Assembly: GCA_017454265.1 (NCBI GenBank)
Contig: JAFTDJ010000049.1
Location: 94,732-158,731, forward strand
From: Bacteroidales bacterium
GTDB lineage: Bacteria > Bacteroidota > Bacteroidia > Bacteroidales > UBA932
Direction of reading: 5' to 3'
Length of the DNA: 64,000 bases
This document shows, piece after piece, positions 1 through 64,000 of this stretch (the stretch's first letter is position 1; each line of letters starts with the position of its first letter). The notes below the pieces were generated by a model. It ran no database searches and was not told where the DNA came from. It saw nothing but the letters and a program-made list of their open reading frames with translations. The position numbers and the translations under genes are program-made.

Positions 1-466
1 GCCGACGGAGAACGTTGCCGACAAGATTCCTGCGCTGTTGCTGTTCGTGCCTGAGCTGATGTTGCACGTGAGCCGTCCTGTACGCTGGGATTCAGACCAT
101 GTAACTATTATGAACGACCAGACGCTTGAGCTTTTCAAGGAAATCGTGCGTGCAGGTGCCCTCGACCGCGCTCACATCGGTCTGGACTATTTCGATGCTT
201 CCATCAACCGCATAGGTGCTTATGTAATCGGCACGAGGGCTACCCAAAAATGTCTTCTGAGTGCCCTTCTGGAGCCTCTCTCCAAACTTCGTGAATATGA
301 AGACAGCGGCCGCGGTTTCCAGCGTCTGGCGCTCCTTGAGGAAGCCAAAACTCTGCCCTTCGGTGCCGTTTTCGACTGGTTCAATCTCAAAAACGGAGTT
401 CCTGTCGGCCCTGAATTCATTCCGGAAATAGAGAGATACGAACGTGAAGTCACGCTCAAGAGGTAA
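1..466 (+). CDS. rhaA: L-rhamnose isomerase, C-terminal part (5' end outside window)
   Basis: Interconverts L-rhamnose and L-rhamnulose, the first cytoplasmic step of rhamnose catabolism. The reading frame is open from base 2, so the gene enters from the left, and 154 residues are visible. They match the conserved C-terminal part of RhaA: the LHVSRPVRWDSDHV block, the HIGLDYFDASINRI block that carries metal and substrate ligands, GTRATQK, and the LLEEAKTLPFGAVFDWF region. The stop is at 464-466. The internal ATG/TTG codons near base 38 are not starts. Whether rhamnulokinase or a rhamnose transporter lies upstream cannot be seen. Confidence 0.96.
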   Translation, partial: PTENVADKIPALLLFVPELMLHVSRPVRWDSDHVTIMNDQTLELFKEIVRAGALDRAHIGLDYFDASINRIGAYVIGTRATQKCLLSALLEPLSKLREYEDSGRGFQRLALLEEAKTLPFGAVFDWFNLKNGVPVGPEFIPEIERYEREVTLKR

Positions 467-485
467 CAACAGTTTATTCAGCCTT

Positions 486-1121
486 ATGAAAAAGATTTGT
501 TTGGCAATCGGTACCGCTCTTCTGCTTGCGGCATGCAACGGAGGGGGTGAATGCATCATAAAAGGGAGTCTGCCTCAGGAAACCGGTGGGGTATATATAG
601 TGAACGAGGAAGAGGAGGTGCTTGACAGTTGTGCCGTGGTGGACGGAAAATTTGCTCTGCGTTGCGGCCGGAGCGCGGTGGAGCCGGTTGCCCTTGTCAT
701 GGGAGAGTACGCCGAACCCCTGATCCTTGTCCCCGAGAGTTCTTCCATTACAGTCAATATTGACGGCAGCCAGGCCAGCATTACCGGCAGCCGTCTTTCC
801 CAGGAACTCGCCGGACTTCAGAAGTGGGCGATGTCTGCTTATATGGATTACATGGACAAGATAGAGAAGTTGTATGAGGACGAAGAGAACGAGGCTGCCG
901 ACGCCCTTATCGCCGAGCGTGGAGAAGTGATTTGCAAGCATTGCCGGAAAGTTTTCAAAGCCCACAAAAACGACTATGTGGGTATTCAGGCTATGATTCT
1001 GATGATGCGCGATCTGGACCGGGCAGAGTTTTTCAGTTTATATGAAACAGCCGGCGAAGGGGTGAAGAATTATCCCATGATCGCTTCATACTACAAATCG
1101 TTTGAAGAAGCAAAGGAGTGA
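486..1121 (+). CDS. Small lipoprotein, DUF4369-like domain
   Basis: The 211-residue precursor begins MKKICLAIGTALLLAAC, a lipoprotein signal with the lipidated Cys at about residue 17. An in-frame extension from 444 would overlap rhaA and bury the signal, so I start at 486. Residues 20-110 resemble the DUF4369 domain usually found at the N-terminus of Bacteroidota periplasmic thiol-disulfide oxidoreductases, including the 'PLILVPESSSITVNIDG' pattern. No thioredoxin fold or CxxC follows. The C-terminal half is helical and acidic, with a CKHC at about residues 145-148 that is not in a thioredoxin context. Anchoring in the envelope is inferred. The function is unknown. Confidence 0.75.
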   Translation: MKKICLAIGTALLLAACNGGGECIIKGSLPQETGGVYIVNEEEEVLDSCAVVDGKFALRCGRSAVEPVALVMGEYAEPLILVPESSSITVNIDGSQASITGSRLSQELAGLQKWAMSAYMDYMDKIEKLYEDEENEAADALIAERGEVICKHCRKVFKAHKNDYVGIQAMILMMRDLDRAEFFSLYETAGEGVKNYPMIASYYKSFEEAKE

Positions 1122-1124
1122 TTG

Positions 1125-1155
1125 TTTGCGTTTTTGAAAATAATCACTATATTTG
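1125..1155 (+). promoter_or_regulatory. Promoter of tRNA-Val(CAC)
   Basis: A Bacteroidota-type promoter: TTTG at 1125-1128, then 19 nt, then the -7 box TATATTTG at 1148-1155. The tRNA begins 18 nt after the box. The leader after the box (GCAGTCCCAAATA) is repeated before the tRNA-Lys cluster at 63612. Confidence 0.8.
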
Positions 1156-1172
1156 CAGTCCCAAATATGGAC

Positions 1173-1247
1173 AGGGGCGTAGCTCAGCTGGTTTAGAGCG
1201 CTTCAGTCACATTGAAGAGGTCGTCGGTTCGAATCCGACCGTCCCTA
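1173..1247 (+). tRNA. tRNA-Val (anticodon CAC)
   Basis: A full cloverleaf can be drawn: acceptor AGGGGCG/CGTCCCT, D arm GCTC...GAGC, anticodon stem CTTCA/TGAAG with loop GTCACAT, T arm GTCGG-TTCGAAT-CCGAC and discriminator A. The anticodon CAC reads GUG (valine). CCA is not encoded. It is a single-gene transcription unit followed directly by a terminator. Confidence 0.93.
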
Positions 1248-1248
1248 C

Positions 1249-1281
1249 AAAAAAAAAAAGAGGCCGCGGCCTCTTTTTTTT
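1249..1281 (+). terminator. Intrinsic terminator after tRNA-Val
   Basis: GAGGCC-GC-GGCCTC is flanked by an A-run on the left and a T-run on the right. The hairpin is symmetrical, so it could also stop transcripts arriving on the minus strand from the gene ending at 1287. Confidence 0.85.
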
Positions 1282-1286
1282 GTTTA

Positions 1287-1982
1287 CTAGATTCCTAATG
1301 TAAGTCCGAAAGACAGGGTTCGGGCGTTGCTCCAGTCCGAAGGGAAAAGGGGAGTGAAACCGTAGCTCACGAACACACCGAAAAGACCATAGGCGAAACC
1401 TGCTTCTGCCGTAGCACGGAAGCGGTTGAAGAGTTCGTTGGTGGTCTCGCGGTAACCGGGGTTCCTGTACTTTGTGTAACCTTTTACGAGGAACTCGGCG
1501 CTCGCTCCTGCATAAATCTTACCCTTTCCGGCCTTGTATGCGATTCTCACGGGAATACCCAGATAAGTGGCGTGAATCTTTGACTTGGTGCCGTCGTATT
1601 TAAGGTTTTCCAGGATTATAGGCACGGGAGTATAAACGCCTGCAAGACCTTCGCGGAAGGTGATGTCCTTGTTTTTAAGCGAGAAATCCATAAAGGTCCA
1701 GCGTACGCCGAGGGAGCCCTCGATGCGGCTCCTCCTGGAAGAAATACGCATGCTGGCCATCTCCAGGCTGTAAACAAAGTTCTGTGGAAGTATTCTTTCC
1801 AGATAACTGTCATTGTTGTTGACCAGCGTCGACATTCCAAAGTACATAGGGAATGCGATTCTGAGGTTGGTCTCCACTTTGTCGGAGTTCGTCAGCTCGA
1901 GGCCGTAGTTGTTGTACCTCTGGGCGGAAGCGGCAGCTGTGAATGCGATGACGGCTGCAATTGCAAGTATTGTCTTTTTCAT
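1287..1982 (-). CDS. Outer-membrane beta-barrel protein, unknown function
   Basis: The 231-residue precursor has a Sec signal peptide (MKKTILAIAAVIAFTAAASA, cleavage before Gln21). The mature part is rich in alternating aromatic/polar stretches and glycine turns and ends in a beta-signal-like hydrophobic tail (SFGLTLGI), as expected for a small outer-membrane barrel. The start codon overlaps the stop of the upstream nucleotidyltransferase by 4 bp, so it is probably the last gene of the ROK-kinase-nucleotidyltransferase unit. Its link to amino-sugar recycling rests only on that position. Confidence 0.7.
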   Translation of the reverse strand: MKKTILAIAAVIAFTAAASAQRYNNYGLELTNSDKVETNLRIAFPMYFGMSTLVNNNDSYLERILPQNFVYSLEMASMRISSRRSRIEGSLGVRWTFMDFSLKNKDITFREGLAGVYTPVPIILENLKYDGTKSKIHATYLGIPVRIAYKAGKGKIYAGASAEFLVKGYTKYRNPGYRETTNELFNRFRATAEAGFAYGLFGVFVSYGFTPLFPSDWSNARTLSFGLTLGI

Positions 1983-2728
1983 AGGGCAAAGATAGATGTT
2001 TTTTTGTAAATATGTTCGGCTTCTGCGAGATTCTCCAGTTTTCCCACATCAATGATTGTCAGATTGTCCTGAACGGCTCCATATACCGGATACTCTTTGC
2101 ATACGCGTAAGTAAAAGTCTATTATTGAGAAACGCTCGGGGCAGGCGTGTTCCTCAAAAACCCTGAAGATGCCGCTGGAAATATTATGGATGCCGGCAAA
2201 GGCGTAGCGGCGGCAATCAGCGGGATCCAGGTCCGGATACGGGCTTCGCACTTCGCCGGTTGCGATGTTTGTCCATCCTACCAGGTGCATATCGTCATTG
2301 AACAGCAGGTAGCGCTGAGTCTTGCGTTCACTTACCAGCAAGGTTGCCAGCGCGTCCGGGCGCATCATGGAGCGGAACCACTCGAGGTCCAAGTTTGAGG
2401 CTATATCTACGTTATGTACCAGGAAATGTCCAGCCTCGCAAAGCAGATTCCTGGCATGCCGGATTGCACCGCCCGTTTCCCTCAGCAAGTCGGTTTCGTC
2501 GGAGATGCTTATGCGCACTCCGAAGTCATGTTCGCCAAGATACTGCCGGATTTTGTCTGCAAAATGGTGGACGTTCACGACTATGTCGTCGTAGCCGGCG
2601 CTGCGGAGTTTGCAGATTACGTGATACAACAGCGGTTCGCCGCAAACCGGCACCAGTGCCTTGGGCATAGTGTCCGTAATTGGCTTGAGCCGGGTACCCA
2701 GCCCGGCGGCGAATATCATAGCCTTCAT
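1979..2728 (-). CDS. Sugar-1-phosphate nucleotidyltransferase, MurU-like
   Basis: A 249-residue nucleotidyltransferase with a Rossmann-like fold. The signature AAGLGTRLKPIT with PKAL lies at residues 7-25, ETGG at 84-87, and the metal-binding HNVD ends at Asp108. Length and sequence fit the N-acetylmuramate-1-phosphate uridylyltransferase (MurU) branch better than glucose-1-phosphate thymidylyltransferases, which are longer. The start directly abuts the stop of an AmgK-like sugar kinase, the usual MurU partner. AmgK makes MurNAc-1-P and MurU converts it to UDP-MurNAc, which bypasses de novo synthesis. Substrate is inferred from this pairing; a mannose- or glucose-1-P enzyme cannot be excluded. 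Confidence 0.8.
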   Translation of the reverse strand: MKAMIFAAGLGTRLKPITDTMPKALVPVCGEPLLYHVICKLRSAGYDDIVVNVHHFADKIRQYLGEHDFGVRISISDETDLLRETGGAIRHARNLLCEAGHFLVHNVDIASNLDLEWFRSMMRPDALATLLVSERKTQRYLLFNDDMHLVGWTNIATGEVRSPYPDLDPADCRRYAFAGIHNISSGIFRVFEEHACPERFSIIDFYLRVCKEYPVYGAVQDNLTIIDVGKLENLAEAEHIYKKTSIFAL

Positions 2729-4150
2729 TTACAATGTTTTTTCTATGTCCAGCTCGCGGTGGCTCAGCTTTACGCGGACGCCGTACTTGTCAGACAGGTG
2801 GCGGGAGAGATGCTCGGCGCAGAATACCGATCGATGCTGACCACCGGTGCATCCGAAGCATACTTGCAAATTGGTGAACTTGCGCTCGATGAAGCGTTCC
2901 ACATGTGCGTCTATAAGTTTGTAAACACTGTCCAGGAACACGTTCACTTCACCGTCATCCTCGAGGAACTTGATGACTTCCGGGTCGTTTCCGTTGAATT
3001 GGCGGTAGTGTTCATACTTGCCGGGGTTGTTTATGGATCGGCAGTCGAATACATAGCCTCCGCCGTTGCCGGTGTTGTCTGCCGGGATACCCTTTTTGTA
3101 GGCAAAGCTGTAAACGTGCACCACCAGCCTCCGGTCTTCCGCATTCTCGTAGAACTGGGGCATATTGGTGAGTTTGGACAGTATGCCATTGAGGTAGGGG
3201 TATGTGCTGAACGGTGTCTTGAGAAGGCTTCGCAGGTTGTCCAGAGCGTATGGGACGCTGGCCAGGAAGTGAGGTTTTTTCTCGAAGTAACCCCGGTATC
3301 CGTATGCCCCCAGAACCTGCAGCGTGCGGAAGAGGACAAATAGCCGGAGGCGCTCGTTGAAGCGGTCTTCATCAACATCGGCATAGCTGCGCAGTGCGCG
3401 CAGGTAAGTGCGTATCAGCTCCTGCTTGAGCTCTTCGGGGAAGCGGGAACGGGCCTGCCATATGAATGAGGCCACGTCGTAGTAAATAGGCCCCTTGCGC
3501 CCTCCCTGATAGTCAATGAAATAGGGTTCGCCGTCCTTCAGGATGACGTTACGGGCCTGGAAATCACGGTAAAGGAAGGTTTCCGTTTTGTCCTCGAGAA
3601 GGTCCGATTTGAATCGCTCGAAGTCGTCCTGCAGTTGTATTTCGTTGAATTCCAGCCCGGTGGCCTTAAGAAAACAGTACTTGAAGTAATTGAGATCGAA
3701 GTCCACCATGCGGGCGTCGAACTCCTGCTGCGGGTAGCATACGCTCCAGTCCAGCCCCTCCGCCCCCTTGAACTGGAGCTTGGGCAATTTTTCTATCGTA
3801 CGGCACAGAAGGGCCGTTTCCAGGGAACTGTAGTGGCCGGTCTCCCTGCCCAGGGAGAGCTGGTCGAAGAGCATCTTGTCTCCCAGGTCTTCCTGTATAT
3901 ACGACATGCCGTCCTCTGCGACGGCAAGTATGGTGGGTACGTTGATGCCTTTCTCCTTGAAGTGCCTGGAGATGGTGATGAAGGCTCGGTTCTCGTCGAA
4001 GTCCGTGCCCAGCACGCCTATTATGGAAAGATTTCCTCCTTTTAGCCTGAAATAGCGCCTGTGGCTGCCGGAGGTGGGCAGCTCGTTCCTTTCCGAAAGC
4101 TGCTGTCCCGTGTAAGACTCAAACAGCGTCTTCAGTATGTCTTGTGTCAT
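2729..4150 (-). CDS. AmgK-like sugar kinase fused to a RapZ C-terminal domain
   Basis: A 473-residue two-domain protein. Residues 1-320 are an aminoglycoside-phosphotransferase-like kinase of the AmgK (MurNAc/GlcNAc anomeric kinase) type: YRDFQARN at 194-201 provides catalytic Asp196 and Asn201, followed by FIDYQGG (Asp213) and GPIYYDVASFIW. Residues 340-473 match the C-terminal domain of RapZ: VYSFAYKKG, YVFDCRSINNPG and FGCTGGQHRSV (433-441). In E. coli that domain binds glucosamine-6-phosphate and the GlmZ/GlmY RNAs, but the kinase half of RapZ is unrelated to this one. The ATG overlaps the ROK gene stop by 4 bp, and the nucleotidyltransferase follows with no gap. Kinase substrate and ligand of the RapZ part are inferences. 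Confidence 0.88.
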   Translation of the reverse strand: MTQDILKTLFESYTGQQLSERNELPTSGSHRRYFRLKGGNLSIIGVLGTDFDENRAFITISRHFKEKGINVPTILAVAEDGMSYIQEDLGDKMLFDQLSLGRETGHYSSLETALLCRTIEKLPKLQFKGAEGLDWSVCYPQQEFDARMVDFDLNYFKYCFLKATGLEFNEIQLQDDFERFKSDLLEDKTETFLYRDFQARNVILKDGEPYFIDYQGGRKGPIYYDVASFIWQARSRFPEELKQELIRTYLRALRSYADVDEDRFNERLRLFVLFRTLQVLGAYGYRGYFEKKPHFLASVPYALDNLRSLLKTPFSTYPYLNGILSKLTNMPQFYENAEDRRLVVHVYSFAYKKGIPADNTGNGGGYVFDCRSINNPGKYEHYRQFNGNDPEVIKFLEDDGEVNVFLDSVYKLIDAHVERFIERKFTNLQVCFGCTGGQHRSVFCAEHLSRHLSDKYGVRVKLSHRELDIEKTL

Positions 4151-5346
4151 ATTCCGAGCAGTTTTTTGCGCGAGAGCAGGCAGTCGCCTATGGCAATGGC
4201 CCTGCGGCCTATGGAGGACAGCCGGATTTTGGTGTCGGCGCTTACGCGCTCCATGGAGAGGCGGTTCACGGCTGTCCGGATGGGGAGAATCAGGTGGTCT
4301 TTGCCTACAATGAGCCGGCCTCCTATTATCACCAGGCCTGGATTGAAGATGTTTATGATGCCCGAGATTCCACGTCCGAGGGTCTCGCCTATCTTACCTA
4401 TGCATTCGATCGCAAGTACGTCTCCGTCTTGCACCGCCTGCAATATCTCGGACAGTTCAATGTCTCCGTTCTCTTTATATAGCTTGGACAAGGAGGAGCG
4501 CCTTCCTTCTTTGAGTTTCTCTATGATCATCCTGTGCAGGGCGGAGCCTGATGCGCCTGTTTCCAGGCATCCGACTTTTCCGCAACGGCACATGATATCG
4601 TTGTCGAGCAGGGGGAAGTGGCCGATTTCCCCGGAATAACCGGATTTTCCGTAATACAGCTGTCCGTCGAGTATCATTCCCATCCCCAGTCCCCAGCTGA
4701 GGTTTATGGCTATCATGTCTTTATCTGCGCTGTTCCCGAGGCTCATATACTCCCCGTAAGTAAGTGCCCTGGAGTCGTTCTCCACCGACACCGGAACATT
4801 CAGTTCCCTTTGGAACAGATCCTTCAGGGGCAGGTCGTCGTTCACGAAATAAGACAGGGAATAGCCCTGCTCCGGATTGACCCTTCCGGAAAGGCTGACC
4901 CCGGCCGACAACACCTTTATCCAGGGAATGCCCTCGGCCACGACACAGTCTTTGACCATACGGCATATCTCCCTGAAGGACTTGCTGTTGGACTCCAGGA
5001 CGAACTCCTTGTCTTCGATGTAGTGCAGCAGCTCTCCGCGGAAGTCGGTGATGGCCACGTGAAAGTGATGACGGGCAATGTCTATTCCAACGAAGTAACC
5101 GGCATCGGGGTTGAGTCCGTAGATGCTCGGTCTGCGGCCTCCGGAGGTGCCGATCTTACCCTCGTCCAGAAGGAAGCCGTCGGAAATCAGATCCGATATG
5201 AGTTTTGTTATGGTAGGGACGCTGATTCCCAGAGTCTTGCTGAAAAAGGAGATGCTGGAATCGTTGTGGCTGATGCACAGCCTGATGATGTCCCGTTTAA
5301 TCTGGGCGTTCTTGCCTGTAGTGTCGTTGAGGAAGCTATTGGTCAT
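4147..5346 (-). CDS. ROK-family transcriptional regulator (NagC/Mlc type)
   Basis: 399 residues. A winged helix-turn-helix occupies residues about 15-70 (SISFFSKTLGISVPTITKLISDL), followed by a ROK sugar-kinase-like domain with the VGIDIARHHFHVAI phosphate-1 region and a zinc site CRCGKVGCLE. Such regulators bind a sugar or sugar phosphate to release DNA; NagC senses GlcNAc-6-P and Mlc senses transport state. It is the first gene of a four-gene overlapping unit with an AmgK/RapZ fusion and a MurU-like enzyme, which suggests an amino-sugar effector and autoregulation. A -7-like box TATTTTTG sits on the minus strand at 5374-5367. Confidence 0.87.
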   Translation of the reverse strand: MTNSFLNDTTGKNAQIKRDIIRLCISHNDSSISFFSKTLGISVPTITKLISDLISDGFLLDEGKIGTSGGRRPSIYGLNPDAGYFVGIDIARHHFHVAITDFRGELLHYIEDKEFVLESNSKSFREICRMVKDCVVAEGIPWIKVLSAGVSLSGRVNPEQGYSLSYFVNDDLPLKDLFQRELNVPVSVENDSRALTYGEYMSLGNSADKDMIAINLSWGLGMGMILDGQLYYGKSGYSGEIGHFPLLDNDIMCRCGKVGCLETGASGSALHRMIIEKLKEGRRSSLSKLYKENGDIELSEILQAVQDGDVLAIECIGKIGETLGRGISGIINIFNPGLVIIGGRLIVGKDHLILPIRTAVNRLSMERVSADTKIRLSSIGRRAIAIGDCLLSRKKLLGI

Positions 5347-5386
5347 TGTGGGGGCGTGTTCTTATGCAAAAATACCATTTATTTCT

Positions 5387-5394
5387 TATATTTG
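5387..5394 (+). promoter_or_regulatory. -7 box upstream of the sensor-trkH unit
   Basis: TATATTTG matches the Bacteroidota -7 consensus and lies 25 nt before the ATG at 5420. No clear TTTG at -33. It faces away from the -7-like box of the ROK gene (5374-5367 on the minus strand), making a short divergent promoter region. Confidence 0.6.
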
Positions 5395-5419
5395 CGAAGA
5401 TTTTGTAAAAAAATTTAAA

Positions 5420-6238
5420 ATGAAGTTGTCAATTAGGGCAAAATTGACTTTGAGTTTGTCGGCAATCGCTGCGATTTTGCTGATATCCGCTACTATATCG
5501 GTGCTGGAATATTCCAAGATGAGCACTTACGTGTCAGACCTTATTGCCGATGACGTACGGTCTCTGAATACAGCGCACAAACTTGCTGACATGAGCAGCA
5601 AATACAATCTGGACATCCTGGCGGTTATCGGTGACGACGCTTATGGAGAGTTGCCCAAATTTGACCAGGAGTATTTCCTGTCTCACTGCGATACCTTGCG
5701 TAGCTCCCTGGAATCCAACGTCATACAACCGCTCACGGATTCGGTGGTCTATTCCTGCGCCGCCTACGTTCTTACTTCCCTCGAGCTTGAAAACGTGCTT
5801 GACTCTTATTTCATTGATTCGCGCAGCTGGTACTTCAACCGCCTTCAGCCGAGTTTCGCGGTGCTGGATGCAGACATCAACGCCCTTCAGGCCGCAATCT
5901 ACAAGGACCTTGAAAAGAATTCAAAGACCTTCGAGAGGGGGTTTTACCGCAGTATCATCCCGGGTATCGTCGCTGTGGCGGTAGGACTTCTGCTGGTGGT
6001 CATGATGCTGCTTTTCGTGCTGTCTTACTATGTGAATCCTCTGTACAAAATGCTTGATGCGCTCGACGGTTACCGTTCGTACGGCAAGAAATACACATAT
6101 ACCTTCGACGGAGACGACCAGCTGGTCAAACTCAACGAAGGCCTGTCGGAAGTCGCCAACGAGAATCTTCAGTTGCGCAAGCGGCTCAAGGACCTGAAAG
6201 CCAGAGTATCAGATGAACTGGAAAGCAATAAGCCGTAA
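5420..6238 (+). CDS. Orphan two-TM sensor protein (four-helix-bundle ectodomain, no output domain)
   Basis: 272 residues from ATG 5420. Starts further upstream would run into the ROK promoter. The layout is that of the sensing half of a histidine kinase or chemoreceptor: TM1 at about residues 9-28, a helical periplasmic segment at 30-178, TM2 at about 180-204, then a short HAMP-like helix (NPLYKMLDALDGYR) and a C-terminal coiled coil rich in E, K and L. No kinase, cyclase or methyl-accepting output domain follows. The last 26 nt overlap trkH, so the two are almost certainly co-translated. An accessory or regulatory role for the potassium transporter is inference. Confidence 0.75.
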   Translation: MKLSIRAKLTLSLSAIAAILLISATISVLEYSKMSTYVSDLIADDVRSLNTAHKLADMSSKYNLDILAVIGDDAYGELPKFDQEYFLSHCDTLRSSLESNVIQPLTDSVVYSCAAYVLTSLELENVLDSYFIDSRSWYFNRLQPSFAVLDADINALQAAIYKDLEKNSKTFERGFYRSIIPGIVAVAVGLLLVVMMLLFVLSYYVNPLYKMLDALDGYRSYGKKYTYTFDGDDQLVKLNEGLSEVANENLQLRKRLKDLKARVSDELESNKP

Positions 6239-7667
6239 CGTCGGCCTGGCGCTCCTGGTGAGCTCCCTGTTTATGTTCCTGTCGGTGCTGGTGTCGGTGC
6301 TGAACGGGAATGACAGCGCCCTCGCCGCCCTCATTATCAGTTTTACCATCACTTTCCTGGTCGGTATCTTTCCCTTTATTTATGTTCGCCGCACCCATGC
6401 GATTACGCTTAAGGAAGGGTATGTTACCATAACCCTTTCCTGGCTCCTTTCGTTTATCTTCGGCATGCTGCCGTATGCCCTGTGGGGAGGACCGTTTACC
6501 CTTGAGAACGCATGGTTCGAGAGCGTCTCCGGATTCACCACCACCGGTGCGACTATACTGGAAGACGTGGAGTCTTTGCCCAGAAGCCTTTTGTTCTGGC
6601 GCAGCAGCACCCATTTCATCGGCGGCTTGGGAGTAGTGGTTTTTCTGCTGCTCATAATTCCGGACTCCAGTCCGGTGAAACTCCGTCTGGTGAACATGGA
6701 GATGAGCTCGTTGTCCCGCGGTTCCTATGCGATGAGGGCCAACAGGACGGTAAATATTTTTGCGTATGTGTATTTGGGCATATTCGCCCTTGCAATGGTA
6801 TTGTATGTCCTGGCGGGCATGCCTGTATTCGATGCGGTTTGTCACGCCATGAGCGTATCGGCAACCGGCGGATTCAGTACCCGCAATGCGTCCATAGGCG
6901 CATTCGGTTCGCGCTGGATAGAAGCCGTGACGATGTTGTGCATGTATCTTTCCTCGCTGCATTTCGGCCTGCTTTTCCTCAGTATAGTCAATCGTTCCCT
7001 CAAACCTATGAACAACGCCGTGGTGAAGTATTATACTTCGTCGCTGTTGATTTTTGCCGTCCTGCTCGGCATAGGACTTAAGACCGGCGGCTTTTGCGGG
7101 AGCTGGGGTGAATCTATGTGGAACGGCCTGTTTGAGATAATGTGCATATCGTCAACAACCGGTTTCGCTACGCTGGACAATGCTTCCTGGCCTCCTGTGC
7201 TCGGCGGACTTACTATTCTGGCTGCTGCGGTCTGCGGCTGCGCAGGATCTACCTCGGGAGGCTTGAAGATAGACCGCATTGTCTTGCTGTTCAAATCTAT
7301 AGGCAGGCAGATTAATCGCATCCTCCATCCTTCATCCGTCAACGAAATAAAGTTCGGCGGAAGGACCCTTAAAGACGAGGACGTTGCACCTCATCTGCTG
7401 TACATAGCCATGTACGCCGTACTGCTTGCAGTTTCGGCCGTGCTGTGTCTTCTGATCGGAGTGGGCTGGCAGAACGCAGTCGCGGCATCCGTCACCAGCA
7501 TCAGCAATGTGGGGCCGGCTCTGGGAGAAATGGGATCTATGGGTACTTTTAACATGATCCCTGCGGCTGCAAAGGTGGTATATACCATGGATATGTTCCT
7601 CGGACGTATAGAAATCTATCCGGTGCTTGCGGTAGTCGCAATGGTTTTTGACAGGCGTAACCGCTGA
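6213..7667 (+). CDS. trkH: Trk-type potassium uptake protein, TrkH/KtrB family
   Basis: A 484-residue polytopic inner-membrane channel subunit for K+ uptake. The four pore-loop signatures of the SKT superfamily are visible: SGFTTTGAT near residue 105, SATGGFST near 215, SSTTGFAT near 313 and SNVGPALGEMG near 435. The gating-loop glycine-rich segment GCAGSTSGGLKIDR is also present. TrkH needs a cytoplasmic TrkA/KtrA RCK subunit; none is encoded in this window. It overlaps the orphan sensor gene by 26 nt and the helicase gene by one base (TGATG). Confidence 0.93.
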   Translation: MNWKAISRNVGLALLVSSLFMFLSVLVSVLNGNDSALAALIISFTITFLVGIFPFIYVRRTHAITLKEGYVTITLSWLLSFIFGMLPYALWGGPFTLENAWFESVSGFTTTGATILEDVESLPRSLLFWRSSTHFIGGLGVVVFLLLIIPDSSPVKLRLVNMEMSSLSRGSYAMRANRTVNIFAYVYLGIFALAMVLYVLAGMPVFDAVCHAMSVSATGGFSTRNASIGAFGSRWIEAVTMLCMYLSSLHFGLLFLSIVNRSLKPMNNAVVKYYTSSLLIFAVLLGIGLKTGGFCGSWGESMWNGLFEIMCISSTTGFATLDNASWPPVLGGLTILAAAVCGCAGSTSGGLKIDRIVLLFKSIGRQINRILHPSSVNEIKFGGRTLKDEDVAPHLLYIAMYAVLLAVSAVLCLLIGVGWQNAVAASVTSISNVGPALGEMGSMGTFNMIPAAAKVVYTMDMFLGRIEIYPVLAVVAMVFDRRNR

Positions 7668-9091
7668 TGGATCCGAAACGTCTCTACGAGGGGTTCCTCA
7701 AGGCAATGGGCTGCGAGCCGACCTCCTGTCAGGATGCACTTTTCCGCGACCTGGCTTCTTTTCTCACCACAGACGACGGAGATATCTTCGTAATCAACGG
7801 CTATGCCGGCACCGGCAAGACTACGGCGCTCGGTGCGGTCATCAACTATCTCAGGCTGGTCGGTATCCGTTCGGTGCTGCTGGCTCCTACGGGGAGGGCG
7901 GCAAAGGTCCTGGCATCCACCTCCGGGCGTGGAGCCTTTACGGTTCACAAACACATATACAGGCAGAAGTCCGTAGACGACTCGGGCTGGGGCAGGTTCT
8001 CCCTGAGCCCCAACAAGGCTAAGAATACCTTGTTCGTAGTGGACGAGGCATCGTTGATAGGGGTTGACGACGGCAGGCAGCAGTCTCTCTTCGGCTCCGG
8101 AAACCTGCTGGAAGACCTTGTGTCCTTCGTGCGTTCGGGTGACGGCTGCCGTCTTGTTCTGCTTGGCGACGCAGCCCAGCTTCCTCCCGTCGGCCTCGGA
8201 GCCTCTCCGGCGCTGACGCCCGAGTATATGGAGCATTTCGGTGGCGTACGCTTTGCGGAGCTTTCTACTGTCGTCCGGCAGGCGCGGGAGTCGCTGGTGC
8301 TCTCAAATGCGACCGTGATTCGCCACCAGATAGAATCGGCCTCTCCGGATGAAATCTTCGACGGGTTGAGCCTCGTGGCGGGCGAGGGACTCGACGTGCA
8401 GCGCATCGGCGGTGGAGAGCTGCTGGAGGCTATTTCTGATGCTTACGACCGCTATGGATACGACGATACCGTGGTGCTGTGCCGCTCCAACCGCCGTGCT
8501 ATCAGATATAATCTTGGTATCCGCGCGCAGGTGCTATACAAAGAAGAAGAGCTTTCCCGCGGAGATAAGTTCATGATTGTCAAGAACTGCTATCAGTTTG
8601 TAGAAGACGTGGAGTCGATGGACTATATTGCCAACGGCGACATCGCCGTGCTTCAGAAAATCTGGCATTACGAAGACCGCTACGGCTTACGCTTTGCAGA
8701 CGCCCTCCTTCGTTTCCCGGACTATGATGACGCGGAACTTCAGGCCAAGGTCTGCCTGGATACGCTCAGATCCGAATCGGCGTCCCTGACTGTGGAGCAG
8801 CAGAACGCCCTCTATGCAGGGGTGAGCGCTGATTATGCAGACCGCAAGACCAAGAAAAAAATATGGGAAGCCGTGCGTGAAGATCCATTCTTCAACGCCC
8901 TTCAGTTAAAGTACGCAGATGCAATAACCTGCCATAAGGCACAGGGAGGACAGTGGAGTTGTGTCTTCATAGACAATCCTTTTTGGGAGGGGACCATTAA
9001 CGTAGAGGACCTCAAGTGGCTGTATACGGCTATGACACGAGCCGTCGAGAAGGTGTATCTGGTTAATTTCAAGGACTATATGTTCGTATGA
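7667..9091 (+). CDS. RecD-like superfamily 1B DNA helicase
   Basis: 474 residues. The Walker A motif GYAGTGKTT lies at about 45-53, motif Ia APTGRAAK follows, Walker B is VVDEASLI, motif III is LLGDAAQLPPVG, and the UvrD-C2/Viral-helicase-type end contains TCHKAQGGQW and WLYTAMTRA. This is the small RecD2-like or 'AAA ATPase, exonuclease V subunit alpha' group common in Bacteroidota, without the long N-terminal part of RecD. It is expected to unwind DNA 5'-3' during repair. The ATG shares one base with the trkH stop, and its own stop overlaps the methyltransferase start. Grouping with a K+ channel gives no functional clue. Confidence 0.88.
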   Translation: MDPKRLYEGFLKAMGCEPTSCQDALFRDLASFLTTDDGDIFVINGYAGTGKTTALGAVINYLRLVGIRSVLLAPTGRAAKVLASTSGRGAFTVHKHIYRQKSVDDSGWGRFSLSPNKAKNTLFVVDEASLIGVDDGRQQSLFGSGNLLEDLVSFVRSGDGCRLVLLGDAAQLPPVGLGASPALTPEYMEHFGGVRFAELSTVVRQARESLVLSNATVIRHQIESASPDEIFDGLSLVAGEGLDVQRIGGGELLEAISDAYDRYGYDDTVVLCRSNRRAIRYNLGIRAQVLYKEEELSRGDKFMIVKNCYQFVEDVESMDYIANGDIAVLQKIWHYEDRYGLRFADALLRFPDYDDAELQAKVCLDTLRSESASLTVEQQNALYAGVSADYADRKTKKKIWEAVREDPFFNALQLKYADAITCHKAQGGQWSCVFIDNPFWEGTINVEDLKWLYTAMTRAVEKVYLVNFKDYMFV

Positions 9092-10152
9092 GCGGGGGTT
9101 TTGCAGATATGCTGAAGTCCATGGAGAACAAGAGCTTGAGCAAGCTGTTCTCAAAGGTGCCTTCCTGGTCGGGCCATTCGTTGTACGTGCCGTCTTCCTT
9201 AAGTTACCAGCAATGCTCTTCTGAGTTTACGGCGCGATACAAGGCGTCGCTTATTTCTCCGGGGGCCAGGGTGGCTGACCTTACAGGCGGACTGGGCGTG
9301 GACACCTGGGCGTTCTCACTTGGCGCCTCGGCGGTGTGGTACAACGAGAGGGATACGGTCTTACGGCAGGTTGTGGAGCGGAATTTTGCTGCCCTGGGCG
9401 TCTCCAGGGCGGAGTTCAATTCTTATGACATAAACCCTGGCCGCGGCGACTGGCAGGATGCGTTGCGGTCTTTCCGGCCCGACGTTGTTTATCTCGACCC
9501 GGCGCGGAGGGATGCATCAGGAAAGAAATTGTTCCTGCTGGAAGATTGCAGCCCGGACGTAGTCGCCCTGATGCCGCAGCTGCTGGAGTTCGCGCCGCTG
9601 GTGATGGTTAAGGTGTCGCCTATGGCGGACATCACCATGCTGCGCCGGAGACTTTCGCCGAATCTTACTGCGATTCATGTGCTGGGGTCCGGCGGCGAAT
9701 GCAAGGAACTGCTCTGCGTTTTGGAGGCCCGGGCTTTCGCTTCTTCTGAATCCGCGGTGCCTGATGACGTCCTCATCCGCCTGGCCGAAGACTCTCACGT
9801 CTTCCAACCTTCTTCTGTCATTCTGAGCGAAGCGAAGAATCTGCTGTTTGTGCCGGGAGCGGCTATGGTTAAGTCCGGCCTCGGCCCCGGGCTTTGCAAG
9901 ATGCCGTACGATGAGCATCTGAGCCATTTCGGAAAGTTTTACGAGATTATTGAAGAAATGCCGTTTGCGTCTTCGCGGCTGAAGGAACTCGGACGTCGGT
10001 ACACACAGGCCGAAGTGACGGCGAAAGGCCTGCCTCTCAGCTCTGAAGAGCTTCGCGCAAAAATAAGGACGAAGCCAGGAGGCTCCGTCCATATCTTCGG
10101 CTGCACCGTTTCCGGTGCCCGCCGGATTCTAGTCTGCCGCTTGTTTGGCTAA
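9088..10152 (+). CDS. SAM-dependent methyltransferase with THUMP-like domain (PG_1098 type)
   Basis: 354 residues. The central class I methyltransferase core has VADLTGGLGVDTW as the SAM-binding motif I and VYLDPARRD as the catalytic motif (the DPAR group). The C-terminal region (about residues 280-354) fits the THUMP-like domain of the P. gingivalis PG_1098 family, which points to an RNA substrate, perhaps rRNA or tRNA. At codons about 244-252 the reading frame carries the short dispersed repeat at 9817-9842, translated as VILSEAKNL, inside the linker between the two parts. The 3' end overlaps the convergent DPP-IV gene by 24 nt. Confidence 0.82.
   Translation: MSGGFADMLKSMENKSLSKLFSKVPSWSGHSLYVPSSLSYQQCSSEFTARYKASLISPGARVADLTGGLGVDTWAFSLGASAVWYNERDTVLRQVVERNFAALGVSRAEFNSYDINPGRGDWQDALRSFRPDVVYLDPARRDASGKKLFLLEDCSPDVVALMPQLLEFAPLVMVKVSPMADITMLRRRLSPNLTAIHVLGSGGECKELLCVLEARAFASSESAVPDDVLIRLAEDSHVFQPSSVILSEAKNLLFVPGAAMVKSGLGPGLCKMPYDEHLSHFGKFYEIIEEMPFASSRLKELGRRYTQAEVTAKGLPLSSEELRAKIRTKPGGSVHIFGCTVSGARRILVCRLFG
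9817..9842 (+). repeat. Short palindromic dispersed repeat inside a coding region
   Basis: GTCATTCTGAGCGAAGCG followed by AAGAATCT, an imperfect palindrome (ATTCT...AGAAT around AGCGAAGC). Related copies lie in the spacer at 35785-35811 and 35830-35866. This copy is in frame in the methyltransferase gene and adds a short surface-linker-like peptide without a stop. Confidence 0.65.
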
Positions 10153-11967
10153 CAGATGCCGCGTCCAGAACAGGTGATCGCTTGCCTTATCGTGCTCGTG
10201 CTGGGCACCTCTGTATCCGTGCATGCCGTCGGGGTATATCATTAGCTCAAACTGAATCCCTGCCCGCTGAAGGGCGTCTATCAGTTGCAGGGTGTTCTGG
10301 AAGTGGACGTTGTCGTCGCCGGTACCGTGGGTGAGTTTGAGTGCGGGGGAGCCGTTATGCAGTCCGCCGCGCCCGCGAAGCGCGCAATCCTCCACCCAGC
10401 TCATCACGCTTGCTTCATTGTAACCGTCGGGATTGGCTGCCGGCGTGTCCATATAGCGCTCCGTGTAGTGAGAGTCGTACAGTTTCCAATCGTACACTCC
10501 GCCGCCAGCAACTCCGCAGCAGAAGTACTCAGGATAGCGCAGCACAAGCATGGACGTAGTGGTTCCGCCGAAGGAAAAGCCCTCCACTCCAATGCGGGTT
10601 CCGTCAACATACGGAAGGGACTGCAGCCATTTTGCCCAGCAGATATAGTCCTGCAGTTCTATTACCGTCATCCGGCGGAACGCCTGGTCCATGCCGGCCC
10701 TGCCGTTTTCTCCGGAGGATCGGGGATCCACTACGATGTAGATGATTCCGTTTTCCCAGCACCAGCGGTCGGAGGCGTCGCGGCTGTTCCAGTAGTCCCG
10801 TACATACGGAGTGCCCGGACCTCCGTACAGCTGCATCAAAACAGGGTATTTCTTTGTGCTGTCAAAATCTTTTGGAAGGCACATCAGGGCATACAGGTCG
10901 AAGCCCTCGTTCCGAATCACTTTGAGCTCCGGATAAGGGCCTTCAGTATCGCTCCCGGCAAGCTTCTCGAACTTCTTAGTCTTAAGTGCATTGCCTTCTA
11001 TGTTTTTCCAAGGGGTGCGAGCGTTGGAGAGCATTGCTTTGAAGCTTTTGAAATCATCTGAGACCTCTGCTCTTGCGCAGTAGTAATCAGGATCCGTAAG
11101 AGTGTAAATCCGACCCTTTTTATCCAGTCTGTACAGCGCTGGATGAATACGGGAATCGCGCTTTGCAATAAACCAGAGGTTGTCCTTTTTACTGTCGTAT
11201 TTCAGCAGCTGAATGTCCCAGTTCCGCCCGTCTGTGAGCCGTTTCAGGGAACCGTCATAACTGAGAAAATAAATCTGCTCCCATCCGGTTTCGAAGTTGC
11301 GGGCCATAAACAAGCCCTTGTCGGTAAAAAGCATTCCTTCTATCCATGTGACCCAGGTGGGGTAGTTCTCGCTGTAAACAGGGCGCTTGCCGCCATCTGT
11401 GACTGAAACGGCGAACAGCTCCAGCAGGCTTTGGCGGCGCGGCATACGGCTTACGAAGAGCTCATCGGAGCCCGGGCTCCAGAAAGGTGTGCCGAAGTAT
11501 TGTTCGGAGTCGTCGCTGAAGTCGGCCCAGGTGATGCCGCTGCCGTCGGCCCCTGCTATGCCGATGCGCACAGGGGGATTGCTCTCTCCCGCCTTGGGAT
11601 AGCGGGTGAGCGACAGTGATCCGTCCTGCCCGAAAGGAGAGTATATGGGGAACATGGGGACGGCGCTGTTGTCGAAACGATAGAAGGCCAGCTTCTTCGA
11701 ATCCGGACTCCACCAGAAAGCGCGGTAGCGTGATGCCCTCCCGAATATTTCTTCGTAATACACCCAGGAAGCGTATCCATTGAGGATAAGGTCGCTGCCG
11801 TCGGTAGTGATACGGGTCTCGACGCCACTTGCTATGTCTCTGACCCACAGGTCGTTGTTACGGGTGAAGGCGATTTTTGTAGAGTCGGGGGATGGGGTCT
11901 CGTTGAGGTCTTGCGCACTGGCGGCGAGGCCTGTAAATATAAATATTAGTATAAGAATTCGTTTCAT
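10129..11967 (-). CDS. Dipeptidyl peptidase IV (S9B), compact form
   Basis: 612 residues from ATG 11967; a GTG codon one triplet upstream is the alternative. Sec signal peptide, probably cut after ...LAASA. The propeller part contains WVYYEEIFG, whose two Glu bind the substrate N-terminus in DPP-IV. The C-terminal alpha/beta hydrolase has the nucleophile GFSFGG, then HGTGDDNVHF (Asp) and YPDGMHGY (His). It should remove X-Pro dipeptides from peptides in the periplasm. Usual bacterial DPP-IV enzymes have about 700 or more residues; here the segment before the Glu-Glu motif is much shorter, so one or two propeller blades appear to be missing. Single-gene unit, convergent with the methyltransferase. 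Confidence 0.92.
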   Translation of the reverse strand: MKRILILIFIFTGLAASAQDLNETPSPDSTKIAFTRNNDLWVRDIASGVETRITTDGSDLILNGYASWVYYEEIFGRASRYRAFWWSPDSKKLAFYRFDNSAVPMFPIYSPFGQDGSLSLTRYPKAGESNPPVRIGIAGADGSGITWADFSDDSEQYFGTPFWSPGSDELFVSRMPRRQSLLELFAVSVTDGGKRPVYSENYPTWVTWIEGMLFTDKGLFMARNFETGWEQIYFLSYDGSLKRLTDGRNWDIQLLKYDSKKDNLWFIAKRDSRIHPALYRLDKKGRIYTLTDPDYYCARAEVSDDFKSFKAMLSNARTPWKNIEGNALKTKKFEKLAGSDTEGPYPELKVIRNEGFDLYALMCLPKDFDSTKKYPVLMQLYGGPGTPYVRDYWNSRDASDRWCWENGIIYIVVDPRSSGENGRAGMDQAFRRMTVIELQDYICWAKWLQSLPYVDGTRIGVEGFSFGGTTTSMLVLRYPEYFCCGVAGGGVYDWKLYDSHYTERYMDTPAANPDGYNEASVMSWVEDCALRGRGGLHNGSPALKLTHGTGDDNVHFQNTLQLIDALQRAGIQFELMIYPDGMHGYRGAQHEHDKASDHLFWTRHLLAKQAAD

Positions 11968-12003
11968 CACTACAAAAATAATGATTATCCCACAAAAAAT
12001 GCA

Positions 12004-12011
12004 TATCTTTG
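12004..12011 (+). promoter_or_regulatory. -7 box upstream of the 12-31 kb plus-strand gene run
   Basis: TATCTTTG matches the -7 consensus. It overlaps the upstream in-frame codons TTG 12009 and ATG 12012, which would place those codons ahead of the transcript. This supports ATG 12036 as the start of the ABC ATPase. No good -33 TTTG was found. Confidence 0.55.
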
Positions 12012-12035
12012 ATGATTAAAACAAACAAAAGCAAA

Positions 12036-12890
12036 ATGGCAATTATCGAATGTAAGGAAGTCTGCAAAAGCTTCGGCGAAAAGGTGGCTCTCGATCACGT
12101 GAGCCTGGACATTCCCGAAGGGCGGATATTCGGTCTTCTCGGTCCCAACGGAGCCGGCAAGACGACGCTTATCCGTATCATAAACCGCATTACCATACCC
12201 AATTCCGGCGAAGTGCTTTTCAACGGCATTCCGATTACCCAGCACGACGTGGAGCGGATAGGGTATATGCCCGAGGAACGCGGGCTTTACCGCAAGATGA
12301 AGGTGGGAGAACAGGCCATGTATCTGGCACGTCTCAAGGGAATGAGCACGACAGACGCCCGCAAATCACTGAAAGAATGGTTCGTACGCTTCGGCATACA
12401 AGATTGGTGGGACAAGAAAGTTGAGGAGCTTTCCAAGGGTATGGCCCAGAAACTCCAGTTCATTACAACCGTGGTGCACAAGCCTTCGCTTATGATCCTT
12501 GACGAACCCTTCAGCGGATTCGATCCTGTAAATGCGGAAATCGTCCGCCAGGAGATTCTGAGGCTCAAGCAGGAAGGCGCGACTATTATTCTCTCCACTC
12601 ACAACATGGAGTCGGTCGAGGAACTCTGCGACAACATCGCCCTTATAAATAAAGCCCGCCTGGTCATTACCGGGGGCGTGCAACAGATACGCCGCGATTA
12701 TGGCAACAACAACGTTGAGCTGGTTTATACAGACGCGGACGGACGCCATACCGAGGTGCTGCCACGCGAGACCGACGGAGCGTCAACTCTCCAGACATGG
12801 CTGGACAAGGGTGTCACCATAAATTCCTACAAGGAACTTATGCCCCGTATGAACGACATTTTCATCAAACTTGTAACTGAAAAGAAATGA
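12036..12890 (+). CDS. ABC transporter ATP-binding protein, NatA-like
   Basis: 284 residues from ATG 12036. One ABC ATPase domain: Walker A GPNGAGKTT, a signature variant LSKGMAQK (in place of LSGGQ), Walker B LMILDEPFSGFDP and switch His in LSTHNME. The C-terminal part resembles the DUF4162-type extension of NatA-like ATPases. It energises the membrane subunit encoded next (4 bp overlap). The NatAB name comes from Na+ efflux in Bacillus; the substrate here is unknown. Confidence 0.88.
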   Translation: MAIIECKEVCKSFGEKVALDHVSLDIPEGRIFGLLGPNGAGKTTLIRIINRITIPNSGEVLFNGIPITQHDVERIGYMPEERGLYRKMKVGEQAMYLARLKGMSTTDARKSLKEWFVRFGIQDWWDKKVEELSKGMAQKLQFITTVVHKPSLMILDEPFSGFDPVNAEIVRQEILRLKQEGATIILSTHNMESVEELCDNIALINKARLVITGGVQQIRRDYGNNNVELVYTDADGRHTEVLPRETDGASTLQTWLDKGVTINSYKELMPRMNDIFIKLVTEKK

Positions 12891-14242
12891 ACCTGCATAC
12901 TACCGGAATAATCATCAGCAGGGAATACCTCAACAAGGTCAAGAAGAAGAGTTTCCTGCTCACTACTTTTTTAGTGCCCATCCTTTTTGCCGCGATGTGT
13001 CTCCTTCCCACCATCATAATGATGGGAACCAAGGAGAGTTCTAAAAAGATTGCCGTCATAGACCGTTCCGGCATCGTGGCTCCCACTCTTGAAGACACGG
13101 AAACTGCGAGCTATACTTTGCTCTCCGATGCCGATCCCGACCAGGTGAAGCTGAACCTGAAGTCGCTGGGTTACGACGCCCTGCTCAACATTTCCGAGCT
13201 GGATGCAGACGCCAGGACCGTCGGGGCCGACGTCTATTCCAACAAGCCTCTCGGAATGGATTTGAGCGAAATCCTCGGCAACAAGATTAACGCCGCCGTG
13301 GAGAACTACAGGATAGAACAGTCCGGGATCGAGAACCTGCAGGATATAATGAAAGACGTGAAGTCGAACGTCAAGCTTCACGCTTATACCCTTGACGAAG
13401 ATGGTCGGGAAAAAGTATCTGAATCAGGTGTGTACATGATTGTGTCCATGCTCCTGGGTATGATCATCTATATGTTCATCGCACTTTTCGGCGGCATGGT
13501 AATGTCTTCGGTAATCGAGGAAAAGTCCAGCCGGGTAGTGGAGGTGCTCGTCAGTTCCGTAAAGGCTACAGAACTCATGTTTGGAAAGATTATCGGCGTA
13601 GCTCTTGTCGCCCTTACCCAGTTCTTGCTTTGGATTGTGCTTACGGTGGCTATTGTCGGAATCGTCGGTGCAGTTTCCGGCCAGAGCCTGTTCGCCGGTG
13701 CCGACGCGAAAGAAATGGTTCAGACCATGGGCGGTGTCTCGGCAGACCAGGCTGAGGCCGTGACCCAGGCTCTGTCGGATCAAAGCGAAATGAGCGTGGT
13801 TATGTCTACCATAGGCAACCTGCCTTTCGGCAGGATATTGGTCTGCTTCGTGCTCTTCTTCATCTTCGGATATATGCTTTATGCCTCGCTCTTTGCGGCC
13901 ATAGGATCCGCGGTGGAGAATGAGGGAGATACGCAGCAGTTGCAGATTCCCATAACGATTCCTCTGCTCCTTGGCTTCTTCATAGCAATTTATGCGTTCA
14001 AGGCGCCGGACAGCGCTTTGGTGTTCTGGGGCTCCATGATTCCATTCACATCGCCCATAGTGATGCTGGCCCGCCTGCCCTTCGGAGTTCCCGCCTGGGA
14101 GATTGTAGTATCTGTGGTGGTACTCATCGCCACATTTGCCGTATGCGCCTGGCTCTCTGCCAAGATTTACAAGGTTGGGATCCTTATGTTCGGCAAGAAA
14201 TCCACATGGAAAGATCTTTGGAAGTGGCTTAAACAGAGTTAA
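12887..14242 (+). CDS. ABC-2 type transporter permease, NatB-like
   Basis: 451 residues. The TM near residues 24-45 is followed by a roughly 150-residue extracytoplasmic domain, then a membrane block from about residue 180 containing the SSVIEEKSSRVVEVLVSSV motif typical of ABC-2/NatB permeases. Several further TM segments follow, with one long polar loop (about 265-300). It forms an exporter with the preceding ATPase, which overlaps it by 4 bp. Direction of transport (out) follows from the family. Confidence 0.88.
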   Translation: MNLHTTGIIISREYLNKVKKKSFLLTTFLVPILFAAMCLLPTIIMMGTKESSKKIAVIDRSGIVAPTLEDTETASYTLLSDADPDQVKLNLKSLGYDALLNISELDADARTVGADVYSNKPLGMDLSEILGNKINAAVENYRIEQSGIENLQDIMKDVKSNVKLHAYTLDEDGREKVSESGVYMIVSMLLGMIIYMFIALFGGMVMSSVIEEKSSRVVEVLVSSVKATELMFGKIIGVALVALTQFLLWIVLTVAIVGIVGAVSGQSLFAGADAKEMVQTMGGVSADQAEAVTQALSDQSEMSVVMSTIGNLPFGRILVCFVLFFIFGYMLYASLFAAIGSAVENEGDTQQLQIPITIPLLLGFFIAIYAFKAPDSALVFWGSMIPFTSPIVMLARLPFGVPAWEIVVSVVVLIATFAVCAWLSAKIYKVGILMFGKKSTWKDLWKWLKQS

Positions 14243-14246
14243 TCAT

Positions 14247-15071
14247 ATGAAGAGATTTTATATTCTGCCGCTTTTTGTCCTCCTGCTTGCCGGTTGCAAG
14301 ACCGGTATGACTTGGGAGAAAGTGGCGATGGACGGCAGCCGTACCGGAGTGACTGCGCCTAATGCCTTCAATGTGCCTGAGGCCCTGGGCGTTGTTGATT
14401 CCCTCAGCGGCGTTTACACTGCTCCCAACGGAAAACAGTTCAAAGGCGGCAGCACACCTGAAGTCGCCGCTCTGCTTATCGATGCCCAGCCTGCCATGGC
14501 TGAAGTCAAGGAACTTGTCGGTTCCTCTGCCAGGTTGATGAAAGCCCATGCTCCGGAAAGCGAATTGAGCAATATGGTTGCAGACCTTTTGCTAAGGGAA
14601 ACAGCACGTCTGGTCAAGCGCCAGGTGGATATGTCCGTGACGAATTTCGGCGGTATCCGAGTGGAGATGCCGGAGGGAGATGTGATTCTGGACGACATTC
14701 GGTCTATGTTCCCGTTCAACAATAAGCTTTGCTACGTAGAGCTCAAGGGTGAGGATGTTTTGTACCTCGCCGGACAGCTTGCAGATAAAATCCAGTGCGT
14801 GGGAGGTGTGAAAATGGTAGTAAAGGACCATAAGCTGCAGAGTTTCCAGATTGGAGGCAAGCCGGTAAATCCCAATAAATATTACGGGGTCGCAACCATT
14901 GACTTCCTGCTTGATGGCGGTGACGGACTTTATGTGGCCCGCAACGCGCGCAAACTTATTCAGACAGATGTCCTGATAGGGCAAATGGTAGAAGATTATG
15001 TCCGAAGCCTCACTGCTGAGGGCAAACAGATTGATTATAAGACCGACGGGAGGGTCGTAGTAGAGAAGTGA
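14247..15071 (+). CDS. 5'-nucleotidase C-terminal domain protein (lipoprotein), split gene part 1
   Basis: 274 residues from ATG 14247; the longer frame from 14136 lies inside the permease gene. The lipoprotein signal is MKRFYILPLFVLLLAGC. Residues 95-274 match the substrate-binding C-terminal domain of UshA/5'-nucleotidases: TNFGGIR, GDVILDDIRSMFPFNNKL and IDFLLDGGDG. The metal-dependent N-terminal domain is not here but in the next gene, with one base shared at the junction. The two halves therefore occur as separate lipoproteins in the order C then N, the reverse of the usual single chain. They probably assemble to hydrolyse nucleotides in the periplasm. Confidence 0.87.
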   Translation: MKRFYILPLFVLLLAGCKTGMTWEKVAMDGSRTGVTAPNAFNVPEALGVVDSLSGVYTAPNGKQFKGGSTPEVAALLIDAQPAMAEVKELVGSSARLMKAHAPESELSNMVADLLLRETARLVKRQVDMSVTNFGGIRVEMPEGDVILDDIRSMFPFNNKLCYVELKGEDVLYLAGQLADKIQCVGGVKMVVKDHKLQSFQIGGKPVNPNKYYGVATIDFLLDGGDGLYVARNARKLIQTDVLIGQMVEDYVRSLTAEGKQIDYKTDGRVVVEK

Positions 15072-15862
15072 TGAAAAAGATACTGCTTGTTCTGGCGGCC
15101 GCTGCCGCTCTCTGTGCCTGCGGGCCCAAGCTCGTCATCCTGCATACCAATGATACCCACAGCCATTTCGATCCTCTCCGGGACGGACGCGGCGGCATAA
15201 TCGAGAGGGCCGCATTCGTAGATTCCGTGCGCGCAGCGGATGGCGCCGACAAGGTGCTGCTGCTCCACGCCGGAGACTTCAACCAAGGCACTTCTTACTA
15301 CACGCGCCTGCAAGGCGGGCTCGAGGTGGAGATGCTCAACGCAATGAAGTACGATGCCGTTGCACTGGGCAACCATGAGTTTGACGACGGAATTGAGAGT
15401 CTTACGGAACGTGTACGTCGCATACAATGCCCCGTAGTGTGCGCCAATCTCGACCTCAGCTCTTTCGAACTGGGGAAGTATGTAACTCCGTACACCATAT
15501 TGCACAGGGGCGGAATGAAAATAGGAATCATCGGCCTGGAAGCGGATATTTCTACCTGTGTGGCCCGCAGCATTTCCTCCCGCATTCCCCAGCTGGATCC
15601 CGTAGAGGAAACGAACCGCTGGTCCGACTACCTTCGGAGTACCGAGAAATGCGATATGGTCATCCTTCTTTCCCACAATGGATATGTGCCTGAAGACCAG
15701 CAGAACATGCCCGGAATGAGGGGTATCGACCTGGTGATAGGCGGCCATTCCCATACTTTCGTGGAAGACTTTGTGTATGTTGAAGATTCGGAGCAGAAAC
15801 CCGTTCCCATTATTACGGACGGTTGCTGGGGTCTTGAAATGGGTGTAGTAAAAGTGTATTGA
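15071..15862 (+). CDS. Metallophosphatase, 5'-nucleotidase N-terminal domain (lipoprotein), split gene part 2
   Basis: 263 residues. The lipoprotein signal MKKILLVLAAAAALCAC is followed by the calcineurin-like phosphoesterase motifs of 5'-nucleotidases: LHTNDTHSHF (two metal ligands), HAGDFNQG, ALGNHEFDDG, LSHNG and IGGHSH. ATG 15071 is preferred over GTG 15068 because it gives the cleaner signal peptide. It lacks the C-terminal substrate domain, which the upstream gene encodes. Nucleotide scavenging in the envelope is the expected role of the pair. Confidence 0.9.
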   Translation: MKKILLVLAAAAALCACGPKLVILHTNDTHSHFDPLRDGRGGIIERAAFVDSVRAADGADKVLLLHAGDFNQGTSYYTRLQGGLEVEMLNAMKYDAVALGNHEFDDGIESLTERVRRIQCPVVCANLDLSSFELGKYVTPYTILHRGGMKIGIIGLEADISTCVARSISSRIPQLDPVEETNRWSDYLRSTEKCDMVILLSHNGYVPEDQQNMPGMRGIDLVIGGHSHTFVEDFVYVEDSEQKPVPIITDGCWGLEMGVVKVY

Positions 15863-15863
15863 C

Positions 15864-16751
15864 ATGATTCAGTCGATGACCGGATACGGCAGGGCTGAAG
15901 CCTTGCTCGGGACAGGGAAGCTCACGGTGGAGATACGTTCCGTCAACGGTAAGAATGCAGAAATAAGCATCAAGAGTTCGCTGATTCCCAAAGACAAGGA
16001 GATGCAGCTGCGCAAAACCCTTGCAGAGAAGCTTCAGCGCGGTACAATAGACGTATTCCTTACCTGGGAGGCTGATGCGGGCGCTTCTGCCCGTCAGCTC
16101 AACAAGCAGCTTGCCCTGGAGTATTACCGCCAGATTGAGGAATTAGGCAGCGCCATTGGTGCTGTGAACCTTCCTTTGCATGAGCCCAACTATCTGCTTT
16201 CCACCCTGCTTCGTATGCCCGATGTTGTAGACGCAGGCCGACAGGACGTGATTACGGAGCAGAACTGGCCTTTGGTGGCTGATGCGTTCAATAGGGCGCT
16301 TGACGCCATCATTGCTTATCGAGTGCGCGAGGGCGGGGCGCTGTATAAGGATATGACCTCCCGCGTCGCCCGCATACTGGAGCTCGAGAATGAGGTTGAG
16401 TCTTTTGAGGCAGAACGAATAGAATCTGCACGTGAACGCATCCTCAAGGCTGCAGACGAGCTGCGCCTGCGCCTGGATCCCGACCGCCTTGAGCAGGAAA
16501 TGGTATATTATTTGGAAAAATACGATATCAACGAAGAAAAGGTCCGCCTGCGCCAGCATTGCAAGTATTTCCTGGATACTATCGACGGTGAACCGTATCC
16601 CGGCAAGAAACTCGGCTTCATAATCCAGGAAATGGGACGCGAAATCAATACCACCGGTTCGAAGGCCAACCACGCCCGAATCCAGAAAGCGGTGGTACAG
16701 ATGAAAGACGAATTGGAAAAAATCAGGGAACAGTCCCTGAATGTATTGTGA
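15864..16751 (+). CDS. yicC: YicC-family endoribonuclease
   Basis: 295 residues. N-terminal IQSMTGYGRAE, the central region VEIRSVNGKNAEISIK, and the C-terminal FIIQEMGREINTTGSKANH block are diagnostic of YicC. E. coli YicC is an RNase acting on certain small RNAs; the role in Bacteroidota is not established. It is one base downstream of the phosphatase stop and its own stop overlaps the GTG start of the TonB receptor. Confidence 0.93.
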   Translation: MIQSMTGYGRAEALLGTGKLTVEIRSVNGKNAEISIKSSLIPKDKEMQLRKTLAEKLQRGTIDVFLTWEADAGASARQLNKQLALEYYRQIEELGSAIGAVNLPLHEPNYLLSTLLRMPDVVDAGRQDVITEQNWPLVADAFNRALDAIIAYRVREGGALYKDMTSRVARILELENEVESFEAERIESARERILKAADELRLRLDPDRLEQEMVYYLEKYDINEEKVRLRQHCKYFLDTIDGEPYPGKKLGFIIQEMGREINTTGSKANHARIQKAVVQMKDELEKIREQSLNVL

Positions 16752-18790
16752 AAAGGTTTATTGTATTGTTAACTGTTTTGCTGCCTTTCGGCGCATATGC
16801 GCAAATGCCGGATACTACCGGAATATACGGAGAGCGTAAGGATACCCTTGACGCTTCCGTGTTCACTGCTTCCGGAAGCAGCAATTTTCTCTCGAAAGGA
16901 AAAGACATACGCACAGAAGTGATTACCGCCGCCGGCCTCTGCAAGATGGCCTGCTGCAACCTCGCAGAAAGTTTTGAAAACTCTGCCAGCGTTACAGTCG
17001 GTTACAGCGACGCCGTGACGGGTGCCCGCCAAATACGCCTGCTCGGCCAGAGCGGCATCTATGTGCAGATGCTCGACGAGAACCGCCCTGTGATGCGGGG
17101 ACTCACCGCCCCTTGGGGGCTTAACTACGTGCCTTCACAGTGGTTGGAAAGCATTCAGGTGGCTAAAGGCGTCACCTCCGTTATCAACGGAGTGGAGTCT
17201 ATGACAGGGCAGATTAATTTGGAACATCGTAAGCCCACGGATGAAATCCCGCTGTACGCGCAGGCGTCCGTGATGAGTGATTCGCGTACCGACCTTAATG
17301 TTGCAAGCGCCCTCCAGCTGGACGATATGGGCAAATGGAGTACCATCATCCTGGGCCACTATGATTCAAATTTTATGGACATGGACCACAACGGAGACAC
17401 ATTCCTGGACAATCCCAGGGGCGGCATGCTGTCCCTGTCCAACCGCTGGCTGTATTATGATCCCAGCGGCTTGCAGGTGCGCTTCGGCGTTCGGGGTATA
17501 TACGACTCCAGGAGCGGAGGCCAGATTTCCTCAAAAGTGTCAAATCCGAATCCATGGTACGCAGACGTCAAGAACAAGAGCATAGACGGATATGTGAAAG
17601 TGGGCGTGCCGCTTAATGAAGACAATACCCGCAATATGGCGGCCGTGCTCGACTTGAACCATACCGGCCTGGATTCACGCTTTGGAAAGAATCCCTATAT
17701 CGCTGGTCAGAGTTCCGTTTTCCTGAACCTGCTGTATCAGGACCAGAGCCGTGAATCGCATCATTTCACCTTGGGCCTGAGCAATATGTTCGATCTGTAT
17801 CACGAGACTCTCGGCGCTTACCGGCCGGGAATCAAGGCGGATATAAATGCGGAGACGCTACTGAACGACCTCGGTGCGTTTGCAGAGTACACTTTTCACG
17901 CAGAAGACAAGTTCTCCGCTATCCTGAGCCTCAGGGGGGACTGGTTCCTGGGTTCCGGCGTCGAGGCGTCGCCCCGCCTTACTCTCAAATGGCTGCCCTG
18001 GGAACAGCTGGTGCTGAGGGCCAACGGCGGCAGGGGGCTGCGCTACAGCACCCCTCTGATAGACAACATCGGCGTACTCTCCACGTCCAAGGAAATCAGC
18101 GGCACATTTATGGACCATCAGCTGGAAGAATCCTGGACTTACGGCGGCAACGCCACATGGTACCTGCCGTTCGATGACAGCCAGAAAACATACATCAGCT
18201 TCGATTACTTCGGAACCAGCTTTGTAAGGCAGATGCTTGTAGATTATACCGCAACGGGCATTGAATTCTATCCGTTGCAGCGTCCGGGCTATTCATACAC
18301 CAATAATTATCAGCTGGATTTCAGCTCCGAGCCTTTCCGCGGATTTACAATAACGCTCACCGGCCGATATACAGATTCACGTCAGACCCTGAGGCACCAG
18401 GTCAGCGACATTAAACCTATGTCAAGCCGCTACAAGGCCGTCCTCAACCTGCAGTATGCTACGAACCTTAACAAGTGGATTTTCGACTTTACCGCCTCCC
18501 TCAACGGACCGGTGAAGGTCTGGGATTTCATGACCGCCGACTCCATGTATGCCGGAGGCTATTCTCCTGCGTATCCTCTGCTTTACGCCCAGGTGACCAA
18601 GCGTTTCAAAGGATTCGATATTTACGTAGGAGGGGAAAACCTCACCAATTATACCCAGCCCGACCCTATTATCAGCGCGGGCAACCCTTGGGCGGAGACT
18701 TTCGACGCCAGCTGCATCTGGGGCCCGCTAATGGGTATCCGCGTATATGCCGGCGTACGTGTAACGATTTGGAAAACAGAAAAAATATGA
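16748..18790 (+). CDS. TonB-dependent outer-membrane receptor, probably for a metal
   Basis: 680 residues from a GTG start that overlaps the yicC stop by 4 nt. A Sec signal peptide (ends AYAQ) leads straight into the plug domain; the carboxypeptidase-regulatory-like domain common in SusC proteins is absent. Plug features are an unusual CKMACC cluster near residues 61-66, GARQIRLLGQSGIYVQMLDE and GINGVE-type sequence QINLEHRKP. A 22-strand barrel follows. The next gene (4 bp overlap) encodes a small heavy-metal-associated protein, so copper or another thiophilic metal is the likely cargo. This is inferred from context and the Cys cluster. Confidence 0.88.
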   Translation: MKRFIVLLTVLLPFGAYAQMPDTTGIYGERKDTLDASVFTASGSSNFLSKGKDIRTEVITAAGLCKMACCNLAESFENSASVTVGYSDAVTGARQIRLLGQSGIYVQMLDENRPVMRGLTAPWGLNYVPSQWLESIQVAKGVTSVINGVESMTGQINLEHRKPTDEIPLYAQASVMSDSRTDLNVASALQLDDMGKWSTIILGHYDSNFMDMDHNGDTFLDNPRGGMLSLSNRWLYYDPSGLQVRFGVRGIYDSRSGGQISSKVSNPNPWYADVKNKSIDGYVKVGVPLNEDNTRNMAAVLDLNHTGLDSRFGKNPYIAGQSSVFLNLLYQDQSRESHHFTLGLSNMFDLYHETLGAYRPGIKADINAETLLNDLGAFAEYTFHAEDKFSAILSLRGDWFLGSGVEASPRLTLKWLPWEQLVLRANGGRGLRYSTPLIDNIGVLSTSKEISGTFMDHQLEESWTYGGNATWYLPFDDSQKTYISFDYFGTSFVRQMLVDYTATGIEFYPLQRPGYSYTNNYQLDFSSEPFRGFTITLTGRYTDSRQTLRHQVSDIKPMSSRYKAVLNLQYATNLNKWIFDFTASLNGPVKVWDFMTADSMYAGGYSPAYPLLYAQVTKRFKGFDIYVGGENLTNYTQPDPIISAGNPWAETFDASCIWGPLMGIRVYAGVRVTIWKTEKI

Positions 18791-19041
18791 GAAACGTAAT
18801 GATTGTGCTTGCCGTCGTGCAAGTAGTTTTCGCTACCAGCATCCACTGTGCCAGCTGTGGCAAAAAGGTACAGGAGAATATTTCTTTTGAGAAGGGAGTT
18901 AAGGATTTGAAGGTGGACGTCGAGACAAAAAAAGTCACTGTGACCTTCAACTCCGCAAAAACCGATACCGTGAAACTGAAGAAGGCCTTGAATAAACTCG
19001 GCTATTCTGCAGAAATCGTTGACTACAAAATCATTAAATAA
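18787..19041 (+). CDS. Small exported heavy-metal-associated (HMA) domain protein
   Basis: 84 residues from ATG 18787. A hydrophobic N-terminus (residues 4-16) is followed at once by IHCASC (Cys21 and Cys24), the metal-binding loop of HMA domains, then the beta-alpha-beta-beta-alpha-beta pattern (KVTVTFNSAKTDTVKLKKAL...GYSAEIV). It resembles the periplasmic copper-binding chaperones. The 4 bp overlap with the TonB receptor gene suggests that it receives metal after import. It may stay membrane-anchored, because no clear cleavage site separates the signal from the metal loop. Confidence 0.85.
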   Translation: MRNVMIVLAVVQVVFATSIHCASCGKKVQENISFEKGVKDLKVDVETKKVTVTFNSAKTDTVKLKKALNKLGYSAEIVDYKIIK

Positions 19042-20694
19042 GTGGAAGAAGAACGCAAACTGAATTTTCTCGAGGAGATTATCGAGAATGACTTGAAAAC
19101 CGGAAAGGTTGACAGTATACTTACCCGTTTTCCCCCGGAGCCTAACGGATACCTGCATCTTGGGCATGCGAAGAGCCTTTGCATAAACTTTGGCCTTGCA
19201 CAGAAGTACGGCGGCAAGACCAATCTTCGCTACGACGACACCAACCCCACCAAGGAAGACACCGAGTATGTTGATTCCATCAAGGAAGACATCAAATGGC
19301 TCGGTTTCAATTGGGACAAGGAGCTTTATGCATCCGATTACTTCCCCCAGCTCTACGAGTGGGCCGAGCAGCTGATCCAAAGGGGACTGGCATATGTGGA
19401 TGACCAGACCCAGGAAGAGATATCAAAAGGACGTGGAACCGTTGACACTCCCGGTACTCCAAGCCCCTGGCGCGACCGTAGCGTGGAAGAAAACCTTCGC
19501 CTGTTCCGCGAGATGCGCGACGGCAAGTACGAGGATGGTGCCAAGGTGCTCCGTGCAAAGATAGATATGGCTCACCCGAATATGTTCTTTCGTGATCCTA
19601 TCCTGTACCGCATAAAGCACGCGCATCATCACCGGACCGGTGACAAGTGGTGCATCTATCCCATGTACGATTTCACCCATGGCCAATGCGACTCCATAGA
19701 GCATATCACTCACTCTATCTGCACCCTGGAGTTCGATGTTCACCGTCCGCTGTACGACTGGTTCATAGAGACCCTTGGCATATATCCTTCACATCAGTAC
19801 GAGTTTGCCCGCCTCAACCTCACTTACACCCTTATGAGTAAGCGCAAACTTCTGGAACTGGTGCAGATGGGACTCGTTTCCGGATGGGACGACCCACGCA
19901 TGCCTACGCTTTGCGGTGTCCGCCGCCGCGGCTATACCCCGGAGGGCCTCAAGCTCTTCTGCGACCGCATCGGCGTGAGCAAGCGCGACCAGCTTATGGA
20001 CATCCAGCTGCTGGAGTGGTGCGTTCGCCAGGACCTGAACGCCCGCAGCAACCGTTATATGGTGGTTCAGGATCCCGTAAAGGTCACCATAGTAAATTAT
20101 CCCGAAGGACAGGTTGAGTGGTTCGACTGCCCGTTGAATCCTGCTGAGCCCGAAGGCTCAACCCGCAAGGTGCCGTTTACCCGGGAACTGCTTATCGAGC
20201 GTGCAGACTTTATGGAAGACGCTCCCAAGAAGTTCTTCCGGCTCAAGCCTGACGGTGAGGTGCGTTTGAAGTACACCTATATCATCAAGTGTGAGGAGCT
20301 TGTCAAGGACGAGGAAGGCAATGTTATCGAACTGAAGTGCAGTTACGATCCTTCCACCCGCCCCGGAAGCGGTGAATGGCGCTCCGTCAAGGGAACCATC
20401 CACTGGGTAAGCACCGAATATGCCAGTCAGCTCGAAATTCGCAATTACGACCGCTTGTTCACGCTTGCAGACATGAGCCAGGTGCCCGAAGACAAGGACT
20501 ACAAGGATTATCTCAATCCGGAGTCCCTTGTGCAGGCGACCGGCTATGCCGAGCCTGCACTGCTTGACGACGCCTCAGGCATCGCCGTCCAGTTCGAACG
20601 TACGGGCTATTACGTCAAAGACAAGGACAGCACGCCTGAGCGCCCTGTGTTCAACCGTACAGCAACGCTTAAGGATTCCTACAAACCCGAGTAA
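19042..20694 (+). CDS. glnS: Glutaminyl-tRNA synthetase
   Basis: 550 residues from a GTG start directly after the HMA stop codon. Charges tRNA-Gln. Class I motifs are clear: RFPPEPNGYLHLGHAKS (HIGH) at about residues 29-45, DDTNP, and the KMSKS equivalent MSKRKLLELV near residue 262. The anticodon-binding beta-barrels follow. Length matches the bacterial enzyme. A housekeeping gene embedded with zero spacing behind a metal-uptake pair suggests passive membership of a long transcript. Confidence 0.97.
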   Translation: MEEERKLNFLEEIIENDLKTGKVDSILTRFPPEPNGYLHLGHAKSLCINFGLAQKYGGKTNLRYDDTNPTKEDTEYVDSIKEDIKWLGFNWDKELYASDYFPQLYEWAEQLIQRGLAYVDDQTQEEISKGRGTVDTPGTPSPWRDRSVEENLRLFREMRDGKYEDGAKVLRAKIDMAHPNMFFRDPILYRIKHAHHHRTGDKWCIYPMYDFTHGQCDSIEHITHSICTLEFDVHRPLYDWFIETLGIYPSHQYEFARLNLTYTLMSKRKLLELVQMGLVSGWDDPRMPTLCGVRRRGYTPEGLKLFCDRIGVSKRDQLMDIQLLEWCVRQDLNARSNRYMVVQDPVKVTIVNYPEGQVEWFDCPLNPAEPEGSTRKVPFTRELLIERADFMEDAPKKFFRLKPDGEVRLKYTYIIKCEELVKDEEGNVIELKCSYDPSTRPGSGEWRSVKGTIHWVSTEYASQLEIRNYDRLFTLADMSQVPEDKDYKDYLNPESLVQATGYAEPALLDDASGIAVQFERTGYYVKDKDSTPERPVFNRTATLKDSYKPE

Positions 20695-22157
20695 TGAACG
20701 ATTTCGTAGTCTCCGCGATGCTCCTCGGAGCCCTTTCCACAGGCGGTACGCTGCCGTTCTGGGCGGTATCAAACCAGGGCGGGATAATGCCGGAAAACAA
20801 TGGCGCTCTTGCGCTGGTGCAGGCTTACAAGCCCTTTGACACCGCAAAGACTTTCCAGTGGCAGGCAGGGGTCTCGCTTGCCGCCAACTGGCAGCCGAAC
20901 GACCCTCTGAACCCGGCAAGCTCGCCGTTACATCCGATGGTGGATGAACTGTATGCCGGCGTGCGCTGGAAGGTTCTGCGTGCAGATATCGGGATGATGC
21001 ACAACGACAGGGAGTTCCTTGGCTCCGACAGGTCTGTGGGCTCTTTGAGCGTGAACGAAGGTCACATCATCGAAAGCAACAACGCCCGGGCTATGCCGGG
21101 ATACAAACTTGTGCTCGAGCCCTGGGCAATTCCGTTTACCGGAGGCCATCTTCTTATAAACGGAGTATGGGGAGATTACAAAACTATTGATGACCGTTAT
21201 ATGCAGGGAGCCCTGGTCCACAGGCTAAAGGGCTTTCTTACCATCGACACAAAAAGGCATTTTTACATCCGCATAGGCCTGGATCATTATGCTATGTGGG
21301 GAGGAGTATCTCCCGACGGACGTACGATGGCCGTAAACTGGAGCAATTACTGGCGTATGGCTACGGGCCGGCACGCCGGCTCCGACGGTTCCGTAAGCGA
21401 CCAGATAAACGTCATAGGCGACCACGGTGGTGCTGAGGAACTGCGTATGGGTTGGAGGGCAGACAAGTTCGACATTACTTTCCAGTACGAAAAGCCCTAC
21501 AGCGACAAGTCCGGTATGCGTTTCAACAACCTCCCGGATGGAACCTATACCTTGCACTGGAGCCTGAAAGACAAGGACCGGTGGATAACTGACGCCCTTT
21601 TTGAGTTCCATTACACGATGTGGCAGTCGGGAGCCAAGCACGAAGATGAGACCGATGAAGACGGAAACGTGATACCCTGGCATCCCGGGTTCAACATCTT
21701 CGGCGGCGATAACTACTTTACCAACGGAGAATACCGCTGCGGCTGGACTCACTTCGGGCGTGGGATATGCGGCCCTCTTTTCTTTACAAAGCCTGACGGG
21801 CAAGGTTGCTGGCGTGTCTATAATAACCGTTATGTGGCATATCATCTGGGCATATCGGGAAAGTTTTTCCGTAAAGCCCCTTACCGCCTGATGCTGACAT
21901 ACAGCAGAAACTGCGGCACGTACGGGTCACCGCTCGTGCCGGGAGCGGATATATGGGGCACGGACTGGCAGTGGTGGCAGCCCAATACCATCGACGTACC
22001 GCTGTCCCAGTTCAGTGCGGCCCTCAACGGTTATGTGCCGTTCAAACTTGCACGGCGGCATGATTTTGATTTGGTGTACGGACTCTACCTGGACGCCGGA
22101 GAAGTACTTAAGAACGCATTTGCCTGCACACTCGGTGTGCGCTACACTTTCAGATAA
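20694..22157 (+). CDS. Capsule assembly Wzi-family outer-membrane protein
   Basis: 487 residues, start overlapping the glnS stop by one base. The N-terminus has only a short hydrophobic stretch (VVSAMLLGALS) that could serve as a signal, followed by LPFWAVSNQGGIMPENNG, the pattern at the start of Bacteroidota Wzi-like barrels. Repeating beta-strands (YAGVRWKVLRADIGMMH, HFYIRIGLDHYAMWGG) and a final aromatic GVRYTFR support an outer-membrane barrel. E. coli Wzi anchors capsule at the surface; whether this protein does so is inferred from family only. Confidence 0.82.
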   Translation: MNDFVVSAMLLGALSTGGTLPFWAVSNQGGIMPENNGALALVQAYKPFDTAKTFQWQAGVSLAANWQPNDPLNPASSPLHPMVDELYAGVRWKVLRADIGMMHNDREFLGSDRSVGSLSVNEGHIIESNNARAMPGYKLVLEPWAIPFTGGHLLINGVWGDYKTIDDRYMQGALVHRLKGFLTIDTKRHFYIRIGLDHYAMWGGVSPDGRTMAVNWSNYWRMATGRHAGSDGSVSDQINVIGDHGGAEELRMGWRADKFDITFQYEKPYSDKSGMRFNNLPDGTYTLHWSLKDKDRWITDALFEFHYTMWQSGAKHEDETDEDGNVIPWHPGFNIFGGDNYFTNGEYRCGWTHFGRGICGPLFFTKPDGQGCWRVYNNRYVAYHLGISGKFFRKAPYRLMLTYSRNCGTYGSPLVPGADIWGTDWQWWQPNTIDVPLSQFSAALNGYVPFKLARRHDFDLVYGLYLDAGEVLKNAFACTLGVRYTFR

Positions 22158-22160
22158 GCC

Positions 22161-23354
22161 ATGGAACTCAGCGAAAGAGCAATCAAGATGCCGAGCTCGC
22201 CCATACGGAGGCTTGCTCCTTATGCCGATGCTGCAAAGCGCAACGGCGTACACGTGTATCATCTCAATATCGGACAGCCTGATATAAAGACCCCCGTTGA
22301 AGGGCTTGCCGCCCTACGCAACATAGATAGGAAAATCTTGGAATACAGTCCCTCTGACGGGTATCTTCAGCTTCGTACCAAGATGGTGAATTATTACGCA
22401 GGATACGGGATATACCTCAGTCCTGACGAAATAATTATTACTGCAGGAGGGTCTGAGGCCGTGCTTTTCGCCTTTATGACCTGTCTAAATCCCGGAGATG
22501 AAATTATCATTACAGACCCGTTCTACGCCAATTATATGGCCTTTGCCATATCCGCGGGCGCTGTAATCAAGTCTGTAAAGACTTCCATACAAGATGGCTT
22601 CAGGCTGCCTTCTATAGAGGCTTTTGAGAAGCAGATAACCCCTCGCACCAAGGCTATCCTTATATGCAATCCGAACAATCCCACAGGATATCTCTATACG
22701 CGCAGCGAGTTGGAACAACTTCGTGACCTGGTGCTCAAGTATAATCTCTTCCTCTTCAGCGATGAGGTTTACAGGGAATTCATCTACACCGGAGAACCCT
22801 ATATCAGCGCTTTCCATCTGAAAGGGCTTGAGGAGCACGTAGTGCTGATAGATTCGGTCTCCAAGCGCTATTCCGAGTGCGGTATCAGGATAGGCTGCCT
22901 CTGTACCAAGAACCGCAAGGTGCGTGAAGCTGTGATGAAGTTCTGCCAGGCCCGCCTGAGTCCGCCCCTCCTCGGGCAGATAGTGGCCGAAGCCAGCATG
23001 GACGTTGATGCTTCTTACCTTAAAGAGGTTCACGATGAATATGTAGAACGCCGAAACTTCCTCATCGAAGGACTAAACAGGATACCTGGCGTGTACAGTC
23101 CGATGCCCATGGGCGCTTTCTACACCATCGCGAGCCTTCCGGTAGATGACGCGGAAAAATTCTGCAAATGGTGCCTTACCGAATTCCGCTATAGGGGAGC
23201 GACGGTAATGATGGCTCCCGCTTCCGGCTTTTATACCGAGCCCGGAGAGGGACGGCAGGAGGTGAGAATCGCTTATGTTTTGAATATTGAAGACCTCGGG
23301 AAAGCCCTTGTCTGTCTTGAAAAGGCACTCAAGGCTTACCCCGGAAGAATATAA
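22161..23354 (+). CDS. PLP-dependent aminotransferase, class I/II
   Basis: A 397-residue fold-type I aminotransferase of the aspartate/aromatic group. Visible are LNIGQPD, the cofactor-loop EYSPSDGYLQLR, PNNPTG, the cofactor Asp in SDEVYREF, and the Schiff-base lysine in SVSKRYSECGIRIGC with the arginine that binds PLP phosphate. The gene directly precedes lysA (6 nt gap), so it may supply an amino transfer in aspartate/diaminopimelate metabolism. It is not the LL-DAP aminotransferase DapL as I know it, so the substrate stays open. Confidence 0.9.
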   Translation: MELSERAIKMPSSPIRRLAPYADAAKRNGVHVYHLNIGQPDIKTPVEGLAALRNIDRKILEYSPSDGYLQLRTKMVNYYAGYGIYLSPDEIIITAGGSEAVLFAFMTCLNPGDEIIITDPFYANYMAFAISAGAVIKSVKTSIQDGFRLPSIEAFEKQITPRTKAILICNPNNPTGYLYTRSELEQLRDLVLKYNLFLFSDEVYREFIYTGEPYISAFHLKGLEEHVVLIDSVSKRYSECGIRIGCLCTKNRKVREAVMKFCQARLSPPLLGQIVAEASMDVDASYLKEVHDEYVERRNFLIEGLNRIPGVYSPMPMGAFYTIASLPVDDAEKFCKWCLTEFRYRGATVMMAPASGFYTEPGEGRQEVRIAYVLNIEDLGKALVCLEKALKAYPGRI

Positions 23355-23360
23355 CACCCT

Positions 23361-24524
23361 ATGTTTAGCAGACAAGTTGCCGAAGAGCTGCGGTCTTTCG
23401 AGACCCCGTTTTATCTGTACGACATTTCACTTTTGAGGCAGACCCTTGAAAGTGCAGTATCCGTGGCCAAAAAGTACGGATATGTCCTTCATTACGCCAT
23501 AAAGGCCAATTACGATCCGCGAATCCTGTCTGTCGTCAGGGATTACGGTCTGGGCGTCGACTGCGCATCCGGAAACGAGATACGTTGTGCCCTTGAGGCG
23601 GGATTCGAACCTTCCGGAATCGTTTATGCCGGAGTCGGCAAAAGAGACAAAGAAATACGTTACGCGATAGAGCGGCAGATTTTTGCAATCAATTGCGAAT
23701 CCCTTCAGGAACTCGACTTGATAAACAGCATAGCCGCATCCCTCGACAAAGTCCAGCCTATAGGGCTTCGTATCAATCCCGACATAGATCCCAAAACCAA
23801 CAAGTGCATCGATACCGGGCAGGCGGACAGCAAGTTCGGCATCCCGTACGAGGAGCTTGTGTCTTCATTGGACCACGTCCGTTCACTGAAGAACGTAAAG
23901 ATTACGGGAATGCACTTGCATATAGGCTCCCAGATACGGGAACTGCACGTGTTCGAGTATCTCTGCGAAAAAGTGAACAGCATACTTGCGCATTTGGGCT
24001 CTCACGGACTGGATTTCGAATTTATCGATGTCGGCGGCGGACTGGGCGTGAATTACGATTTCCCCGAGAACGAGCCGGTCCCCAATTTCGCCTCCGTTTT
24101 TGCAATTATTAATTCGCATCTGAAGGCAGGAGGACGCCCGGTGCATTTCGAATTCGGAAGGGCCATAGTGGCCCAGTGCGGAGAGCTGATTACCAGCGTC
24201 CTCTTCAACAAGACCACGGCGACCGGCCGCAAACTTGTGATTGTGGATGCCAGCATGACTGAACTCCTGCGCCCGGCTCTTTACGGGGCATATCACAATA
24301 TAGAGAACATTACATCTGCATCAGATGTTAAGGAACGCTACAGCGTGGTGGGTACCGCCTGCGAATCTACTGACGTTTTCGACGAGAGCGTGAGCCTTCC
24401 CAAGACTAGCAGGGGAGACTTGCTGAGCATTAAGTCCTCCGGTGCCTACGGTATGAGTATGGCGTCGCGTTACAATCTTCACGACCTGCCTGCGGCAGTT
24501 TACAGCGATGACATTGTCCGATAA
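23361..24524 (+). CDS. lysA: Diaminopimelate decarboxylase
   Basis: 387 residues. Last step of lysine synthesis: meso-diaminopimelate to L-lysine plus CO2, PLP-dependent. Alanine-racemase-like barrel with the PLP lysine in HYAIKANYDP, HLHIGSQI, the glycine-rich phosphate cup DVGGGLGVNYDFP and the CESTD motif that supplies the active-site Cys from the partner subunit. A loop usually written EPGR is EFGRAIV here, a conservative difference. Length is somewhat short for the family (about 400-420) but all motifs are present. Confidence 0.94.
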   Translation: MFSRQVAEELRSFETPFYLYDISLLRQTLESAVSVAKKYGYVLHYAIKANYDPRILSVVRDYGLGVDCASGNEIRCALEAGFEPSGIVYAGVGKRDKEIRYAIERQIFAINCESLQELDLINSIAASLDKVQPIGLRINPDIDPKTNKCIDTGQADSKFGIPYEELVSSLDHVRSLKNVKITGMHLHIGSQIRELHVFEYLCEKVNSILAHLGSHGLDFEFIDVGGGLGVNYDFPENEPVPNFASVFAIINSHLKAGGRPVHFEFGRAIVAQCGELITSVLFNKTTATGRKLVIVDASMTELLRPALYGAYHNIENITSASDVKERYSVVGTACESTDVFDESVSLPKTSRGDLLSIKSSGAYGMSMASRYNLHDLPAAVYSDDIVR

Positions 24525-24536
24525 TCTGTTACCCTT

Positions 24537-25187
24537 ATGAATATAGACCATTTTCTCCAACTTTTCGTGGTGAAGGAAAAGAGTTTCTTCCCCCTGTTTG
24601 TCCAGTCTGCAGAAAATATCCAGAAAGCGGCTCAGTTGCTTTATGAGCAGACCAAGGAGTCCGACCCGGACAAGCGCCGCATACTCGCGCATCGCATAAA
24701 AGAGCACGAAACTGCCGGCGACGAGATTACCGACAGAATAATCGACGTGCTTATGGATGCTTATGTGACTCCCTTCGACAGGGACGACATTCATCAACTG
24801 GCAGACATTATGGACACCTTCCTGGACAACATCCGTGATGCTTCCAAGAAAATTGCAATATATCAGCCCAAGGATCCGTCCCACAAGCTGATAGAAATTG
24901 CCGAGTACATATGCAAGGCCGCAGATAAGATGGTAGAGATTACCCGCCGTTTCGATACCCTTCGCAAGGATGCAAAAACCATGGACCAGCTCTGCGACGA
25001 TATCAAGGAGATAGAGCATACGGTTGATGACATCTACGAAACCTATATGTCCAACCTTTTCGAGAAGGAGTCCGATGCAATAGAACTGGTAAAGAAAAAG
25101 AACATCGCCCAGGCGCTTGAAGACACTTCCGATGTTGCAAAATCGGTTTCAACTGCGATGCGCAGCATAGTGGTGAAAAACAGCTGA
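24537..25187 (+). CDS. DUF47/PhoU-like phosphate transport regulator
   Basis: 216 residues, all-helical, with the PhoU-like heptad signature EHETAGDEITDRIIDVL and the E-D-rich metal-binding helices IHQLADIMDTFLDNIRDAS. Such proteins are encoded next to Pit phosphate permeases and modulate them. The Pit gene follows after 4 nt. Cytoplasmic; likely binds metal clusters through the conserved Glu/Asp. Confidence 0.92.
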   Translation: MNIDHFLQLFVVKEKSFFPLFVQSAENIQKAAQLLYEQTKESDPDKRRILAHRIKEHETAGDEITDRIIDVLMDAYVTPFDRDDIHQLADIMDTFLDNIRDASKKIAIYQPKDPSHKLIEIAEYICKAADKMVEITRRFDTLRKDAKTMDQLCDDIKEIEHTVDDIYETYMSNLFEKESDAIELVKKKNIAQALEDTSDVAKSVSTAMRSIVVKNS

Positions 25188-25191
25188 CGTT

Positions 25192-26268
25192 ATGGTTGCT
25201 ATCGTAATCATAACCGCCCTCATTGCGCTGGCCTTCAGTTTTACCAACGGAATGAACGATGCAGCCAACTGTATCGCTTCCGTTGTGGCAACAAAGGCGC
25301 TTCCCCCAAAGGTGGCCGTGTTCTGGGCTGCTTTCTGGATTTTTATAGCCGCCTTTATTTTCCCGACGACTGTGGCGGCGACTATGGGCAAGGGAATCGT
25401 GTCTGAGAATTGCATAGACGTTTACGTGATACTTGCAGCCTTGCTGGGATCTGTGCTTTATATCTTTCTATGCACCAAGCTCGGCCTGCCGGTTTCTGCA
25501 TCCCACGCCCTGGTCGGCGGCCTTATCGGCCCGGTCTGGTTCGTTTACGGCGGCCAGTACCTTGTGACCAGCGGTATATTCAAGATAGTTGCCTTCATCT
25601 TTATCTCCCCGCTTATCGGAATGGTTATGGGCTTTACGCTCAATTGCCTCATTATGTTAATTTTCCAGAAGGTTAACGTAAAGAAAGTAGACAAGACTTT
25701 CAGGCGTATGCAATTGGTGTCGAGTGCTGCGTTTTCTCTTGGTTTCGGCGGAAACGACGGGCAGAAAACCATGGGCGTTATCGCTATCCTTTTTGCGTCT
25801 GCATTTGCCTCCAACCCCGACAACGCGGTGATGCAGTTACTGTATGGAAACGGAGCCGTAGCGGCGCAGGCGGCTGGTTTCACCGGCTTTTATGTTCCCC
25901 TCTGGCTCAAGATTACGTGTTACGGACTGATTGCCCTTGGTACTGTGACCGGTGGATGGTCTGTAATCAGAACCCTCAGCGAGGGCCTTTCGAAATTATT
26001 CCCCACCCAGGGTTTCTGCGCTGAGGCTTCCGGAGCTATTACATTGATACTTACTGCAGTACTGGGCATCCCCGTGAGCACGACCCATACCATAACCGGC
26101 TCTATTATCGGTACCGGTCTTACACGAGGCGTAAAATCGGTAAAATGGATTACCGCTAAAAACATAGTCTGGGCTTGGATTCTTACGATTCCAGCAGTAA
26201 TCGTAGTGAGCGGAGTCATATACCTTATTATGGTACACTGGTTCGGCTGCCCGGTCAAGACATTGTAG
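25192..26268 (+). CDS. Inorganic phosphate transporter, Pit family
   Basis: A 358-residue polytopic inner-membrane protein. The two inverted PiT signatures are present: FTNGMNDAANCIASVVATKAL near residue 17 and GGNDGQKTMGV with STTHTITGSIIG in the second half. It couples phosphate entry to H+ or Na+. Paired with the DUF47 gene upstream (4 nt gap). The ABC exporter gene follows after 3 nt. Confidence 0.95.
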   Translation: MVAIVIITALIALAFSFTNGMNDAANCIASVVATKALPPKVAVFWAAFWIFIAAFIFPTTVAATMGKGIVSENCIDVYVILAALLGSVLYIFLCTKLGLPVSASHALVGGLIGPVWFVYGGQYLVTSGIFKIVAFIFISPLIGMVMGFTLNCLIMLIFQKVNVKKVDKTFRRMQLVSSAAFSLGFGGNDGQKTMGVIAILFASAFASNPDNAVMQLLYGNGAVAAQAAGFTGFYVPLWLKITCYGLIALGTVTGGWSVIRTLSEGLSKLFPTQGFCAEASGAITLILTAVLGIPVSTTHTITGSIIGTGLTRGVKSVKWITAKNIVWAWILTIPAVIVVSGVIYLIMVHWFGCPVKTL

Positions 26269-26271
26269 TTT

Positions 26272-28107
26272 ATGAAGGATTTTTGGAGCATAATCAGGCG
26301 TTACGTTAAACCGTACAGGGGCTATTTGGGCGGTTCAGTCTTGCTGAACGTCTTGTCGGCCATTTTTAACGTCTTCTCGTTTTCGCTGCTGATCCCTATC
26401 TTGCAGATATTGTTCAATATCAACGAGATGCACTATGAGTTCATACCTTGGGATTCGGCTTCTGCGGGACTTAAGGACATAGCCGTGAACAACCTCTACT
26501 GGTTTGTTACCGGGGCAATGGACAAGTGGGGGGCAGGCAATGTACTGCTTGCGCTGTGCGTGGTGCTTTCCGCGCTCACTGCCCTCAAAACCGCCTGCTA
26601 CTTCGGTTCTACTGCCGTTATGGTTCCTATCCGCACAGGAATAGTGAAGGACCTCAGGATGGAAATTTATCGCAAGATACTTTCCCTCCCGCTTGGCTAC
26701 TTCAGCCAGGAACGCAAGGGCGACATCATTGCCCGTATGAGCGGAGACGTACAGGAAGTAGAGACGTCTATCACAGCTACGCTTGATATGCTCATTAAAA
26801 ATCCTATTCTGCTGATTATCTACATAAGCACTCTTATTGCCATATCCTGGCAACTGACAGTGTTTGTTCTGGTTTTCGCTCCTGCGGTTATCTGGCTTAT
26901 GGGATTCATAGGGAGAAAGCTGCGCCGCCAGTCAACAGAGGCCCAGGTGCTGTGGAGCGATACAATGAGCCAGGTTGAGGAGACCCTGGGAGGCCTGCGC
27001 ATCATAAAGGCCTTCCTCGCGGAGAAAAAGATGGAGGGACGTTTCGACGGCATTACCGGAGCCATGAAGAGCAAGAGCAGCAGGGTGGCTACCCGCCAGG
27101 CCCTGGCTCACCCTGTAAGCGAGTTTATGGGCACCGTCGTTATCGCTATAGTCCTCTGGTTCGGAGGTACCTTGATATTGGGCGAGCGCTCTGTGATAGA
27201 TGCTCCCACCTTTATTTTCTATATGGTGATGCTGTACAACATCATACAGCCAATCAAGGAGTTTTCCAAGGCGGCATACGGTATACCCAAGGGGCTTGCG
27301 AGCATGTCCCGCATCGATGCAATCCTTGATGCAAAGAACCCAATTGTGGAACCGGCTTCTCCCAAACCGCTCAGGGAATTCAAAGACAAGATAGAATTCA
27401 AGGACGTGAGTTTCCATTATGAAGACGGCAGGGAGGTGCTGAGCCACATAAACCTTGTAATTCCCAAGGGCAGCACCATTGCCATAGTAGGTGCATCAGG
27501 CTCCGGCAAATCTACGTTGGTGGACCTCATACCGCGCTTCTATGATGTTACCTCCGGCAGCGTATCCATAGACGGAACCGACATAAAAGACGTATCATTG
27601 AGGGACCTGAGAGGCTTGATCGGCAACGTCAACCAGGAATCGATACTCTTCAACGACAGTATATATAACAACATCGCCTTTGGTGTAGAAAAGGCCGGCC
27701 GTGAAGAGGTGGAAGCGGCCGCAAAGGTTGCAAACGCCCACGAATTCATAATGGAGAAAGAGGACGGCTATGATACCAACATAGGCGACAGGGGAGTGAA
27801 ACTCAGCGGCGGCCAGCGGCAGAGGATCAGCATCGCCCGTGCGATTCTGAAGAATCCTCCGATACTGATTCTGGACGAGGCCACGGCATCTCTTGACACC
27901 GAATCGGAGAGGAGCGTACAAGATGCTTTGGACCGGCTGATGGCATCCCGCACTACAATTGCAATAGCTCACAGGCTGAGTACTATCAGGGGCGCTGACG
28001 AGATAATAGTAATTGATGAGGGCCGCATAGTAGAACGCGGCAGGCACGAGGACCTGCTTGCCCTCGGAGGCTACTATAGGAAACTTTACGATATGCAGTC
28101 ATTATGA
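26272..28107 (+). CDS. ABC exporter, membrane and ATPase fused (MsbA-like)
   Basis: 611 residues. The N-terminal six-TM type I exporter domain covers about 1-340; a long extracytoplasmic loop lies between TM1 and TM2 (residues 45-75). The C-terminal ATPase has Walker A GASGSGKST, Q-loop NQESILFND, signature LSGGQRQR, Walker B ILILDEATASLD and H-loop AHRLST. MsbA-type proteins flip lipid A or other lipids across the inner membrane. It lies upstream of a VanZ-like gene (4 bp overlap) and a cell-wall amidase, which fits an envelope role, but the substrate cannot be read from sequence. Confidence 0.9.
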   Translation: MKDFWSIIRRYVKPYRGYLGGSVLLNVLSAIFNVFSFSLLIPILQILFNINEMHYEFIPWDSASAGLKDIAVNNLYWFVTGAMDKWGAGNVLLALCVVLSALTALKTACYFGSTAVMVPIRTGIVKDLRMEIYRKILSLPLGYFSQERKGDIIARMSGDVQEVETSITATLDMLIKNPILLIIYISTLIAISWQLTVFVLVFAPAVIWLMGFIGRKLRRQSTEAQVLWSDTMSQVEETLGGLRIIKAFLAEKKMEGRFDGITGAMKSKSSRVATRQALAHPVSEFMGTVVIAIVLWFGGTLILGERSVIDAPTFIFYMVMLYNIIQPIKEFSKAAYGIPKGLASMSRIDAILDAKNPIVEPASPKPLREFKDKIEFKDVSFHYEDGREVLSHINLVIPKGSTIAIVGASGSGKSTLVDLIPRFYDVTSGSVSIDGTDIKDVSLRDLRGLIGNVNQESILFNDSIYNNIAFGVEKAGREEVEAAAKVANAHEFIMEKEDGYDTNIGDRGVKLSGGQRQRISIARAILKNPPILILDEATASLDTESERSVQDALDRLMASRTTIAIAHRLSTIRGADEIIVIDEGRIVERGRHEDLLALGGYYRKLYDMQSL

Positions 28108-28505
28108 GAAGAACAACCATATTCCGTGTACTCACTTTTTTGTATCTGGGAGTCGTAGCGTTGCTCTGCTTTGCCAACTTTTCACATCTTCCTGAAGTGC
28201 AGCGTTCTTTTCTCGGTATCCCTACAGACAAGATAGTTCATTTCCTGATGTTCCTGCCATTCCCGGTCCTGGCTTTCTGGTCTCTCGTAACGAGACGCGG
28301 GACTGTGGTGGCAACGCTTCTTATCCTTGCCTGTCTCTATATTGTCGGATGTCTGCTGGCCTGGGGAACGGAATATGTACAGGGCATGCTTCCGTACAGG
28401 GAAATGGATATGTCTGATTTTAAAGCGGACCGTATCGGCCTTGCCTGCGGATCCCTTATCGCCTTCATTATTCAGTTGTTCTCTTCCAATAAAGCAGATG
28501 CGTAG
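28104..28505 (+). CDS. VanZ-like membrane protein
   Basis: 133 residues with three to four TM segments and the VanZ-like hallmarks TDKIVHFLMF and TEYVQGMLPYREMDMSDFKA followed by a G-rich last TM. VanZ proteins affect teicoplanin resistance in enterococci, and the wider family has no settled function. Overlaps the ABC exporter by 4 bp and the amidase start by 8 bp. Confidence 0.9.
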   Translation: MRRTTIFRVLTFLYLGVVALLCFANFSHLPEVQRSFLGIPTDKIVHFLMFLPFPVLAFWSLVTRRGTVVATLLILACLYIVGCLLAWGTEYVQGMLPYREMDMSDFKADRIGLACGSLIAFIIQLFSSNKADA

Positions 28506-31401
28506 GTCTATTCTCTCTATATTGTTTACCCTTGCGTTTTATTCTGCCGGTGCCGGCAACGTGCCCAAGGCTGCGGATTTCAATGTTGTTTGCGATACTC
28601 TTACTGCGAGATGCAACAGGCATTTTCTGGTTCTCTCTAAAGTGACGCTTGAAAAGGTCTATTTGAACAATGGTTCGCTGGACCTGTATTTCAACTGCAC
28701 GCTTGCAGATTACCCCTGGCATAGGGATGATATAATATGGTTTCTCTCCGAACTCAATGCAGAAAGCGCTTCTCTGCTCGGTGACTACACCATCGGTTCA
28801 TGTATGACGGCCGGCGGACGCCTGGAAGAGCTTGAAACGCCGCTGCTTACCCGGAACGGCAAGTCTCCGGAATACAAGCACGCCATAAAGAAGAATTCGC
28901 GGCTTCCTCTTGTGCGCAGATATGGAGCGCGTCAGTACTCGTCCGGCCTAAGCGGAAAGCACATTGTGCTGTGGCAAAGTCACGGCCTGTACTACAACGA
29001 GAGCCAGGACCAGTGGCGCTGGCAGCGTGCTACCCTGCACCGTACGGTGGAAGATATGTATACGCAAAGCTATGTGCTGCAAGGCGTCATGCCTATGCTC
29101 GAGAACGCCGGCGCGTATGTCATGACGCCCCGCGAGCGCGACGTGCAGCGGCAGGAGGTTATATGCGACAACGATCCTTCCTTCATGCGTACCGGCAGGG
29201 AATCAGTACGTAAGCTTGGGCGCTACACGGAAGAAGGCGAATGGAAGGATGGGGAAGTTCCCGGATTTGCTGATACAAAGCAGGTTTACGACATCACTGA
29301 CAATCCTTTCAGGTATGGTACCGCCCGGGTTGCCAGGTGCAGCGTGACTCCTTCCAGCTTTGCGCGTTGGACTCCCGACATCCCGGAACGTGGAGAATAT
29401 GCTGTTTACGTCAGTTATGCATCTTTCCCCGCCAGCAGCAGGGATGCGCACTATACTGTCCGTCATCTCGGTGGCACTGAGGATTTCCTGGTGGATCAGC
29501 GTAAGGGCGGCGGAACCTGGATTTATATTGGAACCTTTGAGTTCGGCCCCGGCGAGTCCGCATATGTGGAACTCAGCAACAAAGGAGCAGAAGGTCTGGT
29601 GGTGAGCGCAGATGCGGTACGTTTCGGGGGCGGTATGGGAAAAATTGCCCGTGGAGGGAAGATTTCCGGCATGCCGAGCTTCGCTGAGGGAGCTTCCTAC
29701 TGGATGCCTTGGGCCGGAGCCGACAGTACGCTTAGGGCCTGGGAGACCGATTATACTAATGATTATGCATCCAGGGGTGCCTGGTGCAAGATGATGAAGG
29801 ACGAGAAAGGAATTCCTTTCGACTGCTCGCTTGCTTTTCATACAGATGCAGGAATCACCCCCAACGACAGCATCGTGGGTACTTTGGCCATATATACTCT
29901 GAAAGAAGACAATAAACGTAAATTCGATGACGGCTCAGACCGCATCAGCAGCCGTACTTTTGCAGACTTCGTTCAGACTCAGATCGTAGAAGACCTCCGT
30001 ATAGGATTCGAGCCCAAGTGGAGCCGGCGCCAGGTATGGGACCGTTCTTATAGTGAATCACGTACTACAGGCGTTCCCGCTCTGCTTCTTGAGCTCCTTT
30101 CACACCAGAACTTTGCCGATATGAAGTATGGCCTGGATCCTTCTTTCCGCTTCAACGTAAGCCGTTCCGTGTATAAGGGAATACTAAAATTTCTCGCTTG
30201 CCGTTACGGCACTTCGTATGTTGTGCAGCCTTTGCCGGTACATGCGTTCAGGGCAGAACTTACAGGAAAAGATTGCGCATACCTGAGCTGGGCGCCAACC
30301 GACGACCCTCTGGAACCCACGGCCGGAGCAATCGGTTATACTTTATACACGCGTGTCGATGACGGAGCCTTCGACGACGGCGTGCCTGTTATCGATTGTA
30401 ATGCTGCAATCCGGATTGAGCCGGGCCATATTTATTCCTGGAAAGTTTGTGCCTGGAACGAGGGCGGTCAGAGTTTCCCGTCCGAAATTCTTTCTGCAGG
30501 CGTACCGGTTCAATCGGTTGACAGCGCTGTGCTTGTGGTCAATAATTTTGACCGCGTAGCCGCACCCGCCTGGGTCGATACCCCTGATTATGCCGGATTC
30601 GAGTCCCGTCTGGATCCCGGAATGCCTTATATTCGCGACATATGTTACATAGGCGAGAATTATGAGTTCCGGAGGAACATGGGTTGGGATAGTGATGACG
30701 GCCCGGGATTCGGCGGCTCATATACCGACCGTGCCGGAGAACTTGTGGCCGGAAATACTTTTGATTACCCTTTTATTCACGGGCAGTCGCTCATCCGTCT
30801 TGGGCGCCCGTTCTGCTCTATGTCTGCTGAAGCTTTTTGTGCAGATACAACTCTTGCGTCAAAGTATAGGTCACTGGATCTTATCTGTGGTGCACAGGTC
30901 ACTACAAAATCTGGAAGCGGAGCATATCCCGAGCGTTTTGAGGTGTTCCCGGAGCAGCTCCAGACCGCCCTTTCAGCATGGAGCCGCAGGGGCGGAGACA
31001 TCCTGATATCCGGTTCTAGGATTGCTACCGACGTGTGGGCCAAAGTTTATGATTTTACTCCGGATTCGCTCAAAGTGGCCAACACAAAAACTTTTGTGGC
31101 GGATGTGCTTGGATACCGCTGGGCTTCCTCGCACGGCACCAATACCGGGTTGATGGACGGGATGCCGTTCTATGACGCACCTAATCCCGAAAGGTACCAT
31201 GTCCCTAATCCCGACGGCATTCGTCCTGCACACCAGGGCGCTGCCGTTTGGCTGCGGTATGGCAGCTCCGGAGTGCCTGCGGCGGTTCGTTACCGGAGCG
31301 CCGGCAACAAGGTCGTATCCGTGGGAGTGCCGGTTGAATGCCTCAAGCGCCCCGAAGACCGGGACCGCATCTTCCGCGAGACTTTTGAATTCTTCCGCTA
31401 G
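28498..31401 (+). CDS. Large exported N-acetylmuramoyl-L-alanine amidase with inserted golvesin-like domain
   Basis: 967 residues from ATG 28498, which gives a signal peptide (MRRSILSILFTLAFYSAGAG). The longer frame from 28327 is inside the VanZ-like gene. Residues about 155-230 and 440-560 look like the two halves of an amidase_3 fold: KHIVLWQSHGLYYN and VMPMLENAGAYVMT in the first, DCSLAFHTDAG and SRTFADFVQTQI...GVPALLLELLSHQNF in the second. They are split by a golvesin/xanthan-lyase-like beta domain (RWTPDIPERGEYAVYVSYA...). A fibronectin III-like segment and a long C-terminal domain follow. It probably cleaves peptidoglycan stem peptides outside the cytoplasm. The stop overlaps the convergent gene at CTAG. 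Confidence 0.83.
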   Translation: MRRSILSILFTLAFYSAGAGNVPKAADFNVVCDTLTARCNRHFLVLSKVTLEKVYLNNGSLDLYFNCTLADYPWHRDDIIWFLSELNAESASLLGDYTIGSCMTAGGRLEELETPLLTRNGKSPEYKHAIKKNSRLPLVRRYGARQYSSGLSGKHIVLWQSHGLYYNESQDQWRWQRATLHRTVEDMYTQSYVLQGVMPMLENAGAYVMTPRERDVQRQEVICDNDPSFMRTGRESVRKLGRYTEEGEWKDGEVPGFADTKQVYDITDNPFRYGTARVARCSVTPSSFARWTPDIPERGEYAVYVSYASFPASSRDAHYTVRHLGGTEDFLVDQRKGGGTWIYIGTFEFGPGESAYVELSNKGAEGLVVSADAVRFGGGMGKIARGGKISGMPSFAEGASYWMPWAGADSTLRAWETDYTNDYASRGAWCKMMKDEKGIPFDCSLAFHTDAGITPNDSIVGTLAIYTLKEDNKRKFDDGSDRISSRTFADFVQTQIVEDLRIGFEPKWSRRQVWDRSYSESRTTGVPALLLELLSHQNFADMKYGLDPSFRFNVSRSVYKGILKFLACRYGTSYVVQPLPVHAFRAELTGKDCAYLSWAPTDDPLEPTAGAIGYTLYTRVDDGAFDDGVPVIDCNAAIRIEPGHIYSWKVCAWNEGGQSFPSEILSAGVPVQSVDSAVLVVNNFDRVAAPAWVDTPDYAGFESRLDPGMPYIRDICYIGENYEFRRNMGWDSDDGPGFGGSYTDRAGELVAGNTFDYPFIHGQSLIRLGRPFCSMSAEAFCADTTLASKYRSLDLICGAQVTTKSGSGAYPERFEVFPEQLQTALSAWSRRGGDILISGSRIATDVWAKVYDFTPDSLKVANTKTFVADVLGYRWASSHGTNTGLMDGMPFYDAPNPERYHVPNPDGIRPAHQGAAVWLRYGSSGVPAAVRYRSAGNKVVSVGVPVECLKRPEDRDRIFRETFEFFR

Positions 31402-32207
31402 CGAAGTATATACAGAGGAGATGCTGTCTGGCGGGGGAGAGGAGTGAGAGGGATGCCGGCAGCTGCTTCCAAGCTTTCCCGGTAGGCCAATTCCGGAGTG
31501 TTGTTGTGCTCGCTGAGGTGGCACAGAAAAATGTGCCTCAGGCTTTCGTGGTTGAACGCTTTTATTGCGTCGGAGCATTCCGGATTCGAGAGATGTCCGT
31601 GGCCGCCGCGTATGCGGGCCTGGAGATCCTTCGGGTACGGACCGTTACGGAGCATTTCAGGATCGTAATTGCTCTCAATTACAACAACATCTGCCTGACA
31701 GGCAAGATTAAGCGCTTCCTGGGTCATGGAACCGATATCTGTCATTATCACGAACTTGAAGTCGTCCAGCAGCAGTGCGTATCCGACGGTTTCCGTGGCA
31801 TCGTGCGGAACGATGAACTGGCGGGCTTTGATTCTTCCTGGAATGATATCGTTCCAGCATCCTTCACGCAGTTCCATCCGGTAGTCGCTTATCTCGAAAC
31901 GTGTCATGCTGTGGCGGGACAGAGCCCTGTGCAGGTTTTCCGTTGCCCATACCGGCTTGCGTATGTGCTTGCAGAACGAACCGAGAGAACGTATATGGTC
32001 CATATGGTCGTGGGTCACTAGAACAGCGCTGAAGTCGTCAAAGCAAAGTCCTTCGTGCTGCAGTTCTTTCTTGAGCCGCCGCGGGCTTACGCCGGCATCG
32101 ATGATGACCCCGGCCTCGCAGCGCCTCCCCTCATCGCCGAAGATGCCGATGAAATAGCAGTTTCCGCAGCTTCCGGAAGAAAAAGACTTGAATCTTATAC
32201 TACTCAT
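31398..32207 (-). CDS. MBL-fold hydrolase, WalJ/YycJ-like
   Basis: 269 residues from ATG 32207 (MSSIRFKSFSSGSCGN), which overlaps the stop of the upstream TPR gene by 8 nt. The longer start at 32228 is less likely because the conserved N-terminus begins at MSSIRF. Metallo-beta-lactamase motifs: SSGSCGN, THDHMDHI (metal ligands), VPHDATETVGY, MTDIG and the C-terminal CHLSEHNNTPELA. YycJ/WalJ relatives are linked to cell-division and DNA-repair timing in Gram-positives. In Bacteroidota the role is unknown. It converges on the amidase gene with a 4 nt overlap. Confidence 0.9.
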   Translation of the reverse strand: MSSIRFKSFSSGSCGNCYFIGIFGDEGRRCEAGVIIDAGVSPRRLKKELQHEGLCFDDFSAVLVTHDHMDHIRSLGSFCKHIRKPVWATENLHRALSRHSMTRFEISDYRMELREGCWNDIIPGRIKARQFIVPHDATETVGYALLLDDFKFVIMTDIGSMTQEALNLACQADVVVIESNYDPEMLRNGPYPKDLQARIRGGHGHLSNPECSDAIKAFNHESLRHIFLCHLSEHNNTPELAYRESLEAAAGIPLTPLPRQTASPLYILR

Positions 32208-34236
32208 CGTTCTTGCAGTATTTATCAATTACGCCATAGGCGTCACGCACTCCAAGTTCGCCGGCCCGGGATAGGTCGATGCAGCCCTTCTCCTTGTCTT
32301 TCAGGTAGATAAGTACAAGTCCGCGATTGAAGTAAGCATCTCCCATTGCAGGATAAAGCCGCAGCGCCTGGGTGTAGCTGTCTATGGAGTTTACCATCTC
32401 TCCGCTCAGGCAGTACAGATTGCCAAGGTTGAAATACAGGTAAGGGATGTCTGGAACCAGTTCTGTAGCGGCCTGCATATCTTCAATTGCCTCGGTGTAG
32501 TCGTAAGTCCGGGCTACGCGGTCAGCCAGCCTAGCACGGGTGGCGCCCTTGTCGTCCATGGACAAAGTCTGGACGTTACCCTCCAGAGATGCTATGAAGT
32601 CTATCATCTCCGCTCTCAGCACGCCTCTGTTCATCAGGTAGAAAGCTTGATAGAAACGGGAATAGCTGTCTTTCTCTTCGTCCCCCTGCGCTGCGGTGAC
32701 AGCTTTGTCGAACCAGCTCAGGGCTGCCTGGTAGTTCTTTTGCTGCACGTCGTAGATTCCGCGTATGAAGAAGGTCTCCGACGGGGTAAGGCTCACTTTT
32801 CCGGCTCCAGAACTGCCGTCACCGGCGAGCACGGAAGAAAGCGAGCGCACGAGCTTCAGCGTCACCAGGCTGTCGCTGTTGGACACTATCACCGGAACAG
32901 GTACTGAATCCGTAAAATGGTCCAGCAAGGCGTGTTCGAAGCGGGTGCTGAGGGCAAGGTTGCGCTGCTCGCGTTCTGCCGCCAGCTGGAACTTGTATAG
33001 CGGACGCAGACGAATGTCAATGTCGCGGTGCTGTAACAGTTCGTTGTCGAAGTTCTTCTTCGCAAAGTCGGCGTCAAGGGCAAGCAGGGCGTTGTATTTT
33101 CTGGTCGTGTCTGCAAAGGAGGCTTCGCCGTTTGCATTCTTTGAACGGTATTCTCCAACCTTGCGCTGGGCCATCTTGTAGTCGGCCTTGGACTCCTTGG
33201 TCATTCCCAGCATATTTTCTACGTAGGAACGGTTCAGGTAGGCCTTGGCAAAGTCGGGATACAGTTCGATAGCCCTGTCGTAGTCGGCAAGGGCGTCGCG
33301 CCAGCGTCCCATTTCCATGAAAAATGCGGCGCGGTTGAAGTATGCCAGCACGTTGCGGGGATTGATGTTCAGCACCCGGTCCATGTCTTCCAGTGCGTTT
33401 GAATAATCCCCGACTTGAGCATAAATGAGTGAGCGGTTGTACAAGGTGAGGGCGTTTCCGGGTTCGTCTTTCAAAACCCTGTTCAGGTCGCGCATCGCGG
33501 AATTGTAGTCGTGAAGTTCGTAGTACAGGATTGCCCTGTTGAAGTAGGCGAAGGTGTTGGTGCTGTCCAGCTCAATGGCTTTGCTCATATCTGCAAGCGC
33601 GTCGGGATATTTCTCCTGCGCTGCCAGGACACGTCCGCGACGGACGTAGCACTCGGGCTCGAACCGGTCCAGCTTGATGGCGCGGTTGTAGTCGTTCATC
33701 GCCTTGAGCGTATCGCCCAGAAACAGGTATGAAGCGCCACGGTTAAGATATGCCGAAGGGTCCTTCGGCTCCTTGCGAATGTAGCGGTCGAAGTCGGAAA
33801 CTGCCTCGGGGAAGCGCTGGGCAAGGAAGTTGGTGACTCCCCGACTATAGTAGAGGCCGATGAATCCGGGGCGCAGGCTTATTGCCTTGTCGAAGTCGTC
33901 GAAAGCTTTTTCATATTCGCCGTTGCGACTTTCTGTAATTGCACGGTAATGGTACCCGTTGGTAAAAACCGGATTCAGCCGTACCGAAGTGTTGAAGTCT
34001 TTCTGGGCTCCGCGTATGTCTCCAAGATTGTACTTTGCAATGCCACGGTAAAAGAAACACCAGTAATCCGTGGAATCCAGCCTGGCAAGAATGTTGAAGT
34101 GCTCGATTGCCTGTGAGTACTTACCGTCCTGCAAGGCAATGCGGCCGCGCATGCTGAATACGTCTTTGTCGTATTGGGCGCTTGCGCAAAAAGCTGCCGT
34201 GAGCAGTATCAGTATGGAAAGGAGAAACTTTTTCAC
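32200..34236 (-). CDS. Exported tetratricopeptide-repeat protein
   Basis: 678 residues from GTG 34236, giving MKKFLLSILILLTAAFCASA as signal peptide. The upstream ATG at 34257 lies in front of or inside the -7 box at 34252-34245 and would not be transcribed. About nine TPR units fill residues 30-370 (for example AYFNRAILYYELHDYNSAMRDL), a non-TPR helical linker follows, and two or three TPRs end the chain. TPR arrays bind other proteins; the partner is unknown. Very long TPR lipoprotein/periplasmic proteins of this type are common in the phylum. Co-transcribed with the MBL hydrolase. Confidence 0.85.
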   Translation of the reverse strand: MKKFLLSILILLTAAFCASAQYDKDVFSMRGRIALQDGKYSQAIEHFNILARLDSTDYWCFFYRGIAKYNLGDIRGAQKDFNTSVRLNPVFTNGYHYRAITESRNGEYEKAFDDFDKAISLRPGFIGLYYSRGVTNFLAQRFPEAVSDFDRYIRKEPKDPSAYLNRGASYLFLGDTLKAMNDYNRAIKLDRFEPECYVRRGRVLAAQEKYPDALADMSKAIELDSTNTFAYFNRAILYYELHDYNSAMRDLNRVLKDEPGNALTLYNRSLIYAQVGDYSNALEDMDRVLNINPRNVLAYFNRAAFFMEMGRWRDALADYDRAIELYPDFAKAYLNRSYVENMLGMTKESKADYKMAQRKVGEYRSKNANGEASFADTTRKYNALLALDADFAKKNFDNELLQHRDIDIRLRPLYKFQLAAEREQRNLALSTRFEHALLDHFTDSVPVPVIVSNSDSLVTLKLVRSLSSVLAGDGSSGAGKVSLTPSETFFIRGIYDVQQKNYQAALSWFDKAVTAAQGDEEKDSYSRFYQAFYLMNRGVLRAEMIDFIASLEGNVQTLSMDDKGATRARLADRVARTYDYTEAIEDMQAATELVPDIPYLYFNLGNLYCLSGEMVNSIDSYTQALRLYPAMGDAYFNRGLVLIYLKDKEKGCIDLSRAGELGVRDAYGVIDKYCKNDE

Positions 34237-34252
34237 TACATTTGCAAAGATA
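34237..34252. promoter_or_regulatory. Back-to-back -7 boxes for the divergent TPR and M28 genes
   Basis: Plus-strand TACATTTG (34237-34244) and minus-strand TATCTTTG (read from 34252 to 34245) abut with no base between them. Each drives transcription away from the other, so only one polymerase could bind at a time. The minus transcript would start at or within a few bases of the GTG at 34236. Confidence 0.6.
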
Positions 34253-34270
34253 ATCATTTATCGTGCCGTT

Positions 34271-35122
34271 TTGAAGGGTATCTGCAAATTTATTCTGCTT
34301 CCGGCCTTTCTCGCCGTGCTGAGCCAACCCGCTTCTGCCGGGTTGAGGGAAGACGTGGAATGCCTTTCCGCTCCTTTTATGGAAGGGCGTGCGCATGCAT
34401 CCAGGGGGGGCGTGGAGGCTTCGGCCTACCTGGTCAGGCGCTTTGCCGGCATGGGCTACGCGCCCCTGATCATGGCTTTCCGTACGGATAAGGGTGTAGG
34501 GAGGAACATAGTTGTCGTCCATAGGGGAGATACCCGCTCCGACAAATATACCCTGGTATGCGCATATTACGACGCTCTTGGCTGCCTTGGCGGAGCGGTC
34601 TATCCCGGGGCCGACAGCAACGCGTCGGGAGTTGCCGTGATGCTGAATTTGGCGGAAGAACTGAAGGGCTGCGGGAAAAACTTCGTCTTTGCCGCACTGG
34701 ACGCTCACTCCGAGGCCATTGCCGGTGCGGAAGCGTTGGCAGCGGCGGGGGATTGGAAGTTCTCCATGGTGGTGAACCTTGATACAATAGGTTCAACCCT
34801 GGCGCCGCCGAACAAGTACCGTCCCGACTTCCTGATTGTGCTGGGAGGCAAAAAGTATGAAAAATCACTGGAGGCCGCAAACCAGGAAAGCCGGCTGCGG
34901 CTCTATTACGATTATTACCGCAGCGCCGCGTTTACGGACTACTTCTACAAACGCGCTTCAGACCAGGCTCCTTTCCTCAGGAAGGGTATTCCTTGCCTGA
35001 TGTTCACTTCCGGAATCACGATGAACACCAATAAAACTACCGACTCCTGCAATACGCTGGATTATGACATCCTGAGCAAGCGCGGGCTGCTTATACTTAA
35101 GTGGCTGCTCGCGTCGGCGTAG
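34271..35122 (+). CDS. M28-like peptidase with degenerate zinc site
   Basis: 283 residues from TTG 34271, which opens a good signal peptide (MKGICKFILLPAFLAVLSQPASA). Upstream start codons are inside the divergent TPR gene. The fold pattern of M28 aminopeptidases is evident (GRNIVVVHRG, YPGADSNASGVAVML, MVVNLDTIG, SDQAPFLRKGIPCLMF). Compared with active enzymes, the HxD histidine is Tyr99, the bridging Asp is Ser116, the Glu-Glu pair is His146-Ser147 and the last His (SDH) is Gln232. Only Asp171 remains. It is therefore probably not a zinc peptidase; a binding or scaffold role is possible. The reading frame itself is intact. Confidence 0.8.
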   Translation: MKGICKFILLPAFLAVLSQPASAGLREDVECLSAPFMEGRAHASRGGVEASAYLVRRFAGMGYAPLIMAFRTDKGVGRNIVVVHRGDTRSDKYTLVCAYYDALGCLGGAVYPGADSNASGVAVMLNLAEELKGCGKNFVFAALDAHSEAIAGAEALAAAGDWKFSMVVNLDTIGSTLAPPNKYRPDFLIVLGGKKYEKSLEAANQESRLRLYYDYYRSAAFTDYFYKRASDQAPFLRKGIPCLMFTSGITMNTNKTTDSCNTLDYDILSKRGLLILKWLLASA

Positions 35123-35136
35123 TCTGATTATCCGAT

Positions 35137-35160
35137 ATGAACCATTGTGAACTTGATTGT
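35137..35160 (+). repeat. Upstream direct-repeat element, copy 1
   Basis: ATGAACCATTGTGAACTT followed by GATTGT. It recurs at 35983-36006 with changes only at C/T 35143 and near the end. Within the unit, TGAAC occurs twice about one helical turn apart, as expected of a tandem protein-binding site. The copy lies just ahead of the small gene at 35195. Confidence 0.6.
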
Positions 35161-35194
35161 GCGGACGCAATCAACTATTTTTGGAGCAGATAAT

Positions 35195-35779
35195 ATGTTT
35201 GCGCCGATGCCCAACCAGATACCTGAGATTGCCTATTTGATTCAAGAAGTGGAAAAGAAATACGGCAGGAAGGTGAATACTTCCACCGATTTCGAGTCCT
35301 TGTCCGTCGTTATTGAAAGAGATATTAACGAGTATATTTCGGCTTCTACGCTTAAGCGTATGTGGGGTTATGTGACCCTGAAGCCGGAGCCGCGGGTATC
35401 GACTCTTGACTTGCTGAGCCGCTTTATCGGTTATTCTTCTTTCGCGGAGTTCCGTAAGCGCCTGCAGGAAATGCCGGATTTCGATTCGGGCTTTTTCAGT
35501 ACCCGCTGTATTGCGTCTTCGGAGCTGCAGGCGGGCGATGTTGTTCAGATTGGCTGGGCGCCCAACCGGCTCGTGACGCTTGAGTATCTGGGGAATTATT
35601 CTTACCGGGTTGTCAAGAGCGAAAACGCCAAGCTTCGCCCCGGCGACGTGTTTGCCGCCGCCCAGTTCATGCTGGGCTATCCTCTTTTCATAGACCAGAT
35701 CAGCCGCCCCGAGGGCCCCACTCCCTCCTACGTCGCCGGCAAAACAGGCGGCCTCAACAGGTTGGAAAGGGTAGGGTGA
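35195..35779 (+). CDS. Conserved Bacteroidota protein of unknown function
   Basis: 194 residues from ATG 35195, preceded by GGAG at 35183-35186. A GTG start at 35147 would add 16 residues translated from the repeat element and is less likely. The first 90 residues form a helical domain (IPEIAYLIQEVEKKYGRKV, TLKRMWGYVT, STLDLLSRFIGYSSFAEF) of a type I have seen in this phylum on the N-terminus of other proteins. It looks DNA-binding-like but has no assigned function. The second half is a small beta-barrel (ELQAGDVVQIGWAPNRLVTLEYLG). No signal peptide. Followed by a repeat-rich spacer. Confidence 0.65.
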   Translation: MFAPMPNQIPEIAYLIQEVEKKYGRKVNTSTDFESLSVVIERDINEYISASTLKRMWGYVTLKPEPRVSTLDLLSRFIGYSSFAEFRKRLQEMPDFDSGFFSTRCIASSELQAGDVVQIGWAPNRLVTLEYLGNYSYRVVKSENAKLRPGDVFAAAQFMLGYPLFIDQISRPEGPTPSYVAGKTGGLNRLERVG

Positions 35780-35784
35780 TATTT

Positions 35785-35866
35785 GTCATTTCGAGCTTGC
35801 CGAGAAATCTCCCGCCGGCGGCCGCTGTTGTCATCTTGAGCGGAGCGCAGCGAAGTCGAAAACTCT
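35785..35866. repeat. Two related palindromic repeats
   Basis: Unit 1 (35785-35811) reads GTCATTTCGAGC...GAGAAATCTC. Unit 2 (35830-35866) reads GTCATCTTGAGCGGAGCGCA...AACTCT. Both share the GTCATnnnGAGC...AnATCT/ACTCT plan with the copy inside the methyltransferase gene at 9817. Confidence 0.65.
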
Positions 35867-35879
35867 CTCTCCCTCCCGT

Positions 35880-35960
35880 CGGGTGCAGATCCGGCCTTTC
35901 TGCACCCGGGACGCATTCTTTTCGCCCTCCCGGGTGAAAACATGCCCTTTTTACACCCGG
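35880..35960. repeat. Overlapping inverted repeats with alternative pairing
   Basis: CGGGTGCAG (35880-35888) can pair with CTGCACCCG (35900-35908). CACCCGGG (35903-35910), which shares bases with the latter arm, can pair with CCCGGGTG (35929-35936). That arm can instead pair with CACCCGG (35954-35960), with extra A-T pairs between the flanking AAAA and TTTTT. The structures exclude one another. Confidence 0.6.
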
Positions 35961-35982
35961 CAATCACCAAACATACAGCCAA

Positions 35983-36006
35983 ATGAACTATTGTGAACTT
36001 GATTCT
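35983..36006 (+). repeat. Upstream direct-repeat element, copy 2
   Basis: ATGAACTATTGTGAACTT followed by GATTCT; 21 of the first 22 bases match copy 1 at 35137. As in copy 1, a TTGGAG and a TATGTTT follow, but the frame that starts there stops after a few codons. Confidence 0.6.
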
Positions 36007-36051
36007 TGGAGGAACTATGTTTTTCTTTGTGAAGATAGAACTGATTAAAGC

Positions 36052-36171
36052 ATGCTAATTCTCAAATCTTACCTGATGCCTGAATGCGGCATAGAAGTAA
36101 TCTGGCCGGATGGCTTATTATGTGGGTCCAACCTTGAAGGAATAGAAGAGGGTGAAGAGCATGAATGGTAG
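36052..36171 (+). CDS. Small 39-residue ORF, Bacteroidales surface-locus peptide type
   Basis: ATG 36052 to TAG 36171 encodes 39 residues: a Lys/Tyr start (MLILKSYLMPE), then CGIEVIWPDGLLCGSN, and an acidic tail ending in EHEW. This follows the plan of tiny Bacteroidales proteins with a Tyr-x-x-Pro-Glu start, a hydrophobic middle, a short Cys/Ala-Gly-Ser turn and an acidic end, which are often found before surface-protein genes. It has no signal peptide. The LRR lipoprotein starts 19 nt downstream. Whether it is translated is unproven; the pattern match is from memory. Confidence 0.5.
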   Translation: MLILKSYLMPECGIEVIWPDGLLCGSNLEGIEEGEEHEW

Positions 36172-36190
36172 TATTAATTTCACAAACGCA

Positions 36191-39088
36191 ATGAAAAAGA
36201 CAATCCTTTTCTTCCTGTCAGTCATGACCATTGTCGCCTGCTCAGTAGAGGTTGATACTGAAGTCACCGGCTTTGATAATGTACATGCCACCATAGAAGG
36301 TTTTGGCACTACTTCTAAGGTCTACGCCGATCAGAACCTTAAACTGCTCTGGAATGCAGGAGACGAGATTACCGTTTTCAATAAAAGCACCTATAATTCC
36401 AGATTCCAGTTTGCCGGGCAGGACGGGGATAATGCCGGAGACTTTAACGATATTACAGCATCTGGCCTGCATACAGGAAATGCCCTGGACTGGGTTTATG
36501 CCGTATATCCTTATTCTGCAGAAAACAAGATAGACAATGCGGGCTCCGCTATTACGCTTACTATCCCGGAAATGCAGCACTATAGGGAGAATTCTTTCGG
36601 CCTTGGTTCCAACACAATGGTGGCTGTTTCCGACGATAATTATTTGGCGTTCAAAAACACTTGTGGATACCTTGCCATCAGGCTGTATGGAGAAGGAGTA
36701 TCTGTCAGCCGAATTACCATTACAGGCAATAACGGGGAAAAACTGTCAGGCAAGGCACTTGCTACCGTCGGTCTTAATGCTGTGCCGGTGTTGCAAATGG
36801 ACGAGTCTGCATCAGACAACGTTACTCTCGTTTGTGACGATCCTGTTGTTCTGACGGCCGACAGTAGCAACAGCACTCTTTTCTGGTTTGTATTGCCCCC
36901 TGTTACTTTCTCTAGCGGGTTCACTGTTTCTGTATTGGATTCACAAGGCGGTTTATTCGAAAAGCGAACTACAAAGAGCCTTACACTTAATCGCAATACT
37001 CTGGAGAGAATGGCTCCATTAGAGGTTGTGCCGGACTATGCCAATGTCCCCATGCAGTTTGTTGACGGGAATTTCAAGGCTTATTGTGTAGCTCGCGGAT
37101 TTGATACTGATGGCGATGGGGAAATCAGCCAGGCAGAGGCAGCTGTAGTTGAGTCGATATCAATTGGCTCCAATTCTGAAATATGGTCCCTCTGCGGACT
37201 AGAGTATTTTATTCAATTGAAAAGCCTTAGCTATGCTGGAGTATTAGGCGATTCGGTATTGTCAATAGCCAGTCCATTATTGGAGTCTCTAGCGTTGGGA
37301 TTGGAGCAAGACTCTAACTTATCATCATTAGATGTAACAAATAATCATGCCTTAAAAAGAGTTTCCATTTCTAGTCGGTCAGCTTCAAATCTTAAGTTGA
37401 ACTCGCTAAGCTTCAGGAATATGGAGGCGTTGGAAATAATAAGCATTACTTCTGGCCTTACCACAAATAGTAACGGTGATTATGAGGCTCCATATGGTTT
37501 CCTGAACTCTCTTGATGTCAGCGGCTGTTCTAATCTTACAACTATAAGATGCTACAGCCAGGGCGATAAACTTACCAAGATCGAAGGACTGGAAGATTGT
37601 GGAAATCTTTCGGCTTTCATTGGCTATTATAATGACTTCAAGGCACTTGACTTTTCTTCAAATCCGCAGTTGTCTGAGCTATACTTGGCTGGCAACATGA
37701 ATTTGGAGATTCTGAATCTGACAGGCTGTTCAGCTCTGGAGTGGATGTCTTTGTGGAATTGCCGGGCCTTGCAGTCGGTAGACCTTTCTGATTGCACGAG
37801 TCTTGAAGAATTGTGGACAACCCATACAACCATTGATCTTTCGCAACTCACGCAATTGACTACCTTCAGATGTGGTTCTCCCGTTTCAGAGCAGGAATTA
37901 AGCTTTTTATTATTGCCTCATCTAAAAGACTTGGAGATATGGTCTTTTCACCAGCTTGATTTGTCTTCTAATACCGAGCTATCACGATTATCCATTGGCT
38001 CTACTAATTGCCAGAATCTTAACCTGTCAAGCCTGCCATCCCTTTTAACCCTTGAAATTGCCGGATGGAGCCTTTTCGACTCTGTGGATATTCGCGGGTG
38101 TGCAGCACTGACTAATTATAACAGTGCAGAATGTAGCGGACTGAAGACGCTGATTGTTGAACCTGACCAGCTAATAGAAGGGGTCACAGTAAACCGATCC
38201 GAGAAAAAAATACATCCCGATACTGAAATAGTAATCAAGTATTTGGATTCCAGTCTTCCTAAGCTCTCTTTGAGTACTCCCTCGCTTACTGTATATGAAT
38301 CACTCGAAAGACGTCTGTATGCGAACTTGAATCCAAAGACCGACAGCTTTCCTATCACCTGGTCTTCCAGTAATGAGTCTGTTGCTACTGTCAATCAAGA
38401 AGGTCTTGTAACTGGAATATCAAAGGGAACAGCTCAAATAGTAGCTTCCATAGCATCAGGACAAATGAGTGCCGTTTGTGATGTAACAGTATCTGCCTTT
38501 GAAGAATTGTTCGTTGACTTGGGACTGAGCGTAAAGTGGGCACGTTTCAATCTTGATGCAATCTCCGAGTCCAGCTACGGGGGGTATTATTCGTGGGGCG
38601 AGTCAGTATCAAAGACAACCTATGACTGGAATGCATATACCATTCCCTATGGTGGCAATTATGTCGCAACGAGTTACTTTAGCTACAATGAAGACGAAGG
38701 ATGGTATACACTTCTTCCAAAGGGAGATGCTGCTTCAAACAAGAACACTAAATGCAGGATACCGACTTACTCCGAATGGCAAGAGCTCTGGAGTCATTGT
38801 ACAAAGACATGGACAGGTTCCGGAATTAAAATCACAAAACTTGGATATACGAGTGGGGATTATATATTCCTGCCTGCCGCTGGCTATATGTCAGACAATG
38901 GCAAAACAGACAGGGCAGATTGTTATTACTGGACGTCATGTTCTGATAGACTAAAAGGTTCTTCCACTGACACTTCATTGGCTTTTTGCTTTCATGGATA
39001 TGAAGATTCCGCCGGTACATTGCGAGTTCAATGGACTCCCTGGTATAGAAAGTGCGGCATGCCTATCCGCTATGTATTGATTGAGTAA
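36191..39088 (+). CDS. Surface lipoprotein: fimbrillin-like N-domain, EF-hand, LRR, Big_2, FISUMP domain
   Basis: 965 residues from ATG 36191 (MKKTILFFLSVMTIVACS, lipid Cys17); the in-frame ATG at 36152 would hide the signal. The parts in order are: residues about 25-290, a fimbrillin/Mfa-like domain (LLWNAGDEITVF, WVYAVYPYS, LAIRLYGEGVSVSRITITG); about 305-335, an EF-hand-like loop DTDGDGEIS; about 340-690, irregular leucine-rich repeats (LDVSGCSNLTTI, LDLSSNTELSRL); about 700-780, a bacterial Ig-like Big_2 domain (ITWSSSNESVATVN); about 785-965, a FISUMP domain (VDLGLSVKWARFN...YYSWGES). A cell-surface adhesin or binding protein is likely. The gene is visibly more AT-rich than its neighbours, consistent with recent acquisition. 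Confidence 0.85.
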   Translation: MKKTILFFLSVMTIVACSVEVDTEVTGFDNVHATIEGFGTTSKVYADQNLKLLWNAGDEITVFNKSTYNSRFQFAGQDGDNAGDFNDITASGLHTGNALDWVYAVYPYSAENKIDNAGSAITLTIPEMQHYRENSFGLGSNTMVAVSDDNYLAFKNTCGYLAIRLYGEGVSVSRITITGNNGEKLSGKALATVGLNAVPVLQMDESASDNVTLVCDDPVVLTADSSNSTLFWFVLPPVTFSSGFTVSVLDSQGGLFEKRTTKSLTLNRNTLERMAPLEVVPDYANVPMQFVDGNFKAYCVARGFDTDGDGEISQAEAAVVESISIGSNSEIWSLCGLEYFIQLKSLSYAGVLGDSVLSIASPLLESLALGLEQDSNLSSLDVTNNHALKRVSISSRSASNLKLNSLSFRNMEALEIISITSGLTTNSNGDYEAPYGFLNSLDVSGCSNLTTIRCYSQGDKLTKIEGLEDCGNLSAFIGYYNDFKALDFSSNPQLSELYLAGNMNLEILNLTGCSALEWMSLWNCRALQSVDLSDCTSLEELWTTHTTIDLSQLTQLTTFRCGSPVSEQELSFLLLPHLKDLEIWSFHQLDLSSNTELSRLSIGSTNCQNLNLSSLPSLLTLEIAGWSLFDSVDIRGCAALTNYNSAECSGLKTLIVEPDQLIEGVTVNRSEKKIHPDTEIVIKYLDSSLPKLSLSTPSLTVYESLERRLYANLNPKTDSFPITWSSSNESVATVNQEGLVTGISKGTAQIVASIASGQMSAVCDVTVSAFEELFVDLGLSVKWARFNLDAISESSYGGYYSWGESVSKTTYDWNAYTIPYGGNYVATSYFSYNEDEGWYTLLPKGDAASNKNTKCRIPTYSEWQELWSHCTKTWTGSGIKITKLGYTSGDYIFLPAAGYMSDNGKTDRADCYYWTSCSDRLKGSSTDTSLAFCFHGYEDSAGTLRVQWTPWYRKCGMPIRYVLIE

Positions 39089-39149
39089 GTGCAGATTGCC
39101 CACACTTCCAATTGCTAATCGTCCCGCGATTATCGAAATAGTTTAATCA

Positions 39150-39190
39150 GCCCTGAATTTACATTTGACGTCGTTTCAGGGCAGAATTTA
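39150..39190 (+). terminator. Probable terminator after the LRR lipoprotein
   Basis: GCCCTGAA (39150-39157) pairs with TTCAGGGC (39175-39182) around a 17 nt loop and is followed by AGAATTTATTTTATT. The T-run is interrupted, so efficiency is uncertain. Confidence 0.55.
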
Positions 39191-39200
39191 TTTTATTAAT

Positions 39201-39231
39201 TTTGATATTAGTAGCAAATTTGCTACTTTTG
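39201..39231 (+). promoter_or_regulatory. hicAB promoter with overlapping palindromic operator
   Basis: TTTG at 39201-39204, a 19 nt spacer, and TACTTTTG at 39224-39231 form a consensus Bacteroidota promoter. A perfect 18 bp palindrome, AGTAGCAAATTTGCTACT (39210-39227), fills the spacer and covers the first half of the -7 box. It is the natural operator for the HTH-bearing HicB antitoxin. Confidence 0.8.
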
Positions 39232-39249
39232 GACGCTTAAACTAAAATT

Positions 39250-39435
39250 ATGAAAATAAGTGAAATGAAGAGATTGTTGAAGATGTATGGCTGCTACGAA
39301 TTAGCTGCTGGAAAGGAACATGATGTTTGGTATTCACCAATAACCTGTGCGAAAATTCGAATCCCAAGACATCAATCGAAAGAAGTACCGATGGGAACTT
39401 TGAACAGTATTTTAAAGCAAGCTGGAATACAATGA
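39250..39435 (+). CDS. hicA: HicA-family toxin (mRNA interferase)
   Basis: 61 residues, the usual length. The dsRBD-like fold is recognisable: MKISEMKRLLKMYGCYELA, the catalytic His24 in GKEHDVWYSP (usually G-S-H), and PRHQSKEVPMGTLNSILKQAGI at the end. HicA cleaves mRNAs when free of HicB. The stop overlaps the hicB ATG (ATGA). Located between two LRR lipoprotein genes in an AT-rich stretch. Confidence 0.88.
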   Translation: MKISEMKRLLKMYGCYELAAGKEHDVWYSPITCAKIRIPRHQSKEVPMGTLNSILKQAGIQ

Positions 39436-39839
39436 ATCAAAGTATTATGTTAGTAAAAGCTATTATTGAGAGGGGAGAGGACGGCCTCTATTCTGTCTAT
39501 TCCTCAGATCATATCGGAAAGAGTTATTTTGGCGGATTCGGGGAGTCTGTTGTTGATGCGAAGGCGGATTTTATGGTAAGTATTCAGGAGGCCATAAAAG
39601 AAGAGAACGCTGCAATAGATCCAACCTGTGTTGAAGTTGAGTATCATTACGACATACCGTCTTTTTTTAATTGCTTTGATTTTATTAATGTAAGCAAGTT
39701 TGCGGAACTTGCAGGCATCAATGAGAGCAAGATGCGGGCATACAAGAGCGGCGTTGCCTTTCCCGGGGAGAAAACTATGGCCAAGATTTCCAATGCAGTC
39801 AGAAAAATTGGGATCGAATTAAGTTCTGCTGGTCTCTAG
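39432..39839 (+). CDS. hicB: HicB-family antitoxin with C-terminal HTH
   Basis: 135 residues from ATG 39432; the longer frame from 39327 runs over hicA. The N-terminal HicB fold (LVKAIIERGEDGLYSVYSSD...GFGESVVDAKADF) is a degraded RNase H-like domain that covers the toxin. The C-terminal Xre-type HTH at about 93-130 (SKFAELAGINESKMRAYKSG, EKTMAKISNAVRKIG) should bind the palindrome at 39210. The order toxin then antitoxin is normal for hicAB. Confidence 0.88.
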   Translation: MNQSIMLVKAIIERGEDGLYSVYSSDHIGKSYFGGFGESVVDAKADFMVSIQEAIKEENAAIDPTCVEVEYHYDIPSFFNCFDFINVSKFAELAGINESKMRAYKSGVAFPGEKTMAKISNAVRKIGIELSSAGL

Positions 39840-39851
39840 TCTCATTTACGG

Positions 39852-41120
39852 ATGCGTTATAAGATTGTAGTTCTTTTCGTTCTTATCCTATTGTCCGCTT
39901 GCACTGCCGTGCCTAAGGGGCTGGGGGCGCCCGAGTTCGTTTCGGCGCAGGTTGAGGTGAAGGGGGCCTCGGCCGTGTTTACCTGCGAGCTAACTTCCGA
40001 CCGGGTAGAGCAATGCGGGATCCTGCTGGACGGAAGCGTACTCGAGGGCGTCCTGGATGGCAATTCTTTCTCGGCTGCAGCCGGTGGTCTCGAAATTGAC
40101 AGAACGCATGTTTGGAGCGCGTTCGCCCGGGCCGGCGGAAGCGAGATTCGCTCCGAAGAAGAGGCTTTCGATGTTCCCGATGGCGCCATCCCCATTCCCG
40201 ACCCTGCCTTCAAGGCGTATCTCACGCAGCGCTACGACATCAACCGCGACGGGGAAATCTCCTTGAAGGAAGCGGAAATAATCTGGCGTATAGACTTCTG
40301 CACTAATGCTTTGGGCGTCAAGTCCATTGAAGGGATTGCCTATATGCCCAACCTGGAGGAGATTCATTGCGTAGGGGATTGGCTGGACAGTTTTGACCTC
40401 GGCACCTACCCATATTACTACCGGAGCCGCCACTATACCTGGGATAACTGTATCGGCCCTATCGGCACGCTGGAGAGCCTGGATATTTCCGGAAATCCGA
40501 AGCTGCGGATACTGGAAGTCTGGGACAACAGCGCTCTAGGGGACTTGCAGGGCACGTTAGACATATCCCATAATCCGCTGTTGGAGCAAATCAACATATG
40601 TTTTACCAACCTGGCCGTTCCCGACGTCAGCTCCCTTGCAGGACAGCTCACCCATGTGGGTTTCTCGCACCTGCGCGGTGCCCTTCCGGACGCCCGTACG
40701 ATGCCAAGCTTGAAGTATCTGGACATCAGCTTTGAACAGACCGGCAGGCATGTGGCCGTAGACGTTTCCCGGTGTCCGGACCTTGAGGAACTCCTTGTGA
40801 GCGGTACGGTCAGCTCGCTTTCCGATCTTTCCATGAATCCAAAACTGACGGAGCTTGCCGTTACCTGCTGCGACTTTCGGGAGATAGACCTTTCCACGCT
40901 GCCTCATCTCAAGCACTTCAACGGCAGCATGAACTTTTTCAAGAGTGTAGATGTATCTGCCAATTCTGAACTGAAGGAATTGTACCTCTCGCCTATGAAC
41001 GACGATGTGTTGGAGGTCCTCTGCATCGCTCCCGGCCAGCAAATCCCCGGCGTCACCGTGGACCGCAGCTCCGTATATATTCCCGACAGAACCGTAATTG
41101 TCGAGAAATCAGTCGAATAG
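39852..41120 (+). CDS. LRR surface lipoprotein with EF-hand-like loop
   Basis: 422 residues. Lipoprotein signal MRYKIVVLFVLILLSAC. After a beta-rich N-terminal domain, the segment DPAFKAYLTQRYDINRDGEISLKEAE contains an EF-hand-like DINRDGEIS loop, followed by irregular leucine-rich repeats (SLDISGNPKLRIL, LKYLDISFEQTG). The ending CIAPGQQIPGVTVDRSSVYIP mirrors the end of the LRR part of the larger lipoprotein at 36191. The two are therefore paralogues over the EF-hand/LRR section, but this one lacks the Big_2 and FISUMP domains and is more GC-rich. It begins 12 nt after hicB and may be read from the hicAB promoter. Confidence 0.82.
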   Translation: MRYKIVVLFVLILLSACTAVPKGLGAPEFVSAQVEVKGASAVFTCELTSDRVEQCGILLDGSVLEGVLDGNSFSAAAGGLEIDRTHVWSAFARAGGSEIRSEEEAFDVPDGAIPIPDPAFKAYLTQRYDINRDGEISLKEAEIIWRIDFCTNALGVKSIEGIAYMPNLEEIHCVGDWLDSFDLGTYPYYYRSRHYTWDNCIGPIGTLESLDISGNPKLRILEVWDNSALGDLQGTLDISHNPLLEQINICFTNLAVPDVSSLAGQLTHVGFSHLRGALPDARTMPSLKYLDISFEQTGRHVAVDVSRCPDLEELLVSGTVSSLSDLSMNPKLTELAVTCCDFREIDLSTLPHLKHFNGSMNFFKSVDVSANSELKELYLSPMNDDVLEVLCIAPGQQIPGVTVDRSSVYIPDRTVIVEKSVE

Positions 41121-42149
41121 CTCGGTGGCTTGGCGGAAGATGGCGTCTATGTCGGAGGCGTCAACCTGGATGTCTTCTTCCGGCTGCGAAGGGGCTTTCT
41201 TCGGGGCGTTGTTGCTGCTCGCAGGAGTGGGGGCGGAGTCGGGAGCGGAATCGACAGCAGGGAGGAGTGAGCTCGAAGTATCGGCCGGCGAAGTGGCGCT
41301 CTGGATGCTGTCTGCTGCTGGAAGGGGCTCCTGACCGGGGCGTATAATCCTCTCGACGTACGGATAGAGAGTGAAGGCGGCAAGCAGCAGAACCAGCAGC
41401 ACCCCTGCAAGCAGGGAAGACCGGCCATGGAGGGCTTTCTTCACCTGGGCGGCGGAGGCATAGCGGTTATAAGGCCGCTTTTCGCAGCATTTCCGTGCCA
41501 CGAGCCGGTGCCTTTTGGAGACGGCGTAGATTATCAGTCCGAGGGAGTAAATGTCGCTGCGCGCGTCTGCCTTGCCGCCCGCGAGCACCTCCGGGGCGGT
41601 ATAATTGACGGTCCCGGCAGCGGTCTTGAGAATTGAGTGGGTGTCGGAATCGGAAAAGCCGAAGTCAATTATCCGCACGTTGTTCCCGGAATGGGTAAGC
41701 ATGATGTTGGAAGGCTTAAGGTCCCTATGGACCACCTGGCGGGAATGGAGGTACGACAAGGCGTCGCAAATCTCGTCAAGTACTTTATCTTCCTGAGCCG
41801 CAGAGAGTTGCCCGTTTTCTATCGCTTCCGCAAGCGTGCACCCGTCCACCCAGTCCATCTCTATACAATTTCCGAGCCCATCCACGGCCGAATAGCCGTA
41901 GTACTCCACAATCCCGGGATGCCGCAGGGAGTAGCCGATTTCGAATTCCTTGCGGAGAAGATTCTCATACAACGGATTGCCGCGGTACTCCGGCCGGAGG
42001 CACTTGAGCACACGGAAACGCCCCGTCCTGTCGATACGGAAAATGTCACAGTAGCCCCCTTCCGAGTGATGGATAAGTCTTAACGTTGCTAAATCCACCT
42101 TGGAGTCTGTCTCTGAGGGAGAGAAAAAGTCGGAGCTGTCTTCTATCAT
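41109..42149 (-). CDS. Hanks-type Ser/Thr protein kinase with one TM segment
   Basis: 346 residues from ATG 42149. An ATG at 42170 exists but lies one base behind the -7 box, so a transcript would start after it. Kinase features are the ATP lysine (VLKC, Lys49), HRDLKPSN (141-148), DFG (162-164), TAPE (184-187) and SDIYSLGLIIY. The Gly-rich loop is weak (EGGYCDIF) and the C-lobe is short. A TM lies at about 244-264, then a roughly 75-residue Pro/Ser/Asp-rich periplasmic tail. It probably phosphorylates cytoplasmic targets in response to an envelope cue. The 3' end overlaps the convergent LRR gene by 12 nt. Confidence 0.88.
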   Translation of the reverse strand: MIEDSSDFFSPSETDSKVDLATLRLIHHSEGGYCDIFRIDRTGRFRVLKCLRPEYRGNPLYENLLRKEFEIGYSLRHPGIVEYYGYSAVDGLGNCIEMDWVDGCTLAEAIENGQLSAAQEDKVLDEICDALSYLHSRQVVHRDLKPSNIMLTHSGNNVRIIDFGFSDSDTHSILKTAAGTVNYTAPEVLAGGKADARSDIYSLGLIIYAVSKRHRLVARKCCEKRPYNRYASAAQVKKALHGRSSLLAGVLLVLLLAAFTLYPYVERIIRPGQEPLPAADSIQSATSPADTSSSLLPAVDSAPDSAPTPASSNNAPKKAPSQPEEDIQVDASDIDAIFRQATELFD

Positions 42150-42171
42150 AGCTTGGGGCGCATAAGCCATA

Positions 42172-42200
42172 CAAATATAGTGATTAATTTGCTATATTTG
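42172..42200. promoter_or_regulatory. Divergent -7 boxes for the kinase and the secreted-protein gene
   Basis: Minus-strand TATATTTG is read from 42179 to 42172; plus-strand TATATTTG lies at 42193-42200. The plus box ends only 5 nt before the ATG at 42206, so the predicted transcript would be leaderless or nearly so. Confidence 0.6.
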
Positions 42201-42205
42201 TGTGA

Positions 42206-43111
42206 ATGAAAACTACGCTCGTTCATATCCTTGCGGCATTCCTGCTGCTGGCATGGGGCCTCCCTCTGTTTGCCCAGCAGAACCGCTGGGATGATGCCCT
42301 GGACCGATACGAACGCATCTGCGGGGATTGTATGCGGCTGCGCTCAATAGCTGCAGCCGGCCAGGCGGTATCCGGTAGCGAGTTGAGCTCGCTCGTGAGT
42401 GAGCTGGCGAGCCTCCGGCGCACGCTGAAGGCAGCAGAGGGTAGCATGAGTCCGCAACAAAGCGAGCGTTTCCTGCAGATCCGCCATCGCTACGACAGCC
42501 TGTTCCAGCAGAACACGAAGAAGGCAGTCTCACTCTATCCCTGCGCAAGAATCCCGGATCCGCGTCCACTCATCTTACAAGCGAAGGAGGCGCCGGTATT
42601 CGTGCGTGCACCTCACTACTCCGGAATCGTTTCTGCCCCCCAAATACATTGTGGCATTGTGGCTTTATGCGGTATGCCTGAAATCAGCCCCGGCGTCATC
42701 GTTTTTGCCGGCAAAAACAGCTGGGGGGCTTACCTGAAGGCCGTTTCCAGCATCTCCAGGCCAGCTGTCTCCGGTGACTGCTATTCCGACGGCACTACAC
42801 CGGGCGGCGGCTATATCTGGACCTCCGGAAAGGCGATGTATACGCGATTCAGCATTAGTGCCGGCGCCGTCTGGAGTATCCTTCCTGTTGCAGCAATCTA
42901 TGCAGGCGCCGGGTACGGGAACCGCTCAGAGCTTTGGCAAGAGGCTTCCGGCACGTGGATGCGAGTAGCTGACCGTTCTTCCGCCGGCGTTGCTGCAGAC
43001 CTCGGGATTCTTCTTTATCCGGCCAAGTCCGGCTTTACCATACTGGCGGGCGCCTCTACGGTGGGCTTCCGTAATATATCCGCAGAAATCGGCCTTGGCT
43101 GGCAATTCTAA
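42206..43111 (+). CDS. Exported protein with helical N-part and beta-rich C-part
   Basis: 301 residues with a Sec signal peptide (MKTTLVHILAAFLLLAWGLPLFAQ). Residues 25-110 form amphipathic helices, possibly a coiled coil. From about 130 on, alternating glycine/aromatic strands (GVIVFAGKNSWGAYLKAV, AIYAGAGYGNRSELW, ISAEIGLGWQF) suggest a small outer-membrane barrel. It is divergent from the Ser/Thr kinase gene and may be regulated together with it. No family recognised. NamZ follows after 6 nt. Confidence 0.7.
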   Translation: MKTTLVHILAAFLLLAWGLPLFAQQNRWDDALDRYERICGDCMRLRSIAAAGQAVSGSELSSLVSELASLRRTLKAAEGSMSPQQSERFLQIRHRYDSLFQQNTKKAVSLYPCARIPDPRPLILQAKEAPVFVRAPHYSGIVSAPQIHCGIVALCGMPEISPGVIVFAGKNSWGAYLKAVSSISRPAVSGDCYSDGTTPGGGYIWTSGKAMYTRFSISAGAVWSILPVAAIYAGAGYGNRSELWQEASGTWMRVADRSSAGVAADLGILLYPAKSGFTILAGASTVGFRNISAEIGLGWQF

Positions 43112-43117
43112 CGAATT

Positions 43118-44389
43118 ATGAAAAAGCTGGTATTCACAATCTTCCTTACGATTTTGGTTTCGTGCTCGGCAAGAGAGCGCGTTATACTCGGTGATGAGCA
43201 GTTCGACCGTTATCTGCCGCTGCTTGAGGGCCGGCGGGTGGCGCTCCTCAGCAACCAAAGCGGTATCGTGGGCGACAAGGTGGAAAACTGGTGCCTGCAG
43301 GGCGGGGAAGATGTGACGGAGGCCACAGTCGGAATTCCCTTCGGAGAGCCGTCAGATCCCGCTGAACCTGTAACCTGGGGGCCGCACATCCTTGATGTGC
43401 TGCTCGATAATGGAGTGAACGTTACGGCCATTTTCTCTCCCGAGCACGGTTTCCGCAATATGGCAGACCCCGGAGAGAGCGTGAACTCCGGAGTGGACGA
43501 AAAAACCGGAGTGCCGATACTCTCGCTGTACGAGAAAGGCTCCTATATGCCGAGCGCGGAGAATATGTCTAAGTTTGATGTGCTTGTGGTTGACATCCAG
43601 GATGTTGGCCTGCGGTATTATACTTATTACGTAACTCTCCAGCACCTGCTGGACGCTTGTGCTGCCTACGGCAAAAAAGCCGTAATCCTGGACCGTCCCA
43701 ACCCCAACGGCTTCTATGTTGACGGACCCATCCTGGACATGCGCTTCAAGTCGGGAATCGGTTCGCTGCCTATAGCAATGGTGCATGGGATGACTCTCGG
43801 AGAGCTTGCCCTGATGATGAACGGTGAAGGCTGGCTCAAAGACGGCCTTAAGTGCGACATCACTGTGATTCCGTGCAAGAACTACACTCATCAGACCCGT
43901 TGCACGCTGGTGATGCCCCCGTCGCCCAATCTTAAGGATATGCGGTCTATTTATCTCTATAGTTCGACATGCTTTTTCGAGGGTACGGAAGTCACCGCCG
44001 GACGCGGAACTGCCTGGCCCTTTGAGATTTACGGCCACCCTGCCATGGAAGACAGGGGCTTCTCCTTCACCCCGCGCAGCATACCCGGGGCCAAGAAGCC
44101 GCGTTATCAGGACCGCTTATGCTATGGGGTAGACCTCCGTAGCGAGCCGCTCCGGAAAATTTGGGACGGGCAAATCAATATGGAGTATCTGCTGGATGCC
44201 TGCCGCCATATGCCCTCCGACAGTGCTTTCTTTATGAAGCGCAATCACTTTGAGCTGCAGATTGGTGTCGATTGGGCGCGTGAAATGGTGCTCTCCGGTG
44301 CCCCGGCTGAGCAGATACGCTCCAGATGGAAAAACGACGTCACCCGTTTCATGGAGCAACGTCGTCCGTATCTGCTGTACGAGGAATAA
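43118..44389 (+). CDS. namZ: NamZ-like exo-beta-N-acetylmuramidase (DUF1343), lipoprotein
   Basis: 423 residues. Lipoprotein signal MKKLVFTIFLTILVSC (Cys16). Family blocks are VALLSNQSG, FSPEHGFRN, the DVLVVDIQDVGLRYYTY block, VILDRPNPNG and TEVTAGRGTAWPFE. B. subtilis NamZ removes single MurNAc residues from the non-reducing end of peptidoglycan fragments. Here it would act in the periplasm and release MurNAc for re-use, which fits the AmgK/MurU-like pair at 2-4 kb in the same window. The catalytic Glu cannot be singled out with certainty by eye. Confidence 0.88.
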   Translation: MKKLVFTIFLTILVSCSARERVILGDEQFDRYLPLLEGRRVALLSNQSGIVGDKVENWCLQGGEDVTEATVGIPFGEPSDPAEPVTWGPHILDVLLDNGVNVTAIFSPEHGFRNMADPGESVNSGVDEKTGVPILSLYEKGSYMPSAENMSKFDVLVVDIQDVGLRYYTYYVTLQHLLDACAAYGKKAVILDRPNPNGFYVDGPILDMRFKSGIGSLPIAMVHGMTLGELALMMNGEGWLKDGLKCDITVIPCKNYTHQTRCTLVMPPSPNLKDMRSIYLYSSTCFFEGTEVTAGRGTAWPFEIYGHPAMEDRGFSFTPRSIPGAKKPRYQDRLCYGVDLRSEPLRKIWDGQINMEYLLDACRHMPSDSAFFMKRNHFELQIGVDWAREMVLSGAPAEQIRSRWKNDVTRFMEQRRPYLLYEE

Positions 44390-44392
44390 TTC

Positions 44393-45727
44393 TTAGTAGC
44401 CCAAACGCACCAGTGTCTCCACCGGGTCTGGAACGCTCTGTGGAGCTTCTGCCGGGCGCAATCCTTTGTCGATTAGATATTGAATGGTCAGGTCGGATCG
44501 GTTGGTGAAAAAACCGTCGGAGCGGGCTGTCTGCTCTTCCATCTGCTCCAGGGAGTCGAAAGAATAGGGGTGGTTGAGCATGCCGTATTCATGTACCAGT
44601 GCGGCCTGCCATTCGTGATTGAGCTCTGCATAATTGTTTGGCTCTCCTGAGATGGACGGTCCGCTGATGTTCGCTCCGTTCGCTTTTGCCCATTTCAGGA
44701 TGGCGCGGAAGCCTTCCTCTGTTTCCAGGTTGCCGTCGGGTATGTCTTCAGGGCAGGGAGGCCAGAGCAGGAAGCACATCGGCAGCCGGCCATTGAAAAC
44801 GGCGTTGGCGCGCACAAGGGACTCGGGAGAGAAGGTCTGCAGGATGACTTTGCCGGCGGTCCTCCCCACCTGTACCTTTCCGTCCTTGTAGAACTCAGTT
44901 TCCGCAGGCTTTGAAGTGATTATGTTCCAGCCGCAAGCGTCCAGTATGTCGAACACCCTCTGCTCCATGTCTATAGGATTAACCTCCGGTTCCTTGAACT
45001 CAATGTATATACCGGGGCGGTGTCCGGAGTCTGCCGGGTCGTCGGTATATGCAGCGGAGAAGTCGTAGTCCAGGAATTCCATATACTTGCCGTCCTCTTT
45101 AGCGTCAGCCCTGATCTCTGCGAGCGACTTTCCCTCGCATGACGGCTTGAGACTGCAGGGAAGTACACGGCGTCCTTCTGTATCGCGACGGAGCATCCTG
45201 CCCTCGGCATAAGCAATCTGGTCCTGCAAGGCGGAGACATATTGTGTTCTCGCAAAGGCAGGACGTGACTGCTCCGGGCGAGCCTTGTTGAACCAGGACC
45301 CGGCATCGAGCATCAGCAGTTCGACATAATAGTAGGATGCAGCGTAGAAGGGCTTGAAGCCTGACTCGTCTATCGCTAGCTGCTCGTCGGCATCGGCCTC
45401 ACTGAAGCCCAGCGAGAGATAAAAATCCCTGCGGGTTGCAGGTACGCCGTTCCCGAATAACTCTTCTATGTTGGTTGTGCGCGTAAGGTTTTCGTCGTGA
45501 TTGGCAAGAATAACTCCGTCCTTGGTGCACTGCAGGTCGGATTCCAGATAATCGGCCCCCATTTCACGCGCCCAGCGCCAGGCACTCTCTGTCTCTTCCG
45601 GCGCCCAGTAAGTGGACCCGCGGTGTGCCATAACCGCATAGTGAGGAACATATGAATTGCCGGTATTTGAACAGGATGAAACAATCACAGCCAAAGCGGC
45701 CGGAATAATTGAACGTGAAAAAGTCAT
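44393..45727 (-). CDS. Glycerophosphodiester phosphodiesterase family lipoprotein
   Basis: 444 residues from ATG 45727 (a TTG two codons earlier is the alternative). Lipoprotein signal ending VIVSSC. GDPD motifs: MAHRGSTYWAPEET, ADYLESDLQCTKDGVILANHDENLTRTT and, much later, YIEFKEPEV with a final KANGANI region. The enzyme would hydrolyse glycerophosphodiesters to glycerol-3-phosphate plus alcohol. A roughly 120-residue insertion (about 95-215) separates the HD motif from the next catalytic block, making it longer than typical GlpQ/UgpQ. Convergent with namZ, 3 nt apart. Confidence 0.87.
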   Translation of the reverse strand: MTFSRSIIPAALAVIVSSCSNTGNSYVPHYAVMAHRGSTYWAPEETESAWRWAREMGADYLESDLQCTKDGVILANHDENLTRTTNIEELFGNGVPATRRDFYLSLGFSEADADEQLAIDESGFKPFYAASYYYVELLMLDAGSWFNKARPEQSRPAFARTQYVSALQDQIAYAEGRMLRRDTEGRRVLPCSLKPSCEGKSLAEIRADAKEDGKYMEFLDYDFSAAYTDDPADSGHRPGIYIEFKEPEVNPIDMEQRVFDILDACGWNIITSKPAETEFYKDGKVQVGRTAGKVILQTFSPESLVRANAVFNGRLPMCFLLWPPCPEDIPDGNLETEEGFRAILKWAKANGANISGPSISGEPNNYAELNHEWQAALVHEYGMLNHPYSFDSLEQMEEQTARSDGFFTNRSDLTIQYLIDKGLRPAEAPQSVPDPVETLVRLGY

Positions 45728-45729
45728 AG

Positions 45730-46197
45730 TCAAATCGGATATACTGTCGCACCGACATAATCAAACAGGTCTTGCGGAGAAATACATATCTGCAGGCCCC
45801 GGACACCGGCGCTTATATAAATTTTATCACAGAGCAGCGCGCTTTCATGAATGAAAGTTGGAAACTGTTTCTTCATCCCTATTGGCGAACAACCTCCGCG
45901 TATGTAACCGGTGTAGGGCAGCAGTTCTTTTACGTGTATCATCTCGCAACTTTTGTTGCCTGAAATCTGCGCAGCCACTTTCAAGTCAACTTCAAGGGAG
46001 CCGGGAATGACGCATACGAAAAGACCGTTTCTATCACCCTTTAGTACCAGAGTCTTGAAGACGCAGTCTATGTCTTCTCCTAATTGCGCTGCAACGTGGG
46101 AAGCGTCCAGATGCTCTTCATCCACCTGATATTCCACCAGGGTATAGGAAATGCCGGCCGCATCAAGCAAGCGGGCTGCATTGGTCTTTTGAATCAT
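45730..46197 (-). CDS. ybaK: Cys-tRNA(Pro)/Cys-tRNA(Cys) deacylase
   Basis: 155 residues, the standard length. The YbaK/EbsC fold is clear: KTNAARLLDAAGI, VFKTLVLKGDRNGLFVCVIPG with the conserved Lys, and GYIRGGCSPIGMKKQFPTFI. It hydrolyses Cys mis-attached to tRNA-Pro. The start lies 1 nt from the end of the upstream membrane-protein gene. Confidence 0.94.
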   Translation of the reverse strand: MIQKTNAARLLDAAGISYTLVEYQVDEEHLDASHVAAQLGEDIDCVFKTLVLKGDRNGLFVCVIPGSLEVDLKVAAQISGNKSCEMIHVKELLPYTGYIRGGCSPIGMKKQFPTFIHESALLCDKIYISAGVRGLQICISPQDLFDYVGATVYPI

Positions 46198-46198
46198 T

Positions 46199-46999
46199 TC
46201 AAAAACAGACGCTCAACTTGAGCCCTGCCGTAGGTTGCAAGGAGTTTCCGGAGACAGGCGAGAATGCAAGCTGCGGCTCCAGGTGAATGTCTAGCGCGGC
46301 AGAATTACTGTATGCGTCCTGATAGTAGAGGTTTTTTACTTTTGCAATGTTTACGGCGTCGCAGATGTTCCAAATATTGAAAGCGAGGTGTGCGGAAGCC
46401 GTAACGATTGCGGCAAACAGCGATGCGCCCATGGTGATATTGGGCCTTGAGGAGACAGTCCCGTAATTCTTGTAGTAAGAAGCTCCTTCTGCTCCTGAAT
46501 AGAACATTAACGAGGCTTCTGCACACTCGAGCAGGGTGAACCCTATGTTGGCCGCGAAGATTCCTATTCCGCGTCCCCACTCTCCGTCTATACACTGGCC
46601 CAGGCCAGGAAGGAAGAAAGAGGCGACTCCGTTAATGGTAGGATCATAAGGGTCGCCAACGCGTCTTGCATAGTCGCTTGGCCTGTACATATGCTTGATG
46701 TCCCTGTAACGGACGTCATAGCGCTCTGCGTAAATCTTTTGCTCGTTAGGTGCGGGCGGAGCTTCGTTGTAAATCTCTACGCGGCCGCTTTCGTAGGAAA
46801 TGTGTTGAATATCACTGGTTTTCAATACGTATACCGGTCCGTTGGGGTCGTCCATCCGTTTGAACTTGACAGTGGTGTCGGATACTTCCATTACCATCGC
46901 CTTGATTTGTTCTCCGTTGAGTTTGACGATAACGTCGTGGGCGTTTGCGAAAACAGTAGCTGATAACGCAAGAATTACTGTCAGCAAAAGTTTTTTCAT
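46199..46999 (-). CDS. Exported protein with short membrane domain, unknown function
   Basis: 266 residues with a Sec signal peptide (MKKLLLTVILALSATVFANA). An N-terminal beta domain of about 60 residues (DVIVKLNGEQIKAMVMEVS, VYVLKTSDIQHISYESGRV) is of a kind seen in many Bacteroidota envelope proteins. A region with FFLPGLGQCIDGEWGRGI and two hydrophobic segments (about 140-170, 190-215) follows, ending in a beta-strand tail. Possibly outer-membrane associated. I do not recognise a functional family. Confidence 0.7.
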   Translation of the reverse strand: MKKLLLTVILALSATVFANAHDVIVKLNGEQIKAMVMEVSDTTVKFKRMDDPNGPVYVLKTSDIQHISYESGRVEIYNEAPPAPNEQKIYAERYDVRYRDIKHMYRPSDYARRVGDPYDPTINGVASFFLPGLGQCIDGEWGRGIGIFAANIGFTLLECAEASLMFYSGAEGASYYKNYGTVSSRPNITMGASLFAAIVTASAHLAFNIWNICDAVNIAKVKNLYYQDAYSNSAALDIHLEPQLAFSPVSGNSLQPTAGLKLSVCF

Positions 47000-47018
47000 A
47001 CTATAAGTGCTTTTTTAT

Positions 47019-47051
47019 GAAAAGTCCGGCACAAGCCGTGCCGGACTTTTC
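47019..47051 (-). terminator. Intrinsic terminator after the pyruvate oxidoreductase gene
   Basis: GAAAAGTCCGGCAC (47019-47032) pairs perfectly with GTGCCGGACTTTTC (47038-47051) across a 5 nt loop. It lies 19 nt beyond the stop of the minus-strand PFOR gene and upstream of the gene starting at 46999. The A/T ends make it work in either direction. Confidence 0.8.
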
Positions 47052-47069
47052 ACTGTTAATATTGGCAAA

Positions 47070-50000
47070 CTATTCGGAAAGCTTCTTGTACGTATTATAG
47101 CGAATCTTTGCGAATTCTTCGGTCTTGGCAAGGAGTTCGCCGGCCGTGTCGGGATAAAGCTTGCTAAGGGATGAGAAGCGGACTTCGCCCTTGAGGAAAT
47201 CCTGGAACCTGGTCCAGTCAGGTTCCTTGCTGTCGAGGCTGAACGGGTTCTTTCCGGCTTCTTCTAGCATGGGGTTGTAGCGGTAGAGCTGCCAGTATCC
47301 GCACTCGACTGCAAGCTTCTCTTCCTTCTGGCTCAGGCCCATGCCGGCCTTAAGGCCGTGATTGATACAAGGTGCATATGCTATAATGAGCGAAGGTCCG
47401 TCATAGGCCTCGGCCTCTTTGATGGCGTTCATATACTGAACGGGGCTGGCTCCCATTGCCACCTGGGCTACATATACATAGCCGTAGCTCATAGCCATCA
47501 TTCCGAGATCTTTCTTGCGTATCTTTTTCCCGGATGCAGCGAATTTGGCTATTGCTCCGGCAGGAGTAGCCTTGGAGGACTGGCCGCCGGTATTGGAATA
47601 CACTTCTGTATCGAGTACCAGGATGTTCACGTTCTCGCCGCTAGCAAGTACGTGGTCCAGACCGCCATATCCGATGTCGTAAGAAGCACCGTCTCCGCCG
47701 AAGATCCACTGGCTCCGTGCGGGGATGTACTGCTTGAGTGCAAGCAGACTCTTGCTGACTTCGCATCCGCAGGCTTCCATAAGAGGTACGAGCTTGTCTG
47801 CAACTTCACGGGTAACTGCGTAGTCGCCGCGGTTGTCGAGCCATTTCTGATAGAGATCCTTCATCTCAGGAGTGCACTTTCCGCAATCCAGACCCTTTGT
47901 CATAAGGCGGGCGACGGTCTCACGGATGCGCTCGCTGCCGAGACGCATGCCGAGCCCGAATTCGCAGAAGTCTTCGAACAGGGAGTTCTGCCATGCCGGT
48001 CCGCGTCCCTTGTCGTTGGTACAATAAGGAGAAGCGGGGAAGGAGGCTCCGTAAATGGAGGAGCATCCGGTGGCGTTGGCGATCATCATATGGTCGCCGA
48101 AGAGCTGTGTGATGTTCTTGATATACGGGGTTTCACCACATCCGGCGCAAGCGCCGCTGAATTCGAACAGAGGCTGTGCAAACTGGGCGGCCTTCATATT
48201 GCTCTTGGGATCGAAAGGCTGCTTGTAGCCCACCTTTGCGTTCAGGTAGTCGAAGTTTGCCTGCTCGTTTACGTTGTCCTGGTAAGACTCCATCTTGAGG
48301 GCCTTCTCGGGCTTGGCGAGGCATACGTCGACGCAGTTGCCGCAACCGGTACAGTCGGCAACGGATACGCTGAGAGCGTACTTGTACTGCTTAAGGTTGG
48401 CCTTGCCGTCGGCAATCTTTAGGCCGGCAGGAACAGCTTCCGCCTCTTCGCCGGTCAGGAGGAAAGGACGTATTGCTGCGTGGGGACATACGAAGGCGCA
48501 GGTGTTGCACTGAATACACTTTTCCGCATCCCATACAGGCACATTCACGGCGACGCCGCGCTTTTCGTAAGCTGCGGTGCCTGCGGGCATGGTTCCGTCC
48601 TGCCAAGGGACGAAGGCGCTCACCGGCAGGGTGTCGCCGCACTGGGCGTTAACCACATCTGCAATCTCCTTTACGAAGGCGGGGGCGAGTCTCTTGGCGT
48701 TGGGGTTGACAAACTTGGCGGTAATCTCGGCCCATTCTGCAGGGACCTTGACCTCGGTGTATTCGCCTCCGCGGTCGATAGCCGCGTAGTTCATATTCAC
48801 GACGTTCTCGCCCTTCTTTCCATAGCTCTTGAGAGCAGCGTCCTTCATATATTTCACTGCGTCGTCTGCAGGGATGATACCGGTGATGCGGAAGAATGCG
48901 CTCTGTAGTATGGTATTGGTGCGTCCGCCGAGGCCTATCTCAGCGGCGATCTTGGTGGCGTTGATGATGTACAACTTGATATGCTTGCGGCCGATGACAG
49001 CCTTGGCGTGGTCGGGGATGCGCTTGAGTGTCTCTTCCTCGTCCCAAAGGGAATTGAGCAGCAGGCTGCCGCCTTCCTTGATGCCCTTGAGCACGTCGTA
49101 CTTCTCCAGGTAGGAGGGAACGTGGCAGGCTACGAAATCGGGCGTGCCCACCAGATAGGGGGCTTTGATGGGAGCTTTGCCGAAGCGGAGATGGCTGCAG
49201 GTGTAGCCGCCGGACTTCTTGGAGTCGTAATCAAAATAAGCCTGGCTGTACAGGTTGGTGTGCGAGCCGATGATTTTGATGGTGTTCTTGTTGGCGCCCA
49301 CGGTGCCGTCGGAACCGAGTCCATAGAATTTGCACTCAGTAGTGCCGGGCTTCACGATGGATATCTCTTCCTTGACGGGAAGGCTCTTGAATGTTACGTC
49401 ATCCACAATTCCGATTGTGAAATCCGCTTTGGGACTCTTGAGCTCGAGGTTGTCGAACACTGCTACGATCTGGGCTGGAGTTGTGTCCTTGGAAGACAGT
49501 CCGTAGCGGCCGCCGATGACGAGGGGGGCGTTCTCCTTGCCCTGGAAGAGGGCTTTTACGTCCAGAAACAGAGGCTCGCCGAGCGCGCCGGGTTCCTTGG
49601 TGCGGTCCAGTACCGCAATCTTCTTGACGCTCTTGGGCAGCACCTTGAGGAGATACTTCTCAGAGAAGGGACGATACAGATGTACGGAAATAAGGCCGTA
49701 TTTGCGGCCCTGGGCTGCTAGGTGGTCGATAGTTTCGCGGATTGTCTCGGTTACGGAGCCCATCGCAACGATGATGCTCTCGGCGTCGGGCGCTCCGTAG
49801 TATTCGAAGGGACGGTAGCAGCGGCCGGTAAGTTCGCTGATTTCTCCCATATAGCGGGCAACGATATCGGGAACTGCTTCATATACCTGGTTGCGGGACT
49901 CCACTGCCTGGAAGTAAACGTCTCCGTTCTGGGCGGTACCGCGGGTTACGGGTGTTTCGGGACTGAGGGCGCGTGCGCGGAAGTTCTCGAGAGACTTCTC

Positions 50001-50594
50001 GCTTACCATCCCCTTGAGAGCCTCCTCGTCCAGGGCTTCGATCTTCTGAATTTCATGACTGGTACGGAAACCGTCGAAGAAATGCAGGAAAGGAATGCTG
50101 GACTTGATAGTGGAAAGATGCGCCACTGCCGCGAGATCCTGTGCTTCCTGTACGCTACCGGATGCCAGCATGGCGAAACCTGTCTGCCGGCAGGCCATCA
50201 CGTCCTGGTGGTCACCGAAGATGGAGAGGGCGTGGGAAGCGAGTGCACGTGCAGAGACATGGAATACTGCGGGCAGCATTTCACCGGCGATTTTGTACAT
50301 ATTGGGAATCATGAGCAGAAGTCCCTGGGAAGCTGTAAAGGTGCTGGTCAGGGCACCTGCCTGAAGGGATCCGTGAACGGCGCCTGCAGCGCCGGCCTCA
50401 CTCTGCATTTCGGTAACCTTGACGGTCTCGCCCCAGAGGTTCTTCTTGCCCTGGGCTGCCCATTCGTCAATGTTCTCTGCCATTGTGGAAGAGGGTGTGA
50501 TAGGGTAGATGGCAGCGTGCTCGCTGAAGAGGTAAGCGATGTTGCTGGCTGCCTGATTACCGTCACAGGTAATGAATCTTTTCTCTTTTGCCAT
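47070..50594 (-). CDS. nifJ: Pyruvate:ferredoxin (flavodoxin) oxidoreductase
   Basis: A 1174-residue single-chain enzyme: pyruvate + CoA + oxidised ferredoxin to acetyl-CoA + CO2 + reduced ferredoxin. It is central to anaerobic energy metabolism in this phylum. The parts in order are: the N-terminal pyrimidine-binding domain (YPITPSSTMAE), the gamma and ferredoxin-like domains with two 4Fe-4S clusters (CIQCNTCAFVCPHAAI and CTGCGNCVDVC), the proximal-cluster Cys pair in CAGCGETPY, and the thiamine diphosphate domain GDGASYDIGYGGLDHV...NTGGQSSKATP. Full length. The upstream fabD gene ends 17 nt away. Oxygen-labile, which suggests an anaerobe. Confidence 0.97.
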   Translation of the reverse strand: MAKEKRFITCDGNQAASNIAYLFSEHAAIYPITPSSTMAENIDEWAAQGKKNLWGETVKVTEMQSEAGAAGAVHGSLQAGALTSTFTASQGLLLMIPNMYKIAGEMLPAVFHVSARALASHALSIFGDHQDVMACRQTGFAMLASGSVQEAQDLAAVAHLSTIKSSIPFLHFFDGFRTSHEIQKIEALDEEALKGMVSEKSLENFRARALSPETPVTRGTAQNGDVYFQAVESRNQVYEAVPDIVARYMGEISELTGRCYRPFEYYGAPDAESIIVAMGSVTETIRETIDHLAAQGRKYGLISVHLYRPFSEKYLLKVLPKSVKKIAVLDRTKEPGALGEPLFLDVKALFQGKENAPLVIGGRYGLSSKDTTPAQIVAVFDNLELKSPKADFTIGIVDDVTFKSLPVKEEISIVKPGTTECKFYGLGSDGTVGANKNTIKIIGSHTNLYSQAYFDYDSKKSGGYTCSHLRFGKAPIKAPYLVGTPDFVACHVPSYLEKYDVLKGIKEGGSLLLNSLWDEEETLKRIPDHAKAVIGRKHIKLYIINATKIAAEIGLGGRTNTILQSAFFRITGIIPADDAVKYMKDAALKSYGKKGENVVNMNYAAIDRGGEYTEVKVPAEWAEITAKFVNPNAKRLAPAFVKEIADVVNAQCGDTLPVSAFVPWQDGTMPAGTAAYEKRGVAVNVPVWDAEKCIQCNTCAFVCPHAAIRPFLLTGEEAEAVPAGLKIADGKANLKQYKYALSVSVADCTGCGNCVDVCLAKPEKALKMESYQDNVNEQANFDYLNAKVGYKQPFDPKSNMKAAQFAQPLFEFSGACAGCGETPYIKNITQLFGDHMMIANATGCSSIYGASFPASPYCTNDKGRGPAWQNSLFEDFCEFGLGMRLGSERIRETVARLMTKGLDCGKCTPEMKDLYQKWLDNRGDYAVTREVADKLVPLMEACGCEVSKSLLALKQYIPARSQWIFGGDGASYDIGYGGLDHVLASGENVNILVLDTEVYSNTGGQSSKATPAGAIAKFAASGKKIRKKDLGMMAMSYGYVYVAQVAMGASPVQYMNAIKEAEAYDGPSLIIAYAPCINHGLKAGMGLSQKEEKLAVECGYWQLYRYNPMLEEAGKNPFSLDSKEPDWTRFQDFLKGEVRFSSLSKLYPDTAGELLAKTEEFAKIRYNTYKKLSE

Positions 50595-50611
50595 ATTGAT
50601 TTACGTTGTTG

Positions 50612-51502
50612 TTATTGAATTCCGTTAATGGAAATATTGTCAGAGTTGCCTGAGATTCGTTTTACAAGTCCTTGGAGCACGGTGCCCGGTCCAATTTCAG
50701 TGAAGGAAGAAGCTCCGTCTGCCAGCATTGCTTTTACGCTCTGGGTCCATCGTACCGGAGATGTGAGCTGCAGGAGCAGGTTATGTTTGATAATGACAGG
50801 ATCTGTTTCCGGGCAGGCGCTGACATTTTGGTAAACCGGGCAGAGGGGCGCGCTGAACACTGTGAAATTGATGGCCTGAGCCAGTTCTTCGCGTGCGGGC
50901 TCCATAAGGGGGGAGTGGAACGCTCCTCCTACAGGAAGGGGAAGGGCGCGCTTTGCTCCGGCCTCTTTGAGTGCCGTGCAGGCCATGGCAACCGCATCTG
51001 TGCTCCCGGAAATTACGATCTGTCCGTCGCTGTTGTAATTGGCAGGGACTACGACCCCCGGAGTTTCCCTGCATATACGTTCAACCGTATCTTCATCGAG
51101 TGCGATGACTGCGGCCATGGCTCCGGGAACCTTTTCGCAGCATCGTTGCATAGCGGCGGCCCGGGCTGCGACCAGCCTGAGACCGTCTTCGAAAGAAACG
51201 GCACCGGCGGCCACGAGGGCGCTGAATTCGCCCAACGAGTGACCGCCGACCATATCGGGAAGTGAAAGACCGTCGCTGCATCCGGCCAGTACGACCGAAT
51301 GCAAGAAGATGGCCGGTTGGGTCACCCTCGTGGTCTTGAGCTCTTCGTCAGAGCCCTCAAACATTATGTCCGTTATTCGGAATCCCAGGATATCGTTGGC
51401 CCTTTCCATCATCACACGGGCTTTAGGATTGTTCTGATACATCTCCCTGCCCATCCCCGAAAACTGAGAGCCCTGCCCCGGGAAAACAAAAGCTTTCTTC
51501 AT
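50612..51502 (-). CDS. fabD: Malonyl-CoA:ACP transacylase
   Basis: 296 residues. Moves malonyl from CoA to acyl carrier protein for fatty-acid synthesis. Motifs: FPGQGSQFSGMG, catalytic Ser in GHSLGEFSA, RAAAMQ with the conserved Arg, and AFHSPLM with the catalytic His. A -7 box TAAATTTG is on the minus strand at 51516-51509, a few bases before the ATG. Confidence 0.96.
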   Translation of the reverse strand: MKKAFVFPGQGSQFSGMGREMYQNNPKARVMMERANDILGFRITDIMFEGSDEELKTTRVTQPAIFLHSVVLAGCSDGLSLPDMVGGHSLGEFSALVAAGAVSFEDGLRLVAARAAAMQRCCEKVPGAMAAVIALDEDTVERICRETPGVVVPANYNSDGQIVISGSTDAVAMACTALKEAGAKRALPLPVGGAFHSPLMEPAREELAQAINFTVFSAPLCPVYQNVSACPETDPVIIKHNLLLQLTSPVRWTQSVKAMLADGASSFTEIGPGTVLQGLVKRISGNSDNISINGIQ

Positions 51503-51536
51503 TTGCTACAAATTTATGTAATTTTTATTACTTTTG
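51502..51536 (+). promoter_or_regulatory. Probable promoter of tRNA-Arg(CCG)
   Basis: TACTTTTG at 51529-51536 is a good -7 box. TTTG at 51502-51505 is 23 nt upstream, longer than the usual 19. The minus-strand fabD promoter overlaps the same region. Confidence 0.6.
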
Positions 51537-51551
51537 CAACGCAAACATTGA

Positions 51552-51623
51552 GCCCCTGTAGTTTAATGGATAGAATTTCGGATTCCGGTTCCGACGATAG
51601 GCGTTCGATTCGCCTCGGGGGTA
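51552..51623 (+). tRNA. tRNA-Arg (anticodon CCG)
   Basis: Acceptor GCCCCTG/CGGGGGT with two G-T pairs, anticodon stem TCGGA/TCCGA with loop TTCCGGT, T arm AGGCG-TTCGATT-CGCCT and discriminator A; no encoded CCA. CCG decodes CGG (arginine). Confidence 0.9.
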
Positions 51624-51625
51624 CA

Positions 51626-51656
51626 AAAAAACAGGCTCTATGCAGCCTGTTTTTTT
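51626..51656 (+). terminator. Intrinsic terminator after tRNA-Arg
   Basis: AACAGGCT and AGCCTGTT pair across CTATGC, flanked by an A-run and a run of seven T. Immediately follows the tRNA. Confidence 0.85.
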
Positions 51657-51747
51657 GCGCCCTGAACTTCTCAACCCCCGGCAGCTGCCGACCCCTGACA
51701 AGGGTATCTCGGCCTGGCGGCCGGTCGCTGAAAGATTGAGTTAAAAA

Positions 51748-54630
51748 TTAATATCCAAAGATGTCTTCGAGGGAGACAATCTTGACGGGACCAAGGGTTT
51801 TCAGGTAGTTCATGTCCAGATCTTTGATGTCGCCCAGGATAGCGTATGTGTAGGTGCGGTCCTTGACCCACTGCAACTGAGTGTTTTTGACATCATTCAA
51901 AGTGAGTGCCGGCAGAGCCTTGAAAATCTCGCGGTCCATCGGCTCGGAGAGCCCCATCCTGCGGCAATAGCGGTACTCGCGAAGCACTCCCATGCCAGTG
52001 GTGCGCTGGGTGCGCAGACGGCTGTCAAGCGCGTCTTTTGCGATTGCGAAGGCGGCATCTGATTCAGGCATATTGTTGATTATGTCGTCGAATGCCTCGA
52101 TTGCGGTGCGCATCTTGTCGTTCTGGGTGGCGATGAAGGCGGAAAAACTGAAAGTGCCGTCTGCGGTGGAAGGGTTGCGCAGACGGGCGCTGGCGCTATA
52201 TGCCAAACCGCGCGCTTCACGCATTTCCTGGAAAACTATACTGTTCATACCGCCTCCGAAGTACTCGTTGTACAAAGTTCTCAGCGGCTCGCCTGCGGCA
52301 TCGAATTTCTCGCCCCGGTCGGAGTATTGGTAATAGTACAGTTGTTTGGCGTCATACTGTGCCAGGACTACGCTGGAAACGGGAGTCTGAAGATTCAGAG
52401 GATAACGCTCAGGAAGCTGCTCGAAGCTGCCTTCGAAAGGAATGGCGGCTTTGACTTCGGCTTCACTCATGGGGCCGTAGTACAGGACTTCGCAACCCTT
52501 GGCGAGCACATCCTTGACCTTCTTGAGAAGATCATCAGATGTGAGAGACACTACAGCGGCGCCGTCAAGCCTTGTCTTCTTGATGAACTCGGGGCCGTAA
52601 GTTACATAACTGGAAAGGGCGGAGAAGCAGCTGCGCTGATTACGTTTGCTGTCGGCGCGGCTCTTGAGTTCGTCCGCCTTGAGGTTTGCCAGGATGGTCT
52701 CGTCGGCTATGGCGTTGGCGGCCAGGTCGCGTACAATCTCAACGGCTTCGGCCATATTCTCGCTCAGGCCGGAGATGCTCACAGTAGTCTGGTTGGCTCC
52801 GGAGTATGCGTTGAATGAGCAGGCGAGTTCGTACATACGGGCAGCAATCTGCTCGGCGCTCTTGTCGGCGGTGCCGAGGTAGGGGAGATAGTTGAATGCC
52901 ATTCCCACTGAAGGATCGTTCTCGGTTCCTGTATTGTAAACGAATTCCAGGCGGAACACGTCGTTGATGTCGTTCTTCTTGTACAGAACATCCACGCCCT
53001 CGGCGAGCTGGAAACGGGACATGTCCTTGTCGAAGTTTACGAAGACAGGCTCTATGGGCTTGACAGTGCTGTTCTTGATTTCCAGCAGGAAGTCGCTCTG
53101 GGCGTCACGATTAGTCACAATGGGGGTAATCTTTGGAGCGGATATCTTCTGAACCGAGGTGTCTTCTCCTTGACGTTTGTAAATGACGGCATAGTTGTCT
53201 GTCTTGAGGTATTCTTTTGCCCAGGCGACGACCTCGTCTTTGGTTACAGCCTCAAGACGGTCTATTTCTCGGGCCGCATCTTTCCAGCTAATGCCGTTGA
53301 TGAAGGCGTTTACGTACGACATTGCGCGGGAACTGTTGTTCTCCAGCTGCCGCATCCTGCTCAGTTTGATATTGTTGATGGTAGCGCTGATCAGCGATTC
53401 GTCGAATTCGCCTGCAGCAAGCTTTCCGGCTTCCTCAAGGATTATGTCGCGGAGTTCCTCAAGAGTCTGGCCCTGCTTGGGACTCGCCATTGCAAGGAAA
53501 GAACCGTAGTCGGGCTGTATGTTCGCACCGGCATACATATAGAGGGCCTTCTGCTGTTGGTTGACATCGAGGTCTATAAGACCGGCCTGGCCGTTATAAA
53601 GAATTGAACCTGCAATCTCGGCAATTGCACAGTTCTTAAGGTCGGATGCTCCGGGAAGCCTCCATGCCATCGCGATGTTTTCTGCCTCAAGTCCGTAAAT
53701 ATCCTTTACAATGGGCTCGGTTATGGGCTTTTCCGGCTCAAACTGAAGGGCGGGGATAGATGGATTGGGCTCCCAGTCTCCGAAATATTTCTCCAGTGCG
53801 GCAACCATCTCATCGGGATTGAAATCACCGGATACGCATACAGCGATGTTGTTGGGTACGTAATATACGTCGTGATACTTTTTTACGTTTGTGATGGAAG
53901 GGTTCTTGAGATGCTCCTGGCTGCCCAGAGTGGTCTGCTTTCCATAAGGGTGGTTAGGGAAAAGCGCCTGGTCTATTGCTTCCCAGACTTTGCGGTTGTC
54001 CTGTGTCAAGGACATATTTTTCTCTTCGTAAATGGTTTCCAGCTCGGTATGGAAACCGCGGATCACCCCGTGGCGGAAGCGGTCTGCCTGAATGCGGGCC
54101 CAATTGTCAATCTGGTTGGAAGGAATGTCCTCTACATAGACAGTTTCGTCGCTGCTGGTGAAAGCATTGGTGCCGTCGGCTCCGATCATGGACATAAGTT
54201 TGTCATATTCGTTTGGGATGGCGAGTTTTGAGGCTTCGTAGCTGACGGAGTCTATACGGTGGTAGAGTGCTTCACGGTCTGCGGGATCCGTAGTCTTGCG
54301 GTAAACCTCAAACAGCTGTTCTATTTCGTCGAGCATGGGTTTCTCGGCTTCATAGTTGACAGTGCCGAAGTGCTCCGAGCCTTTGAACATCAGGTGCTCG
54401 AAATAATGGGCGAGACCGGTCGTTTCGGAAGGGTCGTTTTTGCTTCCTACCTTTACAGCAATGTAGGTCTGGATCCGGGGCTGTTCTTTGTTTACGGACA
54501 TGAATACCTTCATTCCATTGTCAAGTGTATAGATCTTGGTGTTCAACGGATCGTTGGGTACTGTCTCGTAGCGGCTGCAGGATACCGCAGCAACTGAAAG
54601 CGCCAGTAAGGCGATAATCAAACGTTTCAT
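51748..54630 (-). CDS. M16 family zinc metallopeptidase (two-domain insulinase type), lipoprotein
   Basis: 960 residues, lipoprotein signal MKRLIIALLALSVAAVSC (Cys18). The inverted zinc motif HYFEH at residues 75-79 (HxxEH) with the distal Glu in ELETIYEEKNMS places catalysis in the N-terminal half. The C-terminal half repeats the fold without the motif and ends in a second M16 domain, as in pitrilysin-like enzymes. It probably degrades peptides in the periplasm or at the outer membrane. Single-gene unit. Confidence 0.92.
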   Translation of the reverse strand: MKRLIIALLALSVAAVSCSRYETVPNDPLNTKIYTLDNGMKVFMSVNKEQPRIQTYIAVKVGSKNDPSETTGLAHYFEHLMFKGSEHFGTVNYEAEKPMLDEIEQLFEVYRKTTDPADREALYHRIDSVSYEASKLAIPNEYDKLMSMIGADGTNAFTSSDETVYVEDIPSNQIDNWARIQADRFRHGVIRGFHTELETIYEEKNMSLTQDNRKVWEAIDQALFPNHPYGKQTTLGSQEHLKNPSITNVKKYHDVYYVPNNIAVCVSGDFNPDEMVAALEKYFGDWEPNPSIPALQFEPEKPITEPIVKDIYGLEAENIAMAWRLPGASDLKNCAIAEIAGSILYNGQAGLIDLDVNQQQKALYMYAGANIQPDYGSFLAMASPKQGQTLEELRDIILEEAGKLAAGEFDESLISATINNIKLSRMRQLENNSSRAMSYVNAFINGISWKDAAREIDRLEAVTKDEVVAWAKEYLKTDNYAVIYKRQGEDTSVQKISAPKITPIVTNRDAQSDFLLEIKNSTVKPIEPVFVNFDKDMSRFQLAEGVDVLYKKNDINDVFRLEFVYNTGTENDPSVGMAFNYLPYLGTADKSAEQIAARMYELACSFNAYSGANQTTVSISGLSENMAEAVEIVRDLAANAIADETILANLKADELKSRADSKRNQRSCFSALSSYVTYGPEFIKKTRLDGAAVVSLTSDDLLKKVKDVLAKGCEVLYYGPMSEAEVKAAIPFEGSFEQLPERYPLNLQTPVSSVVLAQYDAKQLYYYQYSDRGEKFDAAGEPLRTLYNEYFGGGMNSIVFQEMREARGLAYSASARLRNPSTADGTFSFSAFIATQNDKMRTAIEAFDDIINNMPESDAAFAIAKDALDSRLRTQRTTGMGVLREYRYCRRMGLSEPMDREIFKALPALTLNDVKNTQLQWVKDRTYTYAILGDIKDLDMNYLKTLGPVKIVSLEDIFGY

Positions 54631-54678
54631 ATTGTCTGTAACTAATTTTGCGAAAGTTACATATTTTTTTCGCTGAAT

Positions 54679-54709
54679 TTTGCTGTAATAAAAAAAATCT
54701 TTATATTAG
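54679..54709 (+). promoter_or_regulatory. Candidate promoter for an intergenic small RNA
   Basis: TTTG at 54679-54682 and TATATTAG at 54702-54709 with exactly 19 nt between. The second box deviates from the consensus at one base (TTAG for TTTG). No plus-strand gene follows within reach. Confidence 0.45.
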
Positions 54710-54713
54710 CACC

Positions 54714-54787
54714 GAAGTTTTTCATAGTTTAAGTTTAGGTTAAGTAGCAGGGAGCTCGCAGTGATGCAAGCTCCCTGTGAATTTTTT
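54714..54787 (+). ncRNA. Candidate small RNA of about 75 nt
   Basis: The region sits between two minus-strand genes but carries a plus-strand promoter-like pair (54679-54709) and a plus-strand intrinsic terminator: CAGGGAGCT (54748-54756) pairs with AGCTCCCTG (54769-54777), with an inner GCA/TGC, followed by TGAATTTTTT. No ORF of useful length is present. Alternatively the hairpin only terminates the minus-strand DUF4493 transcript, but on that strand no T-run follows. Confidence 0.4.
54748..54786 (+). terminator. Strong hairpin with plus-strand T-run
   Basis: A 9 bp GC-rich stem with a 12 nt loop that can close by three more pairs; T-run at 54781-54786. It lies just beyond the stop of the minus-strand lipoprotein gene (54789), so dual use is possible. 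Confidence 0.65.
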
Positions 54788-54788
54788 G

Positions 54789-55853
54789 TTACTTGAAATT
54801 GTATTCCGATATGTTCTGCAGCCCCGGAATACCGTAATACGATTCTACTACATCTCCCTTCAGAAAAATCTGTTTACCCAGGTACCCCTCGTTGTCTACC
54901 AGATTAAGTTCGTCGCGGACGTTGCCTTTCGGCAACTGTACAGACATACACGAGGCTTTGTCTGTGCAGGAAGACTTAGACGCTATTACCAGATTTGTCC
55001 TGGAAGAAAAGGGAGCCTTGAATGAACAGCTCTTGGAGGAAAGGTCTCCGCCGACAATGTATCCGTAAACCCATATATCTTCTTCTCCAATATGCTGTTT
55101 GGCGTCATTCACGCTGTATGCGTCAGTATTGTCGTTGCCTCCTTCCTTTTTTTCTCCTATAATGTACGTTTCGTTTATCCAGTTGCGGGTGGTGTCCAAT
55201 TGTACGGTGACGTTGTTTCGCCCGGCAGCGTTTTGCGACCCTACACCTATGTTAAGAGTCAATACTTGCTGTGCTTCCAGGAGTTTGGAGAACAGGTTCT
55301 GCTCTGCGGTTCCCTCGGCCATAATAAGAGATACGGTGCCGGGCAGAAAATAAGCAATTCGTTTCTCGGTGTAGCCGTACATAAGTTTTCCCGTGGAAGA
55401 TTTTAAATAAAGCACGGCATCGGGGTAGGCTGTAAGAAAACCGGAATCTATCTGCAGGCGGATTCCGGAATTGATTTGTACGCACGAGAGCGTGACAACC
55501 GTGGTTTTTCCCGATTTGACTGCAGCTACCTGCGTATCCCCAAATTGCGGGGTATCGAAAAGCGGAGTGCTGAATTCGCAGGATTTGGCTACGACGGTGT
55601 AATTGCCTTCTCCCAGATTGATTTTTTCCTTGAGCGCACCGTATCTGCCTTCGTAAACGGAATTGCCTTTTCCGTCAGTTATGCTGATGATGAATTCGTT
55701 GGTGTCCGGAAGCGCCGAGGCTCTGGTGCCCGGAATTGTGGTTTCTGAAAAACGAATTTGGAGTTCGCCTTGTCGTCCGAAGGTCTGCATAAGATCTTCG
55801 CAAGCTGCCGTCAGCAAAACAGCGGCCAAAAGTGGTAGGATCATCTTTTTCAT
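54789..55853 (-). CDS. DUF4493-type lipoprotein with C-terminal OB-like domain
   Basis: 354 residues from ATG 55853 (MKKMILPLLAAVLLTAAC); the longer frame to 55946 adds a poor N-terminus and is rejected. Residues about 25-220 match the DUF4493 pattern of Bacteroides lipoproteins (GELQIRFSETTIP, NEFIISITDGKG, VYEGRYGALKEKINLGEGNYTV). Residues 250-354 (DAKQHIGEEDIWVYGYIVGGD...QIFLKGDVVESYYGIPGLQN) resemble the OB-fold domain often attached to such proteins. Surface or outer-membrane location is expected. Binding target unknown. Confidence 0.8.
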   Translation of the reverse strand: MKKMILPLLAAVLLTAACEDLMQTFGRQGELQIRFSETTIPGTRASALPDTNEFIISITDGKGNSVYEGRYGALKEKINLGEGNYTVVAKSCEFSTPLFDTPQFGDTQVAAVKSGKTTVVTLSCVQINSGIRLQIDSGFLTAYPDAVLYLKSSTGKLMYGYTEKRIAYFLPGTVSLIMAEGTAEQNLFSKLLEAQQVLTLNIGVGSQNAAGRNNVTVQLDTTRNWINETYIIGEKKEGGNDNTDAYSVNDAKQHIGEEDIWVYGYIVGGDLSSKSCSFKAPFSSRTNLVIASKSSCTDKASCMSVQLPKGNVRDELNLVDNEGYLGKQIFLKGDVVESYYGIPGLQNISEYNFK

Positions 55854-55942
55854 AGTCTGTGAGTTTTGAGTTTCCGCAATATAGTGAATCTGTGCGTAAG
55901 GGTATAAAAAAATCAGCAAAATATTTTTTGCTGATTTTATTT

Positions 55943-57607
55943 TCAAAAGATTTCATCTGGCATTGGAACGGGGAGACCGGTACTTCGCACAACTGGCATG
56001 CACGCGTCTGCCTTTCTCAGCCTCTCCGAGAGGGCGCCGGCAAGCTCTTTCACCACGTCGGGGTGGTCGCCTGCCAGATTGTGCCGCTCGCCTATGTCTG
56101 CGGCTAAATCGTACAGCTCAAGAGTTCTTGTACGCATACGGTAAACGAGTTTCCACTTTCCGCGGCGTATTGCAGACAGGTAATCTATGTCATCCAGGAC
56201 ATATGGTTTCCACTGATGCGGATAGTGAAAGACAAGTTCTCGGTCGGGATCTATTCCGGACAACGATTCCGGCACGACAAAACTGAAGGCCTCTTTTTGG
56301 CTTCCAAAATTTTGCCGGGCAGCGAGCCGTGAGCCTTTCAGAATGAGATTGTAAAGGTCCTGCCCGTCCACTTCCTGAACTGTAGTATAATTCTCTATTC
56401 CGCCGAAATGCAGCAAAGTAGGGAAGAGGTCTTCGCATATTACCGGAGTGTTGATTCTGGTGCCGGGAGCTATCTTTCCAGGCCAGCATATCAGCATGGG
56501 TACGCGGATGCCGCCTTCGTAGCAGGACGCCTTGCCTTCACGCAGAGGTTTGTTCTGGGTGTGAGGCACACCGCCCTTGTTCTTGTTCTCGGAATTTCCC
56601 CCGTTGTCTCCCATCACTATCAATATGGTGTTCTTCTCTATGCCGCGTTCTTTGAGGAAGGCACGTATCTCGCCCAAGCTTACGTCTACTCCCTCCACCA
56701 TTGATGCGAAACGGGCCTGACCTTCGTCCATTCCTGCATCAAGGTATTTTTGATAAAAGCGGGGATCGTCCTGGATAGGGGTGTGAACTGCATATTGCGA
56801 GAGAAAGAGATAAAAGGGTTTCTTCTCCTGGAGAGGATATTCCAGAGCCTTCAGGGCCTCCCGGGTGAGCGCCTGGGTCATATGGGTTCCGGTACCGTAG
56901 TATTCCATCAGGTTATGAGGGGTAAACGGCACGGCGCGTCCTTCTTTCTTGTTGCCGTAATTGTCTTCCGACCGGTATCCGCATTTTGAAAATTCAACGA
57001 CTCCACCCGCTACATTTACGACAAATCCCATATTATATGGAGAACAGCCCGGAGTGCCGGCAGTGGCCCAGTGTGCTTTACCTACGTGAATCGTAAAATA
57101 ACCGCTTTCTTTGAGCAGCCGGGGATATACGGTTCCGTAGAAGCTGTCTTCTATATTGTCGGATGAACCATCAAAAGCTGGATTGACTCCGTTTACCGCC
57201 CATCGAGGTGTATCAAGACAGCCTTGGGCGAGCGCGGGATCCGTTGCCCAGGGAGAGTCGCACGGGGTGGGATAGGCACTTTCTGCACCACGCAGGCTGG
57301 CAAGTGGATTTGTAATGTGCGTCCGGGCGGAATTTACTCCCGTGAGTATGCTGCTGCGCGTTGGAGAAGACAGCGGACATGCGTAGGCATTGGTGAGAAT
57401 CGTGCCTTCGGATGCCATTTGCAGAAAATTTGGCGTATTATGCCTGAGGTTCTGGGGATACACTTCAGGCCCGAAAGCAACCTGTGTGTCTGTCCAGCCG
57501 AAATCATCGGCCAGAAAGAAAATGATGTTGGGGCGGTCATCTGATTTCTGACATGCTGACAGAGCAATCAGAGGCAGCCCCAACGACACTTTGAGTGCGG
57601 AATGCAT
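55943..57607 (-). CDS. Sulfatase, Ser-type, lipoprotein
   Basis: 554 residues. Lipoprotein signal ending IALSAC (Cys19). Alkaline-phosphatase-fold metal ligands are Asp34-Asp35 (FFLADDFGWTD) and later MGDNGGNSENK. The active-site motif reads S80-S-P-T-R84 (CPLSSPTRSSILTG): serine, not cysteine, is the residue converted to formylglycine, so a Ser-capable anaerobic sulfatase-maturating enzyme is needed; none lies in this window. It should remove sulfate esters from host or dietary glycans. Start 3 nt after the upstream small barrel gene, so it is the last gene of the 57.6-62.7 kb unit. Confidence 0.9.
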   Translation of the reverse strand: MHSALKVSLGLPLIALSACQKSDDRPNIIFFLADDFGWTDTQVAFGPEVYPQNLRHNTPNFLQMASEGTILTNAYACPLSSPTRSSILTGVNSARTHITNPLASLRGAESAYPTPCDSPWATDPALAQGCLDTPRWAVNGVNPAFDGSSDNIEDSFYGTVYPRLLKESGYFTIHVGKAHWATAGTPGCSPYNMGFVVNVAGGVVEFSKCGYRSEDNYGNKKEGRAVPFTPHNLMEYYGTGTHMTQALTREALKALEYPLQEKKPFYLFLSQYAVHTPIQDDPRFYQKYLDAGMDEGQARFASMVEGVDVSLGEIRAFLKERGIEKNTILIVMGDNGGNSENKNKGGVPHTQNKPLREGKASCYEGGIRVPMLICWPGKIAPGTRINTPVICEDLFPTLLHFGGIENYTTVQEVDGQDLYNLILKGSRLAARQNFGSQKEAFSFVVPESLSGIDPDRELVFHYPHQWKPYVLDDIDYLSAIRRGKWKLVYRMRTRTLELYDLAADIGERHNLAGDHPDVVKELAGALSERLRKADACMPVVRSTGLPVPMPDEIF

Positions 57608-57610
57608 ACC

Positions 57611-58156
57611 TTAGAATTCGAATCCTACCCTTAGACCTATCGCACCGAAGTTCCCATAAGGGATATTCGCGTTCTGAAAAATGTAGGTGAGGCCTGCGAT
57701 GAAATTGTTGCGTGGCATTCCGACGCGAACTCCGACTGTGGGGGAAAGGTACAGGCCGTTCTCGAAGAACGTCCAGCCGGCATCGAGGTTCCAATATGGA
57801 ACCACCATCCTGGATTCCTGGGAAATGATGTTGCCCCGGAGGTCGAGATACAACGGAAGTGCGAATCCGCCAATCTGGTCGAAACGGGGGGAAACGCCGA
57901 CGCCGACCTTGAAGAACTCTCCGGTGCGATAACCGGCGATGAGGTCGGCAGATACCCAGAAACCGCCAGCCCTGCCGAAGCCGAGGGCGGGTGTTGCCTG
58001 AACTGCGAACCAGAAGCCCTTGTCAAGGCTCGGATAATCTACATACTGTGCGCGTTTGGGAGTATCGGGGAGCTTGTAGTCTTTATGGTTTTGTGCGTAG
58101 ATTGACGCGGGAGCCATAATCAGCGCAAGGCTGAGCATTAGTGTAATTTTTTTCAT
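57611..58156 (-). CDS. Small outer-membrane beta-barrel protein
   Basis: 181 residues, Sec signal peptide (MKKITLMLSLALIMAPASIYA). After a short linker come eight or so amphipathic strands (FWFAVQATPALGFGRAGGF, WVSADLIAGYRTG, LPLYLDLRGNI, VVPYWNLDAGWTF) ending GAIGLRVGFEF, as for an OmpA/OmpX-size barrel. It overlaps the upstream LPP20-like gene by 4 bp. Probably the membrane anchor or pore of the surrounding envelope unit. Confidence 0.75.
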   Translation of the reverse strand: MKKITLMLSLALIMAPASIYAQNHKDYKLPDTPKRAQYVDYPSLDKGFWFAVQATPALGFGRAGGFWVSADLIAGYRTGEFFKVGVGVSPRFDQIGGFALPLYLDLRGNIISQESRMVVPYWNLDAGWTFFENGLYLSPTVGVRVGMPRNNFIAGLTYIFQNANIPYGNFGAIGLRVGFEF

Positions 58157-58593
58157 AACAATCCGTCTTCTTTGAGTCTTGCCCTGAGCTGGGGCACCAG
58201 TACCCGTACAGTGGTCCCTACTGTGACATCGCGATAGTTCCGGCGTACGCGGGTGGAGCCGGCGCGCTTGTCTTCCATACTCACATATTTAAGGAACTCT
58301 CCGCGATCCATAAAAAAGATGTCGAAGTAGTCCTGATAACGCTGACGGGCGTTCACCTCGGTCATAACAGGACGCATGTTGTAGTCCGTGTTGCCCTTGA
58401 CGACGCCTTTGAACAGAACGTCATAGACGGCCTGCTTCTTGGCCTGCTCCAAGGCGTCAGTACGGTTCCTGCCCGTACCCCATACACGCAGGGTCAGGCT
58501 TCCGTCCATCTCCTTGCTGATGCATTCGGTTTCCTGAGCGAATGCTCCTGCGCAAAGAAGCGCAGCGAAAAATGTTAAAAATATCTTTTTCAT
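58153..58593 (-). CDS. Exported LPP20-like protein, paralogue B
   Basis: 146 residues from ATG 58593 (MKKIFLTFFAALLCAGAFAQ); a start at 58608 would only add five residues before the signal. The mature domain has the LPP20/FlgT-N plan: VWGTGRNRTDALEQAKKQAVYDVLFKGV (glycine turn followed by an Ala-rich helix), then RQRYQDYFDIFFMDRGEFLKYV and VTVGTTVRVLVPQLRARLKEDGLL. It shares this plan and several identical positions with the gene at 60545 (VWG-GR, YF--FF, K--L-ADG/EDG). Sits between the 322-residue protein and the small barrel. Confidence 0.72.
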   Translation of the reverse strand: MKKIFLTFFAALLCAGAFAQETECISKEMDGSLTLRVWGTGRNRTDALEQAKKQAVYDVLFKGVVKGNTDYNMRPVMTEVNARQRYQDYFDIFFMDRGEFLKYVSMEDKRAGSTRVRRNYRDVTVGTTVRVLVPQLRARLKEDGLL

Positions 58594-58594
58594 A

Positions 58595-59563
58595 TCACCA
58601 CCAGCCAAATCTGTTCATATTATAGTAGTTGACAGGGCGCTTGGCCATAGCCTTGCCGACCTCGGCCATAGCGTCGATTCTCTTTGCCTCGAGGTTGATT
58701 CCGGCCTCAAACTGTCTCATCGCGAAGCCCCACTCCCTGCCGTCGAGTTCCTTTACCCTGGATGCGATGGTCTTGGAAAGCTGCATTCCTCCGGCACCAG
58801 CTGAGGAAAGGGGGTGGATCCGGGACAAGTAGGTTGCCGCCTCGTTGGCTCCGCTCCAACTTTGATTTGCATTCCATACGTGAGTGGCCATATTCAGCAG
58901 AGCAGCGCCCTCAACGTCGATTTTTTGCTGAAAAATCTGCTCTGCGGCACGCATTGCTTTGTCGAAGGCGTCTTTGCAGACGGCGGGTACGGTAAAAAGA
59001 AGGGCAATAGCTTCATCGTACCGGTCTTGACCTGCAAGGCCGTTGGCCTCGCTGATCAGGAAGTCAATCTGGGTATTGTACCATTCGATGATCCTGGTTT
59101 TGCCTGTCTCAATGAAGCGCTGAACGGAGGGATCGTCGGTTTTTATCATCTTTACCGCCTGCATATAAGCCTTGGTCTCATTGGTGCCTGCTCCCTTGAT
59201 CTGGTTCAGGGTGCAGGTGGCATACAGGGTTCCGGTGGCCGCATCGCCGATATAGAGTGTCGGAGATAGGACAAGGGCCTGCATAACCGGTGCCGTGGCG
59301 GTACTCTCATGGCTTATCTCCACAATATTGGCGGTAATTATGAACCGGGGGTCGTAGCTGTCTGCCGCCAAACCGTTTTTGGTGGCTATCTGTGTCAACT
59401 TGTTCAGCACTACGTTGGCGGCGGCGGCAGGAATGTAGCTGTTCTCAAAGATGACAGGGGTGAGGGCGATGCGACCCCTGTCGTCCATTTTGCTCTCATT
59501 GTTCTGTGCAAAGGCTGCAATGCATAATGTGGCCAGAACCAAACTTGCAAATATCTTTTTCAT
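58595..59563 (-). CDS. Exported CsgG/LPP20-like protein, unknown function
   Basis: 322 residues with signal peptide MKKIFASLVLATLCIAAFAQ. Residues 30-125 have the alternating beta/alpha order of CsgG-LpoB-like domains (ALTPVIFENSYIPAAAANVVLNKLTQIAT, FIITANIVEISHES, TLYIGDAATGTLYATC). Residues 150-240 are helical (DRYDEAIALLFTVPAVCKDAFDKAMRAAEQIFQQ), TPR-like. No lipobox. One of four consecutive genes of this general kind. Family resemblance is by eye and modest. Confidence 0.65.
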   Translation of the reverse strand: MKKIFASLVLATLCIAAFAQNNESKMDDRGRIALTPVIFENSYIPAAAANVVLNKLTQIATKNGLAADSYDPRFIITANIVEISHESTATAPVMQALVLSPTLYIGDAATGTLYATCTLNQIKGAGTNETKAYMQAVKMIKTDDPSVQRFIETGKTRIIEWYNTQIDFLISEANGLAGQDRYDEAIALLFTVPAVCKDAFDKAMRAAEQIFQQKIDVEGAALLNMATHVWNANQSWSGANEAATYLSRIHPLSSAGAGGMQLSKTIASRVKELDGREWGFAMRQFEAGINLEAKRIDAMAEVGKAMAKRPVNYYNMNRFGWW

Positions 59564-59572
59564 ATCAGTTCA

Positions 59573-60541
59573 TTATTTGTCGCCTATGGTAATCCATACT
59601 TCACCGAGCCCCCGGGGAGATGAACCCACCACGAGGCTATACGGTTTTTTCTTGAGCATGCGAATCAGCGGACGGGCAAAAGCTTCTGCATCGATAGCGA
59701 CGTCGCGACCGTTCATGTTCTGGGCATACAGAGGGATGCGAACCTGATTGAACCTCAGACGGTTGGCGGATTTTGCCGCAGTGGTGAAACGACCTTCTAC
59801 GGTATTGTCGGCCATCCAGGCCTCAATAATTTCGGCAAGCTCATACGGCTCTCCGTTGATTTCGAATTCCTCTTCGAAGTCAATGGGGCAGTTGTCGTAG
59901 CAGAGTAGAGTCACAGAGACTTCGCGGCCGTTGGCGAAGAGGTCGTCGAAGTAATGCTGGAGTCCGCTGAGGAAATTGTCCTTGAAGCTGAGCACGCACT
60001 CCTCCAGAAGAGTGGTCATAGGTACGTTGGCATCGGAACTCAAGCCGGTGTTGCCGGAGATGAGTTTGGATGAATACGCGTCGATGGCCTGCAGGTTGAA
60101 ACTCACCTGTTTGCGCGGGCCGTTACGGTGGATTTCATAGTCAAGATCCAGTATGATATCCGCCTTGGCGGTACGGCGGAGCCTTTCCAGAGGAGTTTCG
60201 TTAATCTCCCCGCCGCTTTTGCCGGTCATCATGGCGAGCTCGGCATCTTCTGTCTGGAGACGTTTCAATTCCTGCTCCAATGACTGGATGGGGAAGTCGT
60301 TTTTTGCCATAAAGTCGCCCATTGCGGAAACCAGGGTGCGGATGTCGCTGTTTTCCCTCATTGCCCGGGCGTAGTCGGGAGCGACGCTCACGGCACCGGT
60401 TGTGGTCACTTGCTGGGTGAAACCGTTGCGTGTGCAGAAAGCTTCACTGGGGACCACCATTATGGTCGGTTTTTTTGCCTGGGACCAGCCCGAGACTGAA
60501 CAGGCGAGCAGCAACGCTGCCATAATCAATGATTTCTTCAT
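59573..60541 (-). CDS. DUF6175-like exported protein with CsgG/LpoB-like fold pattern
   Basis: 322 residues, signal peptide MKKSLIMAALLLACSVSGWSQ. The order KPTIMVVPSEAF, an N-terminal helix set, ADIILDLDYEI, VSFNLQAIDAYSSKLISGNTG fits the CsgG/LpoB superfamily (beta-alpha-beta with a characteristic 'A-D-x-I-L...D...S-G' run). The second half (QHYFDDLFANGREVSVTLLCYDN and the final IRMLKKKPYSLVVGSSPRGLGEVWI) appears to be a repeat of a smaller domain. CsgG forms the curli pore; LpoB activates a cell-wall synthase. Which, if either, applies is unknown. Confidence 0.68.
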   Translation of the reverse strand: MKKSLIMAALLLACSVSGWSQAKKPTIMVVPSEAFCTRNGFTQQVTTTGAVSVAPDYARAMRENSDIRTLVSAMGDFMAKNDFPIQSLEQELKRLQTEDAELAMMTGKSGGEINETPLERLRRTAKADIILDLDYEIHRNGPRKQVSFNLQAIDAYSSKLISGNTGLSSDANVPMTTLLEECVLSFKDNFLSGLQHYFDDLFANGREVSVTLLCYDNCPIDFEEEFEINGEPYELAEIIEAWMADNTVEGRFTTAAKSANRLRFNQVRIPLYAQNMNGRDVAIDAEAFARPLIRMLKKKPYSLVVGSSPRGLGEVWITIGDK

Positions 60542-60544
60542 ATC

Positions 60545-61060
60545 TTAAAAACCCGAACTAAGTTTGCGTGCAATACCGTCTGCCTCCAACTTGTGCTTGA
60601 GGTTGTCGTACATCACCTGTACGTAAATGGCTACTTTGTAACCCCCCTTGACTTTCCTGCAGTCGGTTCCTGAAGGGACTCCGTCCGTGGTCATATTGAC
60701 ATAAGCCAGATATGGACCGCCGGCGGCGAAGAAGTTCTGGAAATAATCCTCGTGAGATACGAGGGTGTCCGGATTGGGGCAGATGGGGGGCGTGCTCATT
60801 GCAGAAGCGTTGCCTGGCAGCCCGCGGAAAATGCAAGCGTGGACGGCGTTTTCCTTTGCGGCCATAACGGCTTTGTCAACAGTGCGGCCATAGCCCCAGA
60901 CCTTAACGAATTTTGTGCCGTCAACACCTACCTTTTCAGTAGTGATTTCATAGTTGTCCCAACTGTTGAAAGACTTTCTCCTGTCTTTGTTCTGGGCGCT
61001 GACGCTCACTGCCGATGCGGTCATCAATAGCGTGAAGGCGATAAACAGTACTTTTTTCAT
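60545..61060 (-). CDS. Exported LPP20-like protein, paralogue A
   Basis: 171 residues, signal peptide MKKVLFIAFTLLMTASAVSVSAQ. The mature domain begins FVKVWGYGRTVDKAVMAAKENAVHACIFRGLPG, continues EDYFQNFFAAGGPYLAYVNM and ends YKVAIYVQVMYDNLKHKLEADGIA, the same plan as the gene at 58153. It is longer by an insertion (about 80-100) with a Cys-Pro pair. Located between the 529-residue gene and the DUF6175-like gene with gaps of 13 and 3 nt. Confidence 0.72.
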   Translation of the reverse strand: MKKVLFIAFTLLMTASAVSVSAQNKDRRKSFNSWDNYEITTEKVGVDGTKFVKVWGYGRTVDKAVMAAKENAVHACIFRGLPGNASAMSTPPICPNPDTLVSHEDYFQNFFAAGGPYLAYVNMTTDGVPSGTDCRKVKGGYKVAIYVQVMYDNLKHKLEADGIARKLSSGF

Positions 61061-61073
61061 TATACTCTAAAAT

Positions 61074-62663
61074 TTAGAATGTCCATTTGACACCTGCCTG
61101 AAAACCAAGACGGCTTCCGTGGTTGGCGCTGTTGTTCCACAATTCATAAGTGTTTCCGCGTAAAGGAGTAAGCCAGTCGAAGCATACCTTGCCGAACAAT
61201 TGCAAGGGGTATGCCACATTCACGGAAGCCCGGAATCCCGGCTCGAGCGCCAGGGCGGATTTGCTCATAAAACTGGCCGTTGAGCTTGTGCCGGATGAGA
61301 CGGGACCCACATAATCGTTAATTAAGGAAATATATGGCATCAGCTCAATGAACCGGCTTAGGTGGAAAGCATAACCATATCCAATTCCGAAGTTGACTGC
61401 GGACACCCCGGAAGCGGTTTTAAGGTCGAATGCGCCACCCAAAAGCACATATGACATGGTTCCGTTGGTATTAACGTTCATCAGTAAGTCCATATCGATG
61501 GCAAGTGATGCCCCCGGACATATTCCTCCGAACTTGACGCCCGCCATTACTCCGAATTTGAGATCGTTGCTTTGCTTGATAGTCCAACCTTCCTCGATGT
61601 TGGCCATGCCGGATATCTGGTAGAACTTGGAGGGCTCGGTTTCACCTGATGCCATACCGGAGTTATCGGAAATTTCCGTAGCACGCAAGTATCCGCGTGG
61701 TACGGAGATCAGGTTGCCGGCTTCGTCTTCACGATATGAATATGCGCGGTAACGGGCACCGTTCCTAAGACCTTCCTTCGTGCCGATTTTTGCTCGCAAA
61801 GGCTTTTTAGCTGCTATCGTCACGGCTACTTCCCAGTCGGACAACTGATTCTCCAAATGGGTTACGATGTCTGACAAAGAATTGTAAATGGCTTTCTTCG
61901 GGTCTGATGAGGACCCTGATGCGCTGACGACCGCCGCTTGCTCCATCAAGGGAGGGAAGTCGATGAAGGCCTGGCGCTTTGCAGTCTTGGTGGCGTCGTC
62001 GTCTTCTTCGTAAATCCAGCATTTGTCGTAGAATTCGTTCAGTTGTTCCGCAGAGAGGCCGAGCTTGTATGCATATGCTTTGGTGGAGGCAGACCAGGTT
62101 ACCTTTCCTTTGTCGTCAACCTTCTTCTGCAAGCTGTAGGGATCGACTACAACTACGTAACTGTGGCTCACAAGGCCGTGTCCGGCGTCTCCGAGAGCTT
62201 CAATTCCAACCCGTGATGCGCGGGCGTTTATGACGTCCTGGTCTTTTGCATCGTAGTTCCCGCGATAGCGTATGAGTTTGTCATTCATAAACCCCTGTGA
62301 ATCGCGCCCGAATATGTAGGTGAGAATTTCCTTGTCCAAAGATTTCTCCCTGACGGCAGAGGAAATGACATCAGTAGGAATTATGTAATTGTAAGTTGGG
62401 CTCTGGGAAGAGACGGCTCTGCTCCGGGAAACCTGAATCGTTTCCGTAGCAATCTTGTTGAGGTCGAATTTTTCGCCGGGGTTGTACGCTTTCACTGCGG
62501 CGAGAACGTCTGAATCATAGACGTCTCCGCGTTGCACGGCTATGAAAGAGATGCTGTTGCGGTTGTAGTCGCTGGTTACGACTTCCTTAACCTTGGCCTG
62601 CGCGCCGGCCAGAACAGGCAGCAGGAGAGCCAGGGTAACTGTGAACTTGATCTTACTATCCAT
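61074..62663 (-). CDS. Exported protein with FlgT-C-like segment and beta-barrel end
   Basis: 529 residues from ATG 62663 (MDSKIKFTVTLALLLPVLAGAQA signal). The very long frame to 63335 is rejected because it covers the divergent guanylyltransferase gene. The N-terminal 250 residues are mixed alpha/beta (VKEVVTSDYNRNSISFIAV...). About 285-320 (IGTKEGLRNGARYRAYSYRE, GYLRATEISDNS) matches the FlgT C-terminal/CsgG-associated beta fold. From about 360 on, a transmembrane-barrel-like region (FGVMAGVKFGG, FGIGYGYAFHLSRFIELMPY) ends in GFQAGVKWTF. First gene of the seven-gene unit, 23 nt behind its -7 box. Confidence 0.75.
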   Translation of the reverse strand: MDSKIKFTVTLALLLPVLAGAQAKVKEVVTSDYNRNSISFIAVQRGDVYDSDVLAAVKAYNPGEKFDLNKIATETIQVSRSRAVSSQSPTYNYIIPTDVISSAVREKSLDKEILTYIFGRDSQGFMNDKLIRYRGNYDAKDQDVINARASRVGIEALGDAGHGLVSHSYVVVVDPYSLQKKVDDKGKVTWSASTKAYAYKLGLSAEQLNEFYDKCWIYEEDDDATKTAKRQAFIDFPPLMEQAAVVSASGSSSDPKKAIYNSLSDIVTHLENQLSDWEVAVTIAAKKPLRAKIGTKEGLRNGARYRAYSYREDEAGNLISVPRGYLRATEISDNSGMASGETEPSKFYQISGMANIEEGWTIKQSNDLKFGVMAGVKFGGICPGASLAIDMDLLMNVNTNGTMSYVLLGGAFDLKTASGVSAVNFGIGYGYAFHLSRFIELMPYISLINDYVGPVSSGTSSTASFMSKSALALEPGFRASVNVAYPLQLFGKVCFDWLTPLRGNTYELWNNSANHGSRLGFQAGVKWTF

Positions 62664-62685
62664 AAGTATATTTGGTTGGTAGCTA

Positions 62686-62713
62686 CAAATATAAACAAAA
62701 TATATTACTTTTG
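62686..62713. promoter_or_regulatory. Divergent promoter of the envelope unit and the guanylyltransferase gene
   Basis: Minus-strand TATATTTG is read from 62693 to 62686; plus-strand TACTTTTG lies at 62706-62713. The plus box ends 4 nt before ATG 62718, so a leaderless message is predicted. Neither has a clear TTTG 19 nt upstream. Confidence 0.6.
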
Positions 62714-62717
62714 CAGT

Positions 62718-63584
62718 ATGACCAACCATGTAGTAATAATGGCAGGAGGTGTCGGAAGCCGACTCTTTCCTATAAGTACCCCGGAGCATCCCAAACAGTT
62801 CATTGACCTGTTGGGCTGCGGAAAAACCCTGATAAGGCTTACCTATGAACGTTTCCTGGCTCTTGGCGAAGATATCCGTTTTTGGGTCGTGACTTCCGGA
62901 TCGTATACCCATTTCATCCACGAGCAGATACCCGAGATACCTGACGAGCAGATTCTTGCCGAGCCTGTTGCACGCAATACCGCTCCCTGCATCGCATATG
63001 CCTGTTGGAAAATCAAGGAAAAGTATCCCGATGCAAACATCGTTATCACTCCGGCCGACGCTTATGTGCCGGATGTCGGCGCATTTGCGCAGACTATGCG
63101 CACGGCTCTTGATTTCACGGCTTCCCGCAAGGCCATCGTATGCATAGGGATTGCGCCCGACACGCCGCACACCGGCTACGGTTATATCCACGCCCCGGCG
63201 GAGGTCGGAACACCCGTCAAAGTTGCTGAGTTCAAAGAAAAGCCCTCCTTGGAGGTGGCACAGGGTTATTTGGCAGACGGGGGATATTGGTGGAATGCGG
63301 GTATTTTCGTATGGAACATAGATACAATCGAACAAGAATTAAGGGCCCACGCGCCTCAAATCTGTTCGCTTATGGATTCCCTTGCGCCCAGCCTGTATCT
63401 GCCTGAGGAGGAAGAGGCCTTGTCGGAAATCTTCCCTTTGTGTGAAAAGATCAGTATAGACTATGCTGTTATGGAAAAGTCTTCGGATGTTTATGCACTA
63501 GCAGCAGATTGGGCCTGGAGCGACCTTGGCAGTTTTGAGGCAATTGAAAGAATTACCGGCAGGGACCCGCGAAAAAATCTTTAA
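62718..63584 (+). CDS. Mannose-1-phosphate guanylyltransferase, C-terminally short
   Basis: 288 residues from ATG 62718; upstream starts are inside the divergent gene. Makes GDP-mannose for polysaccharide and O-antigen synthesis. Motifs: VVIMAGGVGSRLFPIST, HPKQFIDLLG, EPVARNTAPCI, ITPADAY, GYGYI, FKEKP, WNAGIFVW and WAWSDLGSF. Homologues usually run about 60-75 residues further, with a glycine-rich turn after WSDLG; here the frame stops at RDPRKNL, just before the tRNA promoter. The catalytic domain is complete. No mannose-6-phosphate isomerase or epimerase domain. Confidence 0.9.
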   Translation: MTNHVVIMAGGVGSRLFPISTPEHPKQFIDLLGCGKTLIRLTYERFLALGEDIRFWVVTSGSYTHFIHEQIPEIPDEQILAEPVARNTAPCIAYACWKIKEKYPDANIVITPADAYVPDVGAFAQTMRTALDFTASRKAIVCIGIAPDTPHTGYGYIHAPAEVGTPVKVAEFKEKPSLEVAQGYLADGGYWWNAGIFVWNIDTIEQELRAHAPQICSLMDSLAPSLYLPEEEEALSEIFPLCEKISIDYAVMEKSSDVYALAADWAWSDLGSFEAIERITGRDPRKNL

Positions 63585-63588
63585 AAAT

Positions 63589-63619
63589 TTTGAATATTTA
63601 GGAAAATACTCTATATTTG
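63589..63619 (+). promoter_or_regulatory. Promoter of the tRNA-Lys/Lys/Val cluster
   Basis: TTTG at 63589-63592, a 19 nt spacer, TATATTTG at 63612-63619. It begins 5 nt after the guanylyltransferase stop. The leader (GCAGTCCCAAATAC) is nearly identical to that of tRNA-Val at 1156. Confidence 0.85.
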
Positions 63620-63639
63620 CAGTCCCAAATACGGAGGAT

Positions 63640-63712
63640 GACTCGTTAGCTCAGTTGGTAGAGCATCACACTTTTAATGTGGGGGTCTCGGGTTCGAGCC
63701 CCGAACGGGTCA
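63640..63712 (+). tRNA. tRNA-Lys (anticodon TTT)
   Basis: Acceptor GACTCGT/ACGGGTC, anticodon stem TCACA/TGTGG with loop CTTTTAA, T arm TCGGG-TTCGAGC-CCCGA, discriminator A. TTT reads AAA/AAG. No encoded CCA. Confidence 0.93.
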
Positions 63713-63727
63713 CAAAGATTGAAAAAT

Positions 63728-63800
63728 GCTTCCTTAGCTCAGTTGGTAGAGCACCTGACTCTTAATCAGGGTGTCTAGGGTTCGAGCCCCTAAGGGAGCA
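63728..63800 (+). tRNA. tRNA-Lys (anticodon CTT)
   Basis: Acceptor GCTTCCT/AGGGAGC, anticodon stem CCTGA/TCAGG with loop CTCTTAA, T arm TAGGG-TTCGAGC-CCCTA, discriminator A. CTT reads AAG. Fifteen bases after tRNA-Lys(TTT), same transcript. Confidence 0.93.
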
Positions 63801-63810
63801 CTTTTTTTAT

Positions 63811-63885
63811 GAGGGCATAGCTCAGTTGGTTTAGAGCGCTTGCTTGACAGGCAAGAGGTCGACAGTTCAAACCTGTCTGTTCTCA
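63811..63885 (+). tRNA. tRNA-Val (anticodon GAC)
   Basis: Acceptor GAGGGCA/TGTTCTC with two G-T pairs, anticodon stem CTTGC/GCAAG with loop TTGACAG, T arm GACAG-TTCAAAC-CTGTC, discriminator A. GAC reads GUC/GUU (valine). Last gene of the cluster. Confidence 0.93.
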
Positions 63886-63886
63886 C

Positions 63887-63921
63887 AAAAAAGCACCCGT
63901 CGGTCCGGCGGGTGCTTTTTT
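63887..63921 (+). terminator. Intrinsic terminator after the tRNA cluster
   Basis: GCACCCG (63893-63899) pairs with CGGGTGC (63909-63915), flanked by six A on the left and six T on the right. Confidence 0.88.
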
Positions 63922-63989
63922 GTCTTATTTGAGCTTTTGGCGGGTTGGACATTTTGTAGGATGGAATCCTAGTAATGCATTGAAATACA

Positions 63990-63997
63990 TATCTTTG
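63990..63997 (+). promoter_or_regulatory. -7 box leading out of the window
   Basis: TATCTTTG at the right edge, followed by CAA. It probably serves a plus-strand gene that begins beyond base 64000. Confidence 0.5.
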
Positions 63998-64000
63998 CAA

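What the first reader, a model, noticed from the sequence alone, without database searches (positions are those of the whole stretch)
55943..62693. Seven-gene envelope unit with repeated LPP20/FlgT/CsgG-like proteins, a small barrel and a Ser-type sulfatase
Seen: seven minus-strand genes with gaps of 13 nt or less or overlaps, one -7 box ahead, six with Sec signals and one lipoprotein. Two (58153, 60545) are paralogues with an LPP20/FlgT-N-like plan. One (59573) has a CsgG/LpoB-like order with an A-D-I-I-L-D-L-D run. One (61074) has a FlgT-C-like segment joined to a barrel. Known: FlgT, LPP20, CsgG and LpoB are outer-membrane-associated parts of multi-protein envelope assemblies. Inference: the products form one complex at the outer membrane of a non-flagellated bacterium, perhaps a secretion pore or wall-synthase activator. 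This is the best candidate in the window for an undescribed system.
Basis: partly seen in the sequence, partly recalled or inferred. Interest (0 to 1): 0.8.

Follow-up and report, generated by a model that had tools for sequence, protein, structure and literature searches.

The report
Conserved Bacteroidota outer-envelope protein operon
A run of exported-protein genes in a probably gut-dwelling bacterium contains a gene set found here and there across one bacterial phylum, whose parts resemble proteins that form rings and pores at the outer membrane elsewhere, so it may be an undescribed envelope assembly, although its folds and its function remain untested.

Summary
In detail: seven minus-strand genes, gaps of 13 nt or less, one -7 box ahead (62693-62686), a hairpin terminator behind (55938-55909). 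They are not one evolutionary unit. The conserved core is g1-g2-g3-g4 (61074-62663, 60545, 59573 = DUF6175, 58595). In 80 named loci (best 80 of 497), g2 lies just ahead of g3 in 74 of 80, g4 just behind in 76 of 78 testable, g1 ahead in 59 of 74 testable. g5 and g6 occur only in the closest relatives; the sulfatase in 4 of 80. Relatives carry LPP20-family genes in the same operon (45 of 80 loci), three divergent genomes a Pfam CsgG gene; g2 is fused to g3 in nine genomes, LPP20 to a g4-like domain in five. Profile comparison gives weak, correctly ordered matches: g2 to LPP20, g3 and g4 to CsgG, g1's middle to the FlgT-C-like end of CsgG proteins; each beats 56 decoys and 100 column shuffles. 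No window protein reaches a Pfam cut-off for these families or a matching PDB chain, and structure prediction was off. Most likely an outer-membrane-associated oligomeric scaffold without a flagellum; function untested.

The parts
62686..62693 (-). Bacteroidota-type -7 promoter box (TATATTTG), 22 nt ahead of the start codon of g1
   Evidence: meaning of the motif recalled
61074..62663 (-). g1: exported protein, 529 aa, N-terminal domain of unknown fold, FlgT-C-like middle, C-terminal part that reads like a beta-barrel; core member
61614..61826 (-). approximate FlgT-C-like segment of g1 (KPLRAKIGTKEGL..RYRAY..), similar to the C-terminal part of Bacteroidota CsgG proteins
   Evidence: weak but above all decoys and shuffles
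61074..61586 (-). approximate barrel-like C-terminus of g1; 4 of 45 family members match PF13505; absent in short g1 such as that of Pedobacter polaris (L107)
60545..61060 (-). g2: exported protein (171 aa) with weak LPP20 similarity, core member; reads like a lipoprotein in some relatives
59573..60541 (-). g3: DUF6175 (PF19672), core member, weak CsgG-like similarity around residues 110-165
58595..59563 (-). g4: exported protein, N-terminal part with weak CsgG similarity, C-terminal half TPR-like in some members, core member
58153..58593 (-). g5: paralogue of g2, only in the closest relatives, in the slot after g4 where other relatives carry LPP20-family genes
57611..58156 (-). g6: small exported protein that reads like a beta-barrel, only in the closest relatives
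   Evidence: no Pfam match
55943..57607 (-). g7: Ser-type sulfatase lipoprotein, in 4 of 80 relatives, probably not part of the conserved system
55909..55938 (-). intrinsic-terminator-like hairpin with T run that ends the unit

Best explanation
The conserved part (g1 to g4) is a Bacteroidota envelope operon, marked by DUF6175, built from domains of the kinds seen in CsgG, LPP20/FlgP and FlgT. Shown: conserved order, co-occurrence, gene fusions, and CsgG or LPP20 genes in the same operons of relatives. Inferred: the products are exported; g1 is anchored in the outer membrane by its barrel; g2 (a lipoprotein in some taxa) and the LPP20 proteins multimerise as SHS2-type units; g3 and g4 form a CsgG/TolB-N-like layer. 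Together they would make an oligomeric, perhaps ring-like, scaffold at the periplasmic face of the outer membrane that works like the H-ring of polar flagella but without a flagellum, most likely supporting outer-membrane integrity. In the window's closest relatives the LPP20 genes appear replaced by a second g2 copy (g5), with a small barrel and, in a few genomes, a sulfatase added behind.
For: Core order in 80 named loci: g2 ahead of g3 in 74 of 80 (within 120 nt in 70, three farther, one fused), g4 behind in 76 of 78 testable, g1 in 59 of 74 testable. Phylum survey of 247 genomes: DUF6175 in 11; 8 of 8 genomes with g2, 8 of 9 with g4 and 9 of 11 with g1 are among those 11. LPP20-family genes in 45 of 80 loci; an iterated LPP20 profile recruits 45 of 53 and 17 of 17 members of the two neighbour families at E below 1e-4, reversed control 0. 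Family survey: the main LPP20 family in 16 of 59 genomes, all 16 among the 27 of 59 with DUF6175, 12 of 16 within 2 kb of it. Pfam CsgG over cut-off in the operon of three genomes: 33.4, 39.1 and 21.1 bits against 20.8. ORFs after a g2-g3 fusion: all five scanned (L044, L212, L213, L214, L217) match Pfam LPP20 over cut-off, 26.8 to 39.7 bits against 25.9; five such ORFs (L212, L213, L215, L216, L217) also carry a g4-like domain. hhalign: g2-LPP20, g3-CsgG, g4-CsgG, g1 middle-FlgT-C-like each above all 56 decoys and all 100 column shuffles. FlgP, Lpp20 and FlgT share an SHS2-like fold, and FlgT and FlgP form outer-membrane-associated rings (PMC12222027, passages; also PMC11756786, passages).
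Against: Profile-profile matches are weak (hhalign probability 10 to 29 %) and local (28 to 53 columns). LPP20 also beat all 40 shuffles for three pairs not predicted (g4, g1 N-part, g1 middle), so part of the signal is unspecific; decoys were neighbour gene families and their reversals, not a set of exported proteins. Sequence-profile cross-hits are near chance (best E 0.0024 to 1.8 in 5576 ORFs). No window protein reaches a Pfam cut-off for these families; profiles of g1-g4 find no CsgG, FlgT, LPP20 or LpoB chain in the PDB. g1 lacks the barrel in some relatives, is not beside g2/g3 in 15 of 74 testable loci, and in four of the 247-genome sample lies on another contig than DUF6175 (G137, G183, G195, G295). 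The LPP20 gene lies elsewhere than DUF6175 in 4 of 16 genomes. No expression or experimental data.
Confidence: 0.5

Rival explanations
1. A CsgG-like secretion channel: g3/g4 (or the CsgG protein in relatives) form a pore in the outer membrane that exports a substrate, with g1 and LPP20 as accessories.
For: CsgG proteins over cut-off in the operon of three relatives; a barrel-like protein g1 in the operon.
Against: Window proteins only weakly resemble CsgG; the matches cover about 50 columns, and the membrane hairpins that make the CsgG pore were not tested; the own genome has no Pfam CsgG (assembly 75.65 % complete). Curli subunits were not searched for.
Confidence: 0.15
2. A regulator of wall synthesis or of outer-membrane to wall contact of the LpoB kind: periplasmic subunits reach a wall enzyme.
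For: CsgG-type proteins in the operon of relatives match LpoB (PF13036) just below cut-off (L042 21.5, L220 21.7 against 22.3 bits); five of five stand-alone Bacteroidota CsgG proteins scanned match LpoB over cut-off.
Against: The same proteins match CsgG as well or better, so this does not separate the two; no window protein matches LpoB. Wall enzymes beside the core were not searched for.
Confidence: 0.12
3. The likeness to CsgG, LPP20 and FlgT is chance or reflects only generic beta-alpha periplasmic proteins; g1-g4 are a Bacteroidota system with new folds.
For: No significant match to Pfam (other than DUF6175) or to the PDB for the core proteins; near-chance sequence-profile cross-hits; some unspecific LPP20 signal.
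Against: Four of four predicted pairs, and none of the 14 others, rank above all 56 decoys and the four beat 100 shuffles each; CsgG and LPP20 genes lie in, or are fused into, the same operons.
Confidence: 0.15
4. The window's seven genes form a glycan-handling unit around the sulfatase.
For: g7 starts 3 nt after g6 and the terminator follows g7.
Against: The sulfatase is found in 4 of 80 relatives, in one of them (L055) as fragments only, and no glycan-related Pfam family was matched by g1-g6.
Confidence: 0.05

Closest known systems
DUF6175 (Pfam PF19672)
   Same: g3 is a full-length member, 306.3 bits against a cut-off of 23
   Different: Pfam lists it as of unknown function; the search term DUF6175 gave 0 papers in the held library
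LPP20 (PF02169) and FlgP
   Same: Relatives carry LPP20-family genes in the same operon, and LPP20 fused to a g4-like domain; g2 resembles LPP20 weakly
   Different: g2 and g5 themselves do not match PF02169; no flagellar link found
CsgG (PF03783) with FlgT-C-like C-terminus, and its TolB-N/LpoB relatives
   Same: CsgG genes directly beside g2-g3-g4 in three divergent genomes; g3 and g4 N-part weakly similar
   Different: No window protein matches PF03783
FlgT-FlgO-FlgP H-ring of polar flagella
   Same: Similar set of domain kinds (SHS2/LPP20, CsgG/TolB-N-like, FlgT-C-like) at the outer membrane; domain make-up of FlgT and FlgO is recalled, the shared fold of FlgP, Lpp20 and FlgT is from PMC12222027 (passages)
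   Different: No flagellar export gate gene found in the own genome (assembly 75.65 % complete); g1 carries a barrel; no counterpart of DUF6175 is known to me in the H-ring

Membership tests
DUF6175 (PF19672) | Pfam match over curated cut-off, full length | tested here: met
   g3: 306.3 bits, profile 1-293 of 293
CsgG (PF03783) | Pfam match over curated cut-off | tested here: not met
   No window protein at E up to 1; own genome 0 matches. Operon neighbours in three relatives do match
CsgG (PF03783) | CsgG-domain fold of g3 and g4 N-part | tested here: inconclusive
   hhalign above all 56 decoys and 100 shuffles but probability only 10 % and 20 %; PDB profile search negative; structure prediction off
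LPP20 (PF02169) | Pfam match over curated cut-off | tested here: not met
   g2, g5: none; own genome 0 matches (the model rings in 29 of 198 genomes)
LPP20 (PF02169) | SHS2-type fold of g2/g5 | tested here: inconclusive
   hhalign g2-LPP20 score 23.7 and 25.4, above decoys and shuffles, 28 columns; unspecific LPP20 signal for other queries
FlgT / H-ring | FlgT_C (PF16538) over cut-off in g1 | tested here: not met
   None for g1; CsgG proteins of relatives give sub-cut-off FlgT_C matches (E 0.022 to 0.054)
FlgT / H-ring | Encoded in a flagellated genome | tested here: not met
   PF00771 export gate: 0 in own genome, rings in 4 of 14 controls; assembly 75.65 % complete
LpoB activator | LpoB Pfam match (PF13036) | tested here: not met
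   None in window proteins
LpoB activator | Contact with a penicillin-binding protein | not testable with these tools
   needs experiment
S1 sulfatase (PF00884) | Pfam match and C/S-x-P-x-R motif | tested here: met
   131.9 bits; SSPTR at residue 80; the motif's meaning is recalled

The most novel reading that the evidence does not exclude
A flagellum-free relative of the flagellar outer-membrane ring kit (SHS2/LPP20, CsgG/TolB-N-like and FlgT-C-like modules, the last on a beta-barrel) exists across Bacteroidota as a stand-alone outer-membrane ring or scaffold, with DUF6175 as its signature part; the flagellar H-ring and the curli channel would be two specialised uses of one older envelope module kit.
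Probability: 0.28. Interest if true: 0.78.

Novelty: new variant of a known kind. Interest (0 to 1): 0.58.

Why it matters
It ties an uncharacterised family (DUF6175) and three core families without a Pfam match in the window to known outer-membrane ring and pore modules through gene order and fusions, in a phylum common in animal guts. If the products do assemble, it would give a non-flagellar setting in which to study what LPP20- and FlgT-type proteins do, and it gives clear gene sets for deletion and co-purification in culturable carriers such as Bacteroides caecigallinarum and Pedobacter strains.

Tried and rejected
Searches of the PDB by sequence (g3 only) and by profile (g3, g2, g4, g1) gave no hit to CsgG, FlgT, LPP20 or LpoB; the best were three entries of the regulator RcdA against g3 (E 0.023 to 0.027), taken as chance. 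A first hhalign panel with small profiles was suggestive only; it was repeated with larger profiles, decoys and shuffles. The idea that g4 and g3 are related to each other got no support (signal peptide only). The idea that g1's N-terminal part is CsgG-like got no support. The idea that g6 and the g1 barrel are related got no support. The seven-gene unit as one conserved system was rejected. An early iterated search mixed g2, g3 and g5 through a fused ORF; it was redone by domain. A mixed-fragment alignment (A9) appeared to place g4 rows wrongly and was dropped for A10. A lipobox pattern for g2 flagged ten sequences of which only L127 is among those I call lipoprotein-like by eye (L096, L106, L119, L127), so the lipoprotein call is by eye only. 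Further paper searches gave nothing on this operon by their listings; in one paper checked (PMC8831229) the LPP20 match was the start of a gene name.
Full report
What is there. The seven genes, their strand and their spacing are as described. I call them g1 (61074-62663), g2 (60545-61060), g3 (59573-60541), g4 (58595-59563), g5 (58153-58593), g6 (57611-58156) and g7 (55943-57607). One -7 box lies 22 nt ahead of the g1 start codon and none lies inside the unit on that strand. A hairpin with a T run directly after g7 folds at -13.3 kcal/mol, better than all 200 shuffles. So the seven genes are plausibly one transcript. Of the seven, Pfam names only g3 (DUF6175, E 2.4e-91) and g7 (sulfatase, E 3.8e-38); NCBIfam names none of g1 to g6 (only hit 11.3 bits).

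The conserved unit is smaller and wider than the finding. A DUF6175 search gave 27 of 59 genomes in the window's family, the own genome included, and 11 of 247 in the phylum, the own genome included. A scan of named genomes found 497 relatives of g3, of which the tool kept the best 80. By their titles they come from Bacteroidales (Alistipes, Bacteroides, Phocaeicola, Parabacteroides, Paludibacter, Prolixibacteraceae, Salinivirgaceae, Prevotellaceae and many rumen assemblies), Pedobacter, a Flavobacterium assembly and Saprospiraceae; one is filed as Ruminococcus. In these 80 loci g2 is ahead of g3 in 74 (70 within 120 nt, three at 175 to 657 nt, one fused), g4 is behind g3 in 76 of 78 testable loci, and g1 ahead in 59 of 74 testable. 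In the phylum sample g2 was found in 8 genomes, g4 in 9 and g1 in 11 of 247; 8 of 8, 8 of 9 and 9 of 11 of these are among the 11 DUF6175 genomes. The extra genomes match only the TPR part of g4 or the barrel part of g1. In four of the nine, g1 is on another contig than DUF6175 (G137, G183, G195, G295). g5 is in 16 of 80 loci, g6 in 15 and the sulfatase in 4, one of them only as fragments. These are the loci closest to the window.

LPP20 belongs to the operon in relatives. A clustering of neighbours showed that the commonest further gene is one family present in 44 of 80 loci (53 members, all on the operon's strand), usually behind g4; a second family is in 17 loci (16 of 17 members on the operon's strand). 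Eight of 38 members of the first and 8 of 16 of the second that were scanned match Pfam LPP20 at E up to 0.1, best 1.1e-4 and 1.9e-6. A profile made from 20 Pfam-detected LPP20 domains of other Bacteroidota and iterated recruits 45 of 53 and 17 of 17 members at E below 1e-4; before iteration it recruits 12 and 5; reversed sequences give 0. Together the two families occur in 45 of 80 loci. None of the 16 loci with g5 shows either family (all but one of the 16 have at least 2.6 kb of sequence behind g5), and g5 sits in the slot after g4, so g5 looks like a replacement. In the family survey, 16 of 59 genomes carry the first family; all 16 are among the 27 with DUF6175, and in 12 the two lie on one contig within 2 kb. 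In nine of the loci without g1, a short LPP20-like gene stands ahead of the core.

Fusions. g2 and g3 form one ORF in nine genomes (L125; L044, L045, L046; L212-L216); the g2 part is weak in two (L045 E 2e-3, L215 E 6e-3). In five genomes the ORF next to the DUF6175 ORF carries an LPP20 domain and a g4-like domain (L212, L213, L215, L216, L217; g4 part E 2e-7 to 1e-4). A sixth such ORF (L226) has no DUF6175 match in its stretch. The LPP20 part is over the Pfam cut-off in all five ORFs scanned behind fusions (L044 34.9, L212 26.8, L213 32.4, L214 32.4, L217 39.7 bits against 25.9; L044 and L214 have no g4 match).

CsgG. In three divergent genomes a CsgG protein over the Pfam cut-off lies directly beside g2-g3-g4: ahead of g2 in L042 (33.4 bits) and L220 (21.1 bits against 20.8), behind g4 in L043 (39.1 bits, two CsgG stretches and an end that reads like a barrel). 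L042 also has a sub-cut-off FlgT_C match in its C-terminal part (E 0.022). CsgG-LPP20 gene pairs or trios without DUF6175 in the fetched stretch occur in other places of the relatives (L170-L175).

Are the window proteins themselves of these families? By Pfam, no. By profile against the PDB, no for g1-g4. Sequence-profile cross-hits are near chance (LPP20-type profiles to g2 best E 0.0024, CsgG to g4 0.047, CsgG to g3 1.8, FlgT-C-like to g1 0.056, in 5576 ORFs). By profile-profile comparison there is a weak, ordered signal. With extended profiles, 18 query-target pairs were compared against 56 decoys each, 28 neighbour gene families and their reversals. Exactly four pairs rank above all decoys: g2 with LPP20 (score 23.7), g3 N-part with CsgG (23.8), g4 N-part with CsgG (23.9) and g1 middle with the C-terminal part of Bacteroidota CsgG proteins (25.5). 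All four exceed all 100 column shuffles of the target. Against this: hhalign probabilities are 10 to 29 %, the matches cover 28 to 53 columns, the decoys are not matched for exported proteins, and LPP20 also exceeded all 40 shuffles for three pairs not predicted (g4, g1 N-part, g1 middle; ten non-predicted pairs were tested there). The C-terminal part of Bacteroidota CsgG proteins is itself only a sub-cut-off FlgT_C match (2 of 5 scanned, and L042). I therefore treat fold membership as likely but unproven.

Placement in the envelope. Core products begin with signal peptides as read by eye; g2 looks like a lipoprotein in several relatives (L096, L106, L119, L127, L042 and L043; by eye). g1 ends in a part that reads like a barrel (PF13505 in 4 of 45 members at E up to 0.1), which is missing in short g1 proteins such as that of Pedobacter polaris (L107). 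The g4 C-terminal half matches TPR-type models in some members (16 of 50 for the commonest).

What it may do. FlgP, Lpp20 and FlgT share an SHS2-like fold, FlgP and FlgT form outer-membrane-associated rings, and ring formation goes with an insert behind the first helix (PMC12222027, passages). In the Helicobacter motor, Lpp20 resembles FlgP and FlgT, and the FapH ring helps to keep the outer-membrane barrier (PMC11756786, passages). The own genome shows no flagellar export gate (75.65 % complete). The economical reading is a non-flagellar oligomeric scaffold at the outer membrane; this step is inference. In five loci of Alistipes and Bacteroides type the operon also holds a zinc-ribbon-like protein and an SPFH-GYF protein (L062, L067, L080-L082; Pfam on one of each, the zinc ribbon below cut-off), a pair that recalls membrane-stress genes of other bacteria (recalled, not tested), which would fit a role in envelope integrity.

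Literature. DUF6175: 0 papers. LPP20, FlgT, CsgG and Bacteroidetes, at least three together: 0 papers. Of 24 papers holding three or more of FlgO, FlgP, FlgT, CsgG, LpoB and LPP20, the 20 listed are by title about flagella, motility or genomes (listing only). LPP20 with Bacteroid-: 12 papers, none about such an operon by title (listing). The held library has open-licence papers only, so absence from print is not shown.

Verdict. The interesting object is the DUF6175 core with its LPP20 and CsgG partners, not the seven-gene run with the sulfatase.

Noticed in passing
L062, L067, L080, L081, L082 (between g4 and the LPP20 genes): A zinc-ribbon-like protein, an SPFH (Band_7_1)-GYF protein and a small protein are inserted in the operon; they recall membrane-stress gene pairs of other bacteria (recalled).
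   Followed up: partly
L170-L175: CsgG-like and LPP20 genes stand close together in relatives without DUF6175 in the fetched stretch, some as CsgG-LPP20-CsgG runs.
   Followed up: partly
L099:8832-11531 and L172:2141-3637: A neighbour family with a long polar helix lies beside LPP20 genes of the DUF6175 operon (cluster 17); a similar-looking protein lies in a CsgG-LPP20 run. The likeness of the two is by eye.
   Followed up: no
L055:11952-12339: The sulfatase slot holds two short overlapping fragments, as if the sulfatase gene had decayed.
   Followed up: no
window:51748-55946: Behind the terminator lie a lipoprotein-like protein with DUF4493 and DUF6359 and then an M16 peptidase; both also lie near the unit in several of the closest relatives, in varying orientation.
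   Followed up: no
L077: A contig filed as Ruminococcus carries this Bacteroidota operon, probably a misfiled assembly.
   Followed up: no
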